A program made the translations under genes and the position numbers. DNA of 64,000 nucleotides from Necropsobacter rosorum (GTDB lineage Bacteria > Pseudomonadota > Gammaproteobacteria > Enterobacterales > Pasteurellaceae), in the NCBI GenBank assembly GCA_000751835.1, contig CCMQ01000004.1:1-64000 (forward strand), in the 5' to 3' direction. The notes under the pieces are model-generated. The model was given only the letters and a program-made list of their open reading frames with translations, was not told where the DNA came from and searched no databases. Shown here one piece after another: positions 1 to 64,000 of the stretch; within the stretch, counting starts at the first letter, position 1, and each line of letters opens with the position of its first letter.

Positions 1-18
1 ACAGCACAGCACAGCACA
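1..18 (+). repeat. ACAGC pentanucleotide simple sequence repeat (cut by window edge)
   Basis: Three full ACAGC units plus ACA form the first 18 bases, and the tract runs off the left edge, so its real length is unknown. It lies inside the open frame of the methyltransferase gene, reading Ser-Thr-Ala-Gln-His. A five-base unit is not a multiple of three, so gain or loss of one unit shifts the frame and switches the gene off. Short tandem repeats in mod genes of Haemophilus, Neisseria and Actinobacillus are the known basis of phase-variable methyltransferases (phasevarions). Confidence 0.75.
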
Positions 19-2936
19 ATTCTGCTAAACTCACCGAACTTGTCAAGAAATTAAAAGAAATTTTTCAAATTGATCGTCCTGATTTAGATTTCGGGATTTA
101 TCGCATTCTGAATGCTCGCCAAACACAAATTCAGCATTTCTTAGAGCAACAACTGCCGCAAAAAATTCAACAAAATTTGCAGGAAACGGCACAGCAAAAT
201 GCCGTGTATAGCCACCTTCTCACCTTTTTCTCACGCTATTACGAACAGGGCGATTTTATCAGCCAACGCCGTTATAAAGGCGACACCTACGCCATTCCTT
301 ATAACGGCGAAGAAGTAATGCTGCATTGGGCAAACAAAGATCAGTATTACACCAAATCGGGCGAAAATTTCAGTAACTATCGTTTTTCCCTTGCCGACGG
401 TCGTCAGGTGGAATTTCGTTTAATTGCGGCAGATACGGCAAAAGATAACCAAAAAGAGAACGATAAAGCCCGTGTTTTTATGCTGGCGGAAGCCCAAACC
501 GTCACGGAATTTGACGAAAACGGCGATGAAATCATTCAAGAAATTATGCCGTTTTCTTTGAATAAAAATACCCTAACCCTTTATTTTGTTTATCAATTTG
601 CTGAAAAAAGCAAAAAACAGCCCGTTTACGTGAAAGAAGCGGTCGAATTTTTACAGCAAAATGCAAATTTAACCGATTGGGAAGCCATTTTTGAACTTGC
701 GCCAACGGAAAAAGAGAAAACTCGCACGTTGCTGGAAAAATATCTCACCGATTACACCACAAAAAATTCTGCCGATTATTTTATTCACAAAGATTTAAAC
801 GGTTTTTTACGCCGTGAGCTGGATTTTTATATTAAAAATGAGCTGATGAATTTAGATAATCTGCAAAGTGCGGCAGATTTTTCGCCGATTGCAGAAAATT
901 TACTGTTAATTCAAACCTTCCGCAAAATTGGCTTAGAAATTATTGCCTTTTTAAGCCAATTAGAAAACTTCCAAAAGAAATTATGGCTCAAGAAAAAATT
1001 TGTCGCTAACTGCCATTATTTAATTACGCTAGACAGAATTAACGAAAGTTATTACCCGCAAATTGTAGAAAATAAAAGACAATTAACGCAGTGGAAAACC
1101 TTATTTAATATCGAAATAGAAAGCCTTGAAGATCTGCAAAAACAGCTTGAAAATTCACCGCACTTGGTGCTGGATACATCTCTTTTCTCGCCTAACTTCC
1201 AAGCAGATATTTTGGCAGAAATCAGTGAGTTAGATGAAAATACCGACGGTTTAATTATTCATTCCGATAATTTCCAAGCATTAAATTTATTGCAAACAAA
1301 ATATAAAGAACAGGTGAAGTGTATTTATATTGATCCGCCGTATAATGCAAAATCATCAGAGATTTTATACAAAAATACATTTAAGCATTCAGCTTGGATA
1401 ACTTTAATGGATAACAGAATTGAATTAGGTAAAAATTTACTAAAAGATAACTCTTCACAAGCTATTGCAATTGATGAAGTTGAACAAGAGAATTTAGGTT
1501 ATTTAATAAAAAATAATTTTATTGGGTGGAGTAAAAATTGTATACCAATAGTACACAATCCAAGGGGGCAACAAGGTAAGAATATATCATATGTACACGA
1601 GTATTTATTTTTAATATATCCAAATGATAACTACAAATATATTTCAGATGTTAAAAGAATCGAAGTAGACTCTAGAAATTTAAGAGATAGTGGTACAGAG
1701 TCAGATAGAATAGATGCTAGAAATTGCTTTTACCCTTTTATCATAAAAGATAATAAAATTATAGGGATCGGAGACGTTCCCAATGATGATTTTCACCCAA
1801 ACTCATCAAACATATTAAAAGATAACGGAATAATTGAAATATACCCAATAGATGACAATGGTAATGAAAAAAAATGGAGATATGCGAAACAAAGCGTTAA
1901 TAAAATTATTGATAAATTAGAAGTGAAACAGGGAAGAAATAATCTACAAATTATTTTCAATAAAGATACAGGCGTTATGAGAAGTTTATGGGTTGATCCT
2001 AAATATGATGCAAGTGAGTATGGCACTAAAGTATTGCAAGATACTCTTGGTAGCGAGTTAGCAAAAGGATTTTCCTATCCAAAATCTATAAATACAGTAT
2101 CAGAAATTATAAATATTCAATTTAATAATGATATAGGTATAGTTTTAGACTACTTCGCAGGCTCTGGCACAACCGCTCACGCTACTATTAACCTAAACCG
2201 TGAAGATAATGGCAAGCGGAAATATATTTTGGTGGAGCAAGGCGAGTATTTTAATACCGTATTAAAACCACGTATTCAAAAAGTGGTGTTTGCGGAGAAT
2301 TGGAAAGACGGCAAGCCGCAAGCTGATGAAAAGGGCTTTAACGGCGTTTCGCATATTTGTAAAGTGTTAAAGCTAGAAAGCTATGAAGATACGCTGAATA
2401 ATTTAACCTTACAAACGCCGACAAATGGATTTAATTTTGATGAACAAACGGCACAAGATTATTTATTGCATTATATGCTGGATATTGAAAGCCGTGAGTC
2501 GTTATTAAATACGCAACATTTTAATAAACCGTTTGATTATGAACTTAATATCTCCACCGATTCAGCAGGGGCGTATTTGCCACAAAAAATTGATTTGGTG
2601 GAAACCTTTAATTATTTAATCGGTTTGAACGTATCGCATATTGATGACCAACGTGAAAAACGGGGTTATGTATTAGTGGAAGGCAGGTTGCCAAATAATG
2701 AAAGTGCGTTAATTGTTTGGCGAGATTGTGAAAAAGTTGGCTATGCCGAAATTCAAGCTCTGTTTGATAAATTAAGCATTAACGCCAAAGAGAGTTTTTA
2801 CGATCTGATTTATTTAAACGGCGACCATAATATTCCAACTATTTCTAGCCTTGATGACAACAAGGAAGAATATAGCCTTAAACTTCGCCCGATTGAAAGC
2901 GAGTTTTTGCGATTGATGTTTGATGTGAATGAATAG
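3..2936 (+). CDS. Type III-like adenine DNA methyltransferase (Mod), 5' partial
   Basis: Beta-class DNA methyltransferase that would modify adenine (less likely N4-cytosine) in its recognition site. The frame is open from base 3, so the true start lies upstream of the window, and the leftmost internal start candidate (TTG at 177) is not credible because conserved-looking sequence precedes it. The catalytic motif DPPY is at about residue 444 of the visible 977, and the AdoMet-binding FAGSGTTAHA is at about 718. This order, with the target-recognition domain between them, is that of type III Mod proteins. The region between the motifs (about 1350-2140) is clearly more AT-rich than the flanks. 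About 190 bp downstream lies the helicase-nuclease gene, and a SNF2 helicase follows. The pentanucleotide repeat at its 5' end suggests phase-variable expression. Confidence 0.88.
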   Translation, partial: STAQHNSAKLTELVKKLKEIFQIDRPDLDFGIYRILNARQTQIQHFLEQQLPQKIQQNLQETAQQNAVYSHLLTFFSRYYEQGDFISQRRYKGDTYAIPYNGEEVMLHWANKDQYYTKSGENFSNYRFSLADGRQVEFRLIAADTAKDNQKENDKARVFMLAEAQTVTEFDENGDEIIQEIMPFSLNKNTLTLYFVYQFAEKSKKQPVYVKEAVEFLQQNANLTDWEAIFELAPTEKEKTRTLLEKYLTDYTTKNSADYFIHKDLNGFLRRELDFYIKNELMNLDNLQSAADFSPIAENLLLIQTFRKIGLEIIAFLSQLENFQKKLWLKKKFVANCHYLITLDRINESYYPQIVENKRQLTQWKTLFNIEIESLEDLQKQLENSPHLVLDTSLFSPNFQADILAEISELDENTDGLIIHSDNFQALNLLQTKYKEQVKCIYIDPPYNAKSSEILYKNTFKHSAWITLMDNRIELGKNLLKDNSSQAIAIDEVEQENLGYLIKNNFIGWSKNCIPIVHNPRGQQGKNISYVHEYLFLIYPNDNYKYISDVKRIEVDSRNLRDSGTESDRIDARNCFYPFIIKDNKIIGIGDVPNDDFHPNSSNILKDNGIIEIYPIDDNGNEKKWRYAKQSVNKIIDKLEVKQGRNNLQIIFNKDTGVMRSLWVDPKYDASEYGTKVLQDTLGSELAKGFSYPKSINTVSEIINIQFNNDIGIVLDYFAGSGTTAHATINLNREDNGKRKYILVEQGEYFNTVLKPRIQKVVFAENWKDGKPQADEKGFNGVSHICKVLKLESYEDTLNNLTLQTPTNGFNFDEQTAQDYLLHYMLDIESRESLLNTQHFNKPFDYELNISTDSAGAYLPQKIDLVETFNYLIGLNVSHIDDQREKRGYVLVEGRLPNNESALIVWRDCEKVGYAEIQALFDKLSINAKESFYDLIYLNGDHNIPTISSLDDNKEEYSLKLRPIESEFLRLMFDVNE

Positions 2937-2966
2937 TGAATAAATAGCGATTGAACATTTAAAATT

Positions 2967-2994
2967 GTAGCGGACGCCAGCGTGGCGTCCCTAC
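2967..2994. repeat. Palindromic hairpin, first of a REP-like pair
   Basis: The arms GGACGCCA (2972-2979) and TGGCGTCC (2983-2990) form a perfect 8-bp stem with a GCG loop. GTAG and CTAC extend it across one unpaired C. A related hairpin lies 53 bases further on. The sequence is more GC-rich than its surroundings. It resembles REP-type intergenic palindromes, and could also reduce transcription between mod and the helicase gene. Confidence 0.7.
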
Positions 2995-3042
2995 GCCAAA
3001 TCGAGCCTACACGGAAAATATCAGCAAAACCAAAGATCCAAT

Positions 3043-3065
3043 GTAGGGACGCATTGAATGCGTCC
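3043..3065. repeat. Palindromic hairpin, second of a REP-like pair
   Basis: GTAG is followed by GGACGCATT (3047-3055), a single G, and AATGCGTCC (3057-3065), a perfect 9-bp palindrome. It shares GTAG and the GGACGC/GCGTCC arms with the hairpin at 2967-2994, but the asymmetric ends are arranged the other way round. A pair of imperfect palindromes in opposed orientation is the layout of REP/BIME-type repeats. No T-run follows, so it is not an intrinsic terminator. Confidence 0.65.
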
Positions 3066-3126
3066 GCCAACGCAAATTTACACAAATATTTGAAAATGCG
3101 AAAAATGAAATAAAAAAGGAATAAAA

Positions 3127-6100
3127 ATGGCAAAACAACCTAAAATCAACCGCACTTTTCACCAAGATTTAATTTTAAACCATTGGGCAATGTCGTTTTT
3201 TTATTGTGCGGATATGCCTGAATTTAGCCGTCGATTAAGCGATGTCAAAGAAGGTATTTCAGAAAACGGGCAAAGTTACTTTTTTGAGAAACTCACCGAA
3301 GGATTATTCAACCCAAATAAAATCAGCGAGCAAGATTTACGCCGTTATGATTTAAACATTATTCAACATTGGCAGAAAATCACTGAACGTCGCAATCAAC
3401 AAGCACAGGAACTTCACCTAAAATACTTCCAATACTTACTTTTATTGTTTACGGAAATTTATTTAGATCGATTTTTTAATCAGCCTGAACAGTTAATTCA
3501 AGATTTAAATCAATTTTTAGCGAACCAACAGGCAGAAGATAAACATTACCCCAAATTTCAGCCATTTATTTTAGACGATCTAAACAAAATTGCTTTTTGG
3601 AGTGCCACAGGCAGCGGCAAAACCTTGTTAATGCACGTAAATATCTTGCAATATCAGCACTATTTTTCGCAAAAACAGAGCGATAAATTGCCGATTTTCT
3701 TGCTTACGCCAAATGAAGGCTTATCGCTTCAACATTTAAAAGAATTTGAAGAATCCAATCTATCCGCCACTATTTTTGATAAACAGCGTGGCATTGGTTT
3801 ATTTGATGAAATTCAGATTTTAGATATTCATAAGCTCGCTGAAAAAGACGGCGAAAAAACCATTGCTGTTGATGCCTTTGAATCGCCGTATAAATTGGTG
3901 TTAGTCGATGAAGGTCATCGTGGTAATTCGGGAGATAGCTGGCTAAATTTACGTAATAAATTGGTCGGCAATGGTTTTTCTTTTGAATACTCTGCCACTT
4001 TTGGGCAATCTATTAAAGAGCGTAAATCGATTGCGGAAAAGTTAAAGAAAAACCTTTCCGAAGAAACCATTTCAGAAGAGCGGCAGCGAAATTTATTTGA
4101 GATGTATGCCAAATCAATTTTATTTGATTATTCTTATAAATATTTTTACAAAGATGGTTATGGCAAAGAGAGTTTTATTCTAAATTTATCTGGCGATGAT
4201 ATAGAACAAGAAGATAACGATAAAAAATATTTTTTAGCGGGGTTACTTGCTTTTTATCAACAACTTTATGTTTTTGCAAAATATCATCAAAATCTGACCG
4301 TTTACAACCTAGAAAAACCCCTTTGGGTTTTTGTGGGGAGTAAAGTTAATAACGAAGAAAGCGATGTATTACAGGTATTGGAATATCTGGCTTATTTTGT
4401 GAATAATCCTGAGAAAATTCAACGTTGGCTTCAATTATTATTAGACGGCAAAGCCTTTTTAGATAAAAACGGTGATCCTATTCTAAAAACGCAATATGAT
4501 GCGTTACTTGAAGAATGGAAAGAAAACATTAACGGGCTTTATCAAGATATTTTAAGAAAATTATTTAATGCTGAACATTCACAACGGCTCAATTTAGTTA
4601 ATTTGAAAAAAGCCAGTGGTGAACTTGCTTTGCGTTTAGGCAGTTATCCGCCGTTTGGTGTGATTAACATTGGTGATGATAATAAATTCTTTAATCAGGC
4701 AAGTAATAATCATCATTTTGATACAATACACGATGATTTTAGCGAAGGTTTATTCCAACAGATCAACAGTGAGAAAAGTGCGGTCAATTTATTGATTGGT
4801 TCTAAAAAATTCACCGAAGGTTGGTCTAGCTGGCGAGTTTCTACAATGGGGCTATTAAATATCGGTAGAAGCGAAGGCAGCCAAATTATTCAATTATTTG
4901 GACGTGGCGTGCGATTAAAAGGCAAAGATTTTTCGTTAAAACGTAGTCAAAAAAATGAATTTTATTTAAATAAGCTCGAAACTTTAATGATTTTTGGTGT
5001 AAAAGCCAATTATATGGAACAATTTAAAACCTATTTGCGTGAAGAAGACGTGCCGATGAATGATGAAATGATTACTATCAATTTCAATACTACGCTTTTT
5101 TTGCCGAAAGGGATAAAATTAAAAACATTGAAGTTAAAAGATGGTTATAAAGATAATCAACGCTTTGGCTTTAAACGTCAGCAAATTATTACGCTTTATG
5201 ATGTTCCTAAAAAATATCAGCATATTAAAAAAGTAGAAGTGGTTTTAGATTTATATCCCCGTTTAGATGCGTTAAGTACGCAAGGCACAGTAAAATCGTT
5301 GTTTGATGTGCGTGAAGAACATAAATTAGATGCAGCACTCTTCCCTTTTTTTGATTGGGATAAAATTTATCTTTCGCTTTTAACCTTTAAAATGCAAAAG
5401 ACGTGGTTTAATTTGCAACTGAGCAAAGAAAAATTACGCTCCTTTGTGGAAAATAATCAGGATTGGTATCAGCTTTATCTGCCCAAAGAAGCCTTAGCAG
5501 TGAATGATTTTTCAGCGGTGTTTAAGCAAGAAGCGATTTTAATTGAGCTGTTAAAACTCTATACCGAAAAATTCTATCAACGTTTGAAATCGGCGTATGA
5601 GAATGAACATTTGCACACGGCGGAAATTGAAGCCGATTATCCTGCACTTTCAGAAAAATATCTCTTTTCAGTAACAGAAGATGATGCCGCTTGTTATGAT
5701 TCTAAACTCAATGAGCTAAAAAAACATATTGAAAATAGCGATTTGAAAAAGGCAATCTCTTGGATTTCGCCTGATGCGAACTTGCACGCCATTATTTTTG
5801 AATCGCATTTATATCAGCCACTTTTTAATGTGGACGAAATAGAAAATCTGCCGTTTAAACTTTCTCCGTTATTATTAAAAGAAGAGAGTGAACTAAAATG
5901 GATTGAAGATTTAATGTCTGCTCAAAAAAATGGTGAACTTCAACAATGGATTGGCGATTGTGATTTATATTTATTGCGAAATCCTGCTAATAAATCAAAA
6001 GGTTTAGGTTTTGCATTAGCAGGGAACTTTTACCCTGATTTCTTGTTGTGGTTGGTGAATAAAAATACGGGCAAGCAATATTTAAGTTTTATTGATCCGA

Positions 6101-6342
6101 AAGGTATTCGTCAATTACATAAAAATGATGTGAAATTTGCCTTGCACGAAGAAGTTAAAACATTGCAAGCGAAAATCGCTGATCCGAATTTATGTTTAAG
6201 TGCGTTTATTTTATCCATTACTAAACAAGATGAGTTAATTGCCGATTATTCTGCCGAAGAATTAAATAAGAAACATATTTTGTTTATGCACAATGATCAT
6301 TATTTAAGCCAGCTTTTTGCGATGATTTTAGGAGACAAATAA
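3127..6342 (+). CDS. DEAD/DEAH-type helicase with C-terminal nuclease motif (Res-like subunit)
   Basis: 1071-residue superfamily 2 ATPase, probably the restriction subunit paired with the upstream methyltransferase. Walker A is ATGSGKT (residues 160-166), the Walker B box is DEGH (261-264), and a motif VI-like QLFGRGVR sits near 590. Close to the C-terminus, YPDF (Asp971) followed by FIDPKG (Asp990, Lys992) fits a PD-(D/E)XK nuclease core, so the protein could both translocate and cut DNA. Classical type III Res proteins share this architecture but usually have DEPH rather than DEGH. The start is supported by an AAGGA ribosome-binding site. Its stop overlaps the ATG of the SNF2 gene (TAATG), implying translational coupling. 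It contains USS copies, so it has probably been in the family for some time. Confidence 0.85.
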   Translation: MAKQPKINRTFHQDLILNHWAMSFFYCADMPEFSRRLSDVKEGISENGQSYFFEKLTEGLFNPNKISEQDLRRYDLNIIQHWQKITERRNQQAQELHLKYFQYLLLLFTEIYLDRFFNQPEQLIQDLNQFLANQQAEDKHYPKFQPFILDDLNKIAFWSATGSGKTLLMHVNILQYQHYFSQKQSDKLPIFLLTPNEGLSLQHLKEFEESNLSATIFDKQRGIGLFDEIQILDIHKLAEKDGEKTIAVDAFESPYKLVLVDEGHRGNSGDSWLNLRNKLVGNGFSFEYSATFGQSIKERKSIAEKLKKNLSEETISEERQRNLFEMYAKSILFDYSYKYFYKDGYGKESFILNLSGDDIEQEDNDKKYFLAGLLAFYQQLYVFAKYHQNLTVYNLEKPLWVFVGSKVNNEESDVLQVLEYLAYFVNNPEKIQRWLQLLLDGKAFLDKNGDPILKTQYDALLEEWKENINGLYQDILRKLFNAEHSQRLNLVNLKKASGELALRLGSYPPFGVINIGDDNKFFNQASNNHHFDTIHDDFSEGLFQQINSEKSAVNLLIGSKKFTEGWSSWRVSTMGLLNIGRSEGSQIIQLFGRGVRLKGKDFSLKRSQKNEFYLNKLETLMIFGVKANYMEQFKTYLREEDVPMNDEMITINFNTTLFLPKGIKLKTLKLKDGYKDNQRFGFKRQQIITLYDVPKKYQHIKKVEVVLDLYPRLDALSTQGTVKSLFDVREEHKLDAALFPFFDWDKIYLSLLTFKMQKTWFNLQLSKEKLRSFVENNQDWYQLYLPKEALAVNDFSAVFKQEAILIELLKLYTEKFYQRLKSAYENEHLHTAEIEADYPALSEKYLFSVTEDDAACYDSKLNELKKHIENSDLKKAISWISPDANLHAIIFESHLYQPLFNVDEIENLPFKLSPLLLKEESELKWIEDLMSAQKNGELQQWIGDCDLYLLRNPANKSKGLGFALAGNFYPDFLLWLVNKNTGKQYLSFIDPKGIRQLHKNDVKFALHEEVKTLQAKIADPNLCLSAFILSITKQDELIADYSAEELNKKHILFMHNDHYLSQLFAMILGDK

Positions 6343-9203
6343 TGCAAGTTACTGCTTATCACGCCAAACTTTATGCAAATGAAATTGCTTGTCGAAATTC
6401 AGGCAATTCAGCGGTTGATAGCCTTTCACAATCCCTATTTGATGCAAAAGTGGATTTAAATCCGCATCAAATTGAAGCCGCACTTTTTGCCCTGAAAAAC
6501 CCGTTACAACAAGGGGTGATGCTTGCCGATGAAGTGGGTTTAGGAAAAACCATTGAAGCGGCGTTGGTGCTTTGCCAATACTGGGCGGAGCGACAACGAA
6601 ATTTATTGATTACCTGCCCCGCAGTATTGAGCAAACAATGGCAAACGGAGCTAGGCGATAAATTTGCTTTGCCAAGTTTAGTGGTCGATCGTTTGGTGAT
6701 TAAAAAAAGCGGATTAAGCCCCGCGGAATTCTTCCGACGCAATGCAGGTAGCTTTATTTTGATTATGTCGCACCAGTTTGCGGCAAAAATGGAAACTGCT
6801 TTAATAGCAAATCAATGGCATCTAGTGGTGATTGATGAAGCGCATAAATTCCGCAATGCTCACAAGAAAAGCAACCAATTGGGACAAACGCTGCGCCGTG
6901 CTTTTCAAGGCTGCCGCAAATTATTGCTTACCGCCACGCCATTGCAAAATTCCTTAATGGAGCTTTATGGGCTTTCTACACTACTAGATGAATATTTGTT
7001 TGGTGATGAAAAACAGTTTCGTCGTCAATTTGTTCGGCAACAAGATTTAGATGAACTTCGGCTACGGCTGAAAACCTTTGTGAAACGGACGCTGCGCAAA
7101 AATGTGTCGGAATATGTACATTATACGAAACGCAAACCCGTTACCCAAGCCTTTACTCCAACAGACGCAGAACAATCACTTTATGAACAGATTTCTGCTT
7201 TCTTGCAAGAAGAAAGCCTGTTTGCGTTGCCAAAGCGTAGCCGACATTTGATGATTTTAGTATTACGAAAACTGCTTGCTTCCAGTCCGCAGGCAATTTT
7301 GGATACGTTAAACAAAATTTTATTACGTTTGCAAAAAATACAAGAAAATCGACCGCTTGCAGAAGACGATGATGATGATTTAGTGGAAGAATTGGGCAGT
7401 GATTATTTGGAGTTTTTGGATAACGACGACGAAGAAAGTGAAAAACAACAAGCAGAGCAAGCCCAGCTTGCCAAAGAAATTGCTCAAATTCAGCAGTTTA
7501 TTGCACAGGCAAAATCACTTAAAACAGATCGTAAAGCTCTTGCGTTGCTTGACGCATTAAACGTTGGTTTTAAGCAAATGCAACAATTCGGAGCAAACCA
7601 AAAAGCGATTATTTTTACTGAATCTGTCCGCACGCAAGCCTATTTGGTGGAATTTTTAAGTCAACATGGCTATGCCGATCAAATCGTAGCGTTTAGCGGC
7701 ACAAACAGCCATAAAGCCGCCAGCGATATTTACGAAAAATGGAAAGCAGAGAATGCGGGCTCAGAACGAATCACAGGTTCGATAGAAATAGATAAACGCA
7801 CGGCGTTAATCGACCACTTCAGAAATCAGGCTAAAATTATGATCGCCACTGAAGCCGCTGCCGAAGGTATCAATTTGCAGTTCTGCTCGTTGTTGATTAA
7901 CTACGATTTACCGTGGAATCCGCAGCGTTTGGAACAGCGGATCGGGCGTTGTCATCGTTATGGACAAGAACATGATGTAGTTGTTATTAATTTCTTAAAT
8001 GAGCGCAATGCCGTGGATAAGCGTGTGTTACAGCTGTTGCAGGAAAAATTTAATTTGTTTAATGGCGTATTTGGTGCTTCTGATGAAATCTTGGGCAAAA
8101 TTGAGTCTGGCGTGGATATTGAGCGTAAAATTTTAGCGATTTATCAAAGCTGCCGAACCGCAAGTGAAATTCAAGCCGCTTTTGATGCATTGCAAAAAGA
8201 GTTAGACGAGCAAATTCAAGCGACTTTGCGAGATACTCAACAACAACTTTTTGATAGTTTCGACCAAGATGTGCTGGAAAAACTGAAAATTGCCGCAACA
8301 GACCGTTTAAACAAAATGCAGCAATGGGTGTGGCGTCTAACGCAGTTTATGCTGGCGGATTTTGCCAAATTTGATGAAAAAAACTACCGTTTTTGGCTCA
8401 AAAGGTCCCCAGCAAATGTGCCATGCAAGCTAGGTGAATATCACCTGCTCCAACGTAAACAGAAAGGCATTTCCGATCTTATGCAGCAGGGTATAACCTA
8501 TCGCCTAACACAACCTTTGGGCGAATTTTGTTTAACCCAAAGTTTACGGCTGGATACGCCATATCGCACCTTAACTTTTTATTATCAGCCACAAAAAGAA
8601 GGTAAATTAAGTCTTGTAGCACAACAATTAGGAAAATCGGGTTGGCTACGGGTAGATAAAATCAGTATTCATTCTGAAATTCAGCAACTTCAAGAAACTC
8701 TAATTTTTACTGCCTGTACTGATCAAAAACAATGTCTTGATGCGGATTTTTGTCGTCAGCTTTTTTCACTATTATCAGAGCAACAAACCTCAACTCAGGC
8801 AATACCTATAATCTTGGAACAAACGGCAAATATACGGATTGAAAGTGAAATTAATCGTTTTAGAGAAATGAATAAGCAATTAATTATTGAACAGGAAGAA
8901 CGTTTAAACAAATGGGCTGAAGATTCCGTTAAAGCGCTTGAAGAGGAATTAACTCAGCTCAAAAGTGAAATTAGCCAATTAAAGCGACAATCTCGTCAAG
9001 CACAATCACTGGAAGAAAAATGCCAATTACAACTGGAAATAAGTCAACGAGAAAAAACACTCCGCCTTGCTCGCCGTAATCTTTTTGACAAAGAAGATGA
9101 AATTAGCGAACAGAGAGACAATTTAATTGACGATGTAAATGAAAAATTAGCGCAACATACACAAAAAGTATGTTTATTTCAGATTAGGTGGCATGTAATA
9201 TAA
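6342..9203 (+). CDS. SNF2-family helicase, third subunit of the methyltransferase operon
   Basis: 953-residue SNF2/RapA-like ATPase. DEVGLGKT (residues 63-70) is motif I, DEAH (165-168) is motif II, TATPLQNS is motif III, and QRIGRCHRYGQ (532-542) is motif VI in the C-terminal RecA lobe. An acidic run (EDDDDD) interrupts the middle. The last 130 residues are rich in Glu/Gln/Lys heptads and probably form a coiled coil, ending in a short basic tail. It starts on the TAATG overlap with the helicase-nuclease gene, so the two are made together. DISARM also pairs a SNF2 protein (DrmD) with a methyltransferase, but its DrmA and DrmB partners are not seen here. A role as DNA translocase in defence is inferred. 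Confidence 0.88.
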   Translation: MQVTAYHAKLYANEIACRNSGNSAVDSLSQSLFDAKVDLNPHQIEAALFALKNPLQQGVMLADEVGLGKTIEAALVLCQYWAERQRNLLITCPAVLSKQWQTELGDKFALPSLVVDRLVIKKSGLSPAEFFRRNAGSFILIMSHQFAAKMETALIANQWHLVVIDEAHKFRNAHKKSNQLGQTLRRAFQGCRKLLLTATPLQNSLMELYGLSTLLDEYLFGDEKQFRRQFVRQQDLDELRLRLKTFVKRTLRKNVSEYVHYTKRKPVTQAFTPTDAEQSLYEQISAFLQEESLFALPKRSRHLMILVLRKLLASSPQAILDTLNKILLRLQKIQENRPLAEDDDDDLVEELGSDYLEFLDNDDEESEKQQAEQAQLAKEIAQIQQFIAQAKSLKTDRKALALLDALNVGFKQMQQFGANQKAIIFTESVRTQAYLVEFLSQHGYADQIVAFSGTNSHKAASDIYEKWKAENAGSERITGSIEIDKRTALIDHFRNQAKIMIATEAAAEGINLQFCSLLINYDLPWNPQRLEQRIGRCHRYGQEHDVVVINFLNERNAVDKRVLQLLQEKFNLFNGVFGASDEILGKIESGVDIERKILAIYQSCRTASEIQAAFDALQKELDEQIQATLRDTQQQLFDSFDQDVLEKLKIAATDRLNKMQQWVWRLTQFMLADFAKFDEKNYRFWLKRSPANVPCKLGEYHLLQRKQKGISDLMQQGITYRLTQPLGEFCLTQSLRLDTPYRTLTFYYQPQKEGKLSLVAQQLGKSGWLRVDKISIHSEIQQLQETLIFTACTDQKQCLDADFCRQLFSLLSEQQTSTQAIPIILEQTANIRIESEINRFREMNKQLIIEQEERLNKWAEDSVKALEEELTQLKSEISQLKRQSRQAQSLEEKCQLQLEISQREKTLRLARRNLFDKEDEISEQRDNLIDDVNEKLAQHTQKVCLFQIRWHVI

Positions 9204-9367
9204 CCAATTCTGCGATTAATATCTCCGAAGTAACAAGAAATATCACAATCACAGACAATTAAAATAAATAAAAATAACAACCGGCGCGAAAAACACATCA
9301 ATCAACTGGGAAAAGTGACCAGTTCGATATACGGACCGCCGCCTAATGACAGTAAATGGCGGTGTAC
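9204..9367. other. Intergenic stretch after the defence operon
   Basis: About 160 bases between the end of the SNF2 gene and an MFS transporter remnant on the other strand. It is AT-rich with A-runs, and no convincing hairpin, repeat or small gene was seen. The end of the remnant and the end of the SNF2 gene face each other here. Confidence 0.5.
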
Positions 9368-10187
9368 TCATCTGCCGCCCTTCGGCATACCGAATACGGT
9401 CTCCACAATCTCTCCCTGCACCGGCGGATCTGTCGGTCGGTGGCCGTCATACATGACCGTTGCGCCGAAAGCCTGTTGAAAGAAAGCGCTCGCCGCCACG
9501 CCTTGCGCGTTCGGTGATTTCCGGGCGGCAATACCGATTAAACGCGCCTGCAACGACGGCACCACACCGAAAGTCAGGGCGCCTAAAAGTGCGGCCAGAA
9601 TCGCCATAAAAATCGCAGATTGCGCGGCAAACCACATGGTGATATTCATAAAATAAGACCGCCGATAATAACGACGTTGGCTTTAAATTCGCCGATTTTA
9701 TCGGTCAGTTTACCACCGATAATATTGCCGATCGCGGCGGCCACACCGTAAATTAACATAAAAACGCCGATTGATGTTGTACTGACACCGGTAAGTCGGG
9801 TAAGCAGCGGCGCGATATAAGTATAGGCGGTGAAATATCCCGCATAGGAAAACACGGTAACCAGCGCCGCACCGAGTAATGCCGGGCTAAACAGCAGCAT
9901 TATATTCTGTTTTACCGAAAAACGATGCGCAGATTTTAATGCGTCCTGCATGCCAAACCACAAGCCGAAAAAGCCGATGACATCGAACACCGCAATCAGA
10001 CCCAACATTAAACGCCAGGACAACATTTCGCCGAGATAGGTTGTGACCGGAGCGCCATGGCGGTTATCAGGCTGCCAAGCGAGAAAATCAGCGCCGTCAT
10101 CAACATCGCATTTTTTCTTGACCAGTTGATGGTCAGCGCGGTTAAAATAGGTGCGGCGAATGTTGCGGGCAATATAGAGAACGCCAT
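9368..10187 (-). pseudogene. MFS transporter remnant (AraJ/NepI-like), multiply broken
   Basis: Three pieces of one major facilitator protein lie in order on the minus strand. The first (10187 to about 10060) reads APILTALTINWSRKNAM and then runs out of frame. The second (10026-9646) carries VTTYLGEMLSWRLMLG and several membrane helices. The third starts at 9649 in another frame, through the ATGA at 9646-9649. Homologues in this family have a first helix before APILTAL and roughly 60 residues between the LITA and YLGEM segments; both are missing, so there is a 5' deletion, an internal deletion and at least one frameshift. After QGVAASAF the sequence no longer looks like the family. The original substrate is unknown. 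Confidence 0.8.
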
Positions 10188-10284
10188 AAAATAAATAAAA
10201 TTATTAAATTTATCTATTTCATAAATATATTTATATCATAAAATGCACCGCACTTTTCCACGAATCTTGTCCGTTTAGATGGCG

Positions 10285-11058
10285 TTATCGTTTTTTCAAC
10301 GCTACATCATATACCGGCACGAAATGGCGGAAAGCGGCTTGTTGCGCATTGATGCGTTGGTGCAGCATGGGGAGATGAAACAGTGCGCTGAGGTTGTCGC
10401 GGTTGAGGATGTGCCGGGTATCGCCGAAAAGGGAGTGATCCGGTCGCAGCAATAAAGTTTTATTCGCCAGCAATTCGGCATGATTCGGCTGGTGCGTGGT
10501 GAAAATCACCGTAAGTTTTCTTTCCTCGGCAAGGCGATGCAACAGGGATAACAGCCGATTCTGATGATATAAATCCAGCGCCGATGCGGGTTCGTCCAGC
10601 AGCATAATCGGCGCTTCGGCGGCAAGTGCTCTGGCGATCAGCACCATTTGTTTCTGCCCGCCCGACAGCGTGGCGAAATCCCGCGCCGCCAAATCCAGCA
10701 GACCCAGACTGTGTAACGCCTCACGGGCAATGCGCCGATCCGCCGCTTTGGGGGTAGAAAAGAGGCTAATCTGTGTTGCGCGTCCCATTAATACGATATC
10801 CGACACACTGTACGCAAACGGCGGGCTGAAAAACTGCGGGACAAAACAGCAGGCTTGCCGTTTAACGATTTCACCGCACAAGGGCTGCCGCACCCTCAGC
10901 AGAATATCCAACAGCGTGCTTTTACCACAGCCGTTCGGCCCCAGCACGGCCAGAATATCGCCCGCGGCAAGAGAAAAGGAAAGCCCGCGGAACAGCCATG
11001 ACGGCTTGCGGTAAGCAAAACCTAAATCTCGACCAAAAATCACCGCACTTTTACTCAT
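10285..11058 (-). CDS. ABC transporter ATP-binding protein, iron/metal-complex import
   Basis: 257-residue ATPase of a FecBCDE-type importer, acting on the cytoplasmic face of the inner membrane. GPNGCGKST (residues 40-48) is the Walker A, LSGGQKQM near 140 is the ABC signature, LLDEP is Walker B, and TTHQPNHAE contains the switch His. Its start overlaps the permease gene upstream by 8 bases, so it is the last gene of a binding protein-permease-ATPase operon. The family moves siderophores, haem, cobalamin or chelated metals, and the sequence does not decide which. A USS sits near the N-terminus. Confidence 0.88.
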   Translation of the reverse strand: MSKSAVIFGRDLGFAYRKPSWLFRGLSFSLAAGDILAVLGPNGCGKSTLLDILLRVRQPLCGEIVKRQACCFVPQFFSPPFAYSVSDIVLMGRATQISLFSTPKAADRRIAREALHSLGLLDLAARDFATLSGGQKQMVLIARALAAEAPIMLLDEPASALDLYHQNRLLSLLHRLAEERKLTVIFTTHQPNHAELLANKTLLLRPDHSLFGDTRHILNRDNLSALFHLPMLHQRINAQQAAFRHFVPVYDVALKKR

Positions 11059-12064
11059 GCCAGCCCCTTTGTCGCAATTTATACAGCAAGACGCCGAATA
11101 ACGGTGCGCCGATTAAGGCGGTTAAAATGCTGATGGGAATTTCCGCCTCGCTCACACCGCGGGCGAAACTATCGATGATCACCAGATAGATCGCCCCGAT
11201 AAGCATAGAGCAAGGTAATAAAATCTGATGATTGGCACCGACCAGCATTCGGCTGATATGAGGAATAATCAGCCCGACCCAGCCGATACTGCCGCTGACC
11301 GCCACCTGACAGGCTACAATCACACCGCTGCAACACAATACGCACCAGCGCAGCGGCATCACCCGGACTCCCAGCGCGCGGGCTTCTTTTTCACCTAACG
11401 AAAGCAGGTTCAAGCGCCAGCGCAATCCCAATAGCACCGCGCCGCAACACAAACAGGGGATGAAAAAGAACAGCAGTTTCTCTCCGTTGGCCGTGGCGAA
11501 ACTGCCCATCAGCCAGAAAACGATACTCGGCAGTTTTTCCTCTACGTCGGAAACATATTGCAGCAGACTGACCAGTGCGGCGAAAAAGCCGCTTAAAATC
11601 ATGCCGCTGAGGATCAGCATCAGCAGACTTTGTCCGTGCAATTTATAGTTGAACAGAAAGACTAACACCAGCGTACCGATCCCAAAAGCGACCGTCGTGA
11701 AAAACAATCCCCAAAGACTGAAGCCCAGAAAAATCGCCAAAGTCCCGCCGAAAGCGGAACCGGAGGTTACGCCGATAATATGCGGGTCCACCAGCGGATT
11801 ACGGAACACGCCCTGCAATACGCTGCCGCTCAGCGCCAATCCGGCGCCTGCCAGTGCGGCAAGCAAAATCCGCGGCAGGCGAACGTGAAAAATTACCTGT
11901 TGCTGAATCGGTGCTAAAGGCGCTCCCCGCATTTTAGCCCACAGAATATGCGCGACATCAGCCACGGAAAGGGAATAGCGCCCCACGCCCAGCGCAATCA
12001 GCAGGGTGAGCAACAGCAACAGTAAAAGCAGCAGCGGATAAAGCGGCTTAGCGTGGTTCGGCAT
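11051..12064 (-). CDS. FecCD-type ABC transporter permease
   Basis: Polytopic inner-membrane permease of about 337 residues, forming the channel of a siderophore/haem/metal-complex importer. Typical family segments are visible: LALSGSVLQGVFRNPLVDP in the first third and VGLIIPHISRM near the C-terminus (a coupling region to the ATPase). The start at 12064 (MPNHAKPLYP) is preferred, because the 22 residues upstream are not hydrophobic-leader-like and lie deep in the preceding gene. It overlaps the binding-protein gene by 17 bases and the ATPase gene by 8, indicating one transcript. Confidence 0.88.
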   Translation of the reverse strand: MPNHAKPLYPLLLLLLLLLTLLIALGVGRYSLSVADVAHILWAKMRGAPLAPIQQQVIFHVRLPRILLAALAGAGLALSGSVLQGVFRNPLVDPHIIGVTSGSAFGGTLAIFLGFSLWGLFFTTVAFGIGTLVLVFLFNYKLHGQSLLMLILSGMILSGFFAALVSLLQYVSDVEEKLPSIVFWLMGSFATANGEKLLFFFIPCLCCGAVLLGLRWRLNLLSLGEKEARALGVRVMPLRWCVLCCSGVIVACQVAVSGSIGWVGLIIPHISRMLVGANHQILLPCSMLIGAIYLVIIDSFARGVSEAEIPISILTALIGAPLFGVLLYKLRQRGWHE

Positions 12065-13097
12065 GATAATGCATACGGTAGAATCGCAAATAATATTCGT
12101 CCACCAGTTTATCCAGATCGATATCGCCAAAACGCTGAGGATAGAGTTTTTGCGCCATCCACAATTCGCCTAACGCCAACGCTTCCGGCATCGGATAGCC
12201 CCAGGCTTTGGCATATTCCGGCATCAGATAAACCCGCTGATGTTTTACCGCATCGATATTCGCCCAATCGGCGGATGCGGTGATTTGATTCACTACATCG
12301 GGATAACGATCCTGTACGAAAATCACCTGCGGATTCCAGTTCAGCACATTTTCCAATGAAACCTGTTTATAGCCTTTAATGGTTGCGGCGGCCACATTAT
12401 CGGCGCCGGCATGTTCCATCATTAAACCGGTGTATTTGCCCGAACCGTAAGTGGTTAAATCCGGATTTGCCATATACACTTTGATTCGCTCGGCGGGCGC
12501 AATATCCTTCAGCCGTTCCGCCAGCAATTTACGCTGCGCAAACGCGGCCTGAATCAACGCTTCGCCCTGCGCTTGTTTTTCGAACACTTCGGCGATTAAA
12601 CGAATGCCGTCTTTTAAGCCCTCGCTATACGCCTCATCGTCGTTTTTCAGGGTCGGATTCAGTTTTGCCTGTTGCTGCGCATCGCCGCGGCGCAACGAAA
12701 TTGCAATCACCGGCAATCCGGCATCGGTAATCTGTTGAATCATTGCCGGCGGCGCATAATTGGTGACAAACACCACATCCGGCTTCAGCGCCAGCAGACT
12801 TTCGATATTCACTTCGTTAAGATCGCCGGGTATCGCCATGTTGTTCAGTTCCGGCGCCAGACGGGCATAATTCGCCCCCAGCTGTTTTTTCCATTTGGCC
12901 AATATGCCGACCACCTGTTCGGTGGCATCCAGCTGTACCGCAATATTCAGGGTCTGATGCTGTAAAATAACCGCCCGCTGCACATGATCGGGAATCACCA
13001 CCTCACGATTGAGCTGATCGGTCAGGGTACGTTCGGCCACGGCGGATAACGCGATACTCCAGGCGAACAGCATTGATAAAAGTTGCTTGAATTTCAT
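12048..13097 (-). CDS. Periplasmic iron/metal-complex binding protein of ABC importer
   Basis: 349-residue solute-binding protein (FecB/BtuF-like, class III fold). The N-terminal signal peptide runs MKFKQLLSMLFAWSIALSAVA with probable cleavage before ERTLTDQ. The early motif TDQLNREVVIPDHVQRAV is the usual start of this family, and ESLLALKPDVVFV is the conserved segment leading to the ligand cleft. It delivers ligand to the permease and ATPase encoded directly downstream. The C-terminal residues are His-rich (MHYHAEPR), which may be chance. An AGGTGA ribosome-binding site precedes the ATG. The upstream region (13100-13145) is AT-rich and could hold a metal-responsive operator, but no clear Fur box is visible. 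Confidence 0.85.
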   Translation of the reverse strand: MKFKQLLSMLFAWSIALSAVAERTLTDQLNREVVIPDHVQRAVILQHQTLNIAVQLDATEQVVGILAKWKKQLGANYARLAPELNNMAIPGDLNEVNIESLLALKPDVVFVTNYAPPAMIQQITDAGLPVIAISLRRGDAQQQAKLNPTLKNDDEAYSEGLKDGIRLIAEVFEKQAQGEALIQAAFAQRKLLAERLKDIAPAERIKVYMANPDLTTYGSGKYTGLMMEHAGADNVAAATIKGYKQVSLENVLNWNPQVIFVQDRYPDVVNQITASADWANIDAVKHQRVYLMPEYAKAWGYPMPEALALGELWMAQKLYPQRFGDIDLDKLVDEYYLRFYRMHYHAEPR

Positions 13098-13237
13098 ACA
13101 ATCACCTCGATTAAAAATCGGCTATATAATAATATACATAGCGATTTTATGAAAGGGATATCGTTTTCCGCCGTGGATAATTGAGTGGCAAAAATAACCT
13201 CAAAACCGACCGCACTTTTTAGGCGATCGGTGTTCAC

Positions 13238-14659
13238 TTAATGGGAATTACCGGCTACATTGTTACGCGTTCTGATGACTGCCGTGCAGAAAAAATAAAT
13301 CATGCCGGCAATCACAAAGACGAATCCGCTGCCGACAATCCAATAGCCGGGGCCGAAGGCGGCGGGGCTGAGCAGCATATACACCAGCGAACCCAGCGTG
13401 CATAAAATCACGCCGGTGCGCAGAATATATTGTATGGTGCCGTTTTGCGTTTCGCGCAGAAAATGCTGAACCAACAGCATAACCAGCATAACGGCGGGGA
13501 ACAGCATCAGGCTGACGTCAAGGTGCAGCATGCGAAAGGCAAAACCGTATTCCGCCAACGGCACGTCTTTTGCCGAATTGTACAGATCCGCCCGATATTC
13601 CTGCAAAAATCCCATGCCTGCGACGGTCACAATAATGCAGCTCCAGGTGAGCAGCACGCCGCCCAGCGTATATTTTGCCGTGCGGCTTAGGCGCTCGCCG
13701 TCCGGCCGTTTGGCAAAAAAGATCGCTCCGATCGCAAACAGTCCGCCGAAGAAAAACAGCGTACCGATAATAAAATCCACCAGATCAATGCCGGCGACAC
13801 TTTGTCCGCGCGGGGCGAAAAAGCCTTTTTCAGTGAAAATGTGCGGAATCTGCCAATTGACGCCGCAAAATCCGGAAACCAGCAAAATCACCGTCATCAG
13901 AATCAACCCGATAATCGCCATCCATTCGTCGGTGGCCTTGATTGTGGCGCTACGACCGCGTAAACCGCGACCGTATTTCCAGCTGATAATGGATAATATC
14001 AATCCCATTACCGCAATGACGATCATATCCGAGTGCGAACGCAATAAGTTGTCGTTCCATTCCGCCAGACTATAGCCGATTTTGTCCGCATACCAGCCGA
14101 ATACACCGAACAGATCGCCGAAATCCAGTATGATGCCGATTAAATCGCCGATCAGCGCGGCGATAATAATGGTGCCGGAAGCGGTTAATACCAGATAATA
14201 GGAAAGCGATTGTCTGAGCGCCTTATGCTTCACGCAAAGCAGCCCGATAAACAGGGTGATTAAAATCGCATCAAGGGCGAAAAATGAAGGGGTCTGATAC
14301 CACAGGGTCAGCTTGCTGGTTTCCATTGAGCGGTTGATCGCCCCGCCGCTAACGCCGAAAAAAATCGCCGCCAAAGTACAATAAAAAATGATCTTTTTAA
14401 ATTTTGCCTCCAGCTCATAGAGCTGGCTGACGATAAGACAGGTTAATCCCGCCAGACTGACCGCCAGACCATGAAAATACATAATTCTTGAATAATCCAC
14501 CGGCGTGGTGCGATCCACAAAGATAGAAAACGGATTGGCGATAAACACGCTGCCCAGCGCATAAACCACTAACAGCGCCAACAGCCCTTTGATGACCTGA
14601 ACCCAGGAATAGCGACCCAGCCCAAATTGGGTATCGGGTGCGGATTTATCTGTGTATTG
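13238..14659 (-). CDS. Polytopic membrane protein with conserved-looking His residues, function unknown
   Basis: Hydrophobic protein of about 473 residues with roughly twelve membrane helices. His residues lie within or near helices (MYFHGLAVSLAG, LRSHSDMIVI, RMLHLDVSLMLF), a pattern reminiscent of haem-copper oxidase subunit I proteins. The full set of ligands of that family could not be assigned, so this is only a suggestion. The start at 14659 (MQYTDKS) has an AGAAGG ribosome-binding site, whereas the longer reading from 14683 does not. Upstream lies a GNAT gene on the same strand. Confidence 0.6.
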   Translation of the reverse strand, partial: QYTDKSAPDTQFGLGRYSWVQVIKGLLALLVVYALGSVFIANPFSIFVDRTTPVDYSRIMYFHGLAVSLAGLTCLIVSQLYELEAKFKKIIFYCTLAAIFFGVSGGAINRSMETSKLTLWYQTPSFFALDAILITLFIGLLCVKHKALRQSLSYYLVLTASGTIIIAALIGDLIGIILDFGDLFGVFGWYADKIGYSLAEWNDNLLRSHSDMIVIAVMGLILSIISWKYGRGLRGRSATIKATDEWMAIIGLILMTVILLVSGFCGVNWQIPHIFTEKGFFAPRGQSVAGIDLVDFIIGTLFFFGGLFAIGAIFFAKRPDGERLSRTAKYTLGGVLLTWSCIIVTVAGMGFLQEYRADLYNSAKDVPLAEYGFAFRMLHLDVSLMLFPAVMLVMLLVQHFLRETQNGTIQYILRTGVILCTLGSLVYMLLSPAAFGPGYWIVGSGFVFVIAGMIYFFCTAVIRTRNNVAGNSH

Positions 14660-14711
14660 CATAATTACCTTCTGTAAAATCAAATCGTTAAAGATGTTAA
14701 TTGAGGCACGA

Positions 14712-15230
14712 TCAGGCTAAATTCCGTTTCATCATAATATCCGTTTGCCGATCATTGCCCAGCCGGAAAACATGTGTACCAAAGGGGATAAAACCGTGTT
14801 TGCGGTAAAATGCCAGCGCGTGATGATTACGCTCCCACACGCCAAGCCAGATATAAGGAGCGCGGCGGGCTTGTGCGGTATCCAGCGCCGTTTGCAATAA
14901 AGCCCCTCCCGCGCCTTTGCCGTGCCAGGCGTTCAGCACATAAATCCGTTCAATTTCCACCGCACTTTTATCCTGCGGTTCGGTCTGCGCGTCGGCAAAA
15001 TTCAATTTTAAATAACCGATCGGCTCGCCCGCCGTTTCGGCGAAATAAAAGGCGCTATGCGGTTCGTGCAACTCGCGCCGTAATTGCGTGCGGCTAAAAC
15101 GCTGCCGGAGATACCGGTTCATCTGTTGCACACTGTTATCCGCGCCGAAAGCTTGCTCAAACGTGCATTTGCCGATGCGTTGTAATTTATCTAGATCCGG
15201 CATGCTAAGCGGTCGAACGGTTATCATCAT
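14712..15230 (-). CDS. GNAT family N-acetyltransferase
   Basis: 172-residue acetyl-CoA-dependent N-acetyltransferase. Motif A, the CoA pyrophosphate loop, is seen as IERIYVLNAWHGKGAGGALL, followed by the typical WLGVWERNHHALAFYRKHGF of the PaiA/spermidine-acetyltransferase-like branch. The substrate is unknown; small amines or antibiotics are possible. It begins behind AGGAAAAA and lies 24 bases downstream of the MarR gene, making it the third gene of a GNAT-MarR-GNAT group. A USS is embedded in the coding region. Confidence 0.85.
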   Translation of the reverse strand: MMITVRPLSMPDLDKLQRIGKCTFEQAFGADNSVQQMNRYLRQRFSRTQLRRELHEPHSAFYFAETAGEPIGYLKLNFADAQTEPQDKSAVEIERIYVLNAWHGKGAGGALLQTALDTAQARRAPYIWLGVWERNHHALAFYRKHGFIPFGTHVFRLGNDRQTDIMMKRNLA

Positions 15231-15254
15231 TTTTTCCTCACAAAGAATGTGCGC

Positions 15255-15707
15255 TTATTTTTCAGCCTGATCCGAAGATTGAATATCCTTCAGGCGCTGA
15301 CTGAAAATCTGCAATAATTGCTCGAAATGGTGCAATAATGCGGCGAACTTCTCCTCGCCGAACTGTGCGCTTACCTGTAATTCCGCTTGCGTCAGCGCAT
15401 CAATTAAAGGCCGGACGAAGGCTTCGCCCGATGCGGTCAACCGAATCTGCTTGCCGCGCTTATCCTGCTCGTTGCTTTCAAATTGTAAAAAACCTTTCCG
15501 ATCCAATTGTTTGCAAACCGACGTCACCGTTTGTTTCGGCAGGCTCCATTTATCGCCGATCGCACTTGGCGAAACCACTCCGCTTCGCCCTACGGCATAT
15601 AAAAAATGCAGTTCGTTTAAAGTCAGATTATGTTGTTTCGCCACACCGGCATAAATATCCGACAGTTGAGCGGCAAGTTCCGCCAGTTTATCGAAAGGAT
15701 TCATCAT
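15255..15707 (-). CDS. MarR family transcriptional regulator
   Basis: 150-residue winged-helix repressor. The core reads SAIGDKWSLPKQTVTSVCKQLDRKGF (recognition helix) and then ESNEQDKRGKQIRLTASGE (wing), the standard MarR signature. Its ATG overlaps the stop of the upstream acetyltransferase gene (ATGA), so it is co-translated. It probably controls the operon through the perfect 19-bp inverted repeat just upstream of the first gene. The inducing ligand is unknown. Confidence 0.9.
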   Translation of the reverse strand: MMNPFDKLAELAAQLSDIYAGVAKQHNLTLNELHFLYAVGRSGVVSPSAIGDKWSLPKQTVTSVCKQLDRKGFLQFESNEQDKRGKQIRLTASGEAFVRPLIDALTQAELQVSAQFGEEKFAALLHHFEQLLQIFSQRLKDIQSSDQAEK

Positions 15708-16195
15708 TCAGCTCCGTCAATTGACCGTAAGTTTTCATCATCCACCGACCATTCGTAATTCAGCCAGTCATTATTCTGTTTTGCGCCCAAGCGCGCATAA
15801 AACCGTTTGCCGTGGTCATTCCACGCCGCCACCGTCCATTTAATCTGCACGCAGTGCTGCCGTTTAGCTTCCGCACGCAGCATCCGCATCAGCCGTTCGC
15901 CAATGTGCCGGTTGCGGTAATCCGCTGCTACATAAAGCTCTTTCAGGAAAATCACAGGGCGGTTCTGCGCGGTAAACGGTAAAAAATAATACACCGCCAT
16001 CCCGACCAGACGCCCTTTATCCTCCGCCACCAGACAGTGAAAATCCGGCGGATCTTTATCAAAACCGCGCTGCGTTACGATGTCCGGCGTAATGGCAAAA
16101 CTGTCGATGTATTTTTCAAACAAGGCGAGTTCTTTCATTAACCGCCACAATTGCAGCGCATCCTGTCGCTGCGCCTTACGAATCAAAACAGTCAT
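15704..16195 (-). CDS. GNAT family N-acetyltransferase, first gene of MarR operon
   Basis: About 163 residues. FLKELYVAADYRNRHIGERLMRML is the acetyl-CoA binding motif, and WTVAAWNDHGKRFYARLGA is the C-terminal part typical of diamine/spermine N-acetyltransferase-like proteins. The start at 16195 (MTVLIRKAQ) is chosen over the GTG at 16216 because AGGAAA sits 8 bases upstream. It overlaps marR by four bases. Two acetyltransferases around a MarR repressor suggest an inducible detoxification or polyamine-handling unit, but the substrate is not shown by the sequence. Confidence 0.85.
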   Translation of the reverse strand: MTVLIRKAQRQDALQLWRLMKELALFEKYIDSFAITPDIVTQRGFDKDPPDFHCLVAEDKGRLVGMAVYYFLPFTAQNRPVIFLKELYVAADYRNRHIGERLMRMLRAEAKRQHCVQIKWTVAAWNDHGKRFYARLGAKQNNDWLNYEWSVDDENLRSIDGAE

Positions 16196-16220
16196 AAATG
16201 GTATTTCCTGACACACAAGA

Positions 16221-16269
16221 TTATTCCTATATCGTACTAGATTGCCATTTTAGTACGATATAGGAATAA
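16221..16269. promoter_or_regulatory. Perfect 19-bp inverted repeat, probable MarR operator
   Basis: TTATTCCTATATCGTACTA (16221-16239) and its exact reverse complement (16251-16269) are separated by 11 bases. It lies 25 bases upstream of the acetyltransferase start. Such long perfect dyads in front of marR-containing operons are usually the repressor's own binding site. It has no T-run and is AT-rich, so it is unlikely to be a terminator. Confidence 0.75.
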
Positions 16270-16472
16270 ACACAAGGAATTGATCGCATCATTTTGCCAG
16301 ATAAAAGCAGGCTGTCAGTGTTTTGTCATCGGGCAAGCGGGGATAACACGTTCATATTACCGTCAATTTCAGCGGCGAAAAGGGTGGGCAGGAAACGAAA
16401 ATGTTTAAAAATTTAACCGCACTTTCTGCCGGCTATGGGTTGCCGGCTATGGGCGGGTTTTCATTCGGGCAT
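16270..16472. other. Intergenic stretch with a short tandem repeat
   Basis: About 200 bases without a gene between the MarR operator and the DUF1328 terminator. A 13-base unit (TGCCGGCTATGGG) occurs twice in tandem at 16427-16439 and 16441-16453, and a USS lies just before. Nothing else was recognised. Confidence 0.5.
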
Positions 16473-16504
16473 AAAAAAAACCCGGCCGCTGATACCGTGC
16501 CGAG
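16473..16504 (-). terminator. Rho-independent terminator after DUF1328 gene
   Basis: On the minus strand CTCGGC (16504-16499) pairs with GCCGGG (16486-16481), with one G-U pair, followed by eight T. It lies 18 bases past the stop of the DUF1328 gene. Confidence 0.7.
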
Positions 16505-16521
16505 CTTTTTCGGGCGCTGTG

Positions 16522-16680
16522 CTAAAGCCTGCGGCCGAACAGCAATGACAATACGGCTAACACCAAAAAGGCGATAAACAGGATTTTGGCAATGCCTGCC
16601 GCGCTGCCGGCGATACCACCAAAGCCCAATGCGGCGGCGATAATGGCAATCACAAAAAAGATGACGGAATAACGTAGCAT
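16522..16680 (-). CDS. DUF1328 small membrane protein (YtjA-like)
   Basis: 52-residue hydrophobic peptide, [20 protein letters not shown] followed by a Gly/Ala-rich [13 protein letters not shown] turn and a second helix ending in LLFGRRL. Two membrane helices around a glycine-rich loop, at this length, are diagnostic of the DUF1328 family, whose role is unknown although relatives are often stress induced. GGAGAT precedes the ATG by four bases. It is transcribed alone and followed by an intrinsic terminator. Confidence 0.9.
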
Positions 16681-16829
16681 AATAATCTCCTTGCTTTCAT
16701 CGTTAAATCGGTTAAACGGCTGCCAAGGCAGGATCGGTATTTACCATAACACAAACACGACCGCACATGCAAAACTCGCCGCAAAGCGACCGCACTTGGT
16801 AGGCGCGCGGCATGCTTGGGAAATGCCGC

Positions 16830-17972
16830 TTAATACATCTCGTGCGACTGTTGCTGTCCGCGCAGCGGCGGCAACCACGCACTGCCGCCTTTAACGCACA
16901 TGCTCCACAGCAAATCGGGGATGTCGTAATGATCCGCCTTGGCGGGATCCAGCGCGCTGACGATTTCGTCTTCTCTGCCCTGCGCCAGCAACGAACCGAT
17001 GGTCGGATTCAGCATCACCGCTTTGCCCAAGGCGATAAATTCCGCCCAGCCGGTGCGATAGGCGGCGAGAATCTGTTCCGCGGTCAGCAGATTGCCCACT
17101 CCGATTAACGGCAATTTACCGCCGATGCGCTGGTGCACCAGCTGCATTCGGGTCAGCGCAGTATCCGCGCCGCGACGGGCTTTTTTGTAAAAATCCCATA
17201 ACGAAATATGCAAATATTGCAACGGTTTGGTCACCAGCGCATCAACCAACGCGAACGTATCCTGCATGGTTAAGCCCTGTTCGCCCGGCTCTTCCGGCGA
17301 GAAACGGTAGCCGATAATAAAATCCGGACGTTGATGTGTGTCGCGCATCGCCGTGACGGCATCCACCACCGCCAGCGGAAAGGCCATGCGTTTTTCCACA
17401 CTGCCGCCCCAGGCGTCGGTACGCCGGTTGGTTTGCGCGGAATAAAACTGCTGAATCAAATAATTATTGGCGCCGTGAATTTCCACCCCGTCAAAGCCGG
17501 CGCGAATCGCCAGCTCCGTCGCGTGCGCAAAGGCCTGAATCAGCGTGATAATTTCCGCCTCGGTTAGGGCGCGCGCACCGGCTTCAGGGTTTTCGCTCGG
17601 CGCCACTTTATCCTGCCCGTTCAGCAGCTCGGCAATCGCTTTATCGCCGCCGTGGTGAATCTGCAAAATCGCTTTGGCGCCCTGCGCTTTAATCAACGCC
17701 GCCGTACGGGTCAGGCTGTCCAGCTGGCTTTCGTGTATGGCTTCCGGCTGACCGGTAAACGCCTTGCCGTTTTCCGCCACCAGCGTTGCCGCGGTAATAA
17801 ATAAACCGATATTTTCGGCACGCCGGGCCAGGAACCGCTGTTCCTGCGCACTTAAAGTGCCGTCCGGATTGGAACTGAAATGGGTCATCGGCGCCACCGC
17901 CAGCCGGTTTTTGATTTCAATGCCGTTATTTAAAGTATAAGGCTGAAAAAGTGCGGTAAATTTTTCGTTCAT
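16830..17972 (-). CDS. NADH:flavin oxidoreductase, Old Yellow Enzyme family
   Basis: About 380-residue FMN-dependent ene-reductase with a TIM-barrel fold. KNRLAVAPMTHFSS is the N-terminal flavin-binding segment, ILQIHHGG the active-site strand, and GFDGVEIHGANNYLIQQF carries the His-Gly-Ala-Asn pair that binds substrate. FYSAQTNRRTDAWGGS is the family hallmark. Start 17972 follows AGGAGAG; the ATG 36 bases upstream has no such site. It probably reduces activated double bonds or quinone-like electrophiles. It diverges from an AraC-type regulator, which probably controls it. Confidence 0.9.
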   Translation of the reverse strand: MNEKFTALFQPYTLNNGIEIKNRLAVAPMTHFSSNPDGTLSAQEQRFLARRAENIGLFITAATLVAENGKAFTGQPEAIHESQLDSLTRTAALIKAQGAKAILQIHHGGDKAIAELLNGQDKVAPSENPEAGARALTEAEIITLIQAFAHATELAIRAGFDGVEIHGANNYLIQQFYSAQTNRRTDAWGGSVEKRMAFPLAVVDAVTAMRDTHQRPDFIIGYRFSPEEPGEQGLTMQDTFALVDALVTKPLQYLHISLWDFYKKARRGADTALTRMQLVHQRIGGKLPLIGVGNLLTAEQILAAYRTGWAEFIALGKAVMLNPTIGSLLAQGREDEIVSALDPAKADHYDIPDLLWSMCVKGGSAWLPPLRGQQQSHEMY

Positions 17973-18188
17973 TTCTCTCTCCTTCGTCATCACGCCGGTC
18001 TGCTTCACCGCTAAATGGGCAGACCGCGGTGCGGTTGTCTAACTGGTTGTCATCTTGCGCGTCCGTGACGCTTAAAACACTTGCACAGTGTAACGGATAA
18101 TCGCGCCGATACTTGCCGGTTTATCTGTAAAACTTGCCTGATTTTCTTTATTCTGTTAAAAAGAGACCATCGACTGCCTGAGGTTTTT

Positions 18189-19046
18189 ATGTCTTTCAAA
18201 CAACGCATACTGAACAGATTATGCCGGCTTGCGCCGAGAAATCAATTGTGGACCACTCCGATCGCGGGGCTGTACATTCATCACAGCGACAATCAGCCGC
18301 ACGTTTCCGGTTATATTCAAAAACCGAGTATCTGCGTGGTATTACAGGGGGAAAGAGTGATCCGCCGGGGCAGGGAGGATTATCGTTTCAGCGCCGGGCA
18401 TATGATGTTCTGTCCGGTTAATCTGCCGCTTATCAGTCAGGTGAACAAACCGCCTGCGCGGCAACCTTATCTGGCGATGTCGCTACAGCTGGATCTGACG
18501 CTGCTGGCGCAGGTGGCGACGGAAATCCGCACCCAAACGCCCTGCGCCTGTCCGCCGTCCCAACTGAAATGGGCGCTGAACCGACGCCTGTTCGACAGTT
18601 TACTGCGCCTGCTGGACTTGCTTGATTGTCCGCACGATATTCCGTTTCTCGCGCCGCTGATTTTACGGGAAATTTATTATCGGTTATTGCAGTCGGAACA
18701 AGGGGATTATTTACGCAGTCTGTTATCTCAGGAAAGCCATATCGCCAAAATCGCCCGCGCCACCCATTGGCTGCAAACCCATTTCGCCGCGCCGTTAGCC
18801 ATTGCCGAGCTGGCACGCCGGGTCGGGATGAGCCAGTCAAATTTCTACCAGCATTTCAAACATGTAACTAGTATGTCGCCGTTGCAGTATCAGAAATCCC
18901 TGCGTTTAAGCGAGGCACGCCGGCTGCTGCAACTTAATCAATACAGTATCACGCAAATCGCCTATGAGGTGGGCTATGCCAGCCCGAACCAGTTCAGCCG
19001 CGAATATAAACGCTATTTCGGCGTCAGCCCGCGCGGGGATAAATAA
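18189..19046 (+). CDS. AraC family transcriptional regulator
   Basis: 285-residue activator. The N-terminal half (CVVLQGERVIRRG, FSAGHMMFCPVNLPL) is the AraC-type ligand-binding region, and the C-terminal two helix-turn-helix motifs are AELARRVGMSQSNFYQHFK and ITQIAYEVGYASPNQFSREY. The ATG at 18189 is preferred to one at 18081 because it has GAGG just upstream and matches the usual family length. It is divergent from the Old Yellow Enzyme gene with about 215 bases between, which fits a regulator-target pair. Confidence 0.88.
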   Translation: MSFKQRILNRLCRLAPRNQLWTTPIAGLYIHHSDNQPHVSGYIQKPSICVVLQGERVIRRGREDYRFSAGHMMFCPVNLPLISQVNKPPARQPYLAMSLQLDLTLLAQVATEIRTQTPCACPPSQLKWALNRRLFDSLLRLLDLLDCPHDIPFLAPLILREIYYRLLQSEQGDYLRSLLSQESHIAKIARATHWLQTHFAAPLAIAELARRVGMSQSNFYQHFKHVTSMSPLQYQKSLRLSEARRLLQLNQYSITQIAYEVGYASPNQFSREYKRYFGVSPRGDK

Positions 19047-19079
19047 CGCCGCGCGGCAAGTTGCGCCGGTAGGCTGAAA

Positions 19080-19146
19080 AAAGTGCGGTCGGTTTTCCGC
19101 CGGTTTTTATTTCATTAAAAAACTTCGCCGCAACCGACCGCACTTT
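19080..19146. terminator. Inverted USS pair, bidirectional terminator
   Basis: AAAGTGCGGTCGGTT (19080-19094) and its exact reverse complement (19132-19146) form a 15-bp stem with a 37-base loop. It sits between convergent genes (AraC regulator and znuD-like receptor). Inverted uptake sequences at gene ends act as terminators in Pasteurellaceae. Confidence 0.65.
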
Positions 19147-19159
19147 ATGTGCCGAATGT

Positions 19160-21568
19160 TCAGAAACTCAGATTTATCCCCATCGTTACACTGCGCCCCA
19201 TTTGCGGTACGAACGGCAGAAAAGAAGTGTGCGAATAAATTTTTTGATTCAGCAGATTATTGGCATTGATAAACAACGCGTAATCGACGCCCTGCCATGT
19301 TCGCGCATAATTTAGCTCCAGATCGAGCAAATTATAGCCGTCGGTACTGTTTTCCAAGGCGGCGACGCGGCGCTGCGCAAATACATGGGTCCATTTCAGT
19401 TTCGCGCCGAGCGCATCGCTGAATTGCTGTGTCCAGTGCACGCCCAGCCGTGCCGGCGAGACTCGCGGCGCATCTTTGCCGGCCGGCGCCAAAACGTAAT
19501 CGTCGTCACGGTGTTCCAGCACCAGCTGCGGCAGATCACGCAGCACGCCGCGCACATAATCGCCCCAGATGCCGAGTTGGGTACGCTCGCTCAAACGATA
19601 GTCGAATTTACCTTCGACACCGTAATAATCGCCTTTCGCCTGCGCATAACGCGTAATCAGCAAATTGCCGCTGCGGCGTAAAGTGCGCTTAAAAATGCGG
19701 TTGTCAAAACGGCTGTAATACGCGGTGATATAGGCCTGCCAGCGCGCGCTGTCATACGCCAGCGTCAGCTCAAGATTATTCGACACCTCTTTTTTCAGAT
19801 TTTTGTTGCCGTAATCAAAAGAATTAGTAGCGGCGTGATTGCCGTGATAATACAGCTCCATCGGCGTCGGGTGACGCTCGTTATGTGAAGCGGCAAGGCT
19901 TAAGGTATAATTGTCGTTCATATACCAATGGGCGCCGGCGCTGTATGAGGTCGCCCATTTGTTATACGGCGACAGATCAGGGTCCTGCAGTTTCCGGTTT
20001 TTCTTGCTGCCCCACAGATTCAGCAGCCCGCTTGAACCGCCGCTGCTGCGCTGACGTAATTTAGCCAGCGCGGCTTTATCGTAATCAATGTCAATGCGCT
20101 GTTTTTCCGCACGGGCAGCGGCTTCGAACAGAAAATCCCGCCAGCGCAGCTGCTCAAACAGAAACACACTGAACTGTTTATTTTCATTTTCAATCAGCGC
20201 CCATTTTTTGCTTTTGCCGATGCTGACCTCACCGCGCTGCCACACATGATTCACGCCGGGCTTATATTGATTGGACGCCCGCTCCAGCCGCGGCACAAAA
20301 GCGCTGCTGGTCTGGGTTTGATACTGCACGCCGATTAAACCGCTCAACCCGCCGAACGGCTGATGAAACACTTCAAGGCGCAGATTTTTGCCCCGATTAC
20401 GGAATTGATTAATCGGAAAATCGGCGCTTTCTTTTTCATCATGAAAATAATCCGTCTGCGCGTAATTCACCCGGATTTTGTCGATGCCCGCCACCGGCCG
20501 GCGGATTTCCGCACGGCTTTCCCAGCGCTTGACCAGCATATCGATATAGGGATTGCCGTGCACAGGATGTCCGAAAGGATTGTTATGGCTGTGCGTGTGG
20601 GTACTTTCCGTTTCGCAGCCGTGAAAATGCACGCTGCCAAGCAAATCCTGATCGTCCATTAAATGCGGGTAAAGGCTTAAATAATAACGGGTTTTCCCGA
20701 TTTTGCGATTATAGCCGTCCTCAAAAATATGACCGTCGCACAAATCGTATTTATGATTATGTCCCACTAAGCCGTATTTATCCCGACGCTCGCTATACGC
20801 CACGCCAAAATAACCGTTATCCGCCACCCACGAAAGCCCGACGGTGCCGACCTTGGAATGATTGAAAGAATTCGGCAATCGGTTTACCGGCGCATCATTA
20901 AAGATCAGCGACGGCACCTTATAATCGTTCGCATGGCGCTTCAGCCCTTCCGCTCGCAGCACCAAATGCTTGCTCAGCCCCAGCGTCAGCGCCGCATTTT
21001 CCACATTTTCCCGATTATTGGTGTTATAGCGAAAACCGAGATCCAGCGCATAACCGTTGTCCGGCACTTGGGTCGGAATACGGTTATCAATCACATTGAT
21101 CACGCCGGCGGGCGAGGCGCTGGCATACAGCAAGGTGCTGGCGCCGCGCACAATTTCCACTTGCTGAGCCAGCAGAGTATCCGCCGCTACGGCATGATCC
21201 GGCGATAAGGCGGACATATCCACCACATCCAGATTATTTTGCAGAATTTTCAACCGCACGCCATCCTGCCCGCGCACTACCGGCGCACTGGAACCGCCGC
21301 CGAACTGACTGCTGTGCACACCGACCTCATCACTTAAGGCATTGCCCAGCGTGGCGGCGGATTTGCGTAATTTTTCTTTGCTAATAAAGATCTCACTCGG
21401 CTTGGTCGTTCCGCTCAACGGATCGGTACTCCGGGACTTGTCCAGATCGGCTTGAACAGCAATTTCCTCCAGATTGATAACATTTTGATTTTTAACCGAA
21501 CTTTCAGCCAAAACCAGCCCGGAAACTAAAGTCAGACTGACCGCTTTAGCGAATTGATACTTTTTCAT
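19160..21568 (-). CDS. znuD: ZnuD-like TonB-dependent outer-membrane zinc receptor
   Basis: 802-residue outer-membrane receptor. A signal peptide is followed by a TonB-box-like region and a plug domain containing SPDHAVAADTLLAQQVEIVRG and STLLYASASPAGVINV, closely resembling neisserial ZnuD (SPDHA, QQVEILRG, TLLYSSG). Extracellular loops are rich in His and Cys: CDGHIFEDG, VHFHGCETESTHTHSHNN and HPVHGNPY, as expected for zinc capture. The C-terminus NNLLNQKIYSHTSFLPFVPQMGRS and terminal Phe are typical for this receptor and for barrel assembly. It imports zinc across the outer membrane with TonB energy. A perfect 10-bp inverted repeat lies upstream and may be its operator. Confidence 0.85.
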   Translation of the reverse strand: MKKYQFAKAVSLTLVSGLVLAESSVKNQNVINLEEIAVQADLDKSRSTDPLSGTTKPSEIFISKEKLRKSAATLGNALSDEVGVHSSQFGGGSSAPVVRGQDGVRLKILQNNLDVVDMSALSPDHAVAADTLLAQQVEIVRGASTLLYASASPAGVINVIDNRIPTQVPDNGYALDLGFRYNTNNRENVENAALTLGLSKHLVLRAEGLKRHANDYKVPSLIFNDAPVNRLPNSFNHSKVGTVGLSWVADNGYFGVAYSERRDKYGLVGHNHKYDLCDGHIFEDGYNRKIGKTRYYLSLYPHLMDDQDLLGSVHFHGCETESTHTHSHNNPFGHPVHGNPYIDMLVKRWESRAEIRRPVAGIDKIRVNYAQTDYFHDEKESADFPINQFRNRGKNLRLEVFHQPFGGLSGLIGVQYQTQTSSAFVPRLERASNQYKPGVNHVWQRGEVSIGKSKKWALIENENKQFSVFLFEQLRWRDFLFEAAARAEKQRIDIDYDKAALAKLRQRSSGGSSGLLNLWGSKKNRKLQDPDLSPYNKWATSYSAGAHWYMNDNYTLSLAASHNERHPTPMELYYHGNHAATNSFDYGNKNLKKEVSNNLELTLAYDSARWQAYITAYYSRFDNRIFKRTLRRSGNLLITRYAQAKGDYYGVEGKFDYRLSERTQLGIWGDYVRGVLRDLPQLVLEHRDDDYVLAPAGKDAPRVSPARLGVHWTQQFSDALGAKLKWTHVFAQRRVAALENSTDGYNLLDLELNYARTWQGVDYALFINANNLLNQKIYSHTSFLPFVPQMGRSVTMGINLSF

Positions 21569-21596
21569 ATTTTTTTAAATTTAAAAATAAAAGACT

Positions 21597-21623
21597 AACT
21601 TATTTTTTAATATAAAATAAGTT
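21597..21623. promoter_or_regulatory. 27-bp palindrome upstream of znuD-like gene
   Basis: AACTTATTTT (21597-21606) and AAAATAAGTT (21614-21623) are exact inverted repeats with a 7-base spacer, about 30 bases upstream of the receptor start. This is where a metal-dependent repressor such as Zur would bind. The sequence does not match the usual enterobacterial Zur box closely, so the regulator is not assigned. Confidence 0.6.
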
Positions 21624-21713
21624 AACCTGAAAAAGCAAGGTGATTAAGAATAATTTTTATTATTGCGGATAAAATCGGCGGTACCTATCGCCGTTCATAG
21701 GTCGGCGCAGTGC

Positions 21714-22358
21714 TCACCCAAGGGAAACAGGCGTGGTCTTCGTTTCAGCAAAAATCGGATCGGGCAGCGGAAGTGCGGTGCGTTTTAAATGAGTTTTACC
21801 ATATGCCACAATCAGCGCATGATATTCCTGAAACAGGCTCACCTCATGCGGCAGTCTGTCCATCATATACCGCTGAATCTCGGCATACCGACGCATATCG
21901 GGATGACCAGCTTTGCGTAACAGGCGTTTCAGGTAAGTATCCACCACAAACACCGGGCGATTGAAAGCATACAACAAAATGCAGTCGCAGGTTTCCTCAC
22001 CGATGCCGTGAATTGCCAGCAATTCATGGCGCAATGCTGCGGTATCTTTATTCGCCAGCGCCGCCTTTGCAAAGCCGTAGTCGTTAAACCAGCGCAATAA
22101 CGCCAGCACAGTCTGCGCCTTGCGGGTGTAAGATCCCGCCGGTTTGATTTTCGCCGTCAGAGTCAGCAAATCCAGACGGAGCAAGCGCTCGCCATCAAAA
22201 TCGGCAAAATTTCGCAGCGCCTTGTGCGCATTGCCCCACGCCGTATTCTGCACCAATACGGCGCCGATCATCATTTCAAGATCGCTGTCCGCCGGCCACC
22301 AGTACTGCCTGCCGTAGTGCCGATACAGGCGGTTATAGAGTGTGTTCAAATCGATCAT
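21714..22358 (-). CDS. HhH-GPD DNA glycosylase, MagIII-like (endonuclease III family)
   Basis: About 214-residue base-excision glycosylase. EMMIGAVLVQNTAWGNAHKAL is the conserved helical start, and LLAIHGIGEETCDCILLYAF with VVDTYLKRLL forms the helix-hairpin-helix and catalytic Asp (VVD). In endonuclease III the hairpin reads GVGRKTA, with the catalytic Lys; here it reads GIGEETC, so that Lys is missing, and the C-terminal iron-sulphur Cys cluster is also absent. This matches monofunctional MagIII-type 3-methyladenine glycosylases. The start at 22358 (MIDLNTLY) is chosen because the 29 residues upstream do not look like the family. Confidence 0.78.
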   Translation of the reverse strand: MIDLNTLYNRLYRHYGRQYWWPADSDLEMMIGAVLVQNTAWGNAHKALRNFADFDGERLLRLDLLTLTAKIKPAGSYTRKAQTVLALLRWFNDYGFAKAALANKDTAALRHELLAIHGIGEETCDCILLYAFNRPVFVVDTYLKRLLRKAGHPDMRRYAEIQRYMMDRLPHEVSLFQEYHALIVAYGKTHLKRTALPLPDPIFAETKTTPVSLG

Positions 22359-22437
22359 ACGGATTGTCTCAATATCATTAGTCAAAAAGTTTGCTTTGGG
22401 GTTTATGACTTTAAACAGGCTAGCAAAAAAATATCTA

Positions 22438-22467
22438 CTAATCAAAACAGTCCTGATTCATTATAAT
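22438..22467 (+). promoter_or_regulatory. Promoter module copy 1 (CTAATCAAAACAGTC ... TATAAT)
   Basis: CTAATCAAAACAGTC at 22438-22452 precedes a perfect -10 box TATAAT at 22462-22467. The distance from the first base of the motif to the -10 box is 24. The same 15-mer (C/T-type variants) occurs with identical spacing at 27865 and 35971. It drives the aldo/keto reductase gene 31 bases downstream. Confidence 0.75.
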
Positions 22468-22497
22468 GATCTCATTCGAAAGGACAGGAGTCATAAC

Positions 22498-23340
22498 ATG
22501 AAATCAGTAAAATTAAACAACGGCATTGATATGCCGATGGTCGGCTTCGGCGTATATCAAGTGAGCGACGAAGACACCGAAAAAGCGGTATTAGAAGCCT
22601 TAAAAGCCGGTTATCGGTTATTAGACACCGCCGCAATTTACGCTAACGAAGCCGGCGTAGGGCGGGCGATTAAAGCCAGCGGCATTCCGCGTGAAGACAT
22701 CTTCGTCACCACCAAATTATGGATTCAACGCAAAAACGGCTACGAAAACACGCGAAAAGCACTCGAAGATTCATTAAACCGCTTAAATTTGGATTATGTG
22801 GATTTATACCTAATGCACCAACCGTTCGGCGATGTACACGAACAATGGCGCGCCATGGAAGACCTATACCAAGCCGGCAAAACCCGCGCCATCGGTGTGA
22901 GTAACTTTCATAGGGATCGCTTAATGGATTTAATCACTTGCCACGAAATCGTGCCGGCGGTCAACCAAATCGAAACCCATCCGTTCTACCAACGTGCCTC
23001 AGAAATCGCCTTCCACAAAGAATTAGGCATCGTGCAACAAGCATGGGCGCCGCTGGCAGAAGGTAAATTTGAGATTTTCAGCAACCCGATTTTAACCGCG
23101 ATCGCGCAAAAACACCGCAAATCCGTGGCGCAAGTAATATTACGCTGGCTCAATCAACGCGGCGTGGCGATTATTCCGAAATCCGTTAACACGCAGCGGA
23201 TAATCGAAAACCGTGAGATTTTCGATTTTACCTTAGACAGCGAAGATTTAGCGCAAATTGCAACGCTGAATCGTGATGAGATTATCTTTGATCACCGTGA
23301 TCCGAATAGGGTGAAGTGGCTGGCGGAATATCGCGGGTAA
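22498..23340 (+). CDS. Aldo/keto reductase (2,5-diketo-D-gluconate reductase-like)
   Basis: 280-residue NADPH-dependent carbonyl reductase with a TIM barrel. GYRLLDTAAIYANEAGVG carries the catalytic Asp and Tyr, VTTKLW the catalytic Lys, and LDYVDLYLMHQPFGD the catalytic His. PKSVNTQRIIEN is the cofactor-phosphate site. Start 22498 has AGGAG nine bases upstream, and the longer reading from 22342 is discounted. It uses promoter module copy 1 and ends at a terminator built from Neisseria-type uptake sequences, which suggests it came from Neisseriaceae. The physiological substrate is unknown. Confidence 0.92.
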   Translation: MKSVKLNNGIDMPMVGFGVYQVSDEDTEKAVLEALKAGYRLLDTAAIYANEAGVGRAIKASGIPREDIFVTTKLWIQRKNGYENTRKALEDSLNRLNLDYVDLYLMHQPFGDVHEQWRAMEDLYQAGKTRAIGVSNFHRDRLMDLITCHEIVPAVNQIETHPFYQRASEIAFHKELGIVQQAWAPLAEGKFEIFSNPILTAIAQKHRKSVAQVILRWLNQRGVAIIPKSVNTQRIIENREIFDFTLDSEDLAQIATLNRDEIIFDHRDPNRVKWLAEYRG

Positions 23341-23404
23341 TATTTGAAGTGCGGTTGGATTTTGGTAAGTTTTTGAGGGAATTTGACCGCTTGTGAGTGA
23401 AAAA

Positions 23405-23430
23405 ATGCCGTCTGAAATTTCAGGCGGCAT
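23405..23430. terminator. Bidirectional terminator made of two Neisseria-type DNA uptake sequences
   Basis: ATGCCGTCTGAA (23405-23416) is an exact 12-mer neisserial DUS. It pairs with TTCAGGCGGCAT (23419-23430), whose complement ATGCCGCCTGAA differs at one base. The hairpin lies between the convergent aldo/keto reductase and helicase genes, with a T-run on the minus strand. Inverted DUS pairs are common terminators in Neisseria. Confidence 0.8.
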
Positions 23431-23446
23431 CATAATCTAATGATGG

Positions 23447-26155
23447 TTAGTTCTTTTTATTTATTATGCCTTTTAAAAGCCCTGCATCTCTAGAAAAATC
23501 TTTTATCTTAAAGCAATTTAAAATAAATTTTTCAGTTTCAGGAGACCAATAAATTTTTAGATCTTTCTTGGCTCTTGTAATTGCAGTATAGAAAATACTG
23601 TGTGTAACAAGCTCTTCAACTTCATTTGTAATAACAATTTTTACAGAATCATATTCTAAGCCTTGAGCTTTATGTATAGAAACTGCATAAGCAACTTGAA
23701 AAGGAACAAGAGCAGATGAAGAATCATTATCTTCATCAGTACCTGGATACTGATTAACAGTAAAACCAATAACAGAATTTAAGTTACTATCAGTTTCTAT
23801 AAGTTTGAAATCATAAGGGTCAGAATCTATTTCATTAATTTTTACATCAAGTTCAATTTCAAAATATATTGTTCTTTTTTCCTTTTTAATAGAAACTATT
23901 TTTCCTTTCATGTTATTGTGAATTAGTGGAGCAAACCTTTCTGATTCATTAAACAGTATAGGATCTCCAACTTTATATGTATTTACTCCCCATGTTATAG
24001 GTGTATTAGGGTTGCTACTTTGTAAAAATCTATTAATATTATTTATCCCATAAACCCCATCATAGTTCAGACAAAGTATAATTTCATCATCTTTATTTCT
24101 TTTTAAAATGCTGTCATCTAAATAAACAGAATAATTATTCTTAACCATTGGCTCTAAGATTGCCACATCTAGCTCTCTAACTCTATTCCAAACAGTCAGT
24201 AAATCATTATTAGTTGTTCTATATGGTTTTGTGAGCTCTATGATTGATGATTTATCTAGAAATTTTCTTAATATATTAAACCAATTACCAAATAATATGG
24301 ATTCGATCTGAAAAATATCTCCAACTAATACCATTAACTTACATTTTATTTTTGTTAGAATATTCTTCATATCTTGATTACTAACAGTACTACATTCATC
24401 GATAATTAAAATTTCATATTCATTAATTTTATTTCTAGATGATAAAAATCGAGAAATAGTCATGAAATCACAATTTTTAGCAGATACTTTTCTTTTTAAA
24501 TTATTAATAGCTGGGTTAGTATTTGTTAAATATAGTTTACTTTTTTCACTCCAGAAATGAGATACATGGTTAATAAATGTAGATTTTCCTGTTCCTGCTG
24601 CACCATAAACTAAAGCTATGCGGGAATCGCTGAACATACGCTTCAAAAAATTTAGTTTTTCTTCACAATCGATTAAATAGCTACTAGTTTTTATCCATGA
24701 CTCTATTGAGTCAGAGTAACCAGATACTTTTTGTTTTGAGAATTCTTTAAGTTTCTGTATAACTTCAATACAATCATCTACATACTCACTTATATAAAGG
24801 TAATTTTTATATTCAACTAGTTTTCTTCCTGTATGTTTGTAATAAAGTTTAGAATTATAATTTTTCACCAAGTCTGAAATATTATTAAATCCTACTATCT
24901 CATCTATAGGCGTAAATAGCATTTCTTTTTGCTCAGTATTATTTTTAATTAGCCTTGCTAAAAACTCACACTCTCGCTCTTTATACTCTATACAATCAAA
25001 TAAATCATAAATTTTGGGGTTATGATTTACAAGAGATGTAGTAAATGGCAATTGTTCAAAAGGAATACATCCCCATTCTAAATACAGACCAGATAGTTTA
25101 GGACATTGGACATCGCTTAACTGAGATTTTATAATTTTATTATTCATTCTGTACAATAAGTATCTTATTACATTAGCCCCATCTTTTCTCAAAAAACATA
25201 AATTTCTACAGTAATCAAGAAGTTTTATAAAATGATCTGTTCTGGCATTCAATAAAACTCTATTTCTAAATTCATTGTAATATTGCGCTGATAATTTTAA
25301 AATATCTACCAAACACATTTGGGAATCTTTTAGCTCTTTCATTAAATTGCTATATTCTATGCTGGTTGAGCTAATAGGTTGAATATTAAATATCTTCGAA
25401 AAATTTTTGAACTCACAAGATCGAATGGATACTTGCCAATCATCAATAATCTTAATAGGCATTTTTTCTCCAAAAATATCTATAAATTCTTCTCGTACCC
25501 TTAGCTGCACAGAATAGTTATGCAAAATATTTAGTTTGGTAAATGCAATAATCCGATCAAATTTACTAACTTTGTCATCAGCAAGAGTGAAAGTTACCTC
25601 ATAATATATGCGATGATTAACAAAAAACGGTTTTATTTTTTGAATATAATACTTATCTTGGTAATCTAAATAACTAGCTCTATGATTATATTTATCTATA
25701 TTTTCAGATACCTTACTATAAAACTCATAATGGCTATTATCTAGATCTAAAGGGAAATCATCAATATTATTTAAGATTTTCAGTCCATATTCATTTTCTA
25801 AAAAATTCTTTATTCTTAATAAATATTCATAATACTTTAACATTAATCGTTCAGAACCGTTTTCATCTAATGTATAATGAGATGCAGATTTTTGAAGCAA
25901 TTCATGAAATTTATATATAAAATTAAGATTTCCTTTTGATTTTATATATTCCCAAGCAGACTTTTTATTCTCATAATCATTTGGATCAATATCCTTTCCT
26001 TGGCTACATATTTTCTGTGATATGTATTCAATAAGGTTTCTGAGTTGAGCTAATATATTTTGAGATAATATACCTCTTTCGCTTTTATCAAATTTACTTA
26101 TATTCTTACAAATAACTTGATTTGTATCTAAAATTGCTTTATCTATTTTTAACAT
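23447..26155 (-). CDS. Superfamily 1 (RecD/UvrD-like) helicase with long novel N-terminus
   Basis: 902-residue protein. The N-terminal 500 residues show no domain I recognise. GAAGTGKST (518-526) is Walker A, LIIDECS near 590 is Walker B, LVGDIFQIE near 610 and ELTKPYRT are motifs III and IV, and VSIHKAQGLEYDSV (about 825) with YTAITRAKKDLKIYW (about 862) are motifs V and VI, as in RecD/UvrD helicases. The gene is markedly more AT-rich than its neighbours and I saw no USS in it, both signs of recent acquisition. It lies 65 bases downstream of a DUF4143 ATPase gene on the same strand. A mobile or defence function is possible but not shown. Confidence 0.8.
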   Translation of the reverse strand: MLKIDKAILDTNQVICKNISKFDKSERGILSQNILAQLRNLIEYISQKICSQGKDIDPNDYENKKSAWEYIKSKGNLNFIYKFHELLQKSASHYTLDENGSERLMLKYYEYLLRIKNFLENEYGLKILNNIDDFPLDLDNSHYEFYSKVSENIDKYNHRASYLDYQDKYYIQKIKPFFVNHRIYYEVTFTLADDKVSKFDRIIAFTKLNILHNYSVQLRVREEFIDIFGEKMPIKIIDDWQVSIRSCEFKNFSKIFNIQPISSTSIEYSNLMKELKDSQMCLVDILKLSAQYYNEFRNRVLLNARTDHFIKLLDYCRNLCFLRKDGANVIRYLLYRMNNKIIKSQLSDVQCPKLSGLYLEWGCIPFEQLPFTTSLVNHNPKIYDLFDCIEYKERECEFLARLIKNNTEQKEMLFTPIDEIVGFNNISDLVKNYNSKLYYKHTGRKLVEYKNYLYISEYVDDCIEVIQKLKEFSKQKVSGYSDSIESWIKTSSYLIDCEEKLNFLKRMFSDSRIALVYGAAGTGKSTFINHVSHFWSEKSKLYLTNTNPAINNLKRKVSAKNCDFMTISRFLSSRNKINEYEILIIDECSTVSNQDMKNILTKIKCKLMVLVGDIFQIESILFGNWFNILRKFLDKSSIIELTKPYRTTNNDLLTVWNRVRELDVAILEPMVKNNYSVYLDDSILKRNKDDEIILCLNYDGVYGINNINRFLQSSNPNTPITWGVNTYKVGDPILFNESERFAPLIHNNMKGKIVSIKKEKRTIYFEIELDVKINEIDSDPYDFKLIETDSNLNSVIGFTVNQYPGTDEDNDSSSALVPFQVAYAVSIHKAQGLEYDSVKIVITNEVEELVTHSIFYTAITRAKKDLKIYWSPETEKFILNCFKIKDFSRDAGLLKGIINKKN

Positions 26156-26220
26156 AATGATTTTCTTAAGTTAATAGCTATATAAGTCGTATTCAATAGT
26201 GCATCTATATCCGATCCTAT

Positions 26221-27429
26221 TCACCCCAAAATCACCCTCAAAAACTCCCTCAAACTCAAACACTGCACCCCCTCAAAAGTATTGCCATCAAATTCATCCA
26301 TCGTTACTACATATTTCGGGTAGTTATCTTGAATTTTGAGTAGATTGCCAAATTCTCGTTCGAGCGTTTTTTCTTCGTTAATCGTGAGCGTGGCTTGCAC
26401 ATAAATACGTTCGCCATTTTTCTCTGCCACGAAGTCAATTTCTTGGCTATTTAAACCGCCGATTTTGACATCATAACCTGCGATTTGAAGATGATTAAAA
26501 ATGCAGTTTTCGAGCAATTTGCCACGGTCTTGCACACGATAGCCAATCAAGGCATTTCGCAAGCCTAAATCTTCAAAATAATATTTTTCGCCAATCTCAA
26601 AAATACGTTTTCTTTCAATATCATAGCGTGGCACTTTATGGATCAAAAAGGCGTTGGCAAGGTATTCCGCATAATTTTGTACCTGCGTGCTTGACGTAGT
26701 AATTTTCTGTGATTTTAAAAAATCAGAGATTTTTTTAGCGGAAAACAAATTGCCGATATTGTTCGCCAAAAATTGCGTAATTTGTTCTAAAAATTGTACA
26801 TTTCGCAATGCATAGCAGTTTACAATGTCACGAATGGCAATGGTGGAATAGATATTCCGCAAATATTCAAACACAATGTTGTCTTGCAACGGCAAGTCTT
26901 TCAGATAAGGCAAACCGCCGTATTTCAAAAATAGTGACATCGCCTTATCACTATCGTCCAGTTTCATAAACTCAAGAAATTCAAAATAGGAAAGAGAATG
27001 GACATTGATTTCAATGGAGCGCCCGCTCAGGCTGCCTGCAATATCACGTGAAAGCAAATGAGCATTGCTGCCCGTGCAATACAAATCCAATTCGTCATCT
27101 AATAAAAGCGAACGCAACGCTTGCTCAAAACCTGTAATTTCTTGAATTTCATCAATAAAAATGTAATTTTTTTGACCGCACTTTTTCTGTTGTTGTACAA
27201 AATCATTTAGGTCTTCAGCGGTTACAATGTGGCTAAATGCCAAGTCTTCTTTGTTGATATAAATAATGTGGGCATTTTTATCCGCCGTTTGAATCTCTTG
27301 CATAATCTGAAACAGCAAATAACTTTTGCCCACGCGACGCTGCCCTGTGAACACTTTAATCAAACTTTTACCGATAAACGGACGCACCGTTTCAAGGTAT
27401 TTCCGGCGATAAACTAAATCTTTCTTCAT
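26221..27429 (-). CDS. AAA ATPase with DUF4143 nuclease-like C-terminal domain
   Basis: 402-residue member of the ATP-binding DUF4143 family. VFTGQRRVGKSYLLFQI is Walker A near residue 30, NYIFIDEIQEITGFE is Walker B, and DLYCTGSNAHLLSRDIA is sensor 1. The C-terminal EIDFVAEKNGERIYVQA has the D...E-x-Q/K arrangement of a restriction-endonuclease-like fold with the Lys replaced. Members are widespread in accessory regions and their role is not established. Start 27429 follows AAGGGG; the reading nine codons longer lacks a site. It is probably co-transcribed with the SF1 helicase. Confidence 0.85.
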   Translation of the reverse strand: MKKDLVYRRKYLETVRPFIGKSLIKVFTGQRRVGKSYLLFQIMQEIQTADKNAHIIYINKEDLAFSHIVTAEDLNDFVQQQKKCGQKNYIFIDEIQEITGFEQALRSLLLDDELDLYCTGSNAHLLSRDIAGSLSGRSIEINVHSLSYFEFLEFMKLDDSDKAMSLFLKYGGLPYLKDLPLQDNIVFEYLRNIYSTIAIRDIVNCYALRNVQFLEQITQFLANNIGNLFSAKKISDFLKSQKITTSSTQVQNYAEYLANAFLIHKVPRYDIERKRIFEIGEKYYFEDLGLRNALIGYRVQDRGKLLENCIFNHLQIAGYDVKIGGLNSQEIDFVAEKNGERIYVQATLTINEEKTLEREFGNLLKIQDNYPKYVVTMDEFDGNTFEGVQCLSLREFLRVILG

Positions 27430-27864
27430 ATTAACCCCTTCATTTATGCTTGACACTTTACTCTTAAATCAGAAAAGTTTCAATTATATTAAAAACTATT
27501 ATAAAAATGCCCAAAATTCCAGTTATAAAATAATCTAATCTACAAACGATAAATTGAATGAAATGATTGAAAAATAAGCCGGATTGGTTAATTTGAAGGT
27601 TATGTTTGGTGTTCTTTTCGCTGTTTATAACTGCGAGGGCAATAAACCGTTGCGGAACAACAATACTATGCGTAACTCCGTACGTCAGTGCGGGGATTTT
27701 CAAGTCATTACGACATTTTTATCAATGAAAAACCAAACACCAACTATACTTTTTCAAGCGAAAAAGATTTTTAGGTCATCTAAAAAGCAAAAGTGCGGTG
27801 CGATTTTAGATTGTTTTCTTATCATTATTGAATCCCATTCACAACCCCATTAAATTTTCCCTAT
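27430..27864. other. Intergenic stretch upstream of DUF4143 gene and ydcZ remnant
   Basis: About 430 AT-rich bases between divergent genes. Short open frames on both strands were examined and none resembles a known protein or has a ribosome-binding site. One USS is at about 27790. From about 27828 on, the sequence (CCATTCACAACCCCATT) is repeated at about 35940, just before promoter module copies 2 and 3. Confidence 0.5.
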
Positions 27865-27894
27865 CTAATCAAAACAATCCGACTTGCCTATAAT
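27865..27894 (+). promoter_or_regulatory. Promoter module copy 2 (CTAATCAAAACAATC ... TATAAT)
   Basis: CTAATCAAAACAATC (27865-27879) is followed by TATAAT (27889-27894), with the same 24-base offset as copies 1 and 3. The block upstream (CCATTCACAACCCCATT) is shared with copy 3, so the repeat unit is about 65 bases. It drives the truncated ydcZ-like gene. Confidence 0.75.
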
Positions 27895-27925
27895 ACGTTC
27901 AAATTAATTTATCGCAGAAAAAACA

Positions 27926-28232
27926 ATGATTTTTTCATTAGCCGCGCCGATTGGGGTGTTTGTAGGAATGGCGATTGCTTTTCAAACCGAGGTAAACTCA
28001 GTTTTACGGCAAAAAGTGGTATCGCCGTTATTATCCTCTTTTATTTCTTTTGGCAGCGGATCAATAATTTTGATGTTATTGATTTTGTTACAAAATGAGA
28101 ATTTTCCAATTTCAGCGGAAATTATGCGTCAATCGCCCTGGTGGATTTGGATTGGCGGGTTGCTGGCAATGTTCGGGTTGACAGTCAATATCCTGATTTT
28201 TCTGCGCTTAGGCTGCGTACAAACGGCGATTA
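27926..28232 (+). pseudogene. YdcZ/DUF606-type DMT transporter, 3' deleted
   Basis: Membrane protein fragment with four predicted helices: IGVFVGMAIAFQTEVNSVLR, SSFISFGSGSIILMLL, WWIWIGGLLAMFGLTVNI and LRLGCVQTAIMPI. DUF606 proteins continue after the VQT..MPI segment with another helix of about 30-35 residues. Here the sequence passes into a short-chain dehydrogenase gene in another frame at about 28228-28240, so a deletion removed the 3' end. The open frame runs on to 28279 through foreign sequence. The promoter upstream is intact. Confidence 0.75.
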
Positions 28233-28757
28233 TGCCGATCCCGAACATGTGGATTATCAAGGCATTAGAACCATTATAAATTTACTCAACGACCGTCGCA
28301 TTAAATTGGTGCTGATAAGTACGATTTACAGTATTTTGGTAGTAAATGATCAGCATTTTGATAACGGCTGTGCCTGGAAACACCGTACCGAACGGTTAGT
28401 GCGCGCATCTAAGCAACCTTATACCATCGTTCGCCCAATCTGGTTTGATTGTCATGAAGCGGATGAACAGCAGCAATTCATCACGCAAGGCAGAACCGAT
28501 TATCCCCTGAGCGCTAATGACGGCGGCGTTTCTCGCCGCCAACTGGCGGAAACCTTAGTGCAGGCATTAACCATTCCCGAAGCGGAACATAAAACCATCA
28601 AACTATTCGCATGAAAACCACGGATTTTAATGCGTTATTTGCCGCCGCCCTTACCGATATGACGCCAGCGGATTTCGACGGCATTAAGGATCCGAATAAT
28701 CGCCCTTTAGCTCACGAACCGCCAACAGTCGTACGGGATTTACAAGGAGCGCGATGA
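28233..28757 (+). pseudogene. NAD(P)H-binding SDR (NmrA-like) remnant, 5' deleted and frameshifted
   Basis: From ADPEHVDYQGIRTIINLL to SRRQLAETLVQAL the frame encodes the C-terminal two thirds of an atypical SDR; VRASKQPYTIVRPIWFD is its typical segment. The N-terminal nucleotide-binding glycine motif is missing, being replaced by the ydcZ fragment. At 28611-28614 (ATGA) the frame ends after KTIKLFA, and the expected tail (DFNALFAAALTD, NNRPLAHEPPTVVRDL) continues in another frame to 28757. So this gene carries both a fusion deletion and a frameshift. Confidence 0.78.
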
Positions 28758-28841
28758 TTCATCGCAGTTTGCAAACGGTGTGGGTTAGCCGGAATCGTAC
28801 AAAGCAACCGAAAAACGCACCGCACTTTTATCGTGCTTCAA

Positions 28842-29315
28842 TTAAAGCTGTACGCTATCCAAGCCCATTAGCTTATCCATCGAACCGATTTCCGTATGAA
28901 ACGCTACACCTAAACGGTTCCACGCATTAATTTGCGCAATCGAAAAAACCACATCCGTCAGCTCTTGTTCGCTAAACACTTGGCTGGCGCGTTGGTAAAG
29001 CGCATCAGTCAATCCTTCCGGTTGAATACGGGTCAGCACTTCCGTCAGCTCCAGCGCCATCCGCTCTTTTTCATTAAACAGATTGCTTTCACGCCAAATA
29101 GCGACATGGTGCAAACGCATTTCACGCTCGCCGTGTTTGCGGGCGGTTTTGACGTGCATATCCAAGCAAAACGCACAGCCGTTAAGCTGAGATGCGCGGA
29201 TTTTAATCAACTCTTTCATAAACAGATCGATAGATAAATGCGCCAGCGCACCTTCCACTTTTAACATTTCGTTATAAATTTTTGAACCGAATGACACATA
29301 ATTTAAACGTTGCAT
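28842..29315 (-). CDS. Carboxymuconolactone decarboxylase family protein (AhpD-like)
   Basis: 157-residue all-helical protein. NGCAFCLDMHVKTARKHGE contains the CxxC-x-x-x-H redox motif of AhpD-type alkylhydroperoxidases, and RMALELTEVLTRI is the conserved second helix. Such proteins reduce peroxides through the Cys pair, although the family also includes true decarboxylases. It is divergent from a LysR gene with about 105 bases between, and the regulator presumably controls it. Confidence 0.88.
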   Translation of the reverse strand: MQRLNYVSFGSKIYNEMLKVEGALAHLSIDLFMKELIKIRASQLNGCAFCLDMHVKTARKHGEREMRLHHVAIWRESNLFNEKERMALELTEVLTRIQPEGLTDALYQRASQVFSEQELTDVVFSIAQINAWNRLGVAFHTEIGSMDKLMGLDSVQL

Positions 29316-29421
29316 AATTTTCCTCTCTTATTGATGAACGTGAAAACGATGTCTACTTTACTTGAACGAGTTTTAAATATAAAGTGAAGAAAATCATTTA
29401 ATCCATACGAGAAATCGAACA

Positions 29422-30336
29422 ATGGCATTAGACAGACTGGAAGCGATTCGTGCATTTTGCCGTATTGTTGAATTAGGCAGTTTTAGTAAAGCGTCGGACG
29501 CGTTGGGCGTGGCAAAAACCACCATTTCAGGGCAGGTTCAAGCCTTGGAAGAACGATTGGGCATGACCTTGCTTCACCGTTCAACCCGTCGCGTTTATCC
29601 GACAACCGACGGTGTCGCCTATTATGAGCAAGTCAAAGTGCTGCTGGAAAACTTTGATGATTTGGAAAACAGCATTCAAGACAGCGGCACCCTGCGCGGT
29701 AAAATCAAAATTGAAACCACGGCGCCGTTGGGATCCCATTTGTTGATCCCTGCGTTGCCCGATTTTTTGAAGAAATACCCTGAAATTCGGCTGGAAATCC
29801 GTTGTAGCGAACGGGCGGTGGATTTAATCCAAGAAGGCGTGGACTGCGCCTTGCGCGGCGGCCCGGTCACCGAACCGGATTTAGTCTGCAAGCCGATCGG
29901 GCAAATGCGCTTTTGCCTGTGCGCTTCGCCACGCTATTTAGCCCATGCGCCCGAACTGTCTCACCCACGGGATTTAGCTAATCATCAATATATCGGCTTT
30001 CGTTTTCCCGTCACCGATAGACTTCACACCTATACTTTAAAAAACGGCGACGAAAGCTACGCGGTGGAATTAGCACCTTATTTGACCTTTAACAATGCCG
30101 ATGTGTATTGCCATGCCAGCCTTGCCGGGCTGGGCATTATCGCGATGCCGCGCGCCTCGGTACAACGCTATTTTGAAAGCGGTGAATTGGCGGAAGTGCT
30201 ACCGCAGTGGCAAACCAGCAGTATGCCGATCAGCATTGTTTACCCTTATTCTCGGCGACTTTCCGCCCGTGTTCGTGCCTTTGTCGATTGGGCGGCAAGC
30301 CTGTTTGACAATAATCCGATGTGGGGAAAGGATTAA
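29422..30336 (+). CDS. LysR family transcriptional regulator
   Basis: 304 residues. The N-terminal winged helix reads LEAIRAFCRIVELGSFSKAS and AKTTISGQVQALEERLGMTLLHRSTR, and the rest is a periplasmic-binding-like effector domain (IKIETTAPLGSHLLIPALP). It belongs to the CrgA/YafC-like branch that often controls adjacent oxidoreductases. It diverges from the AhpD-like gene; the intergenic ACTTTA...TAAAGT partial dyad could be its site. The effector is unknown. Confidence 0.9.
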   Translation: MALDRLEAIRAFCRIVELGSFSKASDALGVAKTTISGQVQALEERLGMTLLHRSTRRVYPTTDGVAYYEQVKVLLENFDDLENSIQDSGTLRGKIKIETTAPLGSHLLIPALPDFLKKYPEIRLEIRCSERAVDLIQEGVDCALRGGPVTEPDLVCKPIGQMRFCLCASPRYLAHAPELSHPRDLANHQYIGFRFPVTDRLHTYTLKNGDESYAVELAPYLTFNNADVYCHASLAGLGIIAMPRASVQRYFESGELAEVLPQWQTSSMPISIVYPYSRRLSARVRAFVDWAASLFDNNPMWGKD

Positions 30337-30464
30337 CAAGCGGTTATTTTTCAGTAATTTTATTATTTATACTTTTCGGATAATCTATCCTAGTTTTTGC
30401 TATGTCGTACGAATTTTAATTAAGATAAAATAATTCCAGTCATTTAATTTTAGAGGAAAGCAAT

Positions 30465-31856
30465 ATGAAAAAAACGGTTCTCGCCACACTTATTCTGATG
30501 TCTGCCACCGCTTATGCTAAGGTAGAAAACCCGACGGTCAATACCGGCGAAGCGAATTATAAAGCCAGCGTACTGATCGATAACCTTAACAGCCCTTGGG
30601 ATATGGTGTGGGGGGCGGACGGCAATATTTGGGTCACCGAACGCCAAGGCAAACATATCTCTATCGTTAATCCTGAAACCGGCGCTCATAAGGTGCTTTA
30701 TACCTTAGAGAACGCCTTTGCCGCCCCGCCGCACCAAGGTGTGCTGGGTTTAGCGCTCCACCCGAATTTTATGCAAGGCAGCAACGAAGATTATGTGTAT
30801 GCCTACTACACTTATTCGGTGAAAGGCGAGAAATCGGAATTCGGGCGCATTGTACGTTTAACGTATGATCCGAAAACGCAAACATTAAGCGACGAAGCCA
30901 CCGTATTGGATAAATTGCCGTCTAACGATGATCACACCGCAGGTCGTTTGATTTTCGATAAATCGGGCAAATTATTGCTCACCCTTGGCGACAGCGGTTA
31001 CAACCAATTCGGTAACAGTTGTAAAGAAATCCGCTCGCAGATGATCCCAAGTGCCGATGAATTGGCAAAACAAGACTTTGATAAATACCGCGGCAAAATG
31101 TTACGTCTCAATTTAAACGGTTCGATCCCGACGGACAATCCTGAAATCAAAGGCGTGAAAAGCCACGTTTTCGCTTACGGACTGCGTAATCCGCAAGGCA
31201 TGGTTTATGCGGGCGATAAACTTTTCGGGATCGATCAAGGCCCCGGCACCGATGATGAAATTAATTTGATGGAAGCCGGCGGAAACTACGGCTGGCCGCA
31301 TACTGCCGGCTATCAAGACAATCAGGCTTATCGCTATGTGAACTATTCAACGGTGGAAAACTGTGCCGATGCGCCGATGTACGACGGCACGACCGTGCCG
31401 GAGGGCGTGAAAGTCGAACGCCAACAAGAAACCGAGGCGAAACTGGATAATTTCAAAGCGCCATTGAAAACCTTTTACACCGTACCGAACGGCTATAACT
31501 TCCGGGATCCGAAATGCAACGGTGACTATGTTTGCTGGCCGACGGTGGCAACCACCAGCATTGCCTACTACCCGAAAGACGGCAAAATCAAAGAATTCCA
31601 GAATTCATTATTGGTCACCGGCGTGAAAACCGGCACGCTCTACCGCTTGCCGTTAGATGCGGAGGCAAAACAAGTACAAGGTGAAGTGATTACCCATTTC
31701 CGCACCGACAACCGCTACCGCATGGTGCTGGTCAGCCCGGATACCAGTAAAATTTATGTCGCGACCGATAACGCCGGTTACATTATGGGCAAAGACAGCG
31801 TACCGACCAAAGAAATGGCAAACAAAGGCGCGATTTTAGTGTTTGAAGCGAAATAA
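30465..31856 (+). CDS. PQQ-type soluble glucose/sorbosone dehydrogenase homologue
   Basis: 463-residue exported six-bladed beta-propeller resembling Acinetobacter GdhB (about 478 residues). Signal peptide MKKTVLATLILMSATAYA. Family landmarks occur in order: HQGVLGLALHPNF, NDDHTAGRLIF (with the catalytic His), MLRLNLNGSIPTDNP, GLRNPQG (PQQ-binding Arg), DQGPGTDDEINL (calcium/PQQ site), GGNYGWP, and DPKCNGDYVCWPTVA. It would oxidise aldose sugars in the periplasm using PQQ. No PQQ synthesis genes are in the window, so the cofactor might be scavenged. AGAGG precedes the ATG, and a strong terminator follows. Confidence 0.85.
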   Translation: MKKTVLATLILMSATAYAKVENPTVNTGEANYKASVLIDNLNSPWDMVWGADGNIWVTERQGKHISIVNPETGAHKVLYTLENAFAAPPHQGVLGLALHPNFMQGSNEDYVYAYYTYSVKGEKSEFGRIVRLTYDPKTQTLSDEATVLDKLPSNDDHTAGRLIFDKSGKLLLTLGDSGYNQFGNSCKEIRSQMIPSADELAKQDFDKYRGKMLRLNLNGSIPTDNPEIKGVKSHVFAYGLRNPQGMVYAGDKLFGIDQGPGTDDEINLMEAGGNYGWPHTAGYQDNQAYRYVNYSTVENCADAPMYDGTTVPEGVKVERQQETEAKLDNFKAPLKTFYTVPNGYNFRDPKCNGDYVCWPTVATTSIAYYPKDGKIKEFQNSLLVTGVKTGTLYRLPLDAEAKQVQGEVITHFRTDNRYRMVLVSPDTSKIYVATDNAGYIMGKDSVPTKEMANKGAILVFEAK

Positions 31857-31874
31857 GTGCCGCTTTCCCTTTCT

Positions 31875-31905
31875 ATCAGGCGAAATGATTTCGCCTGATT
31901 TTTTT
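31875..31905 (+). terminator. Rho-independent terminator after GdhB-like gene
   Basis: ATCAGGCGAAAT (31875-31886) and its exact complement (31888-31899) form a stem of up to 12 bp, followed by a run of T. It lies about 20 bases past the stop codon. Confidence 0.85.
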
Positions 31906-31942
31906 GTAAGTTTTTCTATTGATCCAACTAATTGAATACTAT

Positions 31943-32692
31943 TTATTTATGATGAACCCTCTTAAGCACAATAGAACAGGTATATCGTTCAGCTGGATGT
32001 ACAGAAATCGTAGTCTCAAATATTTTTCCTAATCTATCTATATACTGACGAGTAATCTTTAACGCCGGCTCTCCTGTTCTTGCACTTAGCATTAATGCCT
32101 CATATTCAGATAATGCTACCGCACTAATAAGCTGCCGAACTTCAACACTTCTTCGACCATACTCTTGTTCAATTAAATCACTTATTAGTGCATAAGGATC
32201 CTGATGAATTAACTCTGCAATTTTATTGTAGGCTACACTAACATAACTGTGAGTGAGACAAATAGGTTCATCCTTTGCATCGCTATTTTCTCTGATACTT
32301 TCAATACATAACCAACGCGAACCCGGTGGACATCCAATCATTTTAGCCAAATGTTGATCCGCTACGACTTCTTCAATCTTTCTGACTACACGTAAATTAT
32401 TTTTTGCTAAAGTCACTAAATCTTCTAGTGACGCTAAAGAATGCCCACCATTAATTGTAGTGTCCTTTATTCCTTCTACTCTTGTACCTATACGTTTCCG
32501 TCGACAAACCAAACCGATATCTGATAATTCACGTAATGCCTCCCTAATAGTATGACGACTTGCTTGGTATTCTTCACAAAGTGCCATTTCCGTAGGCAAT
32601 AATGTTCCAACAGCAAACTCACCTTGAGAAATTCTTTGTGCTAGTGCTTTTGCTATGCTGATATAGCGAGATTCTTTATTGTTCATAGTCAT
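31943..32692 (-). CDS. GntR family regulator (HutC/UTRA type)
   Basis: About 249 residues. The winged helix ISQGEFAVGTLLPTEMALCEEYQASRHTIREAL is the GntR DNA-binding signature. The C-terminal UTRA domain includes ICLTHSYVSVAYNKIAELI and TGEPALKITRQY. The start at 32692 or 32686 is most likely; the longer reading begins with a hydrophobic stretch unlike the family, and no clear ribosome-binding site settles it. It diverges from a lyase-transporter pair whose promoter carries two copies of a TTTGTACG-ACATTA repeat, its probable operator. Confidence 0.87.
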   Translation of the reverse strand: MTMNNKESRYISIAKALAQRISQGEFAVGTLLPTEMALCEEYQASRHTIREALRELSDIGLVCRRKRIGTRVEGIKDTTINGGHSLASLEDLVTLAKNNLRVVRKIEEVVADQHLAKMIGCPPGSRWLCIESIRENSDAKDEPICLTHSYVSVAYNKIAELIHQDPYALISDLIEQEYGRRSVEVRQLISAVALSEYEALMLSARTGEPALKITRQYIDRLGKIFETTISVHPAERYTCSIVLKRVHHK

Positions 32693-32764
32693 TATCAAAA
32701 CAAATATAAAAATGCATTCGATATTGATTTTAATCAAATTAGAAATGAAAATCTATTTGATTAT

Positions 32765-32798
32765 ATTTGTACGTACATTATTATTTGTACGAACATTA
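32765..32798. promoter_or_regulatory. Tandem operator-like repeat between GntR gene and lyase gene
   Basis: ATTTGTACGTACATTA (32765-32780) and ATTTGTACGAACATTA (32783-32798) differ at one base, with an 18-base period. Each contains a TGTAC..ACA dyad, perfect in the first (TGTACGTACA). This is a typical size and symmetry for HutC-type GntR binding. Confidence 0.7.
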
Positions 32799-32838
32799 AC
32801 ACGCATTATAAATATCAACAACACAAGGAGAATATACT

Positions 32839-34191
32839 ATGGCATCAAATGTATTAGATTCGGTTTTATTCCGTGATTCTTTCGGTACACCTGAAATGAG
32901 AGCAGTTTTTGACGATAAAGAACTTATACGCAAATACGTTGAGGTAGAAATCGCACTAGCTAAAGCAGAAGCAAAATGCGGTGTCATTCCTCAAGAGGCT
33001 GCGGATGAAATCGCCAAAACTTGTAATGCAGATACACTGGATTTTGATTTATTACGCCATGAGACGGAAATCGTCGGCTATCCGATTTTGCCTCTAGTTC
33101 ATCAAATATCCAAACAGGCCGGTAAATCAGGCGGTTACGTACATTGGGGTGCAACCACGCAGGATATTATGGATAGCGCGATTGCATTGCAAATTCGAGA
33201 CGGATTGCAAATTATCGAAGCGGATATTAAAGCATTGAGAGTTATTTTAGCTGATTTGGCTAAACGTTATCGCGATACGCCGATGGCAGGAAGAACTCAT
33301 TTACAACAAGCACTTCCCATTACTTTCGGTTATAAAGCGGCAATTTGGCTAGATATGTTTGATCGTCATGCAGAACGTCTCGCACAAGCTAAACCTCGTA
33401 TTTTAGTCGGCGAATTCGCCGGTGCAGCAGGAACTTTAGCTTCTTTAGGTGATAAAGGCTTAGCTGTACAAAAAGCAATGATGGAAGAATTAGGTTTAGG
33501 CGTACCTGTTTCTACTTGGCATGTTGCCCGTGACGGCTTTGCAGAAGCCGTCAATTTGTTAGCATTGATTACCGGTTCATTAGGTAAAATCGCCTATGAC
33601 GTGATGTTAATGGCTTCAAATGAATTCGGAGAATTATACGAACCATTCGTAAAAGGGCGTGGTGCCAGCAGTACAATGCCGCAAAAACGCAACCCTATTT
33701 CCAGTGAATTAATGCTCGCCTGCGCCAAAGGCGTGCGTCAACAAGCTGGTTTAATGTTAGACGCAATGGTGCAGGATTTAGAGCGTGCAACCGGTCCATG
33801 GCACGCTGAATGGATTGCGATTCCAGAAAGTTTTGTATTAACGGCAGGAGCATTACATCAAGCTAAATTCATGTTAAGCGGCTTAATTGTGGATGAAAAG
33901 GCTATGGCTCGAAATCTTGATATGACAAAAGGTTTGATTGTGGCAGAAGCAGTCATGATGGGACTAGCCCCTTACATCGGTCGTCAGGATGCTCATGATG
34001 TAGTTTATGACGCTTGTCGTATCGTAAATGAGCAAGGCGGACGTTTAGCAGATGTATTAAATTCCATGCCGAGCGTATCAAGCCGTTTGGATCCGCAGCT
34101 AATCGAATATTTAACGGATCCGCGTAATTACCTCGGCGTTGCGCCGATGATGGTGGATCAGGTTTTGGCCAACTCGGCTAAACTTGATTAA
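32839..34191 (+). CDS. Fumarase/aspartase superfamily lyase, PcaB/PurB-like
   Basis: 450-residue lyase resembling 3-carboxy-cis,cis-muconate cycloisomerase and adenylosuccinate lyase. VHWGATTQDIMDSA and MAGRTHLQQALPITFG are the first two conserved regions (the His of TH is catalytic), and GASSTMPQKRNPISSE is the superfamily signature loop with the catalytic Ser. AGGAG lies 11 bases upstream. It is followed after 57 bases by a DASS-family anion transporter, so it probably splits an imported dicarboxylate-like compound. Housekeeping purB is unlikely, because it would not sit with a GntR regulator and transporter. The substrate is unknown. Confidence 0.85.
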   Translation: MASNVLDSVLFRDSFGTPEMRAVFDDKELIRKYVEVEIALAKAEAKCGVIPQEAADEIAKTCNADTLDFDLLRHETEIVGYPILPLVHQISKQAGKSGGYVHWGATTQDIMDSAIALQIRDGLQIIEADIKALRVILADLAKRYRDTPMAGRTHLQQALPITFGYKAAIWLDMFDRHAERLAQAKPRILVGEFAGAAGTLASLGDKGLAVQKAMMEELGLGVPVSTWHVARDGFAEAVNLLALITGSLGKIAYDVMLMASNEFGELYEPFVKGRGASSTMPQKRNPISSELMLACAKGVRQQAGLMLDAMVQDLERATGPWHAEWIAIPESFVLTAGALHQAKFMLSGLIVDEKAMARNLDMTKGLIVAEAVMMGLAPYIGRQDAHDVVYDACRIVNEQGGRLADVLNSMPSVSSRLDPQLIEYLTDPRNYLGVAPMMVDQVLANSAKLD

Positions 34192-34248
34192 CATAATTAA
34201 GCAAGTTTATGAACAGCATAAACTTGCTTTTTATTTATGGAGTATACT

Positions 34249-35664
34249 ATGTCCGAATTTACACAAAAAAAATTAATTGCTGCTATTATACCTATTCTTA
34301 TCGCTGTAGTGATTTGGTTTATTCCAACACCTGAAGGTTTAAATCCTAAAGCTTGGCAGATGTTTGCAATTTTCGCTGCTACTATTGCAGGCATCCTTAC
34401 CCAACCTTTACCATCAGGAGCGGTAATGCTCATTGCCTTATGTGTTTCTATCTTTACTGGAACCTTAACAGATAAGCAGGCCCTATCTGGTTTTGCCAGT
34501 GGTACTGTATGGTTAATTTTTTGCGCTTATATATTATCTCTCGGTTTTGTTACATCTGGATTAGGTAAACGTATCGCTTACAAAATGCTTTCGTTATTTG
34601 GCGGTAGTAGTCTTGGTATTGCTTATTCTTTAGGTATTTCAGACTTAATTATGGCACCAGCAATGCCTTCCGTTACCGCACGATCTGGTGGAATTATATT
34701 TCCTATCGCGAAATCAATTAATGATGTTCTAGATTCCAAGCCAGGAATCTCGGGTAAAAAGATTGGTGATTTTCTCACCATGGTTTGTTTTCATTTCACA
34801 CCAATTACAGGAGCTATGTTTCTAACTGGCATGGCAGCCAACCCACTGGTCGGCGATTTAGCAAAGAAAACCTTAAATCTTGATATCACGTGGACTGGCT
34901 GGTTTATCGCTGCAGTAGTTCCTGCCATGGTTTGTTTTGCTGTAATGCCGTTTCTAGTCTATAAAATTTTAAATCCAGAATTAAAGAAAACACCCGAAGC
35001 GAAGGACATGGGTAAAAGAGCTTATTTCGCACTAGGTGAAATGAGTTCTGCAGAAAAAAAAGTTTCTGTTGGATTTGCATTCGCATTACTCGGTTGGGGA
35101 ACCAGTTTGATTACAGGTTTCTCCGCAACCTCTATCGGACTCGCCTTAGCAGCTTATCTCTTCGCCAGTAATGCAGTCAGCTGGAAAGAATTACTTAAAG
35201 ATCATGCTGCTTGGGATACCGTTATTTGGTTCGGCGCTATTATTTCATTAGCAGCAGGATTATCCGACCTCGGTTTTATTAAATGGATGACAACACAACT
35301 TGGCAGTGCTATGCAAGGGTTTGGAGCAATTGAAGCCTTTCTTGTTTTAGGTGTTTTATATATTTATGTGCATTATCTATTTGCTACTGCTTCAGGTCAC
35401 GTTGCCGCTCTTTACGCTCCCTTTGCTGCAACAGCAATCGCAGCTGGTGCTCCGCCAATGATGGTGGCAATTTGTTTCGGGATATTCAGCAATCTAATGT
35501 GGAGTACAACTGAGTATGGTGGAGGTCCTGGACCGATTTATTTCGCACAAGGTTATTTCGAACGTACCAAATTTTATAAAATTAACTTTATCATTGTCAC
35601 TATTAATACGTTACTCGTTTTCGGTGTTGGTTTAATTTGGTGGAAATTAATTGGTCTATATTAA
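34249..35664 (+). CDS. DASS family (SLC13-like) di/tricarboxylate transporter
   Basis: About 471-residue inner-membrane transporter of the CitT/YbhI/2-oxoglutarate-malate translocator branch, with 11-13 helices. LSGFASGTVWLIFCAYILSLG and the paired hairpin regions SDLIMAPAMPSVTARSGG and YGGGPGPIYFAQGYF contain the substrate-site motifs of that branch. GGAG at 34238-34241 fixes the start at 34249. It probably imports the substrate of the lyase upstream, perhaps in exchange for succinate or another dicarboxylate. An intrinsic terminator follows. Confidence 0.88.
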   Translation: MSEFTQKKLIAAIIPILIAVVIWFIPTPEGLNPKAWQMFAIFAATIAGILTQPLPSGAVMLIALCVSIFTGTLTDKQALSGFASGTVWLIFCAYILSLGFVTSGLGKRIAYKMLSLFGGSSLGIAYSLGISDLIMAPAMPSVTARSGGIIFPIAKSINDVLDSKPGISGKKIGDFLTMVCFHFTPITGAMFLTGMAANPLVGDLAKKTLNLDITWTGWFIAAVVPAMVCFAVMPFLVYKILNPELKKTPEAKDMGKRAYFALGEMSSAEKKVSVGFAFALLGWGTSLITGFSATSIGLALAAYLFASNAVSWKELLKDHAAWDTVIWFGAIISLAAGLSDLGFIKWMTTQLGSAMQGFGAIEAFLVLGVLYIYVHYLFATASGHVAALYAPFAATAIAAGAPPMMVAICFGIFSNLMWSTTEYGGGPGPIYFAQGYFERTKFYKINFIIVTINTLLVFGVGLIWWKLIGLY

Positions 35665-35666
35665 CT

Positions 35667-35694
35667 AATTAGGGGATACGCTCCCCTAATTTTA
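35667..35694 (+). terminator. Rho-independent terminator after DASS transporter
   Basis: AATTAGGGG (35667-35675) pairs perfectly with CCCCTAATT (35683-35691) around a 7-base loop, followed by T residues, starting three bases past the stop codon. Confidence 0.85.
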
Positions 35695-35700
35695 TAAATA

Positions 35701-35809
35701 TTAAAAAGAAGAATTCGGTTCCTTCAAAAAAGCGATTTCTTCTGCCGTAAAGGTTCTGCCTAAAATCGCATTGCGATGCGGGTAACGCCTGAGCCTCCGG
35801 GTGAATCGT
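35701..35809 (-). pseudogene. DUF924 family protein, C-terminal remnant
   Basis: The minus strand reads FTRRLRRYPHRNAILGRTF and then TAEEIAFLKEPNSSF before a TAA at 35703-35701. This is the characteristic C-terminus of DUF924 proteins (RYPHRN-LGR...FL..P.SSF). The remaining three quarters of the gene are absent; upstream sequence is unrelated and AT-rich, so only about 36 codons survive. Confidence 0.75.
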
Positions 35810-35970
35810 TGTTATCATTATCCTCCGAGTAAAATTTCCTCTATTTTAGGCACAATGACTGAAAGTACAAGCGGTCGGATTTTCTGAAAATTTTGCAATG
35901 CAAAAAACTCGTTAAAATTTCACCGCACTTTTATTGAATTCCATTCACAACCCCATTCAATTTTTCCTGT
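35810..35970. other. Intergenic stretch before promoter module copy 3
   Basis: No gene seen. It has a USS at about 35922, and from about 35930 onward matches the sequence upstream of promoter copy 2 (ATTGAAT, CCATTCACAACCCCATT), showing that these two promoters descend from one duplicated segment. Confidence 0.5.
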
Positions 35971-36000
35971 CTAATCAAAACAATCTCTTCCCCTTATAAT
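35971..36000 (+). promoter_or_regulatory. Promoter module copy 3 (CTAATCAAAACAATC ... TATAAT)
   Basis: CTAATCAAAACAATC (35971-35985) precedes TATAAT (35995-36000) at the same offset of 24 as the other two copies. It drives the 64-codon gene at 36032. Confidence 0.75.
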
Positions 36001-36031
36001 GTCCTCATTCAGTTAATACAAGGAAGCCCCG

Positions 36032-36226
36032 ATGAAAACATCCGTTAAGAAAATCCTATTTTCTTATGCAAGCGGCGGCGAACTTCGCCAGACGGACAAA
36101 CCGTTTAAGCGCATTAACGATATTCACGTTATGGTGGATTTTCTGCAAAGCCATCCCTACTGGAAACCGGAATATGTGAGCCAAATCAGCACGAAACTGA
36201 CCGATTTCTTTGGCAAAAATCTGTAA
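36032..36226 (+). CDS. Small hypothetical protein (64 aa)
   Basis: 64-residue soluble basic protein starting MKTSVKKILFSYASGGELRQ. AAGGAAG lies nine bases before the ATG. It has a full promoter (module copy 3) and a terminator, so it is probably expressed. No family is recognised; there is no signal peptide or membrane helix. Its terminator uses Neisseria-type uptake sequences, as after the aldo/keto reductase. It could be an intact small gene or the 5' part of a former longer one. Confidence 0.65.
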   Translation: MKTSVKKILFSYASGGELRQTDKPFKRINDIHVMVDFLQSHPYWKPEYVSQISTKLTDFFGKNL

Positions 36227-36231
36227 TCTTT

Positions 36232-36264
36232 TTCAGGCGGCATTCCAGGCTGCCTGATATTTTT
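36232..36264 (+). terminator. Terminator with DUS-like arms after the 64-aa gene
   Basis: TCAGGCGGC (36233-36241) pairs with GCTGCCTGA (36249-36257), with one G-U pair, followed by TATTTTTT. TTCAGGCGGCAT is the complement of ATGCCGCCTGAA (one base from the meningococcal DUS), and AGGCTGCCTGAT is one base from a DUS dialect described for Simonsiella. Confidence 0.8.
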
Positions 36265-36308
36265 TAAGGTGGTGAGATAAAAAAACGTTATGATTTTTGA
36301 CCGCACTT

Positions 36309-37205
36309 TCATCTGGCGCGGTGGCTCAAATAAATTTTTTCTAACAATTCATACACCACCAGCACCCGTTTCGCGGTGATGGTTTGTTTGGGGCGGTATA
36401 AATAATACGCCCATTTTTGTGATTCGCTATAAGGAAACACTTTGACCAGTTCGCCGGTTTCAAAATAATGCTGGCAATCCATATGCGGCAGCTGGGCAAA
36501 TATTCTGCCCGCCAAAACCGCTTGTAGCAGGGCTTTCGTGTCATCGGTCACCACATTGGCCTGATAAATGGGAATCCGTTCGTCATTCACATACCAAGGC
36601 CAAGGTCGATTGGTTTTGCTGTTCAGCAGGCTTCCGATCGGAAAGCGTTCCACCAGATCAATGATATTTTCCGGCTGCCCGACCCGGGCAAGTAGTTTCG
36701 GTGCGGCCACAATCGGCTCATTCAGCATGCGGATTTTTTTCGCGATCCAGTTTTCTTCGGGCGATTGGGTAATTCTCACGCCGATATCGATTTGATCTTC
36801 CACCGCTTTTAACACATCAAATCCCGTGCGCCAATCAATGCGAATATCGGGATACGGCGCTAAAGCAATCAGCAACCGCTTCAGCACCCAATCGCTGTAG
36901 GCCGACGGCGGTGCGGTGATGCGCACGGTGCCGGCCAGCTCGTTATCATTAAGCTTGGGCGCACCAAATAAAGCGTGTTCCTGCTGTAAAAACTGTTCCG
37001 CTTTGGGCAGCCACTGCGCGCCGAAATCCGATAAGCGAATAGAACGGGTATTGCGTTTAAATAATTGTTCACCCAATTCATTTTCCAATTCGCCCATCAC
37101 GCGGGTAATCACTTGCGGTGAAACGGAAAACCGCTCCGCCGTCGCCCGAAAACTTAAGGTTTCGGCGGCAACCACAAAATATTTTAACGCATCTAATCGA
37201 TTCAT
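36309..37205 (-). CDS. LysR family transcriptional regulator
   Basis: 298 residues with LDALKYFVVAAETLSFRATAERF and the helix-turn-helix SPQVITRVMGELENELGEQLFKRNTR at the N-terminus; the remainder is the effector-binding domain (TVRITAPPSAYSDWVLKRLL). It is divergent from a run of hydrolase, SDR, DUF2255, CMD-cupin and alcohol dehydrogenase genes, its likely regulon. The intergenic region holds TTCATT-TT-AATGAA and a TGAACTT...AAGTTCA dyad that could be its sites. Confidence 0.9.
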   Translation of the reverse strand: MNRLDALKYFVVAAETLSFRATAERFSVSPQVITRVMGELENELGEQLFKRNTRSIRLSDFGAQWLPKAEQFLQQEHALFGAPKLNDNELAGTVRITAPPSAYSDWVLKRLLIALAPYPDIRIDWRTGFDVLKAVEDQIDIGVRITQSPEENWIAKKIRMLNEPIVAAPKLLARVGQPENIIDLVERFPIGSLLNSKTNRPWPWYVNDERIPIYQANVVTDDTKALLQAVLAGRIFAQLPHMDCQHYFETGELVKVFPYSESQKWAYYLYRPKQTITAKRVLVVYELLEKIYLSHRAR

Positions 37206-37240
37206 AATCTCATTTTTCGGAATTGTGTTTTCTGAATTTA

Positions 37241-37280
37241 TTCATTTTAATGAACTTAAAGCGGAACTACAATAAGTTCA
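37241..37280. promoter_or_regulatory. Candidate LysR operator dyads
   Basis: TTCATT-TT-AATGAA at 37241-37254, and TGAACTT (37251-37257) with AAGTTCA (37274-37280). They overlap in the divergent region between the LysR gene and the hydrolase gene, at the usual position for autoregulation and activation. They are short, so chance is not excluded. Confidence 0.45.
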
Positions 37281-37301
37281 CTAATTAGACAGGAGATTGA
37301 A

Positions 37302-38386
37302 ATGAAATTAAACACAAAATTAACCGCACTTGATTAGGTTTAACGTTAGGGAGTACCGCTATGGCAAATTTACCGAGTAACGCAACAGTAATTGACGTTC
37401 CTGCACAGCATATTGAATTAACACAACAATGGGACAAAGTATTCCCAAAAAGCGATAAAGTAGAACATCGCAAAGTGACCTTTAAAAACCGCTACGGCAT
37501 GACGTTGGCGGCGGATTTGTATATGCCGAAAAATGCACAAGGCAAATTGCCGGCGATTGCGGTTAGCGGTCCTTTCGGTGCAGTGAAAGAGCAAATTTCG
37601 GGTTTATATGCGCAAACTTTAGCGGAACGTGGTTTTGTGACTTTAGCGTTTGACGGTTCATTTACAGGCGAAAGTTCAGGGGTGCCGCGCAATCTCGCTT
37701 CGCCTGAAATCAATACCGAAGACTTCAGCGCCGCAGTGGATTATTTGGGTTCGTTTGAAAACATTGATCGCGAAAAAATAGGCGTGTTAGGTGTTTGCGG
37801 CTGGGGTGGTTTTGCGTTAAATGCGACTGTCGGCGATCCTAGAATTAAGGCGGTTGCGACCAGTACCATGTACGATATGACGCGTGTTATGGCAAAAGGT
37901 TACAACGACAGCGTAGATGCCGATGCCCGTTATAAAATGAAACAAGATTTGAATAATGCCCGTTGGAATGCTCACAGCAAAGATTACGCCAACACCAGTG
38001 ATACGCCTGTGTTGCCTGAAGTAAAAGATCTCAATGCGGATACGCCAAAATTCGTGGCGGATTATGTTAATTTCTACAAAACCAAACGTGGCTACCACCC
38101 ACGTAGTGTCGGTTCAACAGGCGCATGGACAACCACGACACCGATTGCATTCATCAATATGCCGATTTTGCAGCGTGCAGATGAATTACGTGCCCCCGCT
38201 TTATTGGTTCACGGTGAAAAAGCCCATTCTCGCTACTTCTCGGAAGATGCTTTTAAAGCTTTAGGTAGCAAAAATAAAGAACTGTATATTGTGCCGAATG
38301 CTTCGCACGTGGATTTATACGACAACCAAGCGAACAAAATCCCGTTTGATAAATTTGAACAATTCTTTAAAGCGAATTTGAAATAA
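37302..38386 (+). CDS. Alpha/beta hydrolase, signal peptide split off by a frameshift
   Basis: The main frame (37361-38386, 341 residues) encodes an alpha/beta hydrolase of the dienelactone-hydrolase/YcjY-like type: nucleophile elbow GVCGWGG with Cys in place of Ser, and the late His in PNASHVDLYD. Upstream, ATG at 37302 has the strong site AGGAG and encodes MKLNTKLTAL, then stops after one more codon. Two bases further on, the frame of the hydrolase reads LGLTLGSTAMA directly before NLPSN. Together these make a normal signal peptide interrupted by a shift at 37331-37334. As it stands, translation can restart at 37361 (GGGAG upstream), which would leave the protein in the cytoplasm. Confidence 0.75.
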
Positions 38387-38424
38387 GTAGTGATTTTTAT
38401 ACCCGAAAATAGGAGAAACTAAAC

Positions 38425-39180
38425 ATGGCAAAAACAATGGAAGAAAGAGTAGTTCTTGTTACTGGATCTGCAATGGGAATTGGGCTCGCTTGTGCTGAAC
38501 GATTCGCGGAAGAAGGTGCGACCGTCATTATGGCAGATATTAAAGAACCTGCCGCCGAAACTGCACGTTTAACGGAAAAAGGATTAAAAGCCGTTCCTTA
38601 TGTTTGCGATGTTTCCGATACACAAGCCGTCAAGGAAATGGTGGATTGGATTGTGGCAAAATACGGTCGTTTGGATGCAGCATTGAATAACGCAGGCATT
38701 CAAACGCCACAGCGTCCAATGGCGGAAATTACCGATGACGAATTTGACCGCACGGTTGCCGTGGATTTGAAAGGCGTATGGAATTGTATGCGGTATGAAA
38801 TCTTGCAAATGTTAAAACAAGACGGTGGTGCGATTGTTAATGTTTCATCACAAGGCGGGGTAACAGGATTCCCGGGACAAGCTGCTTATATCGCTTGCAA
38901 GCATGCCGTTATTGGATTGACTCGAACAGCTGCTATTGATTATGCAGCCAAAGGCATTCGCATTAATGCAATCTGCCCGGGTGCGATTCGCACACCAATG
39001 GCGGAAGATTTAATGCGTCGCAATCCGGGGCTGGAGGCGGAATTGGTGCGTGATATTCCGGCGGGTCGTCTTGGTAAACCGGAAGAAATTGCCAATGCCG
39101 TATTATGGCTTTGCAGCCCTCAATCCAGTTTTGTTGACGGTCATGCACTTTTAGTTGATGGTGCGTTTTCAATTCATTAA
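38425..39180 (+). CDS. Short-chain dehydrogenase/reductase
   Basis: 251-residue classical SDR with a Rossmann fold. VTGSAMGIGLACAERFAEEG is the cofactor-binding motif, ALNNAGIQ the structural NNAG, YIACKHAVIGLTR the catalytic Tyr-x-x-x-Lys, and VNVSSQGG the catalytic Ser. AICPGAIRTPM follows. Asp in VIMADI at the end of the second strand suggests NAD preference. AGGAG precedes the ATG. It follows the hydrolase by 38 bases, so they are probably co-transcribed. The substrate is unknown. Confidence 0.92.
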   Translation: MAKTMEERVVLVTGSAMGIGLACAERFAEEGATVIMADIKEPAAETARLTEKGLKAVPYVCDVSDTQAVKEMVDWIVAKYGRLDAALNNAGIQTPQRPMAEITDDEFDRTVAVDLKGVWNCMRYEILQMLKQDGGAIVNVSSQGGVTGFPGQAAYIACKHAVIGLTRTAAIDYAAKGIRINAICPGAIRTPMAEDLMRRNPGLEAELVRDIPAGRLGKPEEIANAVLWLCSPQSSFVDGHALLVDGAFSIH

Positions 39181-39280
39181 TTATTTTTATAAGGTGAAAA
39201 CGGGGATAGTTTCCCTGTTTTCAGACAAGACCAACAAAGTGCGATCGAATTTAAACAAACGTTTACTTAATAAGGAGCAA

Positions 39281-39943
39281 GGGGCGAAATTGGTGCTCGG
39301 TGCGCGCCGTGAAGACAAATTAAAAGCGATTGCCGATAACATTAAAACCAAAGGCGGCGAAGCGGTTTATCGCGTAACAGATGTAGTAAAACCGGAAGAC
39401 AATATCGCTTTGGTGGAATTGGCAAAATCCACCTTCGGCAAAGTGGATGCCATTTTCTTAAACGCCGGTTTAATGCCGAATTCTCCGCTTTCTGCACTGG
39501 AAACCGACAACTGGAACGCCATGGTGGACGTAAATATCAAAGGCGTGTTAAACGGCATTGTAGCGGTATTGCCGACCTTTGAAGCGCAAAAATCAGGCCA
39601 TATTATCAGCACATCTTCTGTTGCAGGATTGAAAGTGTATCCGGGTTGTGCGGTCTATTGCGGTACCAAATGGGCGGTGAAAGCGATTATGGAAGCGTTA
39701 AGAATGGAAAGTGCGCAAGCCGGCACCAACATTCGCACCGCAACCATTTACCCTGCGGCGGTGCAATCGGAATTAGTGGCAAGCATTACCGATGAAGCCA
39801 CTTCAACCGCTTATCGTCAACTCTATGACGCTTACGAAATTCCGGCGGAACGCGTGGCAAACGTGGTGGCATTTGCGTTAGCGCAACCTGATGATACGAA
39901 TGTGAGCGAATTTACCTTAGGCCCGACTACGCAGCCTTGGTAA
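39281..39943 (+). pseudogene. SDR oxidoreductase lacking its N-terminal cofactor-binding motif
   Basis: From QGAKLVLGARREDKLKAIA onward this is a normal SDR: NAGLMPNSPL, STSSVAGLKVYPGCAVYCGTKWAV (Ser, Tyr, Lys) and FTLGPTTQPW at the end. The first 25 or so residues, including the TGxxxGxG nucleotide loop, are missing. Instead AATAAGGAG, which looks like the gene's own ribosome-binding site, runs straight into codon about 26. An open frame extends back to 39155 inside the preceding gene but encodes unrelated sequence. A deletion between the ribosome-binding site and the coding region is the simplest explanation. It is unlikely to bind NAD(P). Confidence 0.75.
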
Positions 39944-39948
39944 TCAAG

Positions 39949-40431
39949 ATGAAATTCAGCCGAAAAATGATTTTGGCACTCTGTTTAGCGGCCGGCGGCA
40001 TGATCAGCCGACCGGTATTGAGTGCGCAAAATAACGTAACACAATCGGAGCAAAAAATGTGGGACAGTCAAACTTTACAACAAATCAATGACGCTGATGA
40101 TTTAAAAATCGCGCCGTTTCACCCTGATATGAAAACCACGGGCACACCCACTTGGATTTGGGAAGTGGCGGTGGACGGGCGTTTATTCGTACGAGCCTAT
40201 AGCGGCACCCGTTCAAGCTGGTATCAAGCCGCCATTAAGCAGCAAGCGGGCAAAATTTTTGCCATAAACGGCAAAGAATTTTCGGTGGCCTTTAGTGCGG
40301 TGAACGATGAAGCGTTAAATCAAAAAATTGATGACGCTTATCGCCAAAAATACGGCTCCAGCCCTTATATGCAACATATGATTGGCACAAGCAGTCGCGC
40401 CGCAACGGTGGAAATCTTACCAAGACAATAG
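39949..40431 (+). CDS. DUF2255 family protein with signal peptide
   Basis: 160-residue protein, exported by the signal peptide MKFSRKMILALCLAAGGMIS ending near VLSA. The rest matches DUF2255: GTPTWIWEVAVDGRLFVRAYSG, WYQAAIKQQAGKIFA, and DDAYRQKYGSSPYMQHMIG with RAATVEILPR. The function of the family is unknown; most members lack a signal peptide. It lies six bases after the broken SDR and ten before the CMD-cupin gene. Confidence 0.82.
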   Translation: MKFSRKMILALCLAAGGMISRPVLSAQNNVTQSEQKMWDSQTLQQINDADDLKIAPFHPDMKTTGTPTWIWEVAVDGRLFVRAYSGTRSSWYQAAIKQQAGKIFAINGKEFSVAFSAVNDEALNQKIDDAYRQKYGSSPYMQHMIGTSSRAATVEILPRQ

Positions 40432-40440
40432 GCGTTTTTT

Positions 40441-41511
40441 ATGAAAACACATCAAAAAACTTTTGCAATTTTGACCGCACTTTTAACCTTGCCGGCGACA
40501 GGTTTTGCCGCCGACACCCTAGTCGCAACCACGCGAACAGCACAAGGAGCAACACAAATGACCCTTTCGCAACGACAATCTTCACTCGCACAAATCGGCG
40601 CATTTACCGCCAAAGGTGATATGCCAGGATTAAAAGGAGCGATTGAACAGGCACTTAACAACGGCTTAACCGTGAATGAAATTAAAGACGCCATGGTGCA
40701 GCTTTATGCTTACACCGGCTTTCCGCGCAGTTTAAATGCGTTAAATGCGCTTTCTGAAACGGTAAAAGATCGCCAAACAAAAGGCCTGAAAACTGAAATC
40801 GGTCGTGAGCCAACTCGTGATACCAAGGCGGATATGCTCGCCAAAGGTACGCAAACCCAAACGGATCTTATCGGTCAAAAAGTGGATTTAACCGCCCTTT
40901 CGCCCGATATTGATCGTTATTTGAAAAGCCATTTATTCGGCGATATTTTTGCCAGCGATTTACTTAACTGGCAGGAACGGGAAATCATCACCGTTGCGGC
41001 ATTAAGCGCGCTGCAAGGGGTGGAAAATCAGTTCAATGCCCATATTCGTATCAGTCAGAAAAACGGTCTGAACGATGCGCAAATTAAAGCGATCCGCCAA
41101 ATATCGGCACCGGAAATGAGCCAATTCCCTACGGGCGAAGAAAATACCGCTTATGCGCAATATTTTGTCGGTAAAAGCTATTTGAATATGCTTTCTACCG
41201 ATCAAGTGCCGATTGGCAACGTCACTTTTGAACCGGGTACGCGCAACAACTGGCATATTCACCACGCCACCAAAGGCGGCGGGCAAATGCTACTGGTGAC
41301 CGCCGGACGCGGTTATTATCAGGAATGGGGCAAACCCGCGCAGACGCTGAAAGCGGGCGATGTGGTGCATATTCCGGCGGGCGTAAAACATTGGCACGGT
41401 GCCGCACCGACCGAATGGTTCCAGCATCTTGCCATTGAAGTACCGGGCGAAAATACCCGTAATGAATGGCTGGAGCCGGTTTCCGATGCCGATTACGCTA
41501 AGTTAAAATAA
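40441..41511 (+). CDS. Exported carboxymuconolactone decarboxylase-cupin fusion
   Basis: 356 residues. Signal peptide MKTHQKTFAILTALLTLPATGFA. Residues about 40-240 hold two CMD-type helical repeats (GLTVNEIKDAMVQLYAYTGFP, and LLNWQEREIITVAALSALQG), without the CxxC pair. The C-terminal cupin has NNWHIHHATKGGGQMLLVTAG and VVHIPAGVKHWHGA, giving three or more metal-binding His. It may act on a small lactone, ring or peroxide in the periplasm. The USS ACCGCACTT encodes Thr-Ala-Leu within its signal peptide. It stands in a row with exported DUF2255 upstream and an alcohol dehydrogenase downstream. Confidence 0.85.
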   Translation: MKTHQKTFAILTALLTLPATGFAADTLVATTRTAQGATQMTLSQRQSSLAQIGAFTAKGDMPGLKGAIEQALNNGLTVNEIKDAMVQLYAYTGFPRSLNALNALSETVKDRQTKGLKTEIGREPTRDTKADMLAKGTQTQTDLIGQKVDLTALSPDIDRYLKSHLFGDIFASDLLNWQEREIITVAALSALQGVENQFNAHIRISQKNGLNDAQIKAIRQISAPEMSQFPTGEENTAYAQYFVGKSYLNMLSTDQVPIGNVTFEPGTRNNWHIHHATKGGGQMLLVTAGRGYYQEWGKPAQTLKAGDVVHIPAGVKHWHGAAPTEWFQHLAIEVPGENTRNEWLEPVSDADYAKLK

Positions 41512-41538
41512 TTTTTCATTATTAAAGAGGAACATAAC

Positions 41539-42687
41539 ATGTATCAATTCAGTTTTCGCAATCCGACCCGCATTGAATTCGGGGTCGATAAAGAAAAAAA
41601 TATCGGCGCCTATATGCGCGAATTTGGTGTGAAAAAAGCCTTAATCGTTTACGGCAGCGAGCGGATTAAACAATCGGGCTTGTTTGATGATGTCGCCGCC
41701 AGTTTGAACGCGCACGGCATTGAATTCGTCGCACTCGGTGGGATTAAAAGCAATCCGGTTTTAAGCAAAGTGAACGAAGGCATTGAACTTGCCCGTCAAC
41801 ACGGTGCGGACAGTATTTTAAGCGTCGGTGGCGGTTCGTGTCTGGACAGCGCCAAAGCCATTGCCGCAGGCGCATTGTATGACGGCGATGTGTGGGATTT
41901 CTTTATCGACAAAGCGGTGGTGGAGAAAAATCTGCCCGTTTTCGACATTATGACCCTGGCGGCAACGGGCAGCGAAATGAACAACGGCGGCGTGGTGATG
42001 AATGAACAAACCCGGCAAAAATATTCCATTAACGGCGCGGATTTGTATCCGAAAGTCTCGGTGATCAATCCTAAACTACAGGCCACCGTCAGCCGGGATT
42101 ATTTGGTCTATTCCGCCGCGGATATTATCGCTCATTCCATTGAAGGCTATTTTACCGCCAGCGTACAGCCTGAACTGATCAATATGCAGGTGGAAGCCAA
42201 TATCAAAACCGTCATCCGCACCACGGAAATCCTGCTCGACAAGCCGGACGATTTGGATGCCCGCGGTGAATTTGCCTGGGCGGCGACCATGGCGTTAAAC
42301 GGGTTAACGCATGTCGGTACATGCGGGGCGAGTTTCCCTAACCATATGATTGAACACGCATTAAGTGCCATTTGCGATGTTCCGCACGGTGCCGGACTTT
42401 CTGTGGTTATGCCGGCGTGGATGACCTGGTACAAAGAGCAAAATCGCCCGCAGTTCGAACGTTTTGCGCGAGAAATTTTCGGCTTGCAAAGCGCCGAAGA
42501 AGGCATTGCCGCGCTCAAATCCTGGTTCGCCAAAATCGGCACGCCGATCACATTATCCCAGCTTGGCGTCAATGACGAACAACTGACCGCGGTAATTGAT
42601 AATGCGGTGCAAAATGCCAAAGATTGGCAAATGAGCGAAACTTATACCAAAACGGCGATTACTCAAGTGTTTGATTTAGCCAAATAA
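41539..42687 (+). CDS. Iron-containing alcohol dehydrogenase (BdhA/YqhD-like)
   Basis: 382-residue group III alcohol dehydrogenase. SVGGGSCLDSAKAIAAG is the NAD(P)-binding GGGS loop, and TLAATGSEMNNGGVV the substrate loop. Metal ligands are expected at SAADIIAHSIEGYF, TCGASFPNHMIEHALSAICDVPHGAGLSV (His residues) and an upstream Asp. It reduces aldehydes to alcohols, usually with NADPH. AGAGG precedes the ATG. It is the last gene of the LysR-associated run. Confidence 0.92.
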   Translation: MYQFSFRNPTRIEFGVDKEKNIGAYMREFGVKKALIVYGSERIKQSGLFDDVAASLNAHGIEFVALGGIKSNPVLSKVNEGIELARQHGADSILSVGGGSCLDSAKAIAAGALYDGDVWDFFIDKAVVEKNLPVFDIMTLAATGSEMNNGGVVMNEQTRQKYSINGADLYPKVSVINPKLQATVSRDYLVYSAADIIAHSIEGYFTASVQPELINMQVEANIKTVIRTTEILLDKPDDLDARGEFAWAATMALNGLTHVGTCGASFPNHMIEHALSAICDVPHGAGLSVVMPAWMTWYKEQNRPQFERFAREIFGLQSAEEGIAALKSWFAKIGTPITLSQLGVNDEQLTAVIDNAVQNAKDWQMSETYTKTAITQVFDLAK

Positions 42688-42925
42688 TCGCGTTGTATTG
42701 AGAGAAAAACCAAGGGGTCGGGGCTGCCAAAACATTGGCAAATCCGACCGCACTTTTAGCTCATTTAATTCGGACCCGGCGTCGGTTTTCGCTCGTTTAT
42801 CCACCTTGGCACATATTTCGCTCGTCCGCACACGCCGGAACGCACAACGCCGTTTCACAATTTATCATTTGCCGGAACGGTATTTCAGCATCAATACCAC
42901 TCAACCAAAAAATACCTTAAATCCA
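42688..42925. other. Intergenic stretch between alcohol dehydrogenase and ssb terminator
   Basis: About 240 bases between convergent genes. One USS (ACCGCACTT) at about 42748. Open frames here are not supported by ribosome-binding sites or similarity. No clear terminator for the alcohol dehydrogenase gene was found. Confidence 0.5.
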
Positions 42926-42961
42926 GCAAAAAAAAGAGAAGCGTTTCGGATAACGCTTCTC
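42926..42961 (-). terminator. Rho-independent terminator of ssb
   Basis: On the minus strand GAGAAGCGTT (42961-42952) pairs with AACGCTTCTC (42945-42936) and is followed by eight T. It lies about 35 bases past the ssb stop codon. Confidence 0.85.
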
Positions 42962-42995
42962 TCAATCATGTTCCGGTTTATCGTTTTGATGTCAG

Positions 42996-43478
42996 TTAGA
43001 ACGGGATATCGTCATCAAAGCTGTCGTTTGCCATCGGCGGTTCTGCGGCGGGAGCCGGTTTTGCCGTTTGGCGCGGCGCCTGATAGCTCGGTTGAGGCGC
43101 GGCATTTTGTGCCGGGGCGTAACCGCCGCTCTGGCTGCGTTCTGCGCGGCTGTCCAGCATTTGCAGCACATCGCCCTGAATTTCGGTCGTGTAACGATCC
43201 TGACCGTTCTGATCCTGCCATTTGCGGGTTCTTAAACGCCCTTCCACATAAACTTTGGAGCCTTTGCGCAGGTATTCGCCCGCCACTTCCGCCTGACGAC
43301 GGTAAAAGACGATGCGGTGCCATTCCGTGACTTCACGCCGTTCGTTAGTGTTTTTGTCCAGCCAGCTTTCGCTGGTCGCCACGCTGATATTCGCCACGGC
43401 TTCGCCGTTCGGCATGGTGCGCACTTCCGGGTCATTGCCCAAATTACCTACAATAATAACTTTATTTACTCCGGCCAT
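42996..43478 (-). CDS. ssb: Single-stranded DNA-binding protein
   Basis: 160 residues. The OB-fold begins [20 protein letters not shown] and includes [32 protein letters not shown] Gln/Pro-rich linker leads to the acidic tip DSFDDDIPF, which recruits replication and repair partners. The length is close to E. coli SSB (178). It is divergent from uvrA, as in many gammaproteobacteria, and shares a LexA-controlled region. Confidence 0.97.
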
Positions 43479-43566
43479 ACTGTCCTCTGCTCAATACCGT
43501 CTGATAGAAATTTTCGCTATTTTGCCCTAAAACGAGAAAAAGATCTATCACTTAAAACAAAATTTA

Positions 43567-43582
43567 CTGGATATTTGCACAG
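43567..43582. promoter_or_regulatory. LexA (SOS) box between ssb and uvrA
   Basis: CTGGATATTTGCACAG fits CTG-N10-CAG, the gammaproteobacterial LexA operator. It lies 68 bases before the uvrA start in the divergent ssb-uvrA region, where an SOS box is well known in E. coli. Confidence 0.75.
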
Positions 43583-43649
43583 TTATTTAAGAATATGCGA
43601 TAATGCTCGCAATTTTAAAACTGTGTTATCCCAACTTACCTATCACATC

Positions 43650-46481
43650 ATGGAAAAAATCGACATTCGTGGGGCGAGAACCCATAATCTGAAAAATATC
43701 AACCTCACTATTCCGCGCGACAAACTGATTGTTATCACCGGTTTATCCGGTTCCGGCAAATCATCCCTTGCCTTTGATACGCTGTATGCGGAAGGCCAGC
43801 GCCGTTATGTGGAATCGCTGTCCGCTTATGCCCGCCAGTTTCTGTCCTTAATGGAAAAACCGGATGTGGATCATATTGAGGGGTTGTCGCCGGCGATTTC
43901 CATTGAGCAAAAATCCACCTCCCATAATCCTCGTTCCACCGTCGGCACGATTACCGAAATTCACGATTATCTGCGCCTGTTATTCGCCCGGGTCGGCGAG
44001 CCGCGCTGTCCCAATCACGATGTGCCGCTGACCGCACAGACCATCAGTCAAATGGTGGATAAGGTGCTGGCGCAACCGCAAGAAAGCAAAATGATGCTGC
44101 TTGCACCGGTGGTGAAAGAACGCAAGGGCGAACATGTCAAAATTTTGCAGCACATTGCGGCACAAGGGTATATCCGTGCGCGCATCGACGGTGAAATCTG
44201 CGATTTATCCGATCCGCCGACTCTGGCGTTACAGAAAAAACATACCATTGAAGTGGTGGTGGATCGCTTTAAAGTGCGGTCGGATATCGCCACCCGTTTA
44301 GCCGAATCTTTCGAAACCGCGCTGGAATTATCGGGCGGCACGGCGGTGGTGGCGCAAATGGATAATCCGCAGGCGGAAGAACTGGTATTTTCCGCCAATT
44401 TCGCCTGCCCGCACTGCGGCTATTCCGTTCCCGAGCTGGAACCGCGCCTGTTTTCCTTCAACAATCCGGCAGGCGCCTGTCCGACCTGCGACGGGTTGGG
44501 CGTGCAGCAATATTTCGATGAAAAACGGGTGGTGCAGAATCCGTCGATTTCTCTTGCCGGCGGTGCGATCAAGGGCTGGGATCGACGCAATTTTTATTAT
44601 TATCAAATGCTGACCTCATTAGCCAAACATTATGCCTTTGATATTGAAACCCCTTTTGAAGCGCTGCCGAAAAAAATCCAGCAGGTTATTCTGCACGGTT
44701 CAGGTAAAGAGGAAATCGAATTTCAATATATGAACGATCGCGGTGATGTGGTGGTACGTCATCACCCGTTCGAAGGTATTCTGAACAATATGGCGCGCCG
44801 CTATAAGGAAACCGAATCCCTGTCGGTGCGTGAAGAACTGGCGAAAAACATCAGCACCCGTCCCTGTGCCGACTGCGGCGGTTCGCGCCTGCGTCCGGAA
44901 GCGCGCCATGTGTATATCGGCCAGACCAATCTGCCGGCGGTTTCCGAAATGAGTATCGGTGACACCCTGAATTTTATGGATACGCTGACACTGAGCGGGC
45001 AGAAAGCGCAGATTGCGGATAAAATTCTGAAAGAAATCAAAGAGCGCCTACAGTTTCTGGTGAATGTGGGGCTGAATTATCTGTCGCTGTCCCGTTCCGC
45101 CGAAACCCTCTCCGGCGGCGAAGCGCAGCGCATCCGTCTTGCCAGTCAGATCGGCGCCGGGCTGGTGGGCGTGATGTATGTGCTGGACGAACCTTCCATC
45201 GGGCTGCATCAGCGCGATAACGAACGCCTGCTGAACACGCTGATTCACCTGCGCAATCTCGGCAATACGGTGATTGTGGTGGAACACGATGAAGACGCCA
45301 TTATGGCGGCGGATCATATTATCGACATCGGCCCGGGTGCGGGCGTACACGGCGGCTATGTGGTCGCGCAGGGCAACGCGCAGGAAATTATGGCCAATCC
45401 GGATTCCTTAACCGGCAAATTCCTGTCGGGTAAAGAAAAAATCGAAATTCCGTCGAAACGCACCGCACTTGATAAGCAAAAAATACTCAAATTAAACGGC
45501 GCCAGCGGCAACAATCTGCAACACGTCAATCTGGAAATTCCGGTGGGGCTGTTCACCTGTATCACCGGTGTGTCCGGTTCGGGCAAATCCACCCTGATTA
45601 ACGACACCCTGTTCCCGCTGGCGCAAAATGCGCTAAACCGCGCCGACAACATTGATTTTGCGCCGTATAAATCCATTGAAGGGCTGGAATTTTTCGACAA
45701 AGTGATCGATATCGATCAAAGCCCGATCGGTCGGACGCCGCGTTCCAATCCCGCCACTTATACCGGTCTGTTCACCCCGATCCGCGAACTATTCGCCGGC
45801 GTGCCGGAATCCCGCGCGCGCGGCTATAATCCGGGGCGTTTCAGTTTTAACGTGCGCGGCGGGCGCTGCGAAGCCTGTCAGGGCGACGGCGTGATCAAAG
45901 TGGAAATGCACTTCCTGCCCGATGTGTATGTGCCTTGCGATCAATGTAAAGGCAAACGTTATAACCGCGAAACGCTGGAAATCCGCTACAAAGGCAAAAC
46001 TATTCATCAGGTGCTGGATATGACCGTGGAAGAAGCGCGCGAATTTTTCGACGCCATTCCGATGATTGCACGCCGCCTGCAAACCCTGATGGATGTCGGC
46101 TTGTCTTATATCCGTCTGGGTCAGTCCTCCACTACGCTGTCGGGCGGCGAGGCGCAGCGGGTCAAACTGGCAACCGAGCTGTCGAAGCGGGATACCGGCA
46201 AAACCCTGTATATTCTGGACGAACCGACCACCGGTCTGCATTTCGCCGATATTAAACAGCTGCTTGAGGTGCTGCACCGTCTGCGCGATCAGGGCAATAC
46301 CATCGTGGTGATCGAACACAATCTGGATGTGATCAAAACCGCCGACTGGATTGTGGATCTCGGCCCGGAAGGCGGCAGCGGTGGCGGACGGATTATTGCC
46401 ACCGGCACGCCGGAACAGGTCTGCACGGTGAAAGGCTCGCACACCGCCCGCTTCCTGACCCCGATGTTAAAAAAACGTTAA
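43650..46481 (+). CDS. uvrA: Excinuclease ABC subunit A
   Basis: 943 residues (E. coli 940). Damage-recognition ATPase of nucleotide excision repair. [20 protein letters not shown] is the first Walker A and [15 protein letters not shown] the second; two LSGGEAQR signatures follow. The first zinc module is seen at [11 protein letters not shown]...ACPTC, and the second at CEACQGDGV...PCDQC. The start [16 protein letters not shown] is the standard one; an open frame extends back into ssb on the opposite strand but is not real. SOS induction is indicated by the LexA box upstream. Confidence 0.98.
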
Positions 46482-47741
<1,260 letters not shown>

Positions 47742-47757
47742 TTGCGTGACATCATCA

Positions 47758-47788
47758 AAAAAGTGCGGTTATTTTCACCGCACTTTTT
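47758..47788. terminator. Inverted USS hairpin between mreB and mreC
   Basis: AAAAAGTGCGGT (47758-47769) and ACCGCACTTTTT (47777-47788) are exact complements around a 7-base loop, with a T-run on the + strand. It is shaped like an intrinsic terminator but lies inside the mre operon, so it may lower mreCD relative to mreB. Confidence 0.65.
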
Positions 47789-47803
47789 GTCCCGGATAAC
47801 GAT

Positions 47804-48856
47804 ATGAAACCCATTTTCGGCAAATCGCCTTCCCTCGGCTTGCGGCTCATTATGGCGGTGATTGCCTCCATTGCGCTGATTTTGTCCGACGGTCAGACCA
47901 ATACCATGATCAAAGCCCGCAGCGTCATGGAAACTGCGGTGGGCGGGCTGTATTATCTCGCCAATACGCCGCGCACCGTGCTCGACGGCGTATCGGATAA
48001 TCTGGTCGATACCAATAAACTGCAAATTGAAAACAAAGTGCTGCGCGAACAATTACGGGAAAAAAACGCCGATTTATTGCTGCTGGATCAGCTGAAAGTG
48101 GAAAATCAGCGCCTGCGTCTGCTGCTCAACTCGCCGCTGCGCACCGACGAATACAAAAAAATCGCCGAAGTATTAACCGCAGAAACCGATATTTACCGTC
48201 AGCTGGTGGTGATTAATCAGGGAGAAAAAGACGGCGCGTATGTGGGTCAGCCGGTGATTGACGAAAAAGGCGTGGTCGGGCAGATTATTTCCGTCGGCAA
48301 CGATACCAGCAGAGTCTTGCTGTTAACCGATGTGGCGCATTCCATTCCGGTACAGGTGCTGCGTAACGATGTGCGGGTGATTGCCAGCGGCACGGGACGC
48401 AGCGATGAGCTGACGCTGGATAATGTGCCGCGTTCCGTGGATATCGTAAAAGGCGATTTACTGGTGACATCCGGGCTGGGCGGGCGCTTTCTGGAAGGCT
48501 ATCCGGTGGCGGTTGTGGAAAATGTGTCGCGCGACGGCAAAAACTATTTCGCCACGATCACGGCAAAACCGCTCGCCTCCATGGAACGTCTGCGCTATGT
48601 GCTGCTGTTGTGGCCGACCAACGAAGATATGCACAAAGCGCAATCCATTACGCCGGAAGAGGTCAGAAAAGCGGTGCGGCAACGGCTGGAAAACCAAGGC
48701 GCCGAAGCCAATAAAGTGAATAAAACGCCGGTCACCGAAGAAACCGACAGTCAGACCGCGCCCGCACCGGCGGAAGAACTTCACCCCGAACCGCCGGCAG
48801 AAATCGCACCGGAGCCTGTTGCGCCGGAATTACAGCAATACCGGGAGGAGGACTGA
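47804..48856 (+). CDS. mreC: Rod-shape determining protein MreC
   Basis: 350 residues. Single N-terminal membrane helix (LGLRLIMAVIASIALILSDG), a coiled coil (KLQIENKVLREQLREKNADLL) and a periplasmic beta domain (VLLLTDVAHSIPVQVLRNDV, GDLLVTSGLGGRFLEGYPVA) form the standard MreC architecture. The C-terminal Pro/Glu/Ala-rich tail is longer than in E. coli and low complexity. It links MreB to the wall synthases. Its stop overlaps the mreD start (TGATG). Confidence 0.95.
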   Translation: MKPIFGKSPSLGLRLIMAVIASIALILSDGQTNTMIKARSVMETAVGGLYYLANTPRTVLDGVSDNLVDTNKLQIENKVLREQLREKNADLLLLDQLKVENQRLRLLLNSPLRTDEYKKIAEVLTAETDIYRQLVVINQGEKDGAYVGQPVIDEKGVVGQIISVGNDTSRVLLLTDVAHSIPVQVLRNDVRVIASGTGRSDELTLDNVPRSVDIVKGDLLVTSGLGGRFLEGYPVAVVENVSRDGKNYFATITAKPLASMERLRYVLLLWPTNEDMHKAQSITPEEVRKAVRQRLENQGAEANKVNKTPVTEETDSQTAPAPAEELHPEPPAEIAPEPVAPELQQYREED

Positions 48857-49344
48857 TGCGAAGCCATTTTTTACTGCAATGTCTGATTGTCGCCTGCATT
48901 TTTATTGTGGCCATGGTGTTGGAAATCATGCCTTGGCCCGCCGGAATGCAGAGTTTTAAACCGGCATGGGTCGTACTGGTACTGTTATACTGGGTGCTGG
49001 CGATTCCGACCAAAGTCAGCATCGGCTCGGCATTTTTGCTCGGCGTGGTGTGGGATTTGGTGCTGGGTTCCATTCTGGGCGTTCATGCGCTGGTTCTGTC
49101 GGTGTTTGCCTATTTAATCGCCCTGAACTATCTGATTTTGCGTAATCTGTCTTTATGGATGCAAAGCCTGTTGGTTATTTTGTTTGTGTTTGCCGTGCGA
49201 TTAGGCATTTTTGTGATCGAATTGCTGTTGCACAACGCCAATTTCAACTCGCAGGAAATTTTCGGCGCCATTGCCAGCGGTATTCTGTGGCCATGGGTAT
49301 TTCTGTTGCTGCGCAAAATCCGCCGCCAGCTGAATTTACGCTAA
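48856..49344 (+). CDS. mreD: Rod-shape determining protein MreD
   Basis: 162-residue inner-membrane protein with five or six helices. KPAWVVLVLLYWVLAIP and FLLGVVWDLVLGSILGVHAL are family hallmarks. It starts on the mreC stop codon (TGATG), so translation is coupled, and ends at a bidirectional terminator shared with leuD. Confidence 0.94.
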   Translation: MRSHFLLQCLIVACIFIVAMVLEIMPWPAGMQSFKPAWVVLVLLYWVLAIPTKVSIGSAFLLGVVWDLVLGSILGVHALVLSVFAYLIALNYLILRNLSLWMQSLLVILFVFAVRLGIFVIELLLHNANFNSQEIFGAIASGILWPWVFLLLRKIRRQLNLR

Positions 49345-49377
49345 AAAAAACGGGCTAATTAACCTTAGCCCGTTTTT
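49343..49377. terminator. Bidirectional terminator between mreD and leuD
   Basis: ACGGGCTAA (49350-49358) and TTAGCCCGT (49365-49373) form a 9-bp stem with A8 on the left and T5 on the right, so it works for both convergent genes. Confidence 0.88.
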
Positions 49378-49388
49378 CAATTGTTCAA

Positions 49389-49991
49389 TCAACGTAAAAA
49401 CGCCGGAATCCGGCTTTCGTAGGCGGCAATCTCTTTTTCGTGCTGCAAAGTCAGCCCGATATTATCCAGCCCGTTGAGCAAACAATGGCGGCGGAACGGG
49501 TCGATATCAAAATGATAGACCTTATCGCCCACCGTCACCGTTTGCGTTTCCAGATTCACCTCAATGCGCTGTCCTTCATGTGCCCATACCCACTGGAAGA
49601 TTTCTTCCACCTCCTGTTCACTTAAACGGATCGGCAACATATGATTATTGAGGCTGTTGTTATAGAAAATATCGGCAAAACTCGGCGCAATCATCACTTT
49701 AAACCCATAGTCCGCCAATGCCCAAGGCGCATGTTCGCGCGAAGAGCCGCAGCCCAGATTTTTACGCGCCAGTAAAATGCTGGCGCCCTGATACTGCGGA
49801 TAGTTCAGCACGAATTGCGGATTCGGGCGGGTGCCTTCGGCATCAAGATAACGCCACTCGTGAAACAAATGTTTGCCGAAACCCACCCGGGTAATCGCCT
49901 GCAAAAACTGTTTCGGGATAATCGCGTCGGTATCCACATTCGCCGCATCCAGCGGCACCACTAAACCTGAAAGTTGTTTAAAACCTGCCAT
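49389..49991 (-). CDS. leuD: 3-isopropylmalate dehydratase small subunit
   Basis: 200 residues (E. coli 201). With LeuC it isomerises 2- to 3-isopropylmalate in leucine synthesis. [14 protein letters not shown] is the N-terminal signature, and [15 protein letters not shown] the substrate-binding GSSREHA loop of aconitase-type swivelling domains. Last gene of leuABCD, ten bases after leuC. Confidence 0.97.
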
Positions 49992-50001
49992 TGCGCGCTC
50001 C

Positions 50002-51411
50002 TTAATTTAATTCCACATCACGAATATCAACGAATTTGCCGAATACCGCCGCAGCCGCCGCCATCGCCGGGCTGACCAGATGCGTCCGCCCGTTGCGTCC
50101 CTGCCGGCCTTCGAAGTTACGGTTGCTGGTCGAAGCGCAGCGTTCCCATTCGCCCAGACGATCATCATTCATGCCCAGACACATGGAACAGCCCGGATTA
50201 CGCCATTGCGCGCCGGCCGCAATAAAGATTTTATCCAGCCCTTCTTTTTCCGCCTGTTCCTTCACCAGACCGGAACCCGGTACGACCAAAACCCGTTTCA
50301 CATTCTCCGCTTTGTGGCGCCCTTTCATCACGGCCGCCGCGGCGCGTAAATCTTCGATGCGGGAATTGGTACAGGAACCGATAAATACTTGATCCACCGA
50401 CACTTGAGTGAGATCCGTATCCGGTGCCAGCCCAATGTAAGCCAGCGCTTTTTGCGCCGAAGCGCGCGCAACAGGATCGCACATATCCGCCGGATTCGGT
50501 ACCCGCTGATCGATACCGATAACCTGCCCCGGATTGGTTCCCCAAGTGACCTGCGGGGCAATTTCACTGGCCTCCAGTACGATCACACTGTCAAATTGCG
50601 CGCCTTCATCCGATTTCAGGGTTTTCCAGTATGCCAGCGCATCATCCCAATCCTTGCCTTGCGGAGCATACGGGCGATCTTTTAAATACGCAAACGTGGT
50701 TTCATCCGGCGCGATAAGGCCGGCTTTCGCCCCTAATTCAATCGCCATATTGCAGACCGTCATGCGCCCTTCCATGGAAAGGTCACGAATGGCTTCACCG
50801 CAGAATTCCACCACATGTCCGGTACCGCCCGCCATGGTGGTTTTACCGATAATCGCCAGCACGATATCTTTCGCCGTGATACCCGGTGCGACTTTGCCGC
50901 GCACTTCGATTTTCATGTTTTTTGCCCGCGCCTGTTTCAGCGTCTGAGTGGCCAGCACATGTTCCACCTCGGATGTGCCGATACCGAACGCCAATGCACC
51001 GAATGCGCCGTGAGTGGCGGTATGCGAATCACCGCACACAATCGTCATGCCGGGCAGCGTCAGCCCCTGTTCCGGCCCGACCACATGCACGATCCCCTGC
51101 TGTTTGGTGTTCATATCGAACAGGGTAATGCCGGTCTGTTTACAGTTTTTTTCCAGTTCCTGCACCTGAATTCTGGCCTGCCCCGTCAGTTTATTGACAT
51201 CGCGGATCTGCGTGGAAATACTGTGATCCATAGTACCGAAGGTTTTGCCGGTCTGGCGCACCTGCCGATGCGCCACACGCAGCCCGTCAAACGCCTGCGG
51301 GCTGGTGACTTCGTGAATCAAATGGCGGTTAATGTATAAAATCGGCGTTTCGCCTTGCGCTTCATACACCACATGGGCGTCGAAAAGTTTTTGGTAGAGT
51401 GTTTTTTTCAT
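50002..51411 (-). CDS. leuC: 3-isopropylmalate dehydratase large subunit
   Basis: 469 residues (E. coli 466). Aconitase-like subunit carrying a [4Fe-4S] cluster; ligands are seen in [13 protein letters not shown] and [35 protein letters not shown] is the family signature. It starts about 90 bases downstream of leuB, and the gap contains an inverted USS pair. Confidence 0.97.
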
Positions 51412-51449
51412 GGTTTTCTCGTCGGGTAAATGCTGTTTAATCCAAGGTG

Positions 51450-51491
51450 AAAAGTGCGGTGCAAAAATTGTCGGAAAATCGACCGCACTTT
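51450..51491. repeat. Inverted USS pair between leuB and leuC
   Basis: AAAAGTGCGGT (51450-51460) and ACCGCACTTT (51482-51491) can form a 10-bp stem. Its position inside the operon, without a long T-run on the minus strand, suggests weak attenuation or only uptake function. Confidence 0.6.
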
Positions 51492-51501
51492 GATGCCGCC
51501 G

Positions 51502-52590
<1,089 letters not shown>

Positions 52591-52594
52591 TTAT

Positions 52595-54145
52595 TTAATG
52601 TGAAATTTTGTGTGATTTTAAATCCGCCACTTTATGCGCGCGATAAATGGCGTTGATCGCATGAATTAACGCACGCGCCGAGGATTCGACGATATCCGTC
52701 GCCAGACCGACGCCGTGGAAGCGGCGGCCTTCGTGTTCCACCACGATATCCACCTGCCCCAGCGCTTCCGCTCCTTCGCCTTTGGCGGTCAGGTTATAGC
52801 TTAACATCTTCAAATCAATGCCGGTGATCTTCAAAATCGCGTTGAATACGGCGTCCACCGGGCCGTTGCCGCCGCTGGAAACCTGACTGATACGCTGACC
52901 GTCCAGTTCCACCTGCACAAAGGCGGAAGCCGGCAAATGGCTGATCATCTGCGAGGTGATCACATCCAGCGTTAAACGGTCTTCATCGCCCTGCTGCATG
53001 TCGATAAAGGCAAGGGCTTCCAGATCATAATCAAATACCTGACCTTTCTTGTCCGCCAGTTTCAAAAAGGCTTCATACAATTTATCCAAATCGTATTCAT
53101 TTTGCTGATAGCCCATGGCTTCCATATGATTTTTCACCGCCGCACGGCCGGAGCGGGCGGTCAGGTTTAATTTTTCTTTTTTCAGCCCGATAGTTTCCGG
53201 CGACATAATTTCATAGGTATTTTTATTTTTCACCATGCCGTCCTGATGGATGCCGGAAGAATGGGCAAAGGCGTTGGCGCCCACAATCGCCTTATTCGGC
53301 TGAATCGGCATGTTGCAAAGCTGGCTGACCAGCTGACTGACACGATGAATTTCCTGCGTATTGATTCGGGTATCCGCGCCGAACAGCGAGCGGCGAGTTT
53401 TTAGCGCCATCACCACTTCTTCCAGTGCGGTATTACCCGCACGTTCGCCGATACCGTTAACCGTACATTCGATCTGGCGCGCGCCGTTTTGCACCGCGGT
53501 CAGAGAATTGGCGGTGGCCATGCCCAGATCGTTGTGACAATGCACGGAAATCACCGCTTTATCCACATTCGGCACGCGGTTCATCACATTGGCGATAATC
53601 TCGCCGTATTCCATCGGCAGGCAATATCCCACGGTATCCGGAATATTCACCGTGGTGGCGCCCGCTTTAATCGCCGCTTCCACCACCCGGCAGATATTGT
53701 CGATACCGGTACGTCCGGCATCTTCGCAGGAAAATTCCACATCGTCGGTATAACGGCGCGCGCGTTTCACCGCGTTAATCGCCATCTCCACCACATCGTC
53801 AAAAGTGCGGCGCAGTTTGGCTTCCACATGCAGGGCGGAAGTAGCGATAAAGGTATGAATCCGAAACGCTTCCGCCACCTTTAACGCCTCTGCCGCGGCA
53901 TCAATATCTTTTTCGATAGCGCGCGACAGCGCACACACCCGGCTGTGCTTAATATTGCGCGCAATGGTCTGTACCGATTCAAAATCGCCGGCAGAGGACA
54001 CCGGAAATCCGACCTCCATGACATCGACGCCCAGACGTTCCAGCGCAAAGGCGATCTGCAGCTTCTCTTTTACCGTTAAACTGGCTTTTAACGCCTGTTC
54101 GCCGTCACGCAATGTGGTATCGAAAATAATTACCTTATCTGTCAT
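52595..54145 (-). CDS. leuA: 2-isopropylmalate synthase
   Basis: 516 residues (E. coli 523). Condenses acetyl-CoA with 2-oxoisovalerate, the first committed step to leucine. [19 protein letters not shown] is the catalytic signature, [14 protein letters not shown] carries metal-binding His, and the C-terminal part ([12 protein letters not shown]) is the leucine-sensing domain. AAGGATA lies upstream of the ATG. Controlled by the leuL attenuator. Confidence 0.98.
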
Positions 54146-54204
54146 ATCATTATCCTTACATAGATTGAGCCGGTTTAAAGTGCGGTCGATTTTACTTCGC
54201 TTCA

Positions 54205-54240
54205 GAACGAAAAAACCCGCCTCTTCAGTGCGGGTTTTAA
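54205..54240 (-). terminator. leu operon attenuator
   Basis: On the minus strand AACCCGC (54236-54230) pairs with GCGGGTT (54220-54214), followed by six T. It lies between the leader peptide and leuA, about 60 bases before the leuA start, at the position of an attenuation terminator. Confidence 0.85.
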
Positions 54241-54276
54241 ATTCTGGTTTTACATTTACTTTGCTTTATCCACAAC

Positions 54277-54336
54277 CTATCCGCACAACATCGGTGAGAG
54301 GAGGAGAAGGTTGAGAGATAAAGCGGCGTTAAACAT
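54277..54336 (-). CDS. leuL: leu operon leader peptide
   Basis: 19-codon open frame MFNAALSLNLLLLSPMLCG ending in TAG. It has six Leu codons, four in a row, just upstream of the attenuator. When charged tRNA-Leu is scarce, ribosomes stall here and the terminator does not form. A -35/-10 promoter lies upstream. Too short for ordinary gene callers. Confidence 0.88.
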   Translation of the reverse strand: MFNAALSLNLLLLSPMLCG

Positions 54337-54370
54337 AACAATAAAATCCATTCGGTCAAAAACGCTTTCA

Positions 54371-54398
54371 ATCTTACGCTTTAGAATTTATCTGTCAA
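54371..54398 (-). promoter_or_regulatory. leu operon promoter
   Basis: On the minus strand TTGACA (54398-54393) is followed after 16 bases by TAAGAT (54376-54371), a good sigma-70 pair 35 bases upstream of leuL. Confidence 0.65.
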
Positions 54399-54717
54399 AT
54401 AGTTTTTCAGGATTTTATCTTTATCCAAACGATTAGCACAATTCAAAAACAATATAATATTTCAATATAAAAATCATAATCAGAATATCATTCCAATTTA
54501 ACTGAAAACTTTATTTTTTTATCCCGCACTTTTGCACAAACACCTGTTATAAAAATATTTGCCGGCCGCCTTGTCGCACAGGGAATCTTGCGCTAAATCA
54601 AGAAGGCGCCGATTTACAACTAAAGAGGTAGAAATTTCCCGCGATGACGCCTACGCCATCGCATAACCTTATGATAGAATTCGATAAGTTTAATTCAGTC
54701 GGGACAACGATTACGGC
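54399..54717. other. Divergent intergenic region leuL-ccmA
   Basis: About 320 bases, AT-rich in its left half, with a USS-like CCGCACTTTT at about 54525. It must hold the ccm promoter. No small gene with a convincing ribosome-binding site was identified. Confidence 0.5.
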
Positions 54718-55368
54718 ATGCGGAGCAGCAACCAATTACAAACCGAACAACTGGCCTGTCGGCGCGGGGATAAAACCCTGTTTACGGCGCTGGATCTGCA
54801 TTGGCACAGCGGAGATTTCATTCAGATTGAAGGCCACAACGGCATCGGTAAAACCAGCCTGCTGCGGATTTTAGCCGGTCTGGCGCGGCCGTGGCAGGGT
54901 AACGTGCGCTGGAACGGCGCCGAAATCAGCAAAAACCGCGAGGAATATCAGTATAATCTGTTGTACCTAGGTCATCAGGCGGGCATTAAGCCGGAACTGA
55001 CCGCGTGGGAAAACCTGCGTTTCTACCAGCAGATCGGACATTGCCGTCAAGGCGACGAGATATTATGGCAGGTGCTGCACACCGTCGGTCTGCTCGGGCG
55101 CGAAGACATCGCCGCCGCGCACCTGTCCGCCGGACAGCAAAAACGTATCGCGCTGGCGCGCCTTTGGCTGTCGCAGGCACCATTATGGATTCTGGACGAA
55201 CCGTTCACCGCCATTGATAAACGCGGAGTGCAGGTGCTGACCGCGTTGTTCGAGCGCCACAGTCAGGCGGGCGGCATGGTGATTTTAACCAGTCATCAGG
55301 AAGTGCCGAGCGACTTACTGCACAAAGTGCGGCTGGAAAATTACCGATTGGCGGGAGAGGCAGCATGA
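54718..55368 (+). CDS. ccmA: Cytochrome c maturation ABC transporter ATPase
   Basis: 216 residues. ATPase of the CcmABCD complex that releases haem-loaded Ccm[18 protein letters not shown] is Walker [17 protein letters not shown] the signature, and [11 protein letters not shown] Walker B. The start is the least certain in the operon, since no clear ribosome-binding site precedes the ATG. It overlaps ccmB by four bases (ATGA). Confidence 0.94.
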
Positions 55369-56030
55369 TATTTATCCGGATCATTGCGCGGGAAATACAC
55401 ATCGCCCGCCGCAAACAGGCGGAAATTTTAAATCCGCTGTGGTTTTTTCTGATTGTCCTGACGCTGTTTCCGCTGGTGATCGGGCCGGAGCCGAAACTGC
55501 TGGCGAAAATCGCTCCCGCGATTGTCTGGGTGGCGGCGCTGCTGTCCGCGCTGCTGTCGTTTGAACGCCTGTTTCGTGATGATTTCACCGACGGTTCACT
55601 GGAGCAGTTAATGCTGACTGCGCTGCCGCTGCCGCTGACCGCGCTGGCAAAAGTGATTGCCCACTGGCTGCTGACCGGGCTGCCGCTGATTTTATTATCG
55701 CCCATCGCCGCGCTGCTGCTGTCGCTGGAGGTACGGATTTGGTGGGCGCTGGTGCTGACGCTGTTAATCGGCACGCCGATTTTAAGCTGTATCGGTGCCA
55801 TCGGCGTGGCACTCACCGTCGGCTTACGCAAAGGCGGCGTGTTGCTCAGTTTGCTGGTATTGCCGCTGTTTATTCCGGTGCTGATTTTTGCCGCCTCGGT
55901 GCTGGATGCCGCGGGGTTAAATCTGCCCTATAACGGGCAGTTGGCGATTTTAGGCGCACTGTTGGCGGGCGCATTAACCTTGTCACCGTTCGCCATTGCG
56001 GCGGCGCTGAGAATCAGTATGGAACAATAA
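55365..56030 (+). CDS. ccmB: Haem exporter membrane protein CcmB
   Basis: 221 residues with six membrane helices (E. coli 220). Family segments: [41 protein letters not shown] and [20 protein letters not shown]. It partners CcmA. It overlaps ccmA by four bases; a gap of about 125 bases with a USS separates it from ccmC. Confidence 0.95.
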
Positions 56031-56157
56031 CCGTTGCGCAATATCGCGCTATTGACGCTCTCATATAAAAAATCAGCAAAAACCGACCGCACTTTTTTGC
56101 CGGCGGCCGTTACAAAAAAGAGTAAAGAAACGTAATTAACAACAAGGATCAAAATCG

Positions 56158-56889
56158 ATGTGGAAGTGGCTTCACCCTTATGCCAAAGCGGAAACCCAAT
56201 ATCGCTTATGCGGAAAATTTATGCCGTTGTTCGCAATATTAACCGCACTTTTACTTATTGTCGGCGTGCTGTGGGGGCTGGCCTACGCACCGGCGGATTA
56301 TCAGCAGGGTAACAGTTTCCGGATTATGTATGTGCATGTGCCGAGCGCCATTTGGTCAATGGGAATTTATGCCTCTATGGCGCTTGCCGCGCTGATCGCC
56401 TTAGTCTGGCAAATCAAGCAGGCGCATTTGGCGATGATCGCCATGGCGCCGATCGGCGCGGTATTCACCTTTCTGGCGCTGATTACCGGGGCAATCTGGG
56501 GCAAGCCGATGTGGGGAACCTGGTGGGTATGGGATGCGCGCCTGACGGCGGAACTCATTTTGTTTTTCCTGTATCTGGGCGTGCTGGCGCTGTATTCCGC
56601 TTTTCAGGATCGCGCAATCGGTGCGAAAGCCGCCGGCGTGCTGTGTCTGGTCGGCGTGGTGAATTTACCGATTATTCATTTTTCGGTGGAATGGTGGAAC
56701 ACGCTGCATCAGGGCGCCAGCATCACCAAACTGGAAAAACCGTCGATCGCAACGCCGATGCTGATTCCGCTGATTCTGTGCATTTTCGGTTTTATGGCGC
56801 TGTTTATCTGGCTGACTCTGGTGCGTTATCGCACGGAGCTGCTGAAAGAAGATCAGAAACGGGCGTGGGTCAGGGATTTAGTCAAATAA
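56158..56889 (+). CDS. ccmC: Haem handling protein CcmC
   Basis: 243 residues, six helices (E. coli 245). The tryptophan-rich WGKPMWGTWWVWDARLT is the haem-binding WWD loop, flanked by conserved His in VHVPSAIW and NLPIIHFSVEWWNTLHQ. It attaches haem to CcmE in the periplasm. AAGGATC precedes the ATG. A USS encodes Thr-Ala-Leu in the first helix. Confidence 0.97.
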   Translation: MWKWLHPYAKAETQYRLCGKFMPLFAILTALLLIVGVLWGLAYAPADYQQGNSFRIMYVHVPSAIWSMGIYASMALAALIALVWQIKQAHLAMIAMAPIGAVFTFLALITGAIWGKPMWGTWWVWDARLTAELILFFLYLGVLALYSAFQDRAIGAKAAGVLCLVGVVNLPIIHFSVEWWNTLHQGASITKLEKPSIATPMLIPLILCIFGFMALFIWLTLVRYRTELLKEDQKRAWVRDLVK

Positions 56890-56990
56890 ACAGGGGCAAA
56901 AACTGGTAAAAAATGCACCGCACTTTTTGGCTTTACCGCCGAAATAAGTGCGCACCGATTTATCATGATGTTATTGTTAAAGGATAATAT

Positions 56991-57194
56991 ATGTTTTTTC
57001 AATCATTCGACGATTTTATCCATATGGGGGGATACGGCTTCTATGTGTGGCTGGCTTACGGTATTTCCTTTATTGTTATTCTGGCGCTGATTATTCAAAG
57101 CATCGCCGGTAAACGCGCGCTGTTTAAAGACATCAAGCGTCAGCAGCAGCGGGAACAGCGCCAGCGGGCGGCAAACACCGGAGGAACATTATGA
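56991..57194 (+). CDS. ccmD: Haem exporter accessory protein CcmD
   Basis: 67 residues: one membrane helix ([18 protein letters not shown]) and a basic, Gln/Arg-rich cytoplasmic tail, as in all CcmD proteins. It stabilises CcmE in the ABC complex. It overlaps ccmE by four bases. Confidence 0.94.
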
Positions 57195-57715
57195 ATCCGC
57201 GACGTAAATCACGCTTATCCATTATTGTCTTTGTGCTGCTCGGCGTTGCCGTGGCGGCGACGCTGGTGCTGTATGCGCTGCGACAAAACATCGATTTATT
57301 CTATACTCCGTCGGAAGTGATCTACGGCAAAAACGACGATGCCTCCACCAAACCGCAAGTCGGGCAGCGTATCCGGATCGGCGGTATGGTGGTTGCCGGT
57401 ACCGTACAGCGCGATGCCGACAGTCTGAAAGTGAAATTTGATCTGAACGATATCGGCCCGTCCGTCAGCGTGGAATATGAGGGCATTTTGCCGGATCTGT
57501 TCCGCGAAGGACAAGGCATTGTGGCACAAGGCGTGCTGGTTCAGCCGACCGTATTGCAGGCCAGCGAAGTGCTGGCAAAACACGATGAAAACTATGTGCC
57601 GCCGGAACTGGATGCACAAATGCAGAAAGTGCATAAACCGATGGGCGTTTCGGATCTGAAAGGCGAAAGCGAACGCGACCGCCAGCAAATACATACACAA
57701 GAAGGTCAGCAATGA
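57191..57715 (+). CDS. ccmE: Haem chaperone CcmE
   Basis: 174 residues. N-terminal membrane anchor and periplasmic OB-fold. The haem-binding His131 lies in [14 protein letters not shown], with Tyr135 coordinating iron. It carries haem to CcmF/H. It overlaps ccmD and ccmF by four bases each (ATGA). Confidence 0.97.
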
Positions 57716-59697
57716 TTGCCGAACTGGGAAACTATGCCTTAGCGTTAAGTCTGGCGATTTCATTACTGCTTGCCGTTCTGCCCTTATGGGGAGCGGAAAA
57801 AGGCAACCCGCAGCTGATGTCGCTGGCACGCCCCATGACTTACGGACTGTTCGTCAGCCTGAGTGTTGCCTTTGCGGCACTATTCTATTTATTTGCCGTC
57901 AATGATTTTTCCGTGCAGTATGTGGTGAATAATTCCAATACCAGCCTGCCGATAGCCTACCGCCTGTCTGCCGTTTGGGGCTCTCATGAAGGCTCATTGC
58001 TGTTATGGATTTGGCTGCTGACCTTGTGGAGCGCCGCCGTCGCATTATTCAGCAAACACCTGCCACAGGAAGCCGTGGCGCGGGTATTGGGCATTATGGG
58101 GATCATTACCATCGGTTTTCTGATTTTCGTTTTGTTTACTTCCAACCCTTTTGCCCGCACGTTCCCTGATTTTCCGGTGGACGGACGGGAACTTAACCCG
58201 CTGTTGCAGGATGTGGGGCTGATCTTTCACCCGCCGCTGCTATATATGGGCTATGTCGGCTTTTCCGTTGCCTTTGCCTTTTCTATCGCTACGCTGATGA
58301 CAGGCAAACTGGATACCGCATGGGCACGCTGGTCACGACCGTGGACCATGGCGGCGTGGATCTTTCTGACACTGGGCATCGTGCTGGGTTCCTGGTGGGC
58401 GTATTATGAACTCGGCTGGGGCGGCTGGTGGTTTTGGGATCCGGTGGAAAACGCCTCATTAATGCCGTGGCTGGCGGGAACGGCCTTACTCCATTCCCTC
58501 GCAGTAACCGAAAAACGCGCGGCATTCAAAGCCTGGACGGTGCTGCTGGCGATTTTGGCCTTTTCATTGTGTTTACTGGGAACATTTCTGGTGCGTTCCG
58601 GCATTCTGGTGTCCGTGCACGCCTTCGCCTCCGATCCGACCCGTGGCTTATACATTCTGGCCTATCTGGTGGTGGTTATCGGCGGTTCGCTGGTGCTGTA
58701 TGCCTATAAAGGCAGCCAGATCCGCTCGCGCGATAACTATCAGCGCTATTCGCGCGAAAGCCTGCTGCTGTTGAATAATATCCTGCTGATGACCGCACTT
58801 GCCGTGGTCTTGCTGGGTACATTGCTGCCGCTGGTACATAAACAGCTGGGACTGGGTTCGATTTCCGTCGGCGCGCCGTTTTTCAACCAAATGTTTATGC
58901 TGATTATGATCCCGTTCGCCTTTTTGCTCGGTATCGGCCCGCTGGTGAAATGGCGGCGCGATCAGGTTTCCGCCATCCGTAAACCGGTGCTGATCAGTCT
59001 GGCGGTAATGTTAATTCTCGGCATTTTTCTACCGCACTTTTTACACGATCAGATCACCGTCAGCGCCGCGTTAGGCGTGATGATGGCGGTATTTATCGTC
59101 ATGCTCGCCGGCTATGAACTGCAACAGCGCGCCACCCACCGCAGCGGTTTTTTCCGCGGCGTGGGTAAACTTTCCCGCTCGCACTGGGGCATGCTGTTTG
59201 CGCATTTAGGGGTTGCCATGACGGTATGGGGTATCGCATTCAGCCAGAATTACAGTATCGAACGGGATGTGCGTATGAACGTGGGCGACAGCGTACAAAT
59301 CGCCGGTTATGAGTTTAAATTCCAAGGCATCAGCGATGCCAACGGCCCGAATTATCTGGGCGGTAAAGCGCAGGTTGAGGTGTTCAAAAACGGCAAACCG
59401 GAAACCACGCTCTATGCGGAAAAACGTTTTTACACCGTCAGCAAAATGTCCATGACGGAGGCAGCCATCGACTGGGGATTTAGCCGCGATCTCTATGTGG
59501 CGTTGGGCGAAAGTCTGGGCAACGGCGCCTGGGCGCTGCGCTTATATTACAAACCGTTTATCCGCTGGATCTGGCTGGGCGGGCTGTTTATGGCCTTCGG
59601 CGGGCTGCTTTGCATGCTTGACCGGCGTTACCGTTTCGCCGCATTATTAAACAAAGGCGCTAACGCCAATCATCACCCGGGAACCTCACATGAATAA
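57712..59697 (+). CDS. ccmF: Cytochrome c haem lyase subunit CcmF
   Basis: 661 residues, about 15 helices. The WWD motif is [19 protein letters not shown], with conserved His nearby ([37 protein letters not shown]). It transfers haem from CcmE to apocytochromes with CcmH/I. It overlaps ccmG by eight bases. Confidence 0.97.
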
Positions 59698-60238
59698 AAA
59701 ACTGTATCTGCCGCTGATTGTTTTTTTACTGTTAATTATTGCGTTTTTTGTCCAGCTGCAACGTAATTCGCAGGGCGACGATCCGAAAGCGCTGGAAAGC
59801 GCGCTGATCGGCAAACCGATACCGGCTAAACACTTAACCGATTTATTCGACGCTAAACAGCATGACGACAACCTGTTCAAACAGGGCAAACCGCTGCTGG
59901 TCAATGTGTGGGCGACCTGGTGTCCGACCTGCTATGCCGAACATCAGTACCTGAATGAACTGAAGCAGCAGGGAATTGACATTATCGGGATCAACTATAA
60001 AGACAACAGCGCAAAAGCGCTCAAATGGCTCAAGGATCTGGGCAATCCTTATCAAACCGTGATCAAAGACGAAAAAGGCGCCTTCGGCCTTGATCTGGGC
60101 GTTTACGGCGCACCGGAAACCTTTATTGTGGACGGCAACGGCATTATTCATTACCGTCATGCCGGCGATGTGAATCCACGGGTCTGGCAGGAAAAACTGG
60201 AACCCGTCTATCGCAAACTGGCGGAGCAGCAAAAATGA
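59690..60238 (+). CDS. ccmG: Thiol:disulfide interchange protein CcmG/DsbE
   Basis: 182 residues, membrane-anchored periplasmic thioredoxin. The active site is NVWATWCPTCYAEHQYL (CPTC). GVYGAPETFIVDGNG contains the cis-Pro loop. It keeps the CxxCH haem-binding cysteines of apocytochrome c reduced. Confidence 0.97.
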   Translation: MNKKLYLPLIVFLLLIIAFFVQLQRNSQGDDPKALESALIGKPIPAKHLTDLFDAKQHDDNLFKQGKPLLVNVWATWCPTCYAEHQYLNELKQQGIDIIGINYKDNSAKALKWLKDLGNPYQTVIKDEKGAFGLDLGVYGAPETFIVDGNGIIHYRHAGDVNPRVWQEKLEPVYRKLAEQQK

Positions 60239-60735
60239 CAAAAATCCGTGCTTTTTTAACCGCACTTTTTACCTTCGCGCTCAGTTTGTCCGCCCCGGCG
60301 GCAATCGACGCGCTGGATTTCAGCTCCGTCCAACAGGAAAAGGATTATCAGTCGCTGACTCAGGAGCTGCGCTGCCCGCAATGTCAGAACAATAATATCG
60401 CCGATTCCAACGCCACCATCGCGGTGGATATGCGCGCCAAAGTGTTTGAGCTGCTGCAAGAGGGAAAAAGCAAACAGGATATTGTGGATTATATGGTCGC
60501 CCGCTACGGCAACTTTGTCACCTATAATCCGCCGTTGACCGTCGCCACGGTGATTTTGTGGGTGGCGCCCGTCGCATTGATTTTATTCGGAATTTTCTTC
60601 ATCCTGCGGCGCAAACCGCAAAGCGGGGCAAAGCAACCCGCCGCCAGTGCCAACCATGCGGAGGCACAAAGCCCGGCGCTGAACGCGGAACAACAGCGTC
60701 GTCTGCAGGCATTACTTAAAGATAAGGAACAATAA
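60235..60735 (+). CDS. ccmH: Cytochrome c maturation protein CcmH
   Basis: 166 residues. Signal peptide with an in-frame USS (LTALFTFAL), redox motif LRCPQCQNNNIADSNA (RCxxC), then a membrane helix (VATVILWVAPVALILFGIFF) and a Gln/Ala-rich tail. It corresponds to the N-terminal half of E. coli CcmH; the TPR half is the separate next gene. Confidence 0.95.
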   Translation: MTKIRAFLTALFTFALSLSAPAAIDALDFSSVQQEKDYQSLTQELRCPQCQNNNIADSNATIAVDMRAKVFELLQEGKSKQDIVDYMVARYGNFVTYNPPLTVATVILWVAPVALILFGIFFILRRKPQSGAKQPAASANHAEAQSPALNAEQQRRLQALLKDKEQ

Positions 60736-61635
60736 ATGAATTTCTGGTTGACCGTATTACTGCTGACCTTGCTGATTGCGCTGATTTGTTTTTATCCGCT
60801 GCTGCGCCGTTCGACCGCAACCAACAGCGCGACGGGGCGGGATGAATTAAATAAAGCCTTTTATTTCAGCCGCTTGCATGAAATTGAGCGCGAAACGCAG
60901 CTGGGTTTATCGGACAACGCCGCACAGCTAAAAACCGAACTACAGCAATCCTTGCTGGAAGATATTCCGCCGCAATATGACGAGGCGGCGACCGATAAAA
61001 AACGCTACGGCAAAATCTGGTTTTTATCCGCCTTTCTGACCCTTGCCATTCTCGCCGCACTCGCGTATATGCGGGTCGGCGCCTGGCAGGCGGAAGCCAT
61101 GCTGGAAAAAAGCTATGAAAAACTACCGCACTTTTATCAGCGTTTGAAAGAAGAACAGACCAATCCGTTAACCGACAGCGAATTGCAGCAATTCGCCACG
61201 GCGCTGCGGGTAAAACTGCAAAAAACGCCGAATGATGCGGAAGGCTGGTGGCTGCTCGGTCAAACCGCCATGGCATCGGATAAGGCGCAGCTTGCCTTAG
61301 ACAGTTACGCCCGCGCCAACCGACTGGCGCCCGACAACATTGAGTACAAACTGGCTTATGCGCGCGTTTTAATGTTTTCCGATGATCAGAGCGACAAATC
61401 GAAAGGTATGGAGCTGCTTAAAGAAGTGCTGCGTCAGGATCACACCAATATGCAGGCGCTCAGTCTGCTGGCGTTTCAGTATTTTGAAACGGAAGACTAT
61501 AAAATGGCGGCGGTCACTTGGGCGATGATGCTGCGTTTAATGCCGTCGGATGATCCCCGTGTTCCCTTGATCGAAAAAAGTATCCGCGCCGCGCGGGATG
61601 CCGTTGCCGAGCAGTCGGCCAAACCGCAGAACTAA
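60736..61635 (+). CDS. ccmI: Cytochrome c biogenesis TPR protein CcmI
   Basis: 299 residues. Two N-terminal membrane helices and a periplasmic TPR domain (AEGWWLLGQTAMASDKAQLALDSYARANRLAPDN). It holds apocytochrome for haem ligation. It begins immediately after the ccmH stop codon and is the last gene of the operon. Confidence 0.93.
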   Translation: MNFWLTVLLLTLLIALICFYPLLRRSTATNSATGRDELNKAFYFSRLHEIERETQLGLSDNAAQLKTELQQSLLEDIPPQYDEAATDKKRYGKIWFLSAFLTLAILAALAYMRVGAWQAEAMLEKSYEKLPHFYQRLKEEQTNPLTDSELQQFATALRVKLQKTPNDAEGWWLLGQTAMASDKAQLALDSYARANRLAPDNIEYKLAYARVLMFSDDQSDKSKGMELLKEVLRQDHTNMQALSLLAFQYFETEDYKMAAVTWAMMLRLMPSDDPRVPLIEKSIRAARDAVAEQSAKPQN

Positions 61636-61771
61636 CTTATTGAAAATAATATTTATTCAAGATCAAACGAATCGCCTGTTCGTCTCTTTTTTAACCAGAA
61701 AAGGCGCAAATTTCACTCAACTAAATGAATAAAAAATGCTATATTGAGCCAAACATTCAGCGGAGTAGAAA

Positions 61772-62167
61772 ATGGATTCGTTTGTTTCAGGATTTCATCA
61801 CGTCGCCATCATTGTTTCGGATTACGCAAAATCAAAGGCATTTTATACCGAAATCTTAGGCGCGACGGTTGTCAAAGAAACGTATCGCGCCTCAAGAAAC
61901 AGTTATAAACTTGATTTATGTTTTCCCGATAACAGCCGAATCGAACTGTTTTCTTTCCCCGCCCCGCCGCCTAGGTTGACTGCACCGGAGGCTTGCGGGC
62001 TGCGCCATCTGGCGTTTAAAACCGATAATATTGAAAATGCCGTTGCCCGCTTACGGGCAAAAGGCGTTTCGTGCGAACCCATTAGAGTCGATGATCTGAC
62101 AGGAAAACGCTTTACCTTTTTCCGTGATCCGGATGATTTGCCTCTAGAACTTTATGAATTTGAATAA
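61772..62167 (+). CDS. VOC family protein (YaeR/glyoxalase-like)
   Basis: 131 residues with the duplicated beta-alpha-beta-beta-beta fold. FHHVAIIVSDYAKSKAFYTEILGA begins the first half with the metal-binding His, and GLRHLAFKTDNIENAVARL begins the second. DPDDLPLELYEF at the end contains the metal-binding Glu. Related YaeR proteins are presumed lyases or isomerases of small metabolites. GGAG lies upstream of the ATG. Confidence 0.9.
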   Translation: MDSFVSGFHHVAIIVSDYAKSKAFYTEILGATVVKETYRASRNSYKLDLCFPDNSRIELFSFPAPPPRLTAPEACGLRHLAFKTDNIENAVARLRAKGVSCEPIRVDDLTGKRFTFFRDPDDLPLELYEFE

Positions 62168-62189
62168 TCTGATTGAAAAGTTAGTCAAA

Positions 62190-62801
62190 ATGAATAGAAA
62201 CTATCTCATTACTGCTATCACCTCAACCCTAATAGCGAGCAATTGCATAGCGCAGCCGCCCGTATCCATCCATATTTCGGAATCCGGTACGGTTATTAAA
62301 AACGGCGGACAACTCAGCAAAACGGAACAGCCTAACGACTTTTTCAGCTTTGCCGGAAACAATAAGCCGCAATCAAAAACCTATCTCAGTAAAGCGGAAA
62401 AACATCAGCTGGATCCGGATAATGTCAGCGATGTCAAAAAACTGGCCAACAGCATTGAGTTTGAAATTTATGAACTCAGTGAAAATCAAACCGCGCACAC
62501 CGTGTTTGAATCCGGCGCCGGAATCTGCCGCGGGTTTAGATCAAACACCGGCGTTGAAGTTACCGATTCGCGCACTTATTATATCAATCAGGGAAATAAC
62601 GACTATTACGCCAGCATTGCCGGCGCCACCGTGTATTCGGAACAGCTGCCGAATAATATTCAGTATGCCCCGGTGTTCAACATTCAGGATCTCAGCATGG
62701 CCAAACGGGTTCAGGAAGAAGAACATAAATACGGTAAGAAAATCGCCACCCAGAATATTCAGAAAAATTCCGATATTCTTTCCAGCACAATTTGCAAATA
62801 A
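62190..62801 (+). CDS. Exported protein of unknown function
   Basis: 203 residues. Signal peptide MNRNYLITAITSTLIASNCIA. The mature part is polar with a central AGICRGFRSN and a late Cys (TICK), so a disulphide is possible. No family is recognised. The start is placed at 62190, since a reading 12 codons longer would begin inside the VOC gene without a leader. It precedes a small lipoprotein gene by 13 bases, and the two are probably co-transcribed. Confidence 0.7.
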   Translation: MNRNYLITAITSTLIASNCIAQPPVSIHISESGTVIKNGGQLSKTEQPNDFFSFAGNNKPQSKTYLSKAEKHQLDPDNVSDVKKLANSIEFEIYELSENQTAHTVFESGAGICRGFRSNTGVEVTDSRTYYINQGNNDYYASIAGATVYSEQLPNNIQYAPVFNIQDLSMAKRVQEEEHKYGKKIATQNIQKNSDILSSTICK

Positions 62802-62814
62802 CGCAGGAGATATT

Positions 62815-63114
62815 ATGCAGAAAACCTATATGATAATAAGCTGTACTTTGGCGTTAGCCGCTTGCCAGTCGCCACCGCCGGCAACCTCAAGCGCGCCGCT
62901 GGATATGCAAAGCGTGGCACAATACAACGCCAAAGTGTATAGCGGCAATACGGTCAGCGCGGCACAGAAAAATCAACCGCAGGCGGCGGTCAACATGCCG
63001 TTAAACGCCAGCGACTACCAGCCTAAACCCGTGGCGGCAGCGTATCCGTCACGCGTGGTACTGGCACCGAGCATCGGTTATTATCGCGGCTACCGGCACT
63101 GGCATCATTGGTAA
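62815..63114 (+). CDS. Small putative lipoprotein
   Basis: 99 residues. MQKTYMIISCTLALAAC ends in a lipobox (LAAC), so the mature N-terminus would be an acylated Cys. The remainder is rich in Ala, Pro, Gln and Ser and ends in the aromatic, His-rich GYYRGYRHWHHW, which could bind metal or wall polymers. AGGAG lies seven bases upstream of the ATG. A larger overlapping frame upstream is not real. It is followed by a USS-containing terminator. Confidence 0.78.
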   Translation: MQKTYMIISCTLALAACQSPPPATSSAPLDMQSVAQYNAKVYSGNTVSAAQKNQPQAAVNMPLNASDYQPKPVAAAYPSRVVLAPSIGYYRGYRHWHHW

Positions 63115-63131
63115 AAATCCTTTCAACACGA

Positions 63132-63165
63132 AAAGATCGCAGCGTGAAAAGTGCGGTCTTTTTTT
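63132..63165 (+). terminator. Terminator with embedded USS after lipoprotein gene
   Basis: AAAGATCGCA (63132-63141) pairs with TGCGGTCTTT (63152-63161), with one G-U pair, followed by T. The right arm includes part of a USS (AAGTGCGGT). Confidence 0.75.
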
Positions 63166-63174
63166 CATTAATTT

Positions 63175-63873
63175 CTATAACGCCAGAATTTCTTTCACAA
63201 AGGGAATAGTCAGTTTGCGCTGCGCCTGCAAAGAGGCTTTATCCAGCTTCGCCAGCGCCTTAAACAGGGTTTTCATATCACGATCCAGCCGTTTTAACAG
63301 AAAATTCGCCGTATCTTCCGGCAACTCAATGCCGCGTTCACGGGCATTTTGCTGTAATACTTTGATTTTCTGCCCATCATCCAACGGATGCAGCTGATAA
63401 ATCTCGCCCCATGACAGGCGGGAGGCCAGATCCGGCAAATTCACCGCCAGCGCGGTCGGCGACTGATCGGCGCTGATCAGCAGCAGGCATTTTCCGTATT
63501 CGCGGATGCGGTTAATCAGATCGAAAATCGCCAATTCCCATTGCGCATCGCCCATCACCGCCTGAATATCATCCAGACACACCAGCTCCTGCTGCTCAAG
63601 ATTGTCCAGTACGGCGGGGGAAAAATATTGCGATTTGCTCAGCGGCACATAAATCGACGGGCGTTCGCGGAGTAAAAAATAATTGGAACAGGCTTTCAGC
63701 AAATGACTTTTTCCACTGCTTTTCGCCCCCCAAAGATAAAAAAACGGTTGTTGCAGGCGAGCAAAATTTTTATACAACGAATTCAGTAACAATAAATTAT
63801 TGTCCGTATAAAAATTCTCTAAAGTATCGTCTTCAATCTGATGAATCGGCAACGGCAGCTGAAAATTTGACAA
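63175..63873 (-). CDS. hda: DnaA regulatory inactivator Hda
   Basis: 232 residues (E. coli Hda 233). AAA+ protein that, with the DNA clamp, converts DnaA-ATP to DnaA-ADP. The N-terminal QLPLPI is the clamp-binding motif. LWGAKSSGKSHLLKAC is Walker A, ELVCLDDIQAV Walker B, and DLASRLSWGEIYQLHPL the arginine-finger region. The start codon is TTG at 63873, with CAGGGA upstream. An ATG does not occur in a suitable position. Confidence 0.95.
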   Translation of the reverse strand: MSNFQLPLPIHQIEDDTLENFYTDNNLLLLNSLYKNFARLQQPFFYLWGAKSSGKSHLLKACSNYFLLRERPSIYVPLSKSQYFSPAVLDNLEQQELVCLDDIQAVMGDAQWELAIFDLINRIREYGKCLLLISADQSPTALAVNLPDLASRLSWGEIYQLHPLDDGQKIKVLQQNARERGIELPEDTANFLLKRLDRDMKTLFKALAKLDKASLQAQRKLTIPFVKEILAL

Positions 63874-63916
63874 TCCGTTTTTCCCTGAAAAAAGCTAAAA
63901 GTGCGGTAAGAATATA

Positions 63917-63952
63917 CAAAAAAAACAGGGATAAATAAAGATTATCCCTGTT
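63917..63952 (-). terminator. Rho-independent terminator of the gene at the right edge
   Basis: AACAGGGATAA (63924-63934) and TTATCCCTGTT (63942-63952) form an 11-bp stem with a run of T on the minus strand, just past the stop of the partial gene. Confidence 0.85.
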
Positions 63953-63965
63953 CTTCGGTCAAAGA

Positions 63966-64000
63966 TTAATCGACCGTCTGATCTTTTGCTTTCGGCAGCA
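63966..64000 (-). CDS. uraA: C-terminal end of a partial gene, probably uracil permease
   Basis: The last ten codons (LPKAKDQTVD) and a TAA at 63968-63966 are visible on the minus strand. Identification rests only on gene order, since uraA precedes hda in E. coli and relatives. The terminator between them shows hda is transcribed separately or by read-through. Confidence 0.4.
   Translation of the reverse strand, partial: LPKAKDQTVD

Follow-up and report, generated by a model that had tools for sequence, protein, structure and literature searches.

A probable phase-variable type III restriction-modification system with an SNF2 ATPase as its third component in Necropsobacter rosorum

The window analyzed here covers 64 kb of the Necropsobacter rosorum assembly, counted from base 1 of contig 4. 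Within its first 9.2 kb (positions 3-9203) lies a three-gene locus, all on the + strand, that encodes Mod, Res and an SNF2 protein. We consider it probable that this locus is a phase-variable, three-component type III restriction-modification (R-M) system in which the SNF2 protein is a helper. The starting points for this reading are direct observations: the identity of the genes, their catalytic motifs, the conserved association of the three genes and the switch tracts. A first-pass annotation of the window had proposed the three open reading frames, and each was found at the position given there, as was the TAATG (6340-6344) in which the SNF2 start overlaps the res stop. The features are as follows, with the evidence in brackets.

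1-18, +: 3' end of the (ACAGC)n pentanucleotide repeat that lies at the mod 5' end (sequence; the contig starts within the array)
3-2936, +: mod, type III DNA methyltransferase of the long type; the contig edge truncates its 5' end and leaves 977 aa visible (PADLOC, Pfam, structure matches)
1332-1346, +: Mod motif IV DPPYN, residues 444-448 (16 homologues)
2148-2168, +: Mod motif I DYFAGSG, residues 716-722 (16 homologues)
2972-3066, no strand: inverted pair of the dispersed repeat GTAGGGACGC-N6-TGCGTCC, between mod and res (repeat comparison)
3127-6342, +: res, type III restriction subunit, SF2 helicase and PD-(D/E)XK nuclease, 1071 aa (PADLOC, motifs)
3604-3624, +: Res Walker A ATGSGKT, residues 160-166 (homologue motifs)
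6034-6102, +: Res nuclease motif PDF...DPK, residues 970-992 (15 homologues)
6342-9203, +: SNF2 gene, DrmD/RapA-like SNF2 ATPase, 953 aa (PADLOC, Pfam, homologues)
6525-6551, +: SNF2 Walker A ADEVGLGKT, residues 62-70 (37 homologues)
8808-9146, +: SNF2 C-terminal coiled-coil hairpin, residues 823-935 (AlphaFold2 model)

Because mod and res are separated by a gap of 190 bp, only res and the SNF2 gene are tightly coupled. This gap contains a dispersed dyad repeat, of which one inverted pair fills it, and the gap folds better than shuffled sequences (z -3.3). About 12 close copies of the dyad occur in the genome, several of them as inverted pairs roughly 70 bp apart; further copies lie at 150561-151622 of contig 4 (G000:C4) and on other contigs. 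Beside the locus, two short adjacent frames on the - strand (window 9368-10026) read as fragments of a single MFS transporter gene, which may have decayed.

The first two proteins have the features expected of type III subunits, in agreement with their initial description as a type III-like Mod and a Res-like helicase with C-terminal D...D-P-K nuclease residues. Mod matches the PADLOC model MTase_III PDLC03646 (960 bits) and carries the Pfam domain N6_N4_Mtase. Its DPPYN and DxFxGSG motifs are invariant across 16 homologues (for the latter, D716, F718 and G720-G722), and motif IV precedes motif I, which is the beta-class order of type III Mods. The best PDB matches, both by sequence and by fold, are likewise type III Mods, so that Mod combines DPPY and FxGxG motifs in the beta-class order with relatedness to known Mods. 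In the Mod model, whose pLDDT is only 69.9, the N-terminal region had no separate fold match among the PDB matches listed. Res matches the PADLOC model REase_III PDLC03654 with 988 bits over residues 3-1067. The helicase motifs ATG(S/A)GKT, DEGH and SAT are retained in all 15 Res homologues, and the C-terminal PD-(D/E)XK nuclease is represented by PD(F)...DPK (P970-D971 and D990-P991-K992), in which PD is invariant and DPK is present in 13 of the 15. No solved relatives of Res were found with phmmer (E up to 1) or with a profile search (0.001).

The third protein had been described as a 953-aa SNF2 ATPase with a coiled-coil tail, and both parts of this description agree with what we find. It has the Pfam domains SNF2-rel_dom and Helicase_C, is conserved from end to end in 37 homologues and keeps its motor motifs; the Walker A motif is invariant in these homologues except for V65, which is nearly invariant. 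The AlphaFold2 model (mean pLDDT 80.9) comprises an SNF2 core, a linker, a beta-containing domain (approximately residues 675-816) and the coiled-coil hairpin, which forms a helical tail. Among PADLOC models, the best is DrmD (657 bits, best stretch 30-649), and the best NCBIfam model is also DISARM DrmD; the score of 658 bits falls short of that model's cut-off of 950. In Foldseek, the top match of the model is RapA (E 4.7e-26, more than 1000 alignment columns). The RapA alignment spans the full length, while chromatin remodellers, which rank below it, match mainly the motor. However, the resemblance to RapA is one of global fold only (TM 0.40-0.53, about 16% identity), profile searches restrict the sequence similarity to the motor, and the RapA equivalog cut-off is missed (141.7 versus 576 bits, PRK04914). 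We therefore use RapA as an analogy that rests on fold resemblance in a model, and not as a family label.

If homologues of the SNF2 gene mostly occurred without the other two genes, the first-pass grouping of the three would fail. We took the SNF2 homologue as the unit of the test and sought it without regard to its neighbors. The profiles used in this survey were built partly from the same loci; this can inflate scores, but it does not produce reading frames where none exist. In species genomes of bacteria and archaea, the scan yielded 80 SNF2 loci: 51 trios, 8 with SNF2 and Mod and no visible Res (mostly cut by a contig end), 14 cut short and 7 with neither. Mod or Mod and Res are thus present at 59 of the 66 evaluable loci. 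Eleven named phyla and one candidate phylum are represented among the trios, and four of the seven loci that lack both Mod and Res have divergent SNF2 proteins. A sample of Gammaproteobacteria chosen on SNF2 alone agrees with this: the gene is present in 22 of 369 genomes (about 6%), and among the 20 loci extracted, 3 are cut short and all 17 evaluable ones have Mod and/or Res. The grouping consequently withstands this comparison.

Within Pasteurellaceae, 17 of 140 genomes have an SNF2 homologue, 15 have the Res family of the window and 13 have both, within about 10 kb of each other (Fisher p 3e-13, where genomes are counted and these are not independent events). When all Mod and Res families are included, 15 of the 17 SNF2 loci are trios; of the remaining two, one has only Res and the other neither Mod nor Res. 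Plasmid records of Escherichia coli, Klebsiella, Salmonella, Aeromonas, Blastomonas, Deinococcus, Hymenobacter and Conchiformibius also carry the SNF2 gene, and all eight of the plasmid loci that we opened are trios. No phage-borne SNF2 copies were found at E 1e-80.

The converse association is much looser. Relatives of Res without SNF2 occur in every lineage, in 2 of 15 cases in Pasteurellaceae and in 3 of 9, 8 of 20 and, judged by position, 24 of 25 cases in Gammaproteobacteria. They are most common in the PDLC03647 lineage, where SNF2 adjoins Res in only 1 of 25 sampled genomes. Since SNF2 loci nearly all have Mod or Res and Res is often without SNF2, the dependence of SNF2 on type III R-M far exceeds the reverse. 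Gene content thus indicates that SNF2 is optional for type III R-M, and that classical two-gene restriction works without it. It also indicates that the SNF2 gene is no hitchhiker in the R-M locus. Instead of the classical composition of Mod and Res alone, these loci have SNF2 conserved alongside both core subunits.

The Mod and Res proteins that accompany SNF2 fall into three lineages, which we distinguished with custom profiles: the long-Mod type, to which the window belongs (PADLOC PDLC03646/03654), a short-Mod type (PDLC03636/03648) and a third (PDLC03634/03647). In a tree of 100 SNF2 proteins, the R-M lineages are clustered, with about 10 lineage changes, which is fewer than shuffled labels need. 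The SNF2 proteins of L039 and L103 are close on the tree, and these loci differ in R-M lineage. This pattern of re-pairing fits a helper that would be independent of the specificity, or recognition site, of the enzyme it accompanies. Only two gene orders were seen, namely the usual SNF2-Mod-Res and the Mod-Res-SNF2 of the window; the latter is seen in a single well supported clade, made up of Pasteurellaceae and Conchiformibius, and in one actinobacterial locus.

Other genes are also found at such loci. Defence-like genes are inserted between SNF2, Mod and Res at eight of them (L036, L037, L035, L041, L160, L167, L107 and L169), encoding HEC-01 AAA+DUF4276, AIPR/AbiU-like, Abi_2, OLD family, M78 peptidase and C5 methylase proteins, which makes the operon look like a landing site for cargo. 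At one locus (L097, 12861-22835), an SNF2 relative adjoins HEC-06/Orf5-like and DruE-like genes instead of Mod and Res, and it is possible that this relative was recruited to another defence system.

The first-pass annotation had considered phase variation only as a condition, and sequence evidence from the window and from its relatives now supports it strongly. The window opens with ACAGCACAGCACAGCACA, inside an (ACAGC)n array of which contig 4 retains three units at its start, and the Mod start codon therefore lies outside the window. The array at the mod 5' end broke the assembly. Arrays with the unit CAGCA are found at four contig ends in this genome: the end of contig 1, the end of contig 4, the start of contig 27 and the start of contig 4. 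Two are 3' halves, belonging to the mod gene of the window and, at the end of contig 4, to a type I hsdM that is accompanied by hsdS. The others are 5' halves: contig 27 has ATGCCAAACAGC..., which reads MPN(STAQH)n, and contig 1 has ATGACACAGCAC.... An MPN(STAQH)n start has been reported for the type I enzyme M.Btr188III, in which an ACAGC repeat codes for (STAQH)n (PMC4996451). Elimination leaves contig 1 as the predicted carrier of the window's mod start.

The array of the type I hsdM lies on the - strand at 155609-155698 of contig 4 and 1-48 of contig 27. Two R-M systems of different types in this genome thus have a common repeat unit, and mod and hsdM may switch through a common slippage process.

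Of 14 long-type mod genes in Pasteurellaceae, 7 (the window's included) have ACAGC or CAACA arrays at the 5' end, and 6 more have runs of G or C. In six relatives the array directly follows the ATG, with 16 CAACA units in G050 and with ACAGC units numbering 18 in G088, 10 in G118, 16 in G123, 4 in G034 and 7 in G002. This is a simple repeat in the mod frame whose length differs between relatives, from 4 to 18 units. Read from this ATG, only G088 has an open frame; in the other five relatives it is shut. The second type of tract, located within mod, consists of 8-12 consecutive G or C (L156, L157, L158, L165, L166 and L167); in five of these six relatives it lies near residue 373 of the window's protein, at the junction between the N-terminal region and the methyltransferase, and in one near residue 222. 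The two halves of mod are in different frames in five of the six, and the gene is open in G115. Tracts that close the gene in one species and leave it open in another are the pattern left by slippage switching. No tract of comparable size was found in res or SNF2 at the Pasteurellaceae loci with mod tracts, and no pentamer arrays were found in the loci surveyed outside Pasteurellaceae. We regard it as very likely that mod actually switches.

In type III enzymes, Mod gives Res its specificity, and Res hydrolyzes ATP and cuts on meeting unmethylated sites. In our model, Mod would recognize a short asymmetric site and methylate it, and Res would be the ATP-driven nuclease that cuts DNA with unmethylated sites. 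The SNF2 protein would be the conserved third partner, a RapA-like ATPase that tracks along double-stranded DNA and moves on the same foreign DNA. By slippage, the ACAGC array at the mod 5' end would turn Mod on and off and would thereby supply Res with its required specificity subunit or withhold it. The genomic association makes it highly probable that Mod, Res and SNF2 act together. It is a more tentative suggestion, drawn from analogy and somewhat more likely wrong than right, that SNF2 clears roadblocks, i.e., that it might push bound proteins or stalled RNA polymerase off invading DNA so that Mod-Res finds paired sites and cuts. Since the match to RapA is one of global fold only and SNF2 motors are versatile, this role is a guess among several; SNF2 might otherwise make the restriction of live phage or plasmid DNA efficient.

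The main rival to a helper in restriction is a brake. Here SNF2 would keep the cell alive by stripping Res or Mod-Res from host DNA, e.g., behind the fork or upon a switch of Mod, and would not itself contribute to restriction. SNF2 motors such as Mot1 and RapA do remove proteins from DNA, and in Pasteurellaceae, where Mod is phase-variable, self-protection is a genuine concern. However, SNF2 is equally tightly associated in lineages without a switch tract, and relatives of Res live without SNF2. In addition, type III Res needs Mod for DNA recognition, so that switching OFF should be harmless even without a brake. We consider the brake unlikely. Rather less likely still is that the locus now serves chiefly as a phasevarion, with Mod switching altering host expression by methylation, and with res and SNF2 as remnants. 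Regulons are controlled by phase-variable type III mods, some of them in Pasteurellaceae (PMC13076061, PMC12456177), inactivation of res is frequent in phase-variable type III systems (PMC3874151), and res or SNF2 is broken in the relatives L161, L164, L167 and L158. In the window, however, res and SNF2 are intact with every motif present, and most relatives have a full-length trio; moreover, a regulatory role of this kind is compatible with restriction.

The insertion of HEC-01, AIPR, Abi_2 and OLD genes within or beside the trio, together with the seven evaluable SNF2 loci that have neither Mod nor Res, might suggest that SNF2 is a separate defence gene that merely shares a defence cluster. 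This is hard to reconcile with the near-constant adjacency on the same strand, the TAATG coupling, the restriction to two gene orders and the clustering of R-M lineages on the SNF2 tree, and divergent SNF2 proteins account for four of the seven exceptions; we consider it very improbable. A decayed or partial DISARM, to which the best PADLOC and NCBIfam models of SNF2 would point, is refuted in practice, and we rejected it. Apart from the missed DrmD cut-off, which none of the 22 Gammaproteobacteria homologues passes either, Mod and Res are full type III subunits, and the absence of DrmA and DrmB that was claimed for the operon holds throughout the genome. For DrmB (DUF1998/MZB domain) there is no match in the whole genome. 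There is also no genuine DrmA genome-wide, only partial weak matches to the window's SNF2 gene, to an SNF2-like frame of 995 aa on contig 10 and to a frame of 655 aa on contig 8.

Returning to the three-component reading, its broadest form is that there is an unnamed and widespread class of type III systems. In this class, a RapA/DrmD-type SNF2 would be a working third subunit across three Mod/Res lineages, and in Pasteurellaceae two independent slippage switches would flip the restriction barrier and the methylome together. We advance this form as a serious possibility that falls a little short of an even chance. Type III enzymes are described as two-subunit machines, and judging from sequence a large subset may carry a third motor. 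If so, models of long-range communication between sites and of restriction on protein-covered DNA would need revision, and defence finders that report only Mod and Res, or a stray DrmD, would be splitting one system in two. The switch tracts permit a direct test in natural populations.

In proposing a distinct architecture, the first-pass annotation had argued from the presence of two motors in one operon. This argument does not hold as such, since DISARM, Dpd and BREX already have several motors in one modification system. The part that stands is the recurring trio, for which no name was found in the literature searched or among PADLOC, NCBIfam and Pfam names; DISARM 2018, the type III repeat surveys and REBASE lie outside this search, which is thus no proof that the system is unnamed. 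The parts are known, and it is their recurring three-part composition that we found unnamed, again as a statement about the literature searched.

Among known systems, the type III enzymes EcoP15I, EcoP1I and Mbo45V resemble the locus in their beta-class Mod and in a Res with SF2 helicase and PD-(D/E)XK nuclease; however, the locus differs from them in its conserved third SNF2 gene and in an extra N-terminal region of about 400 aa on Mod. DISARM class 1 (drmD-drmMI-drmA-drmB-drmC) shares a DrmD-like SNF2 motor and an adenine-type methyltransferase, whereas the trio is without DrmA, DrmB and DrmC, its SNF2 scores below the DrmD cut-off and its Res is a full type III subunit. ARMADA, Druantia, Dpd and BREX likewise have large SF2 or SNF2 motors within modification or defence operons, but none has a Mod-Res core. 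YprA helicases form the basis of ARMADA and Druantia (PMC12458937), and we rejected an identity with ARMADA because it is YprA-based. RapA (HepA), an SNF2 ATPase that recycles RNA polymerase, is the closest solved fold, with an SNF2 core and C-terminal domains; the differences are the low identity, the residence of the SNF2 gene in R-M operons and the presence of a separate SNF2/RapA-like frame on contig 10. Finally, the phase-variable mods modA, modM and modP and the hsdM M.Btr188III are also genes behind a simple sequence repeat, and in M.Btr188III the ACAGC repeat coding for (STAQH)n is identical. In contrast to these, the switch in the window drives a three-gene system, and six relatives use a G/C run inside mod.
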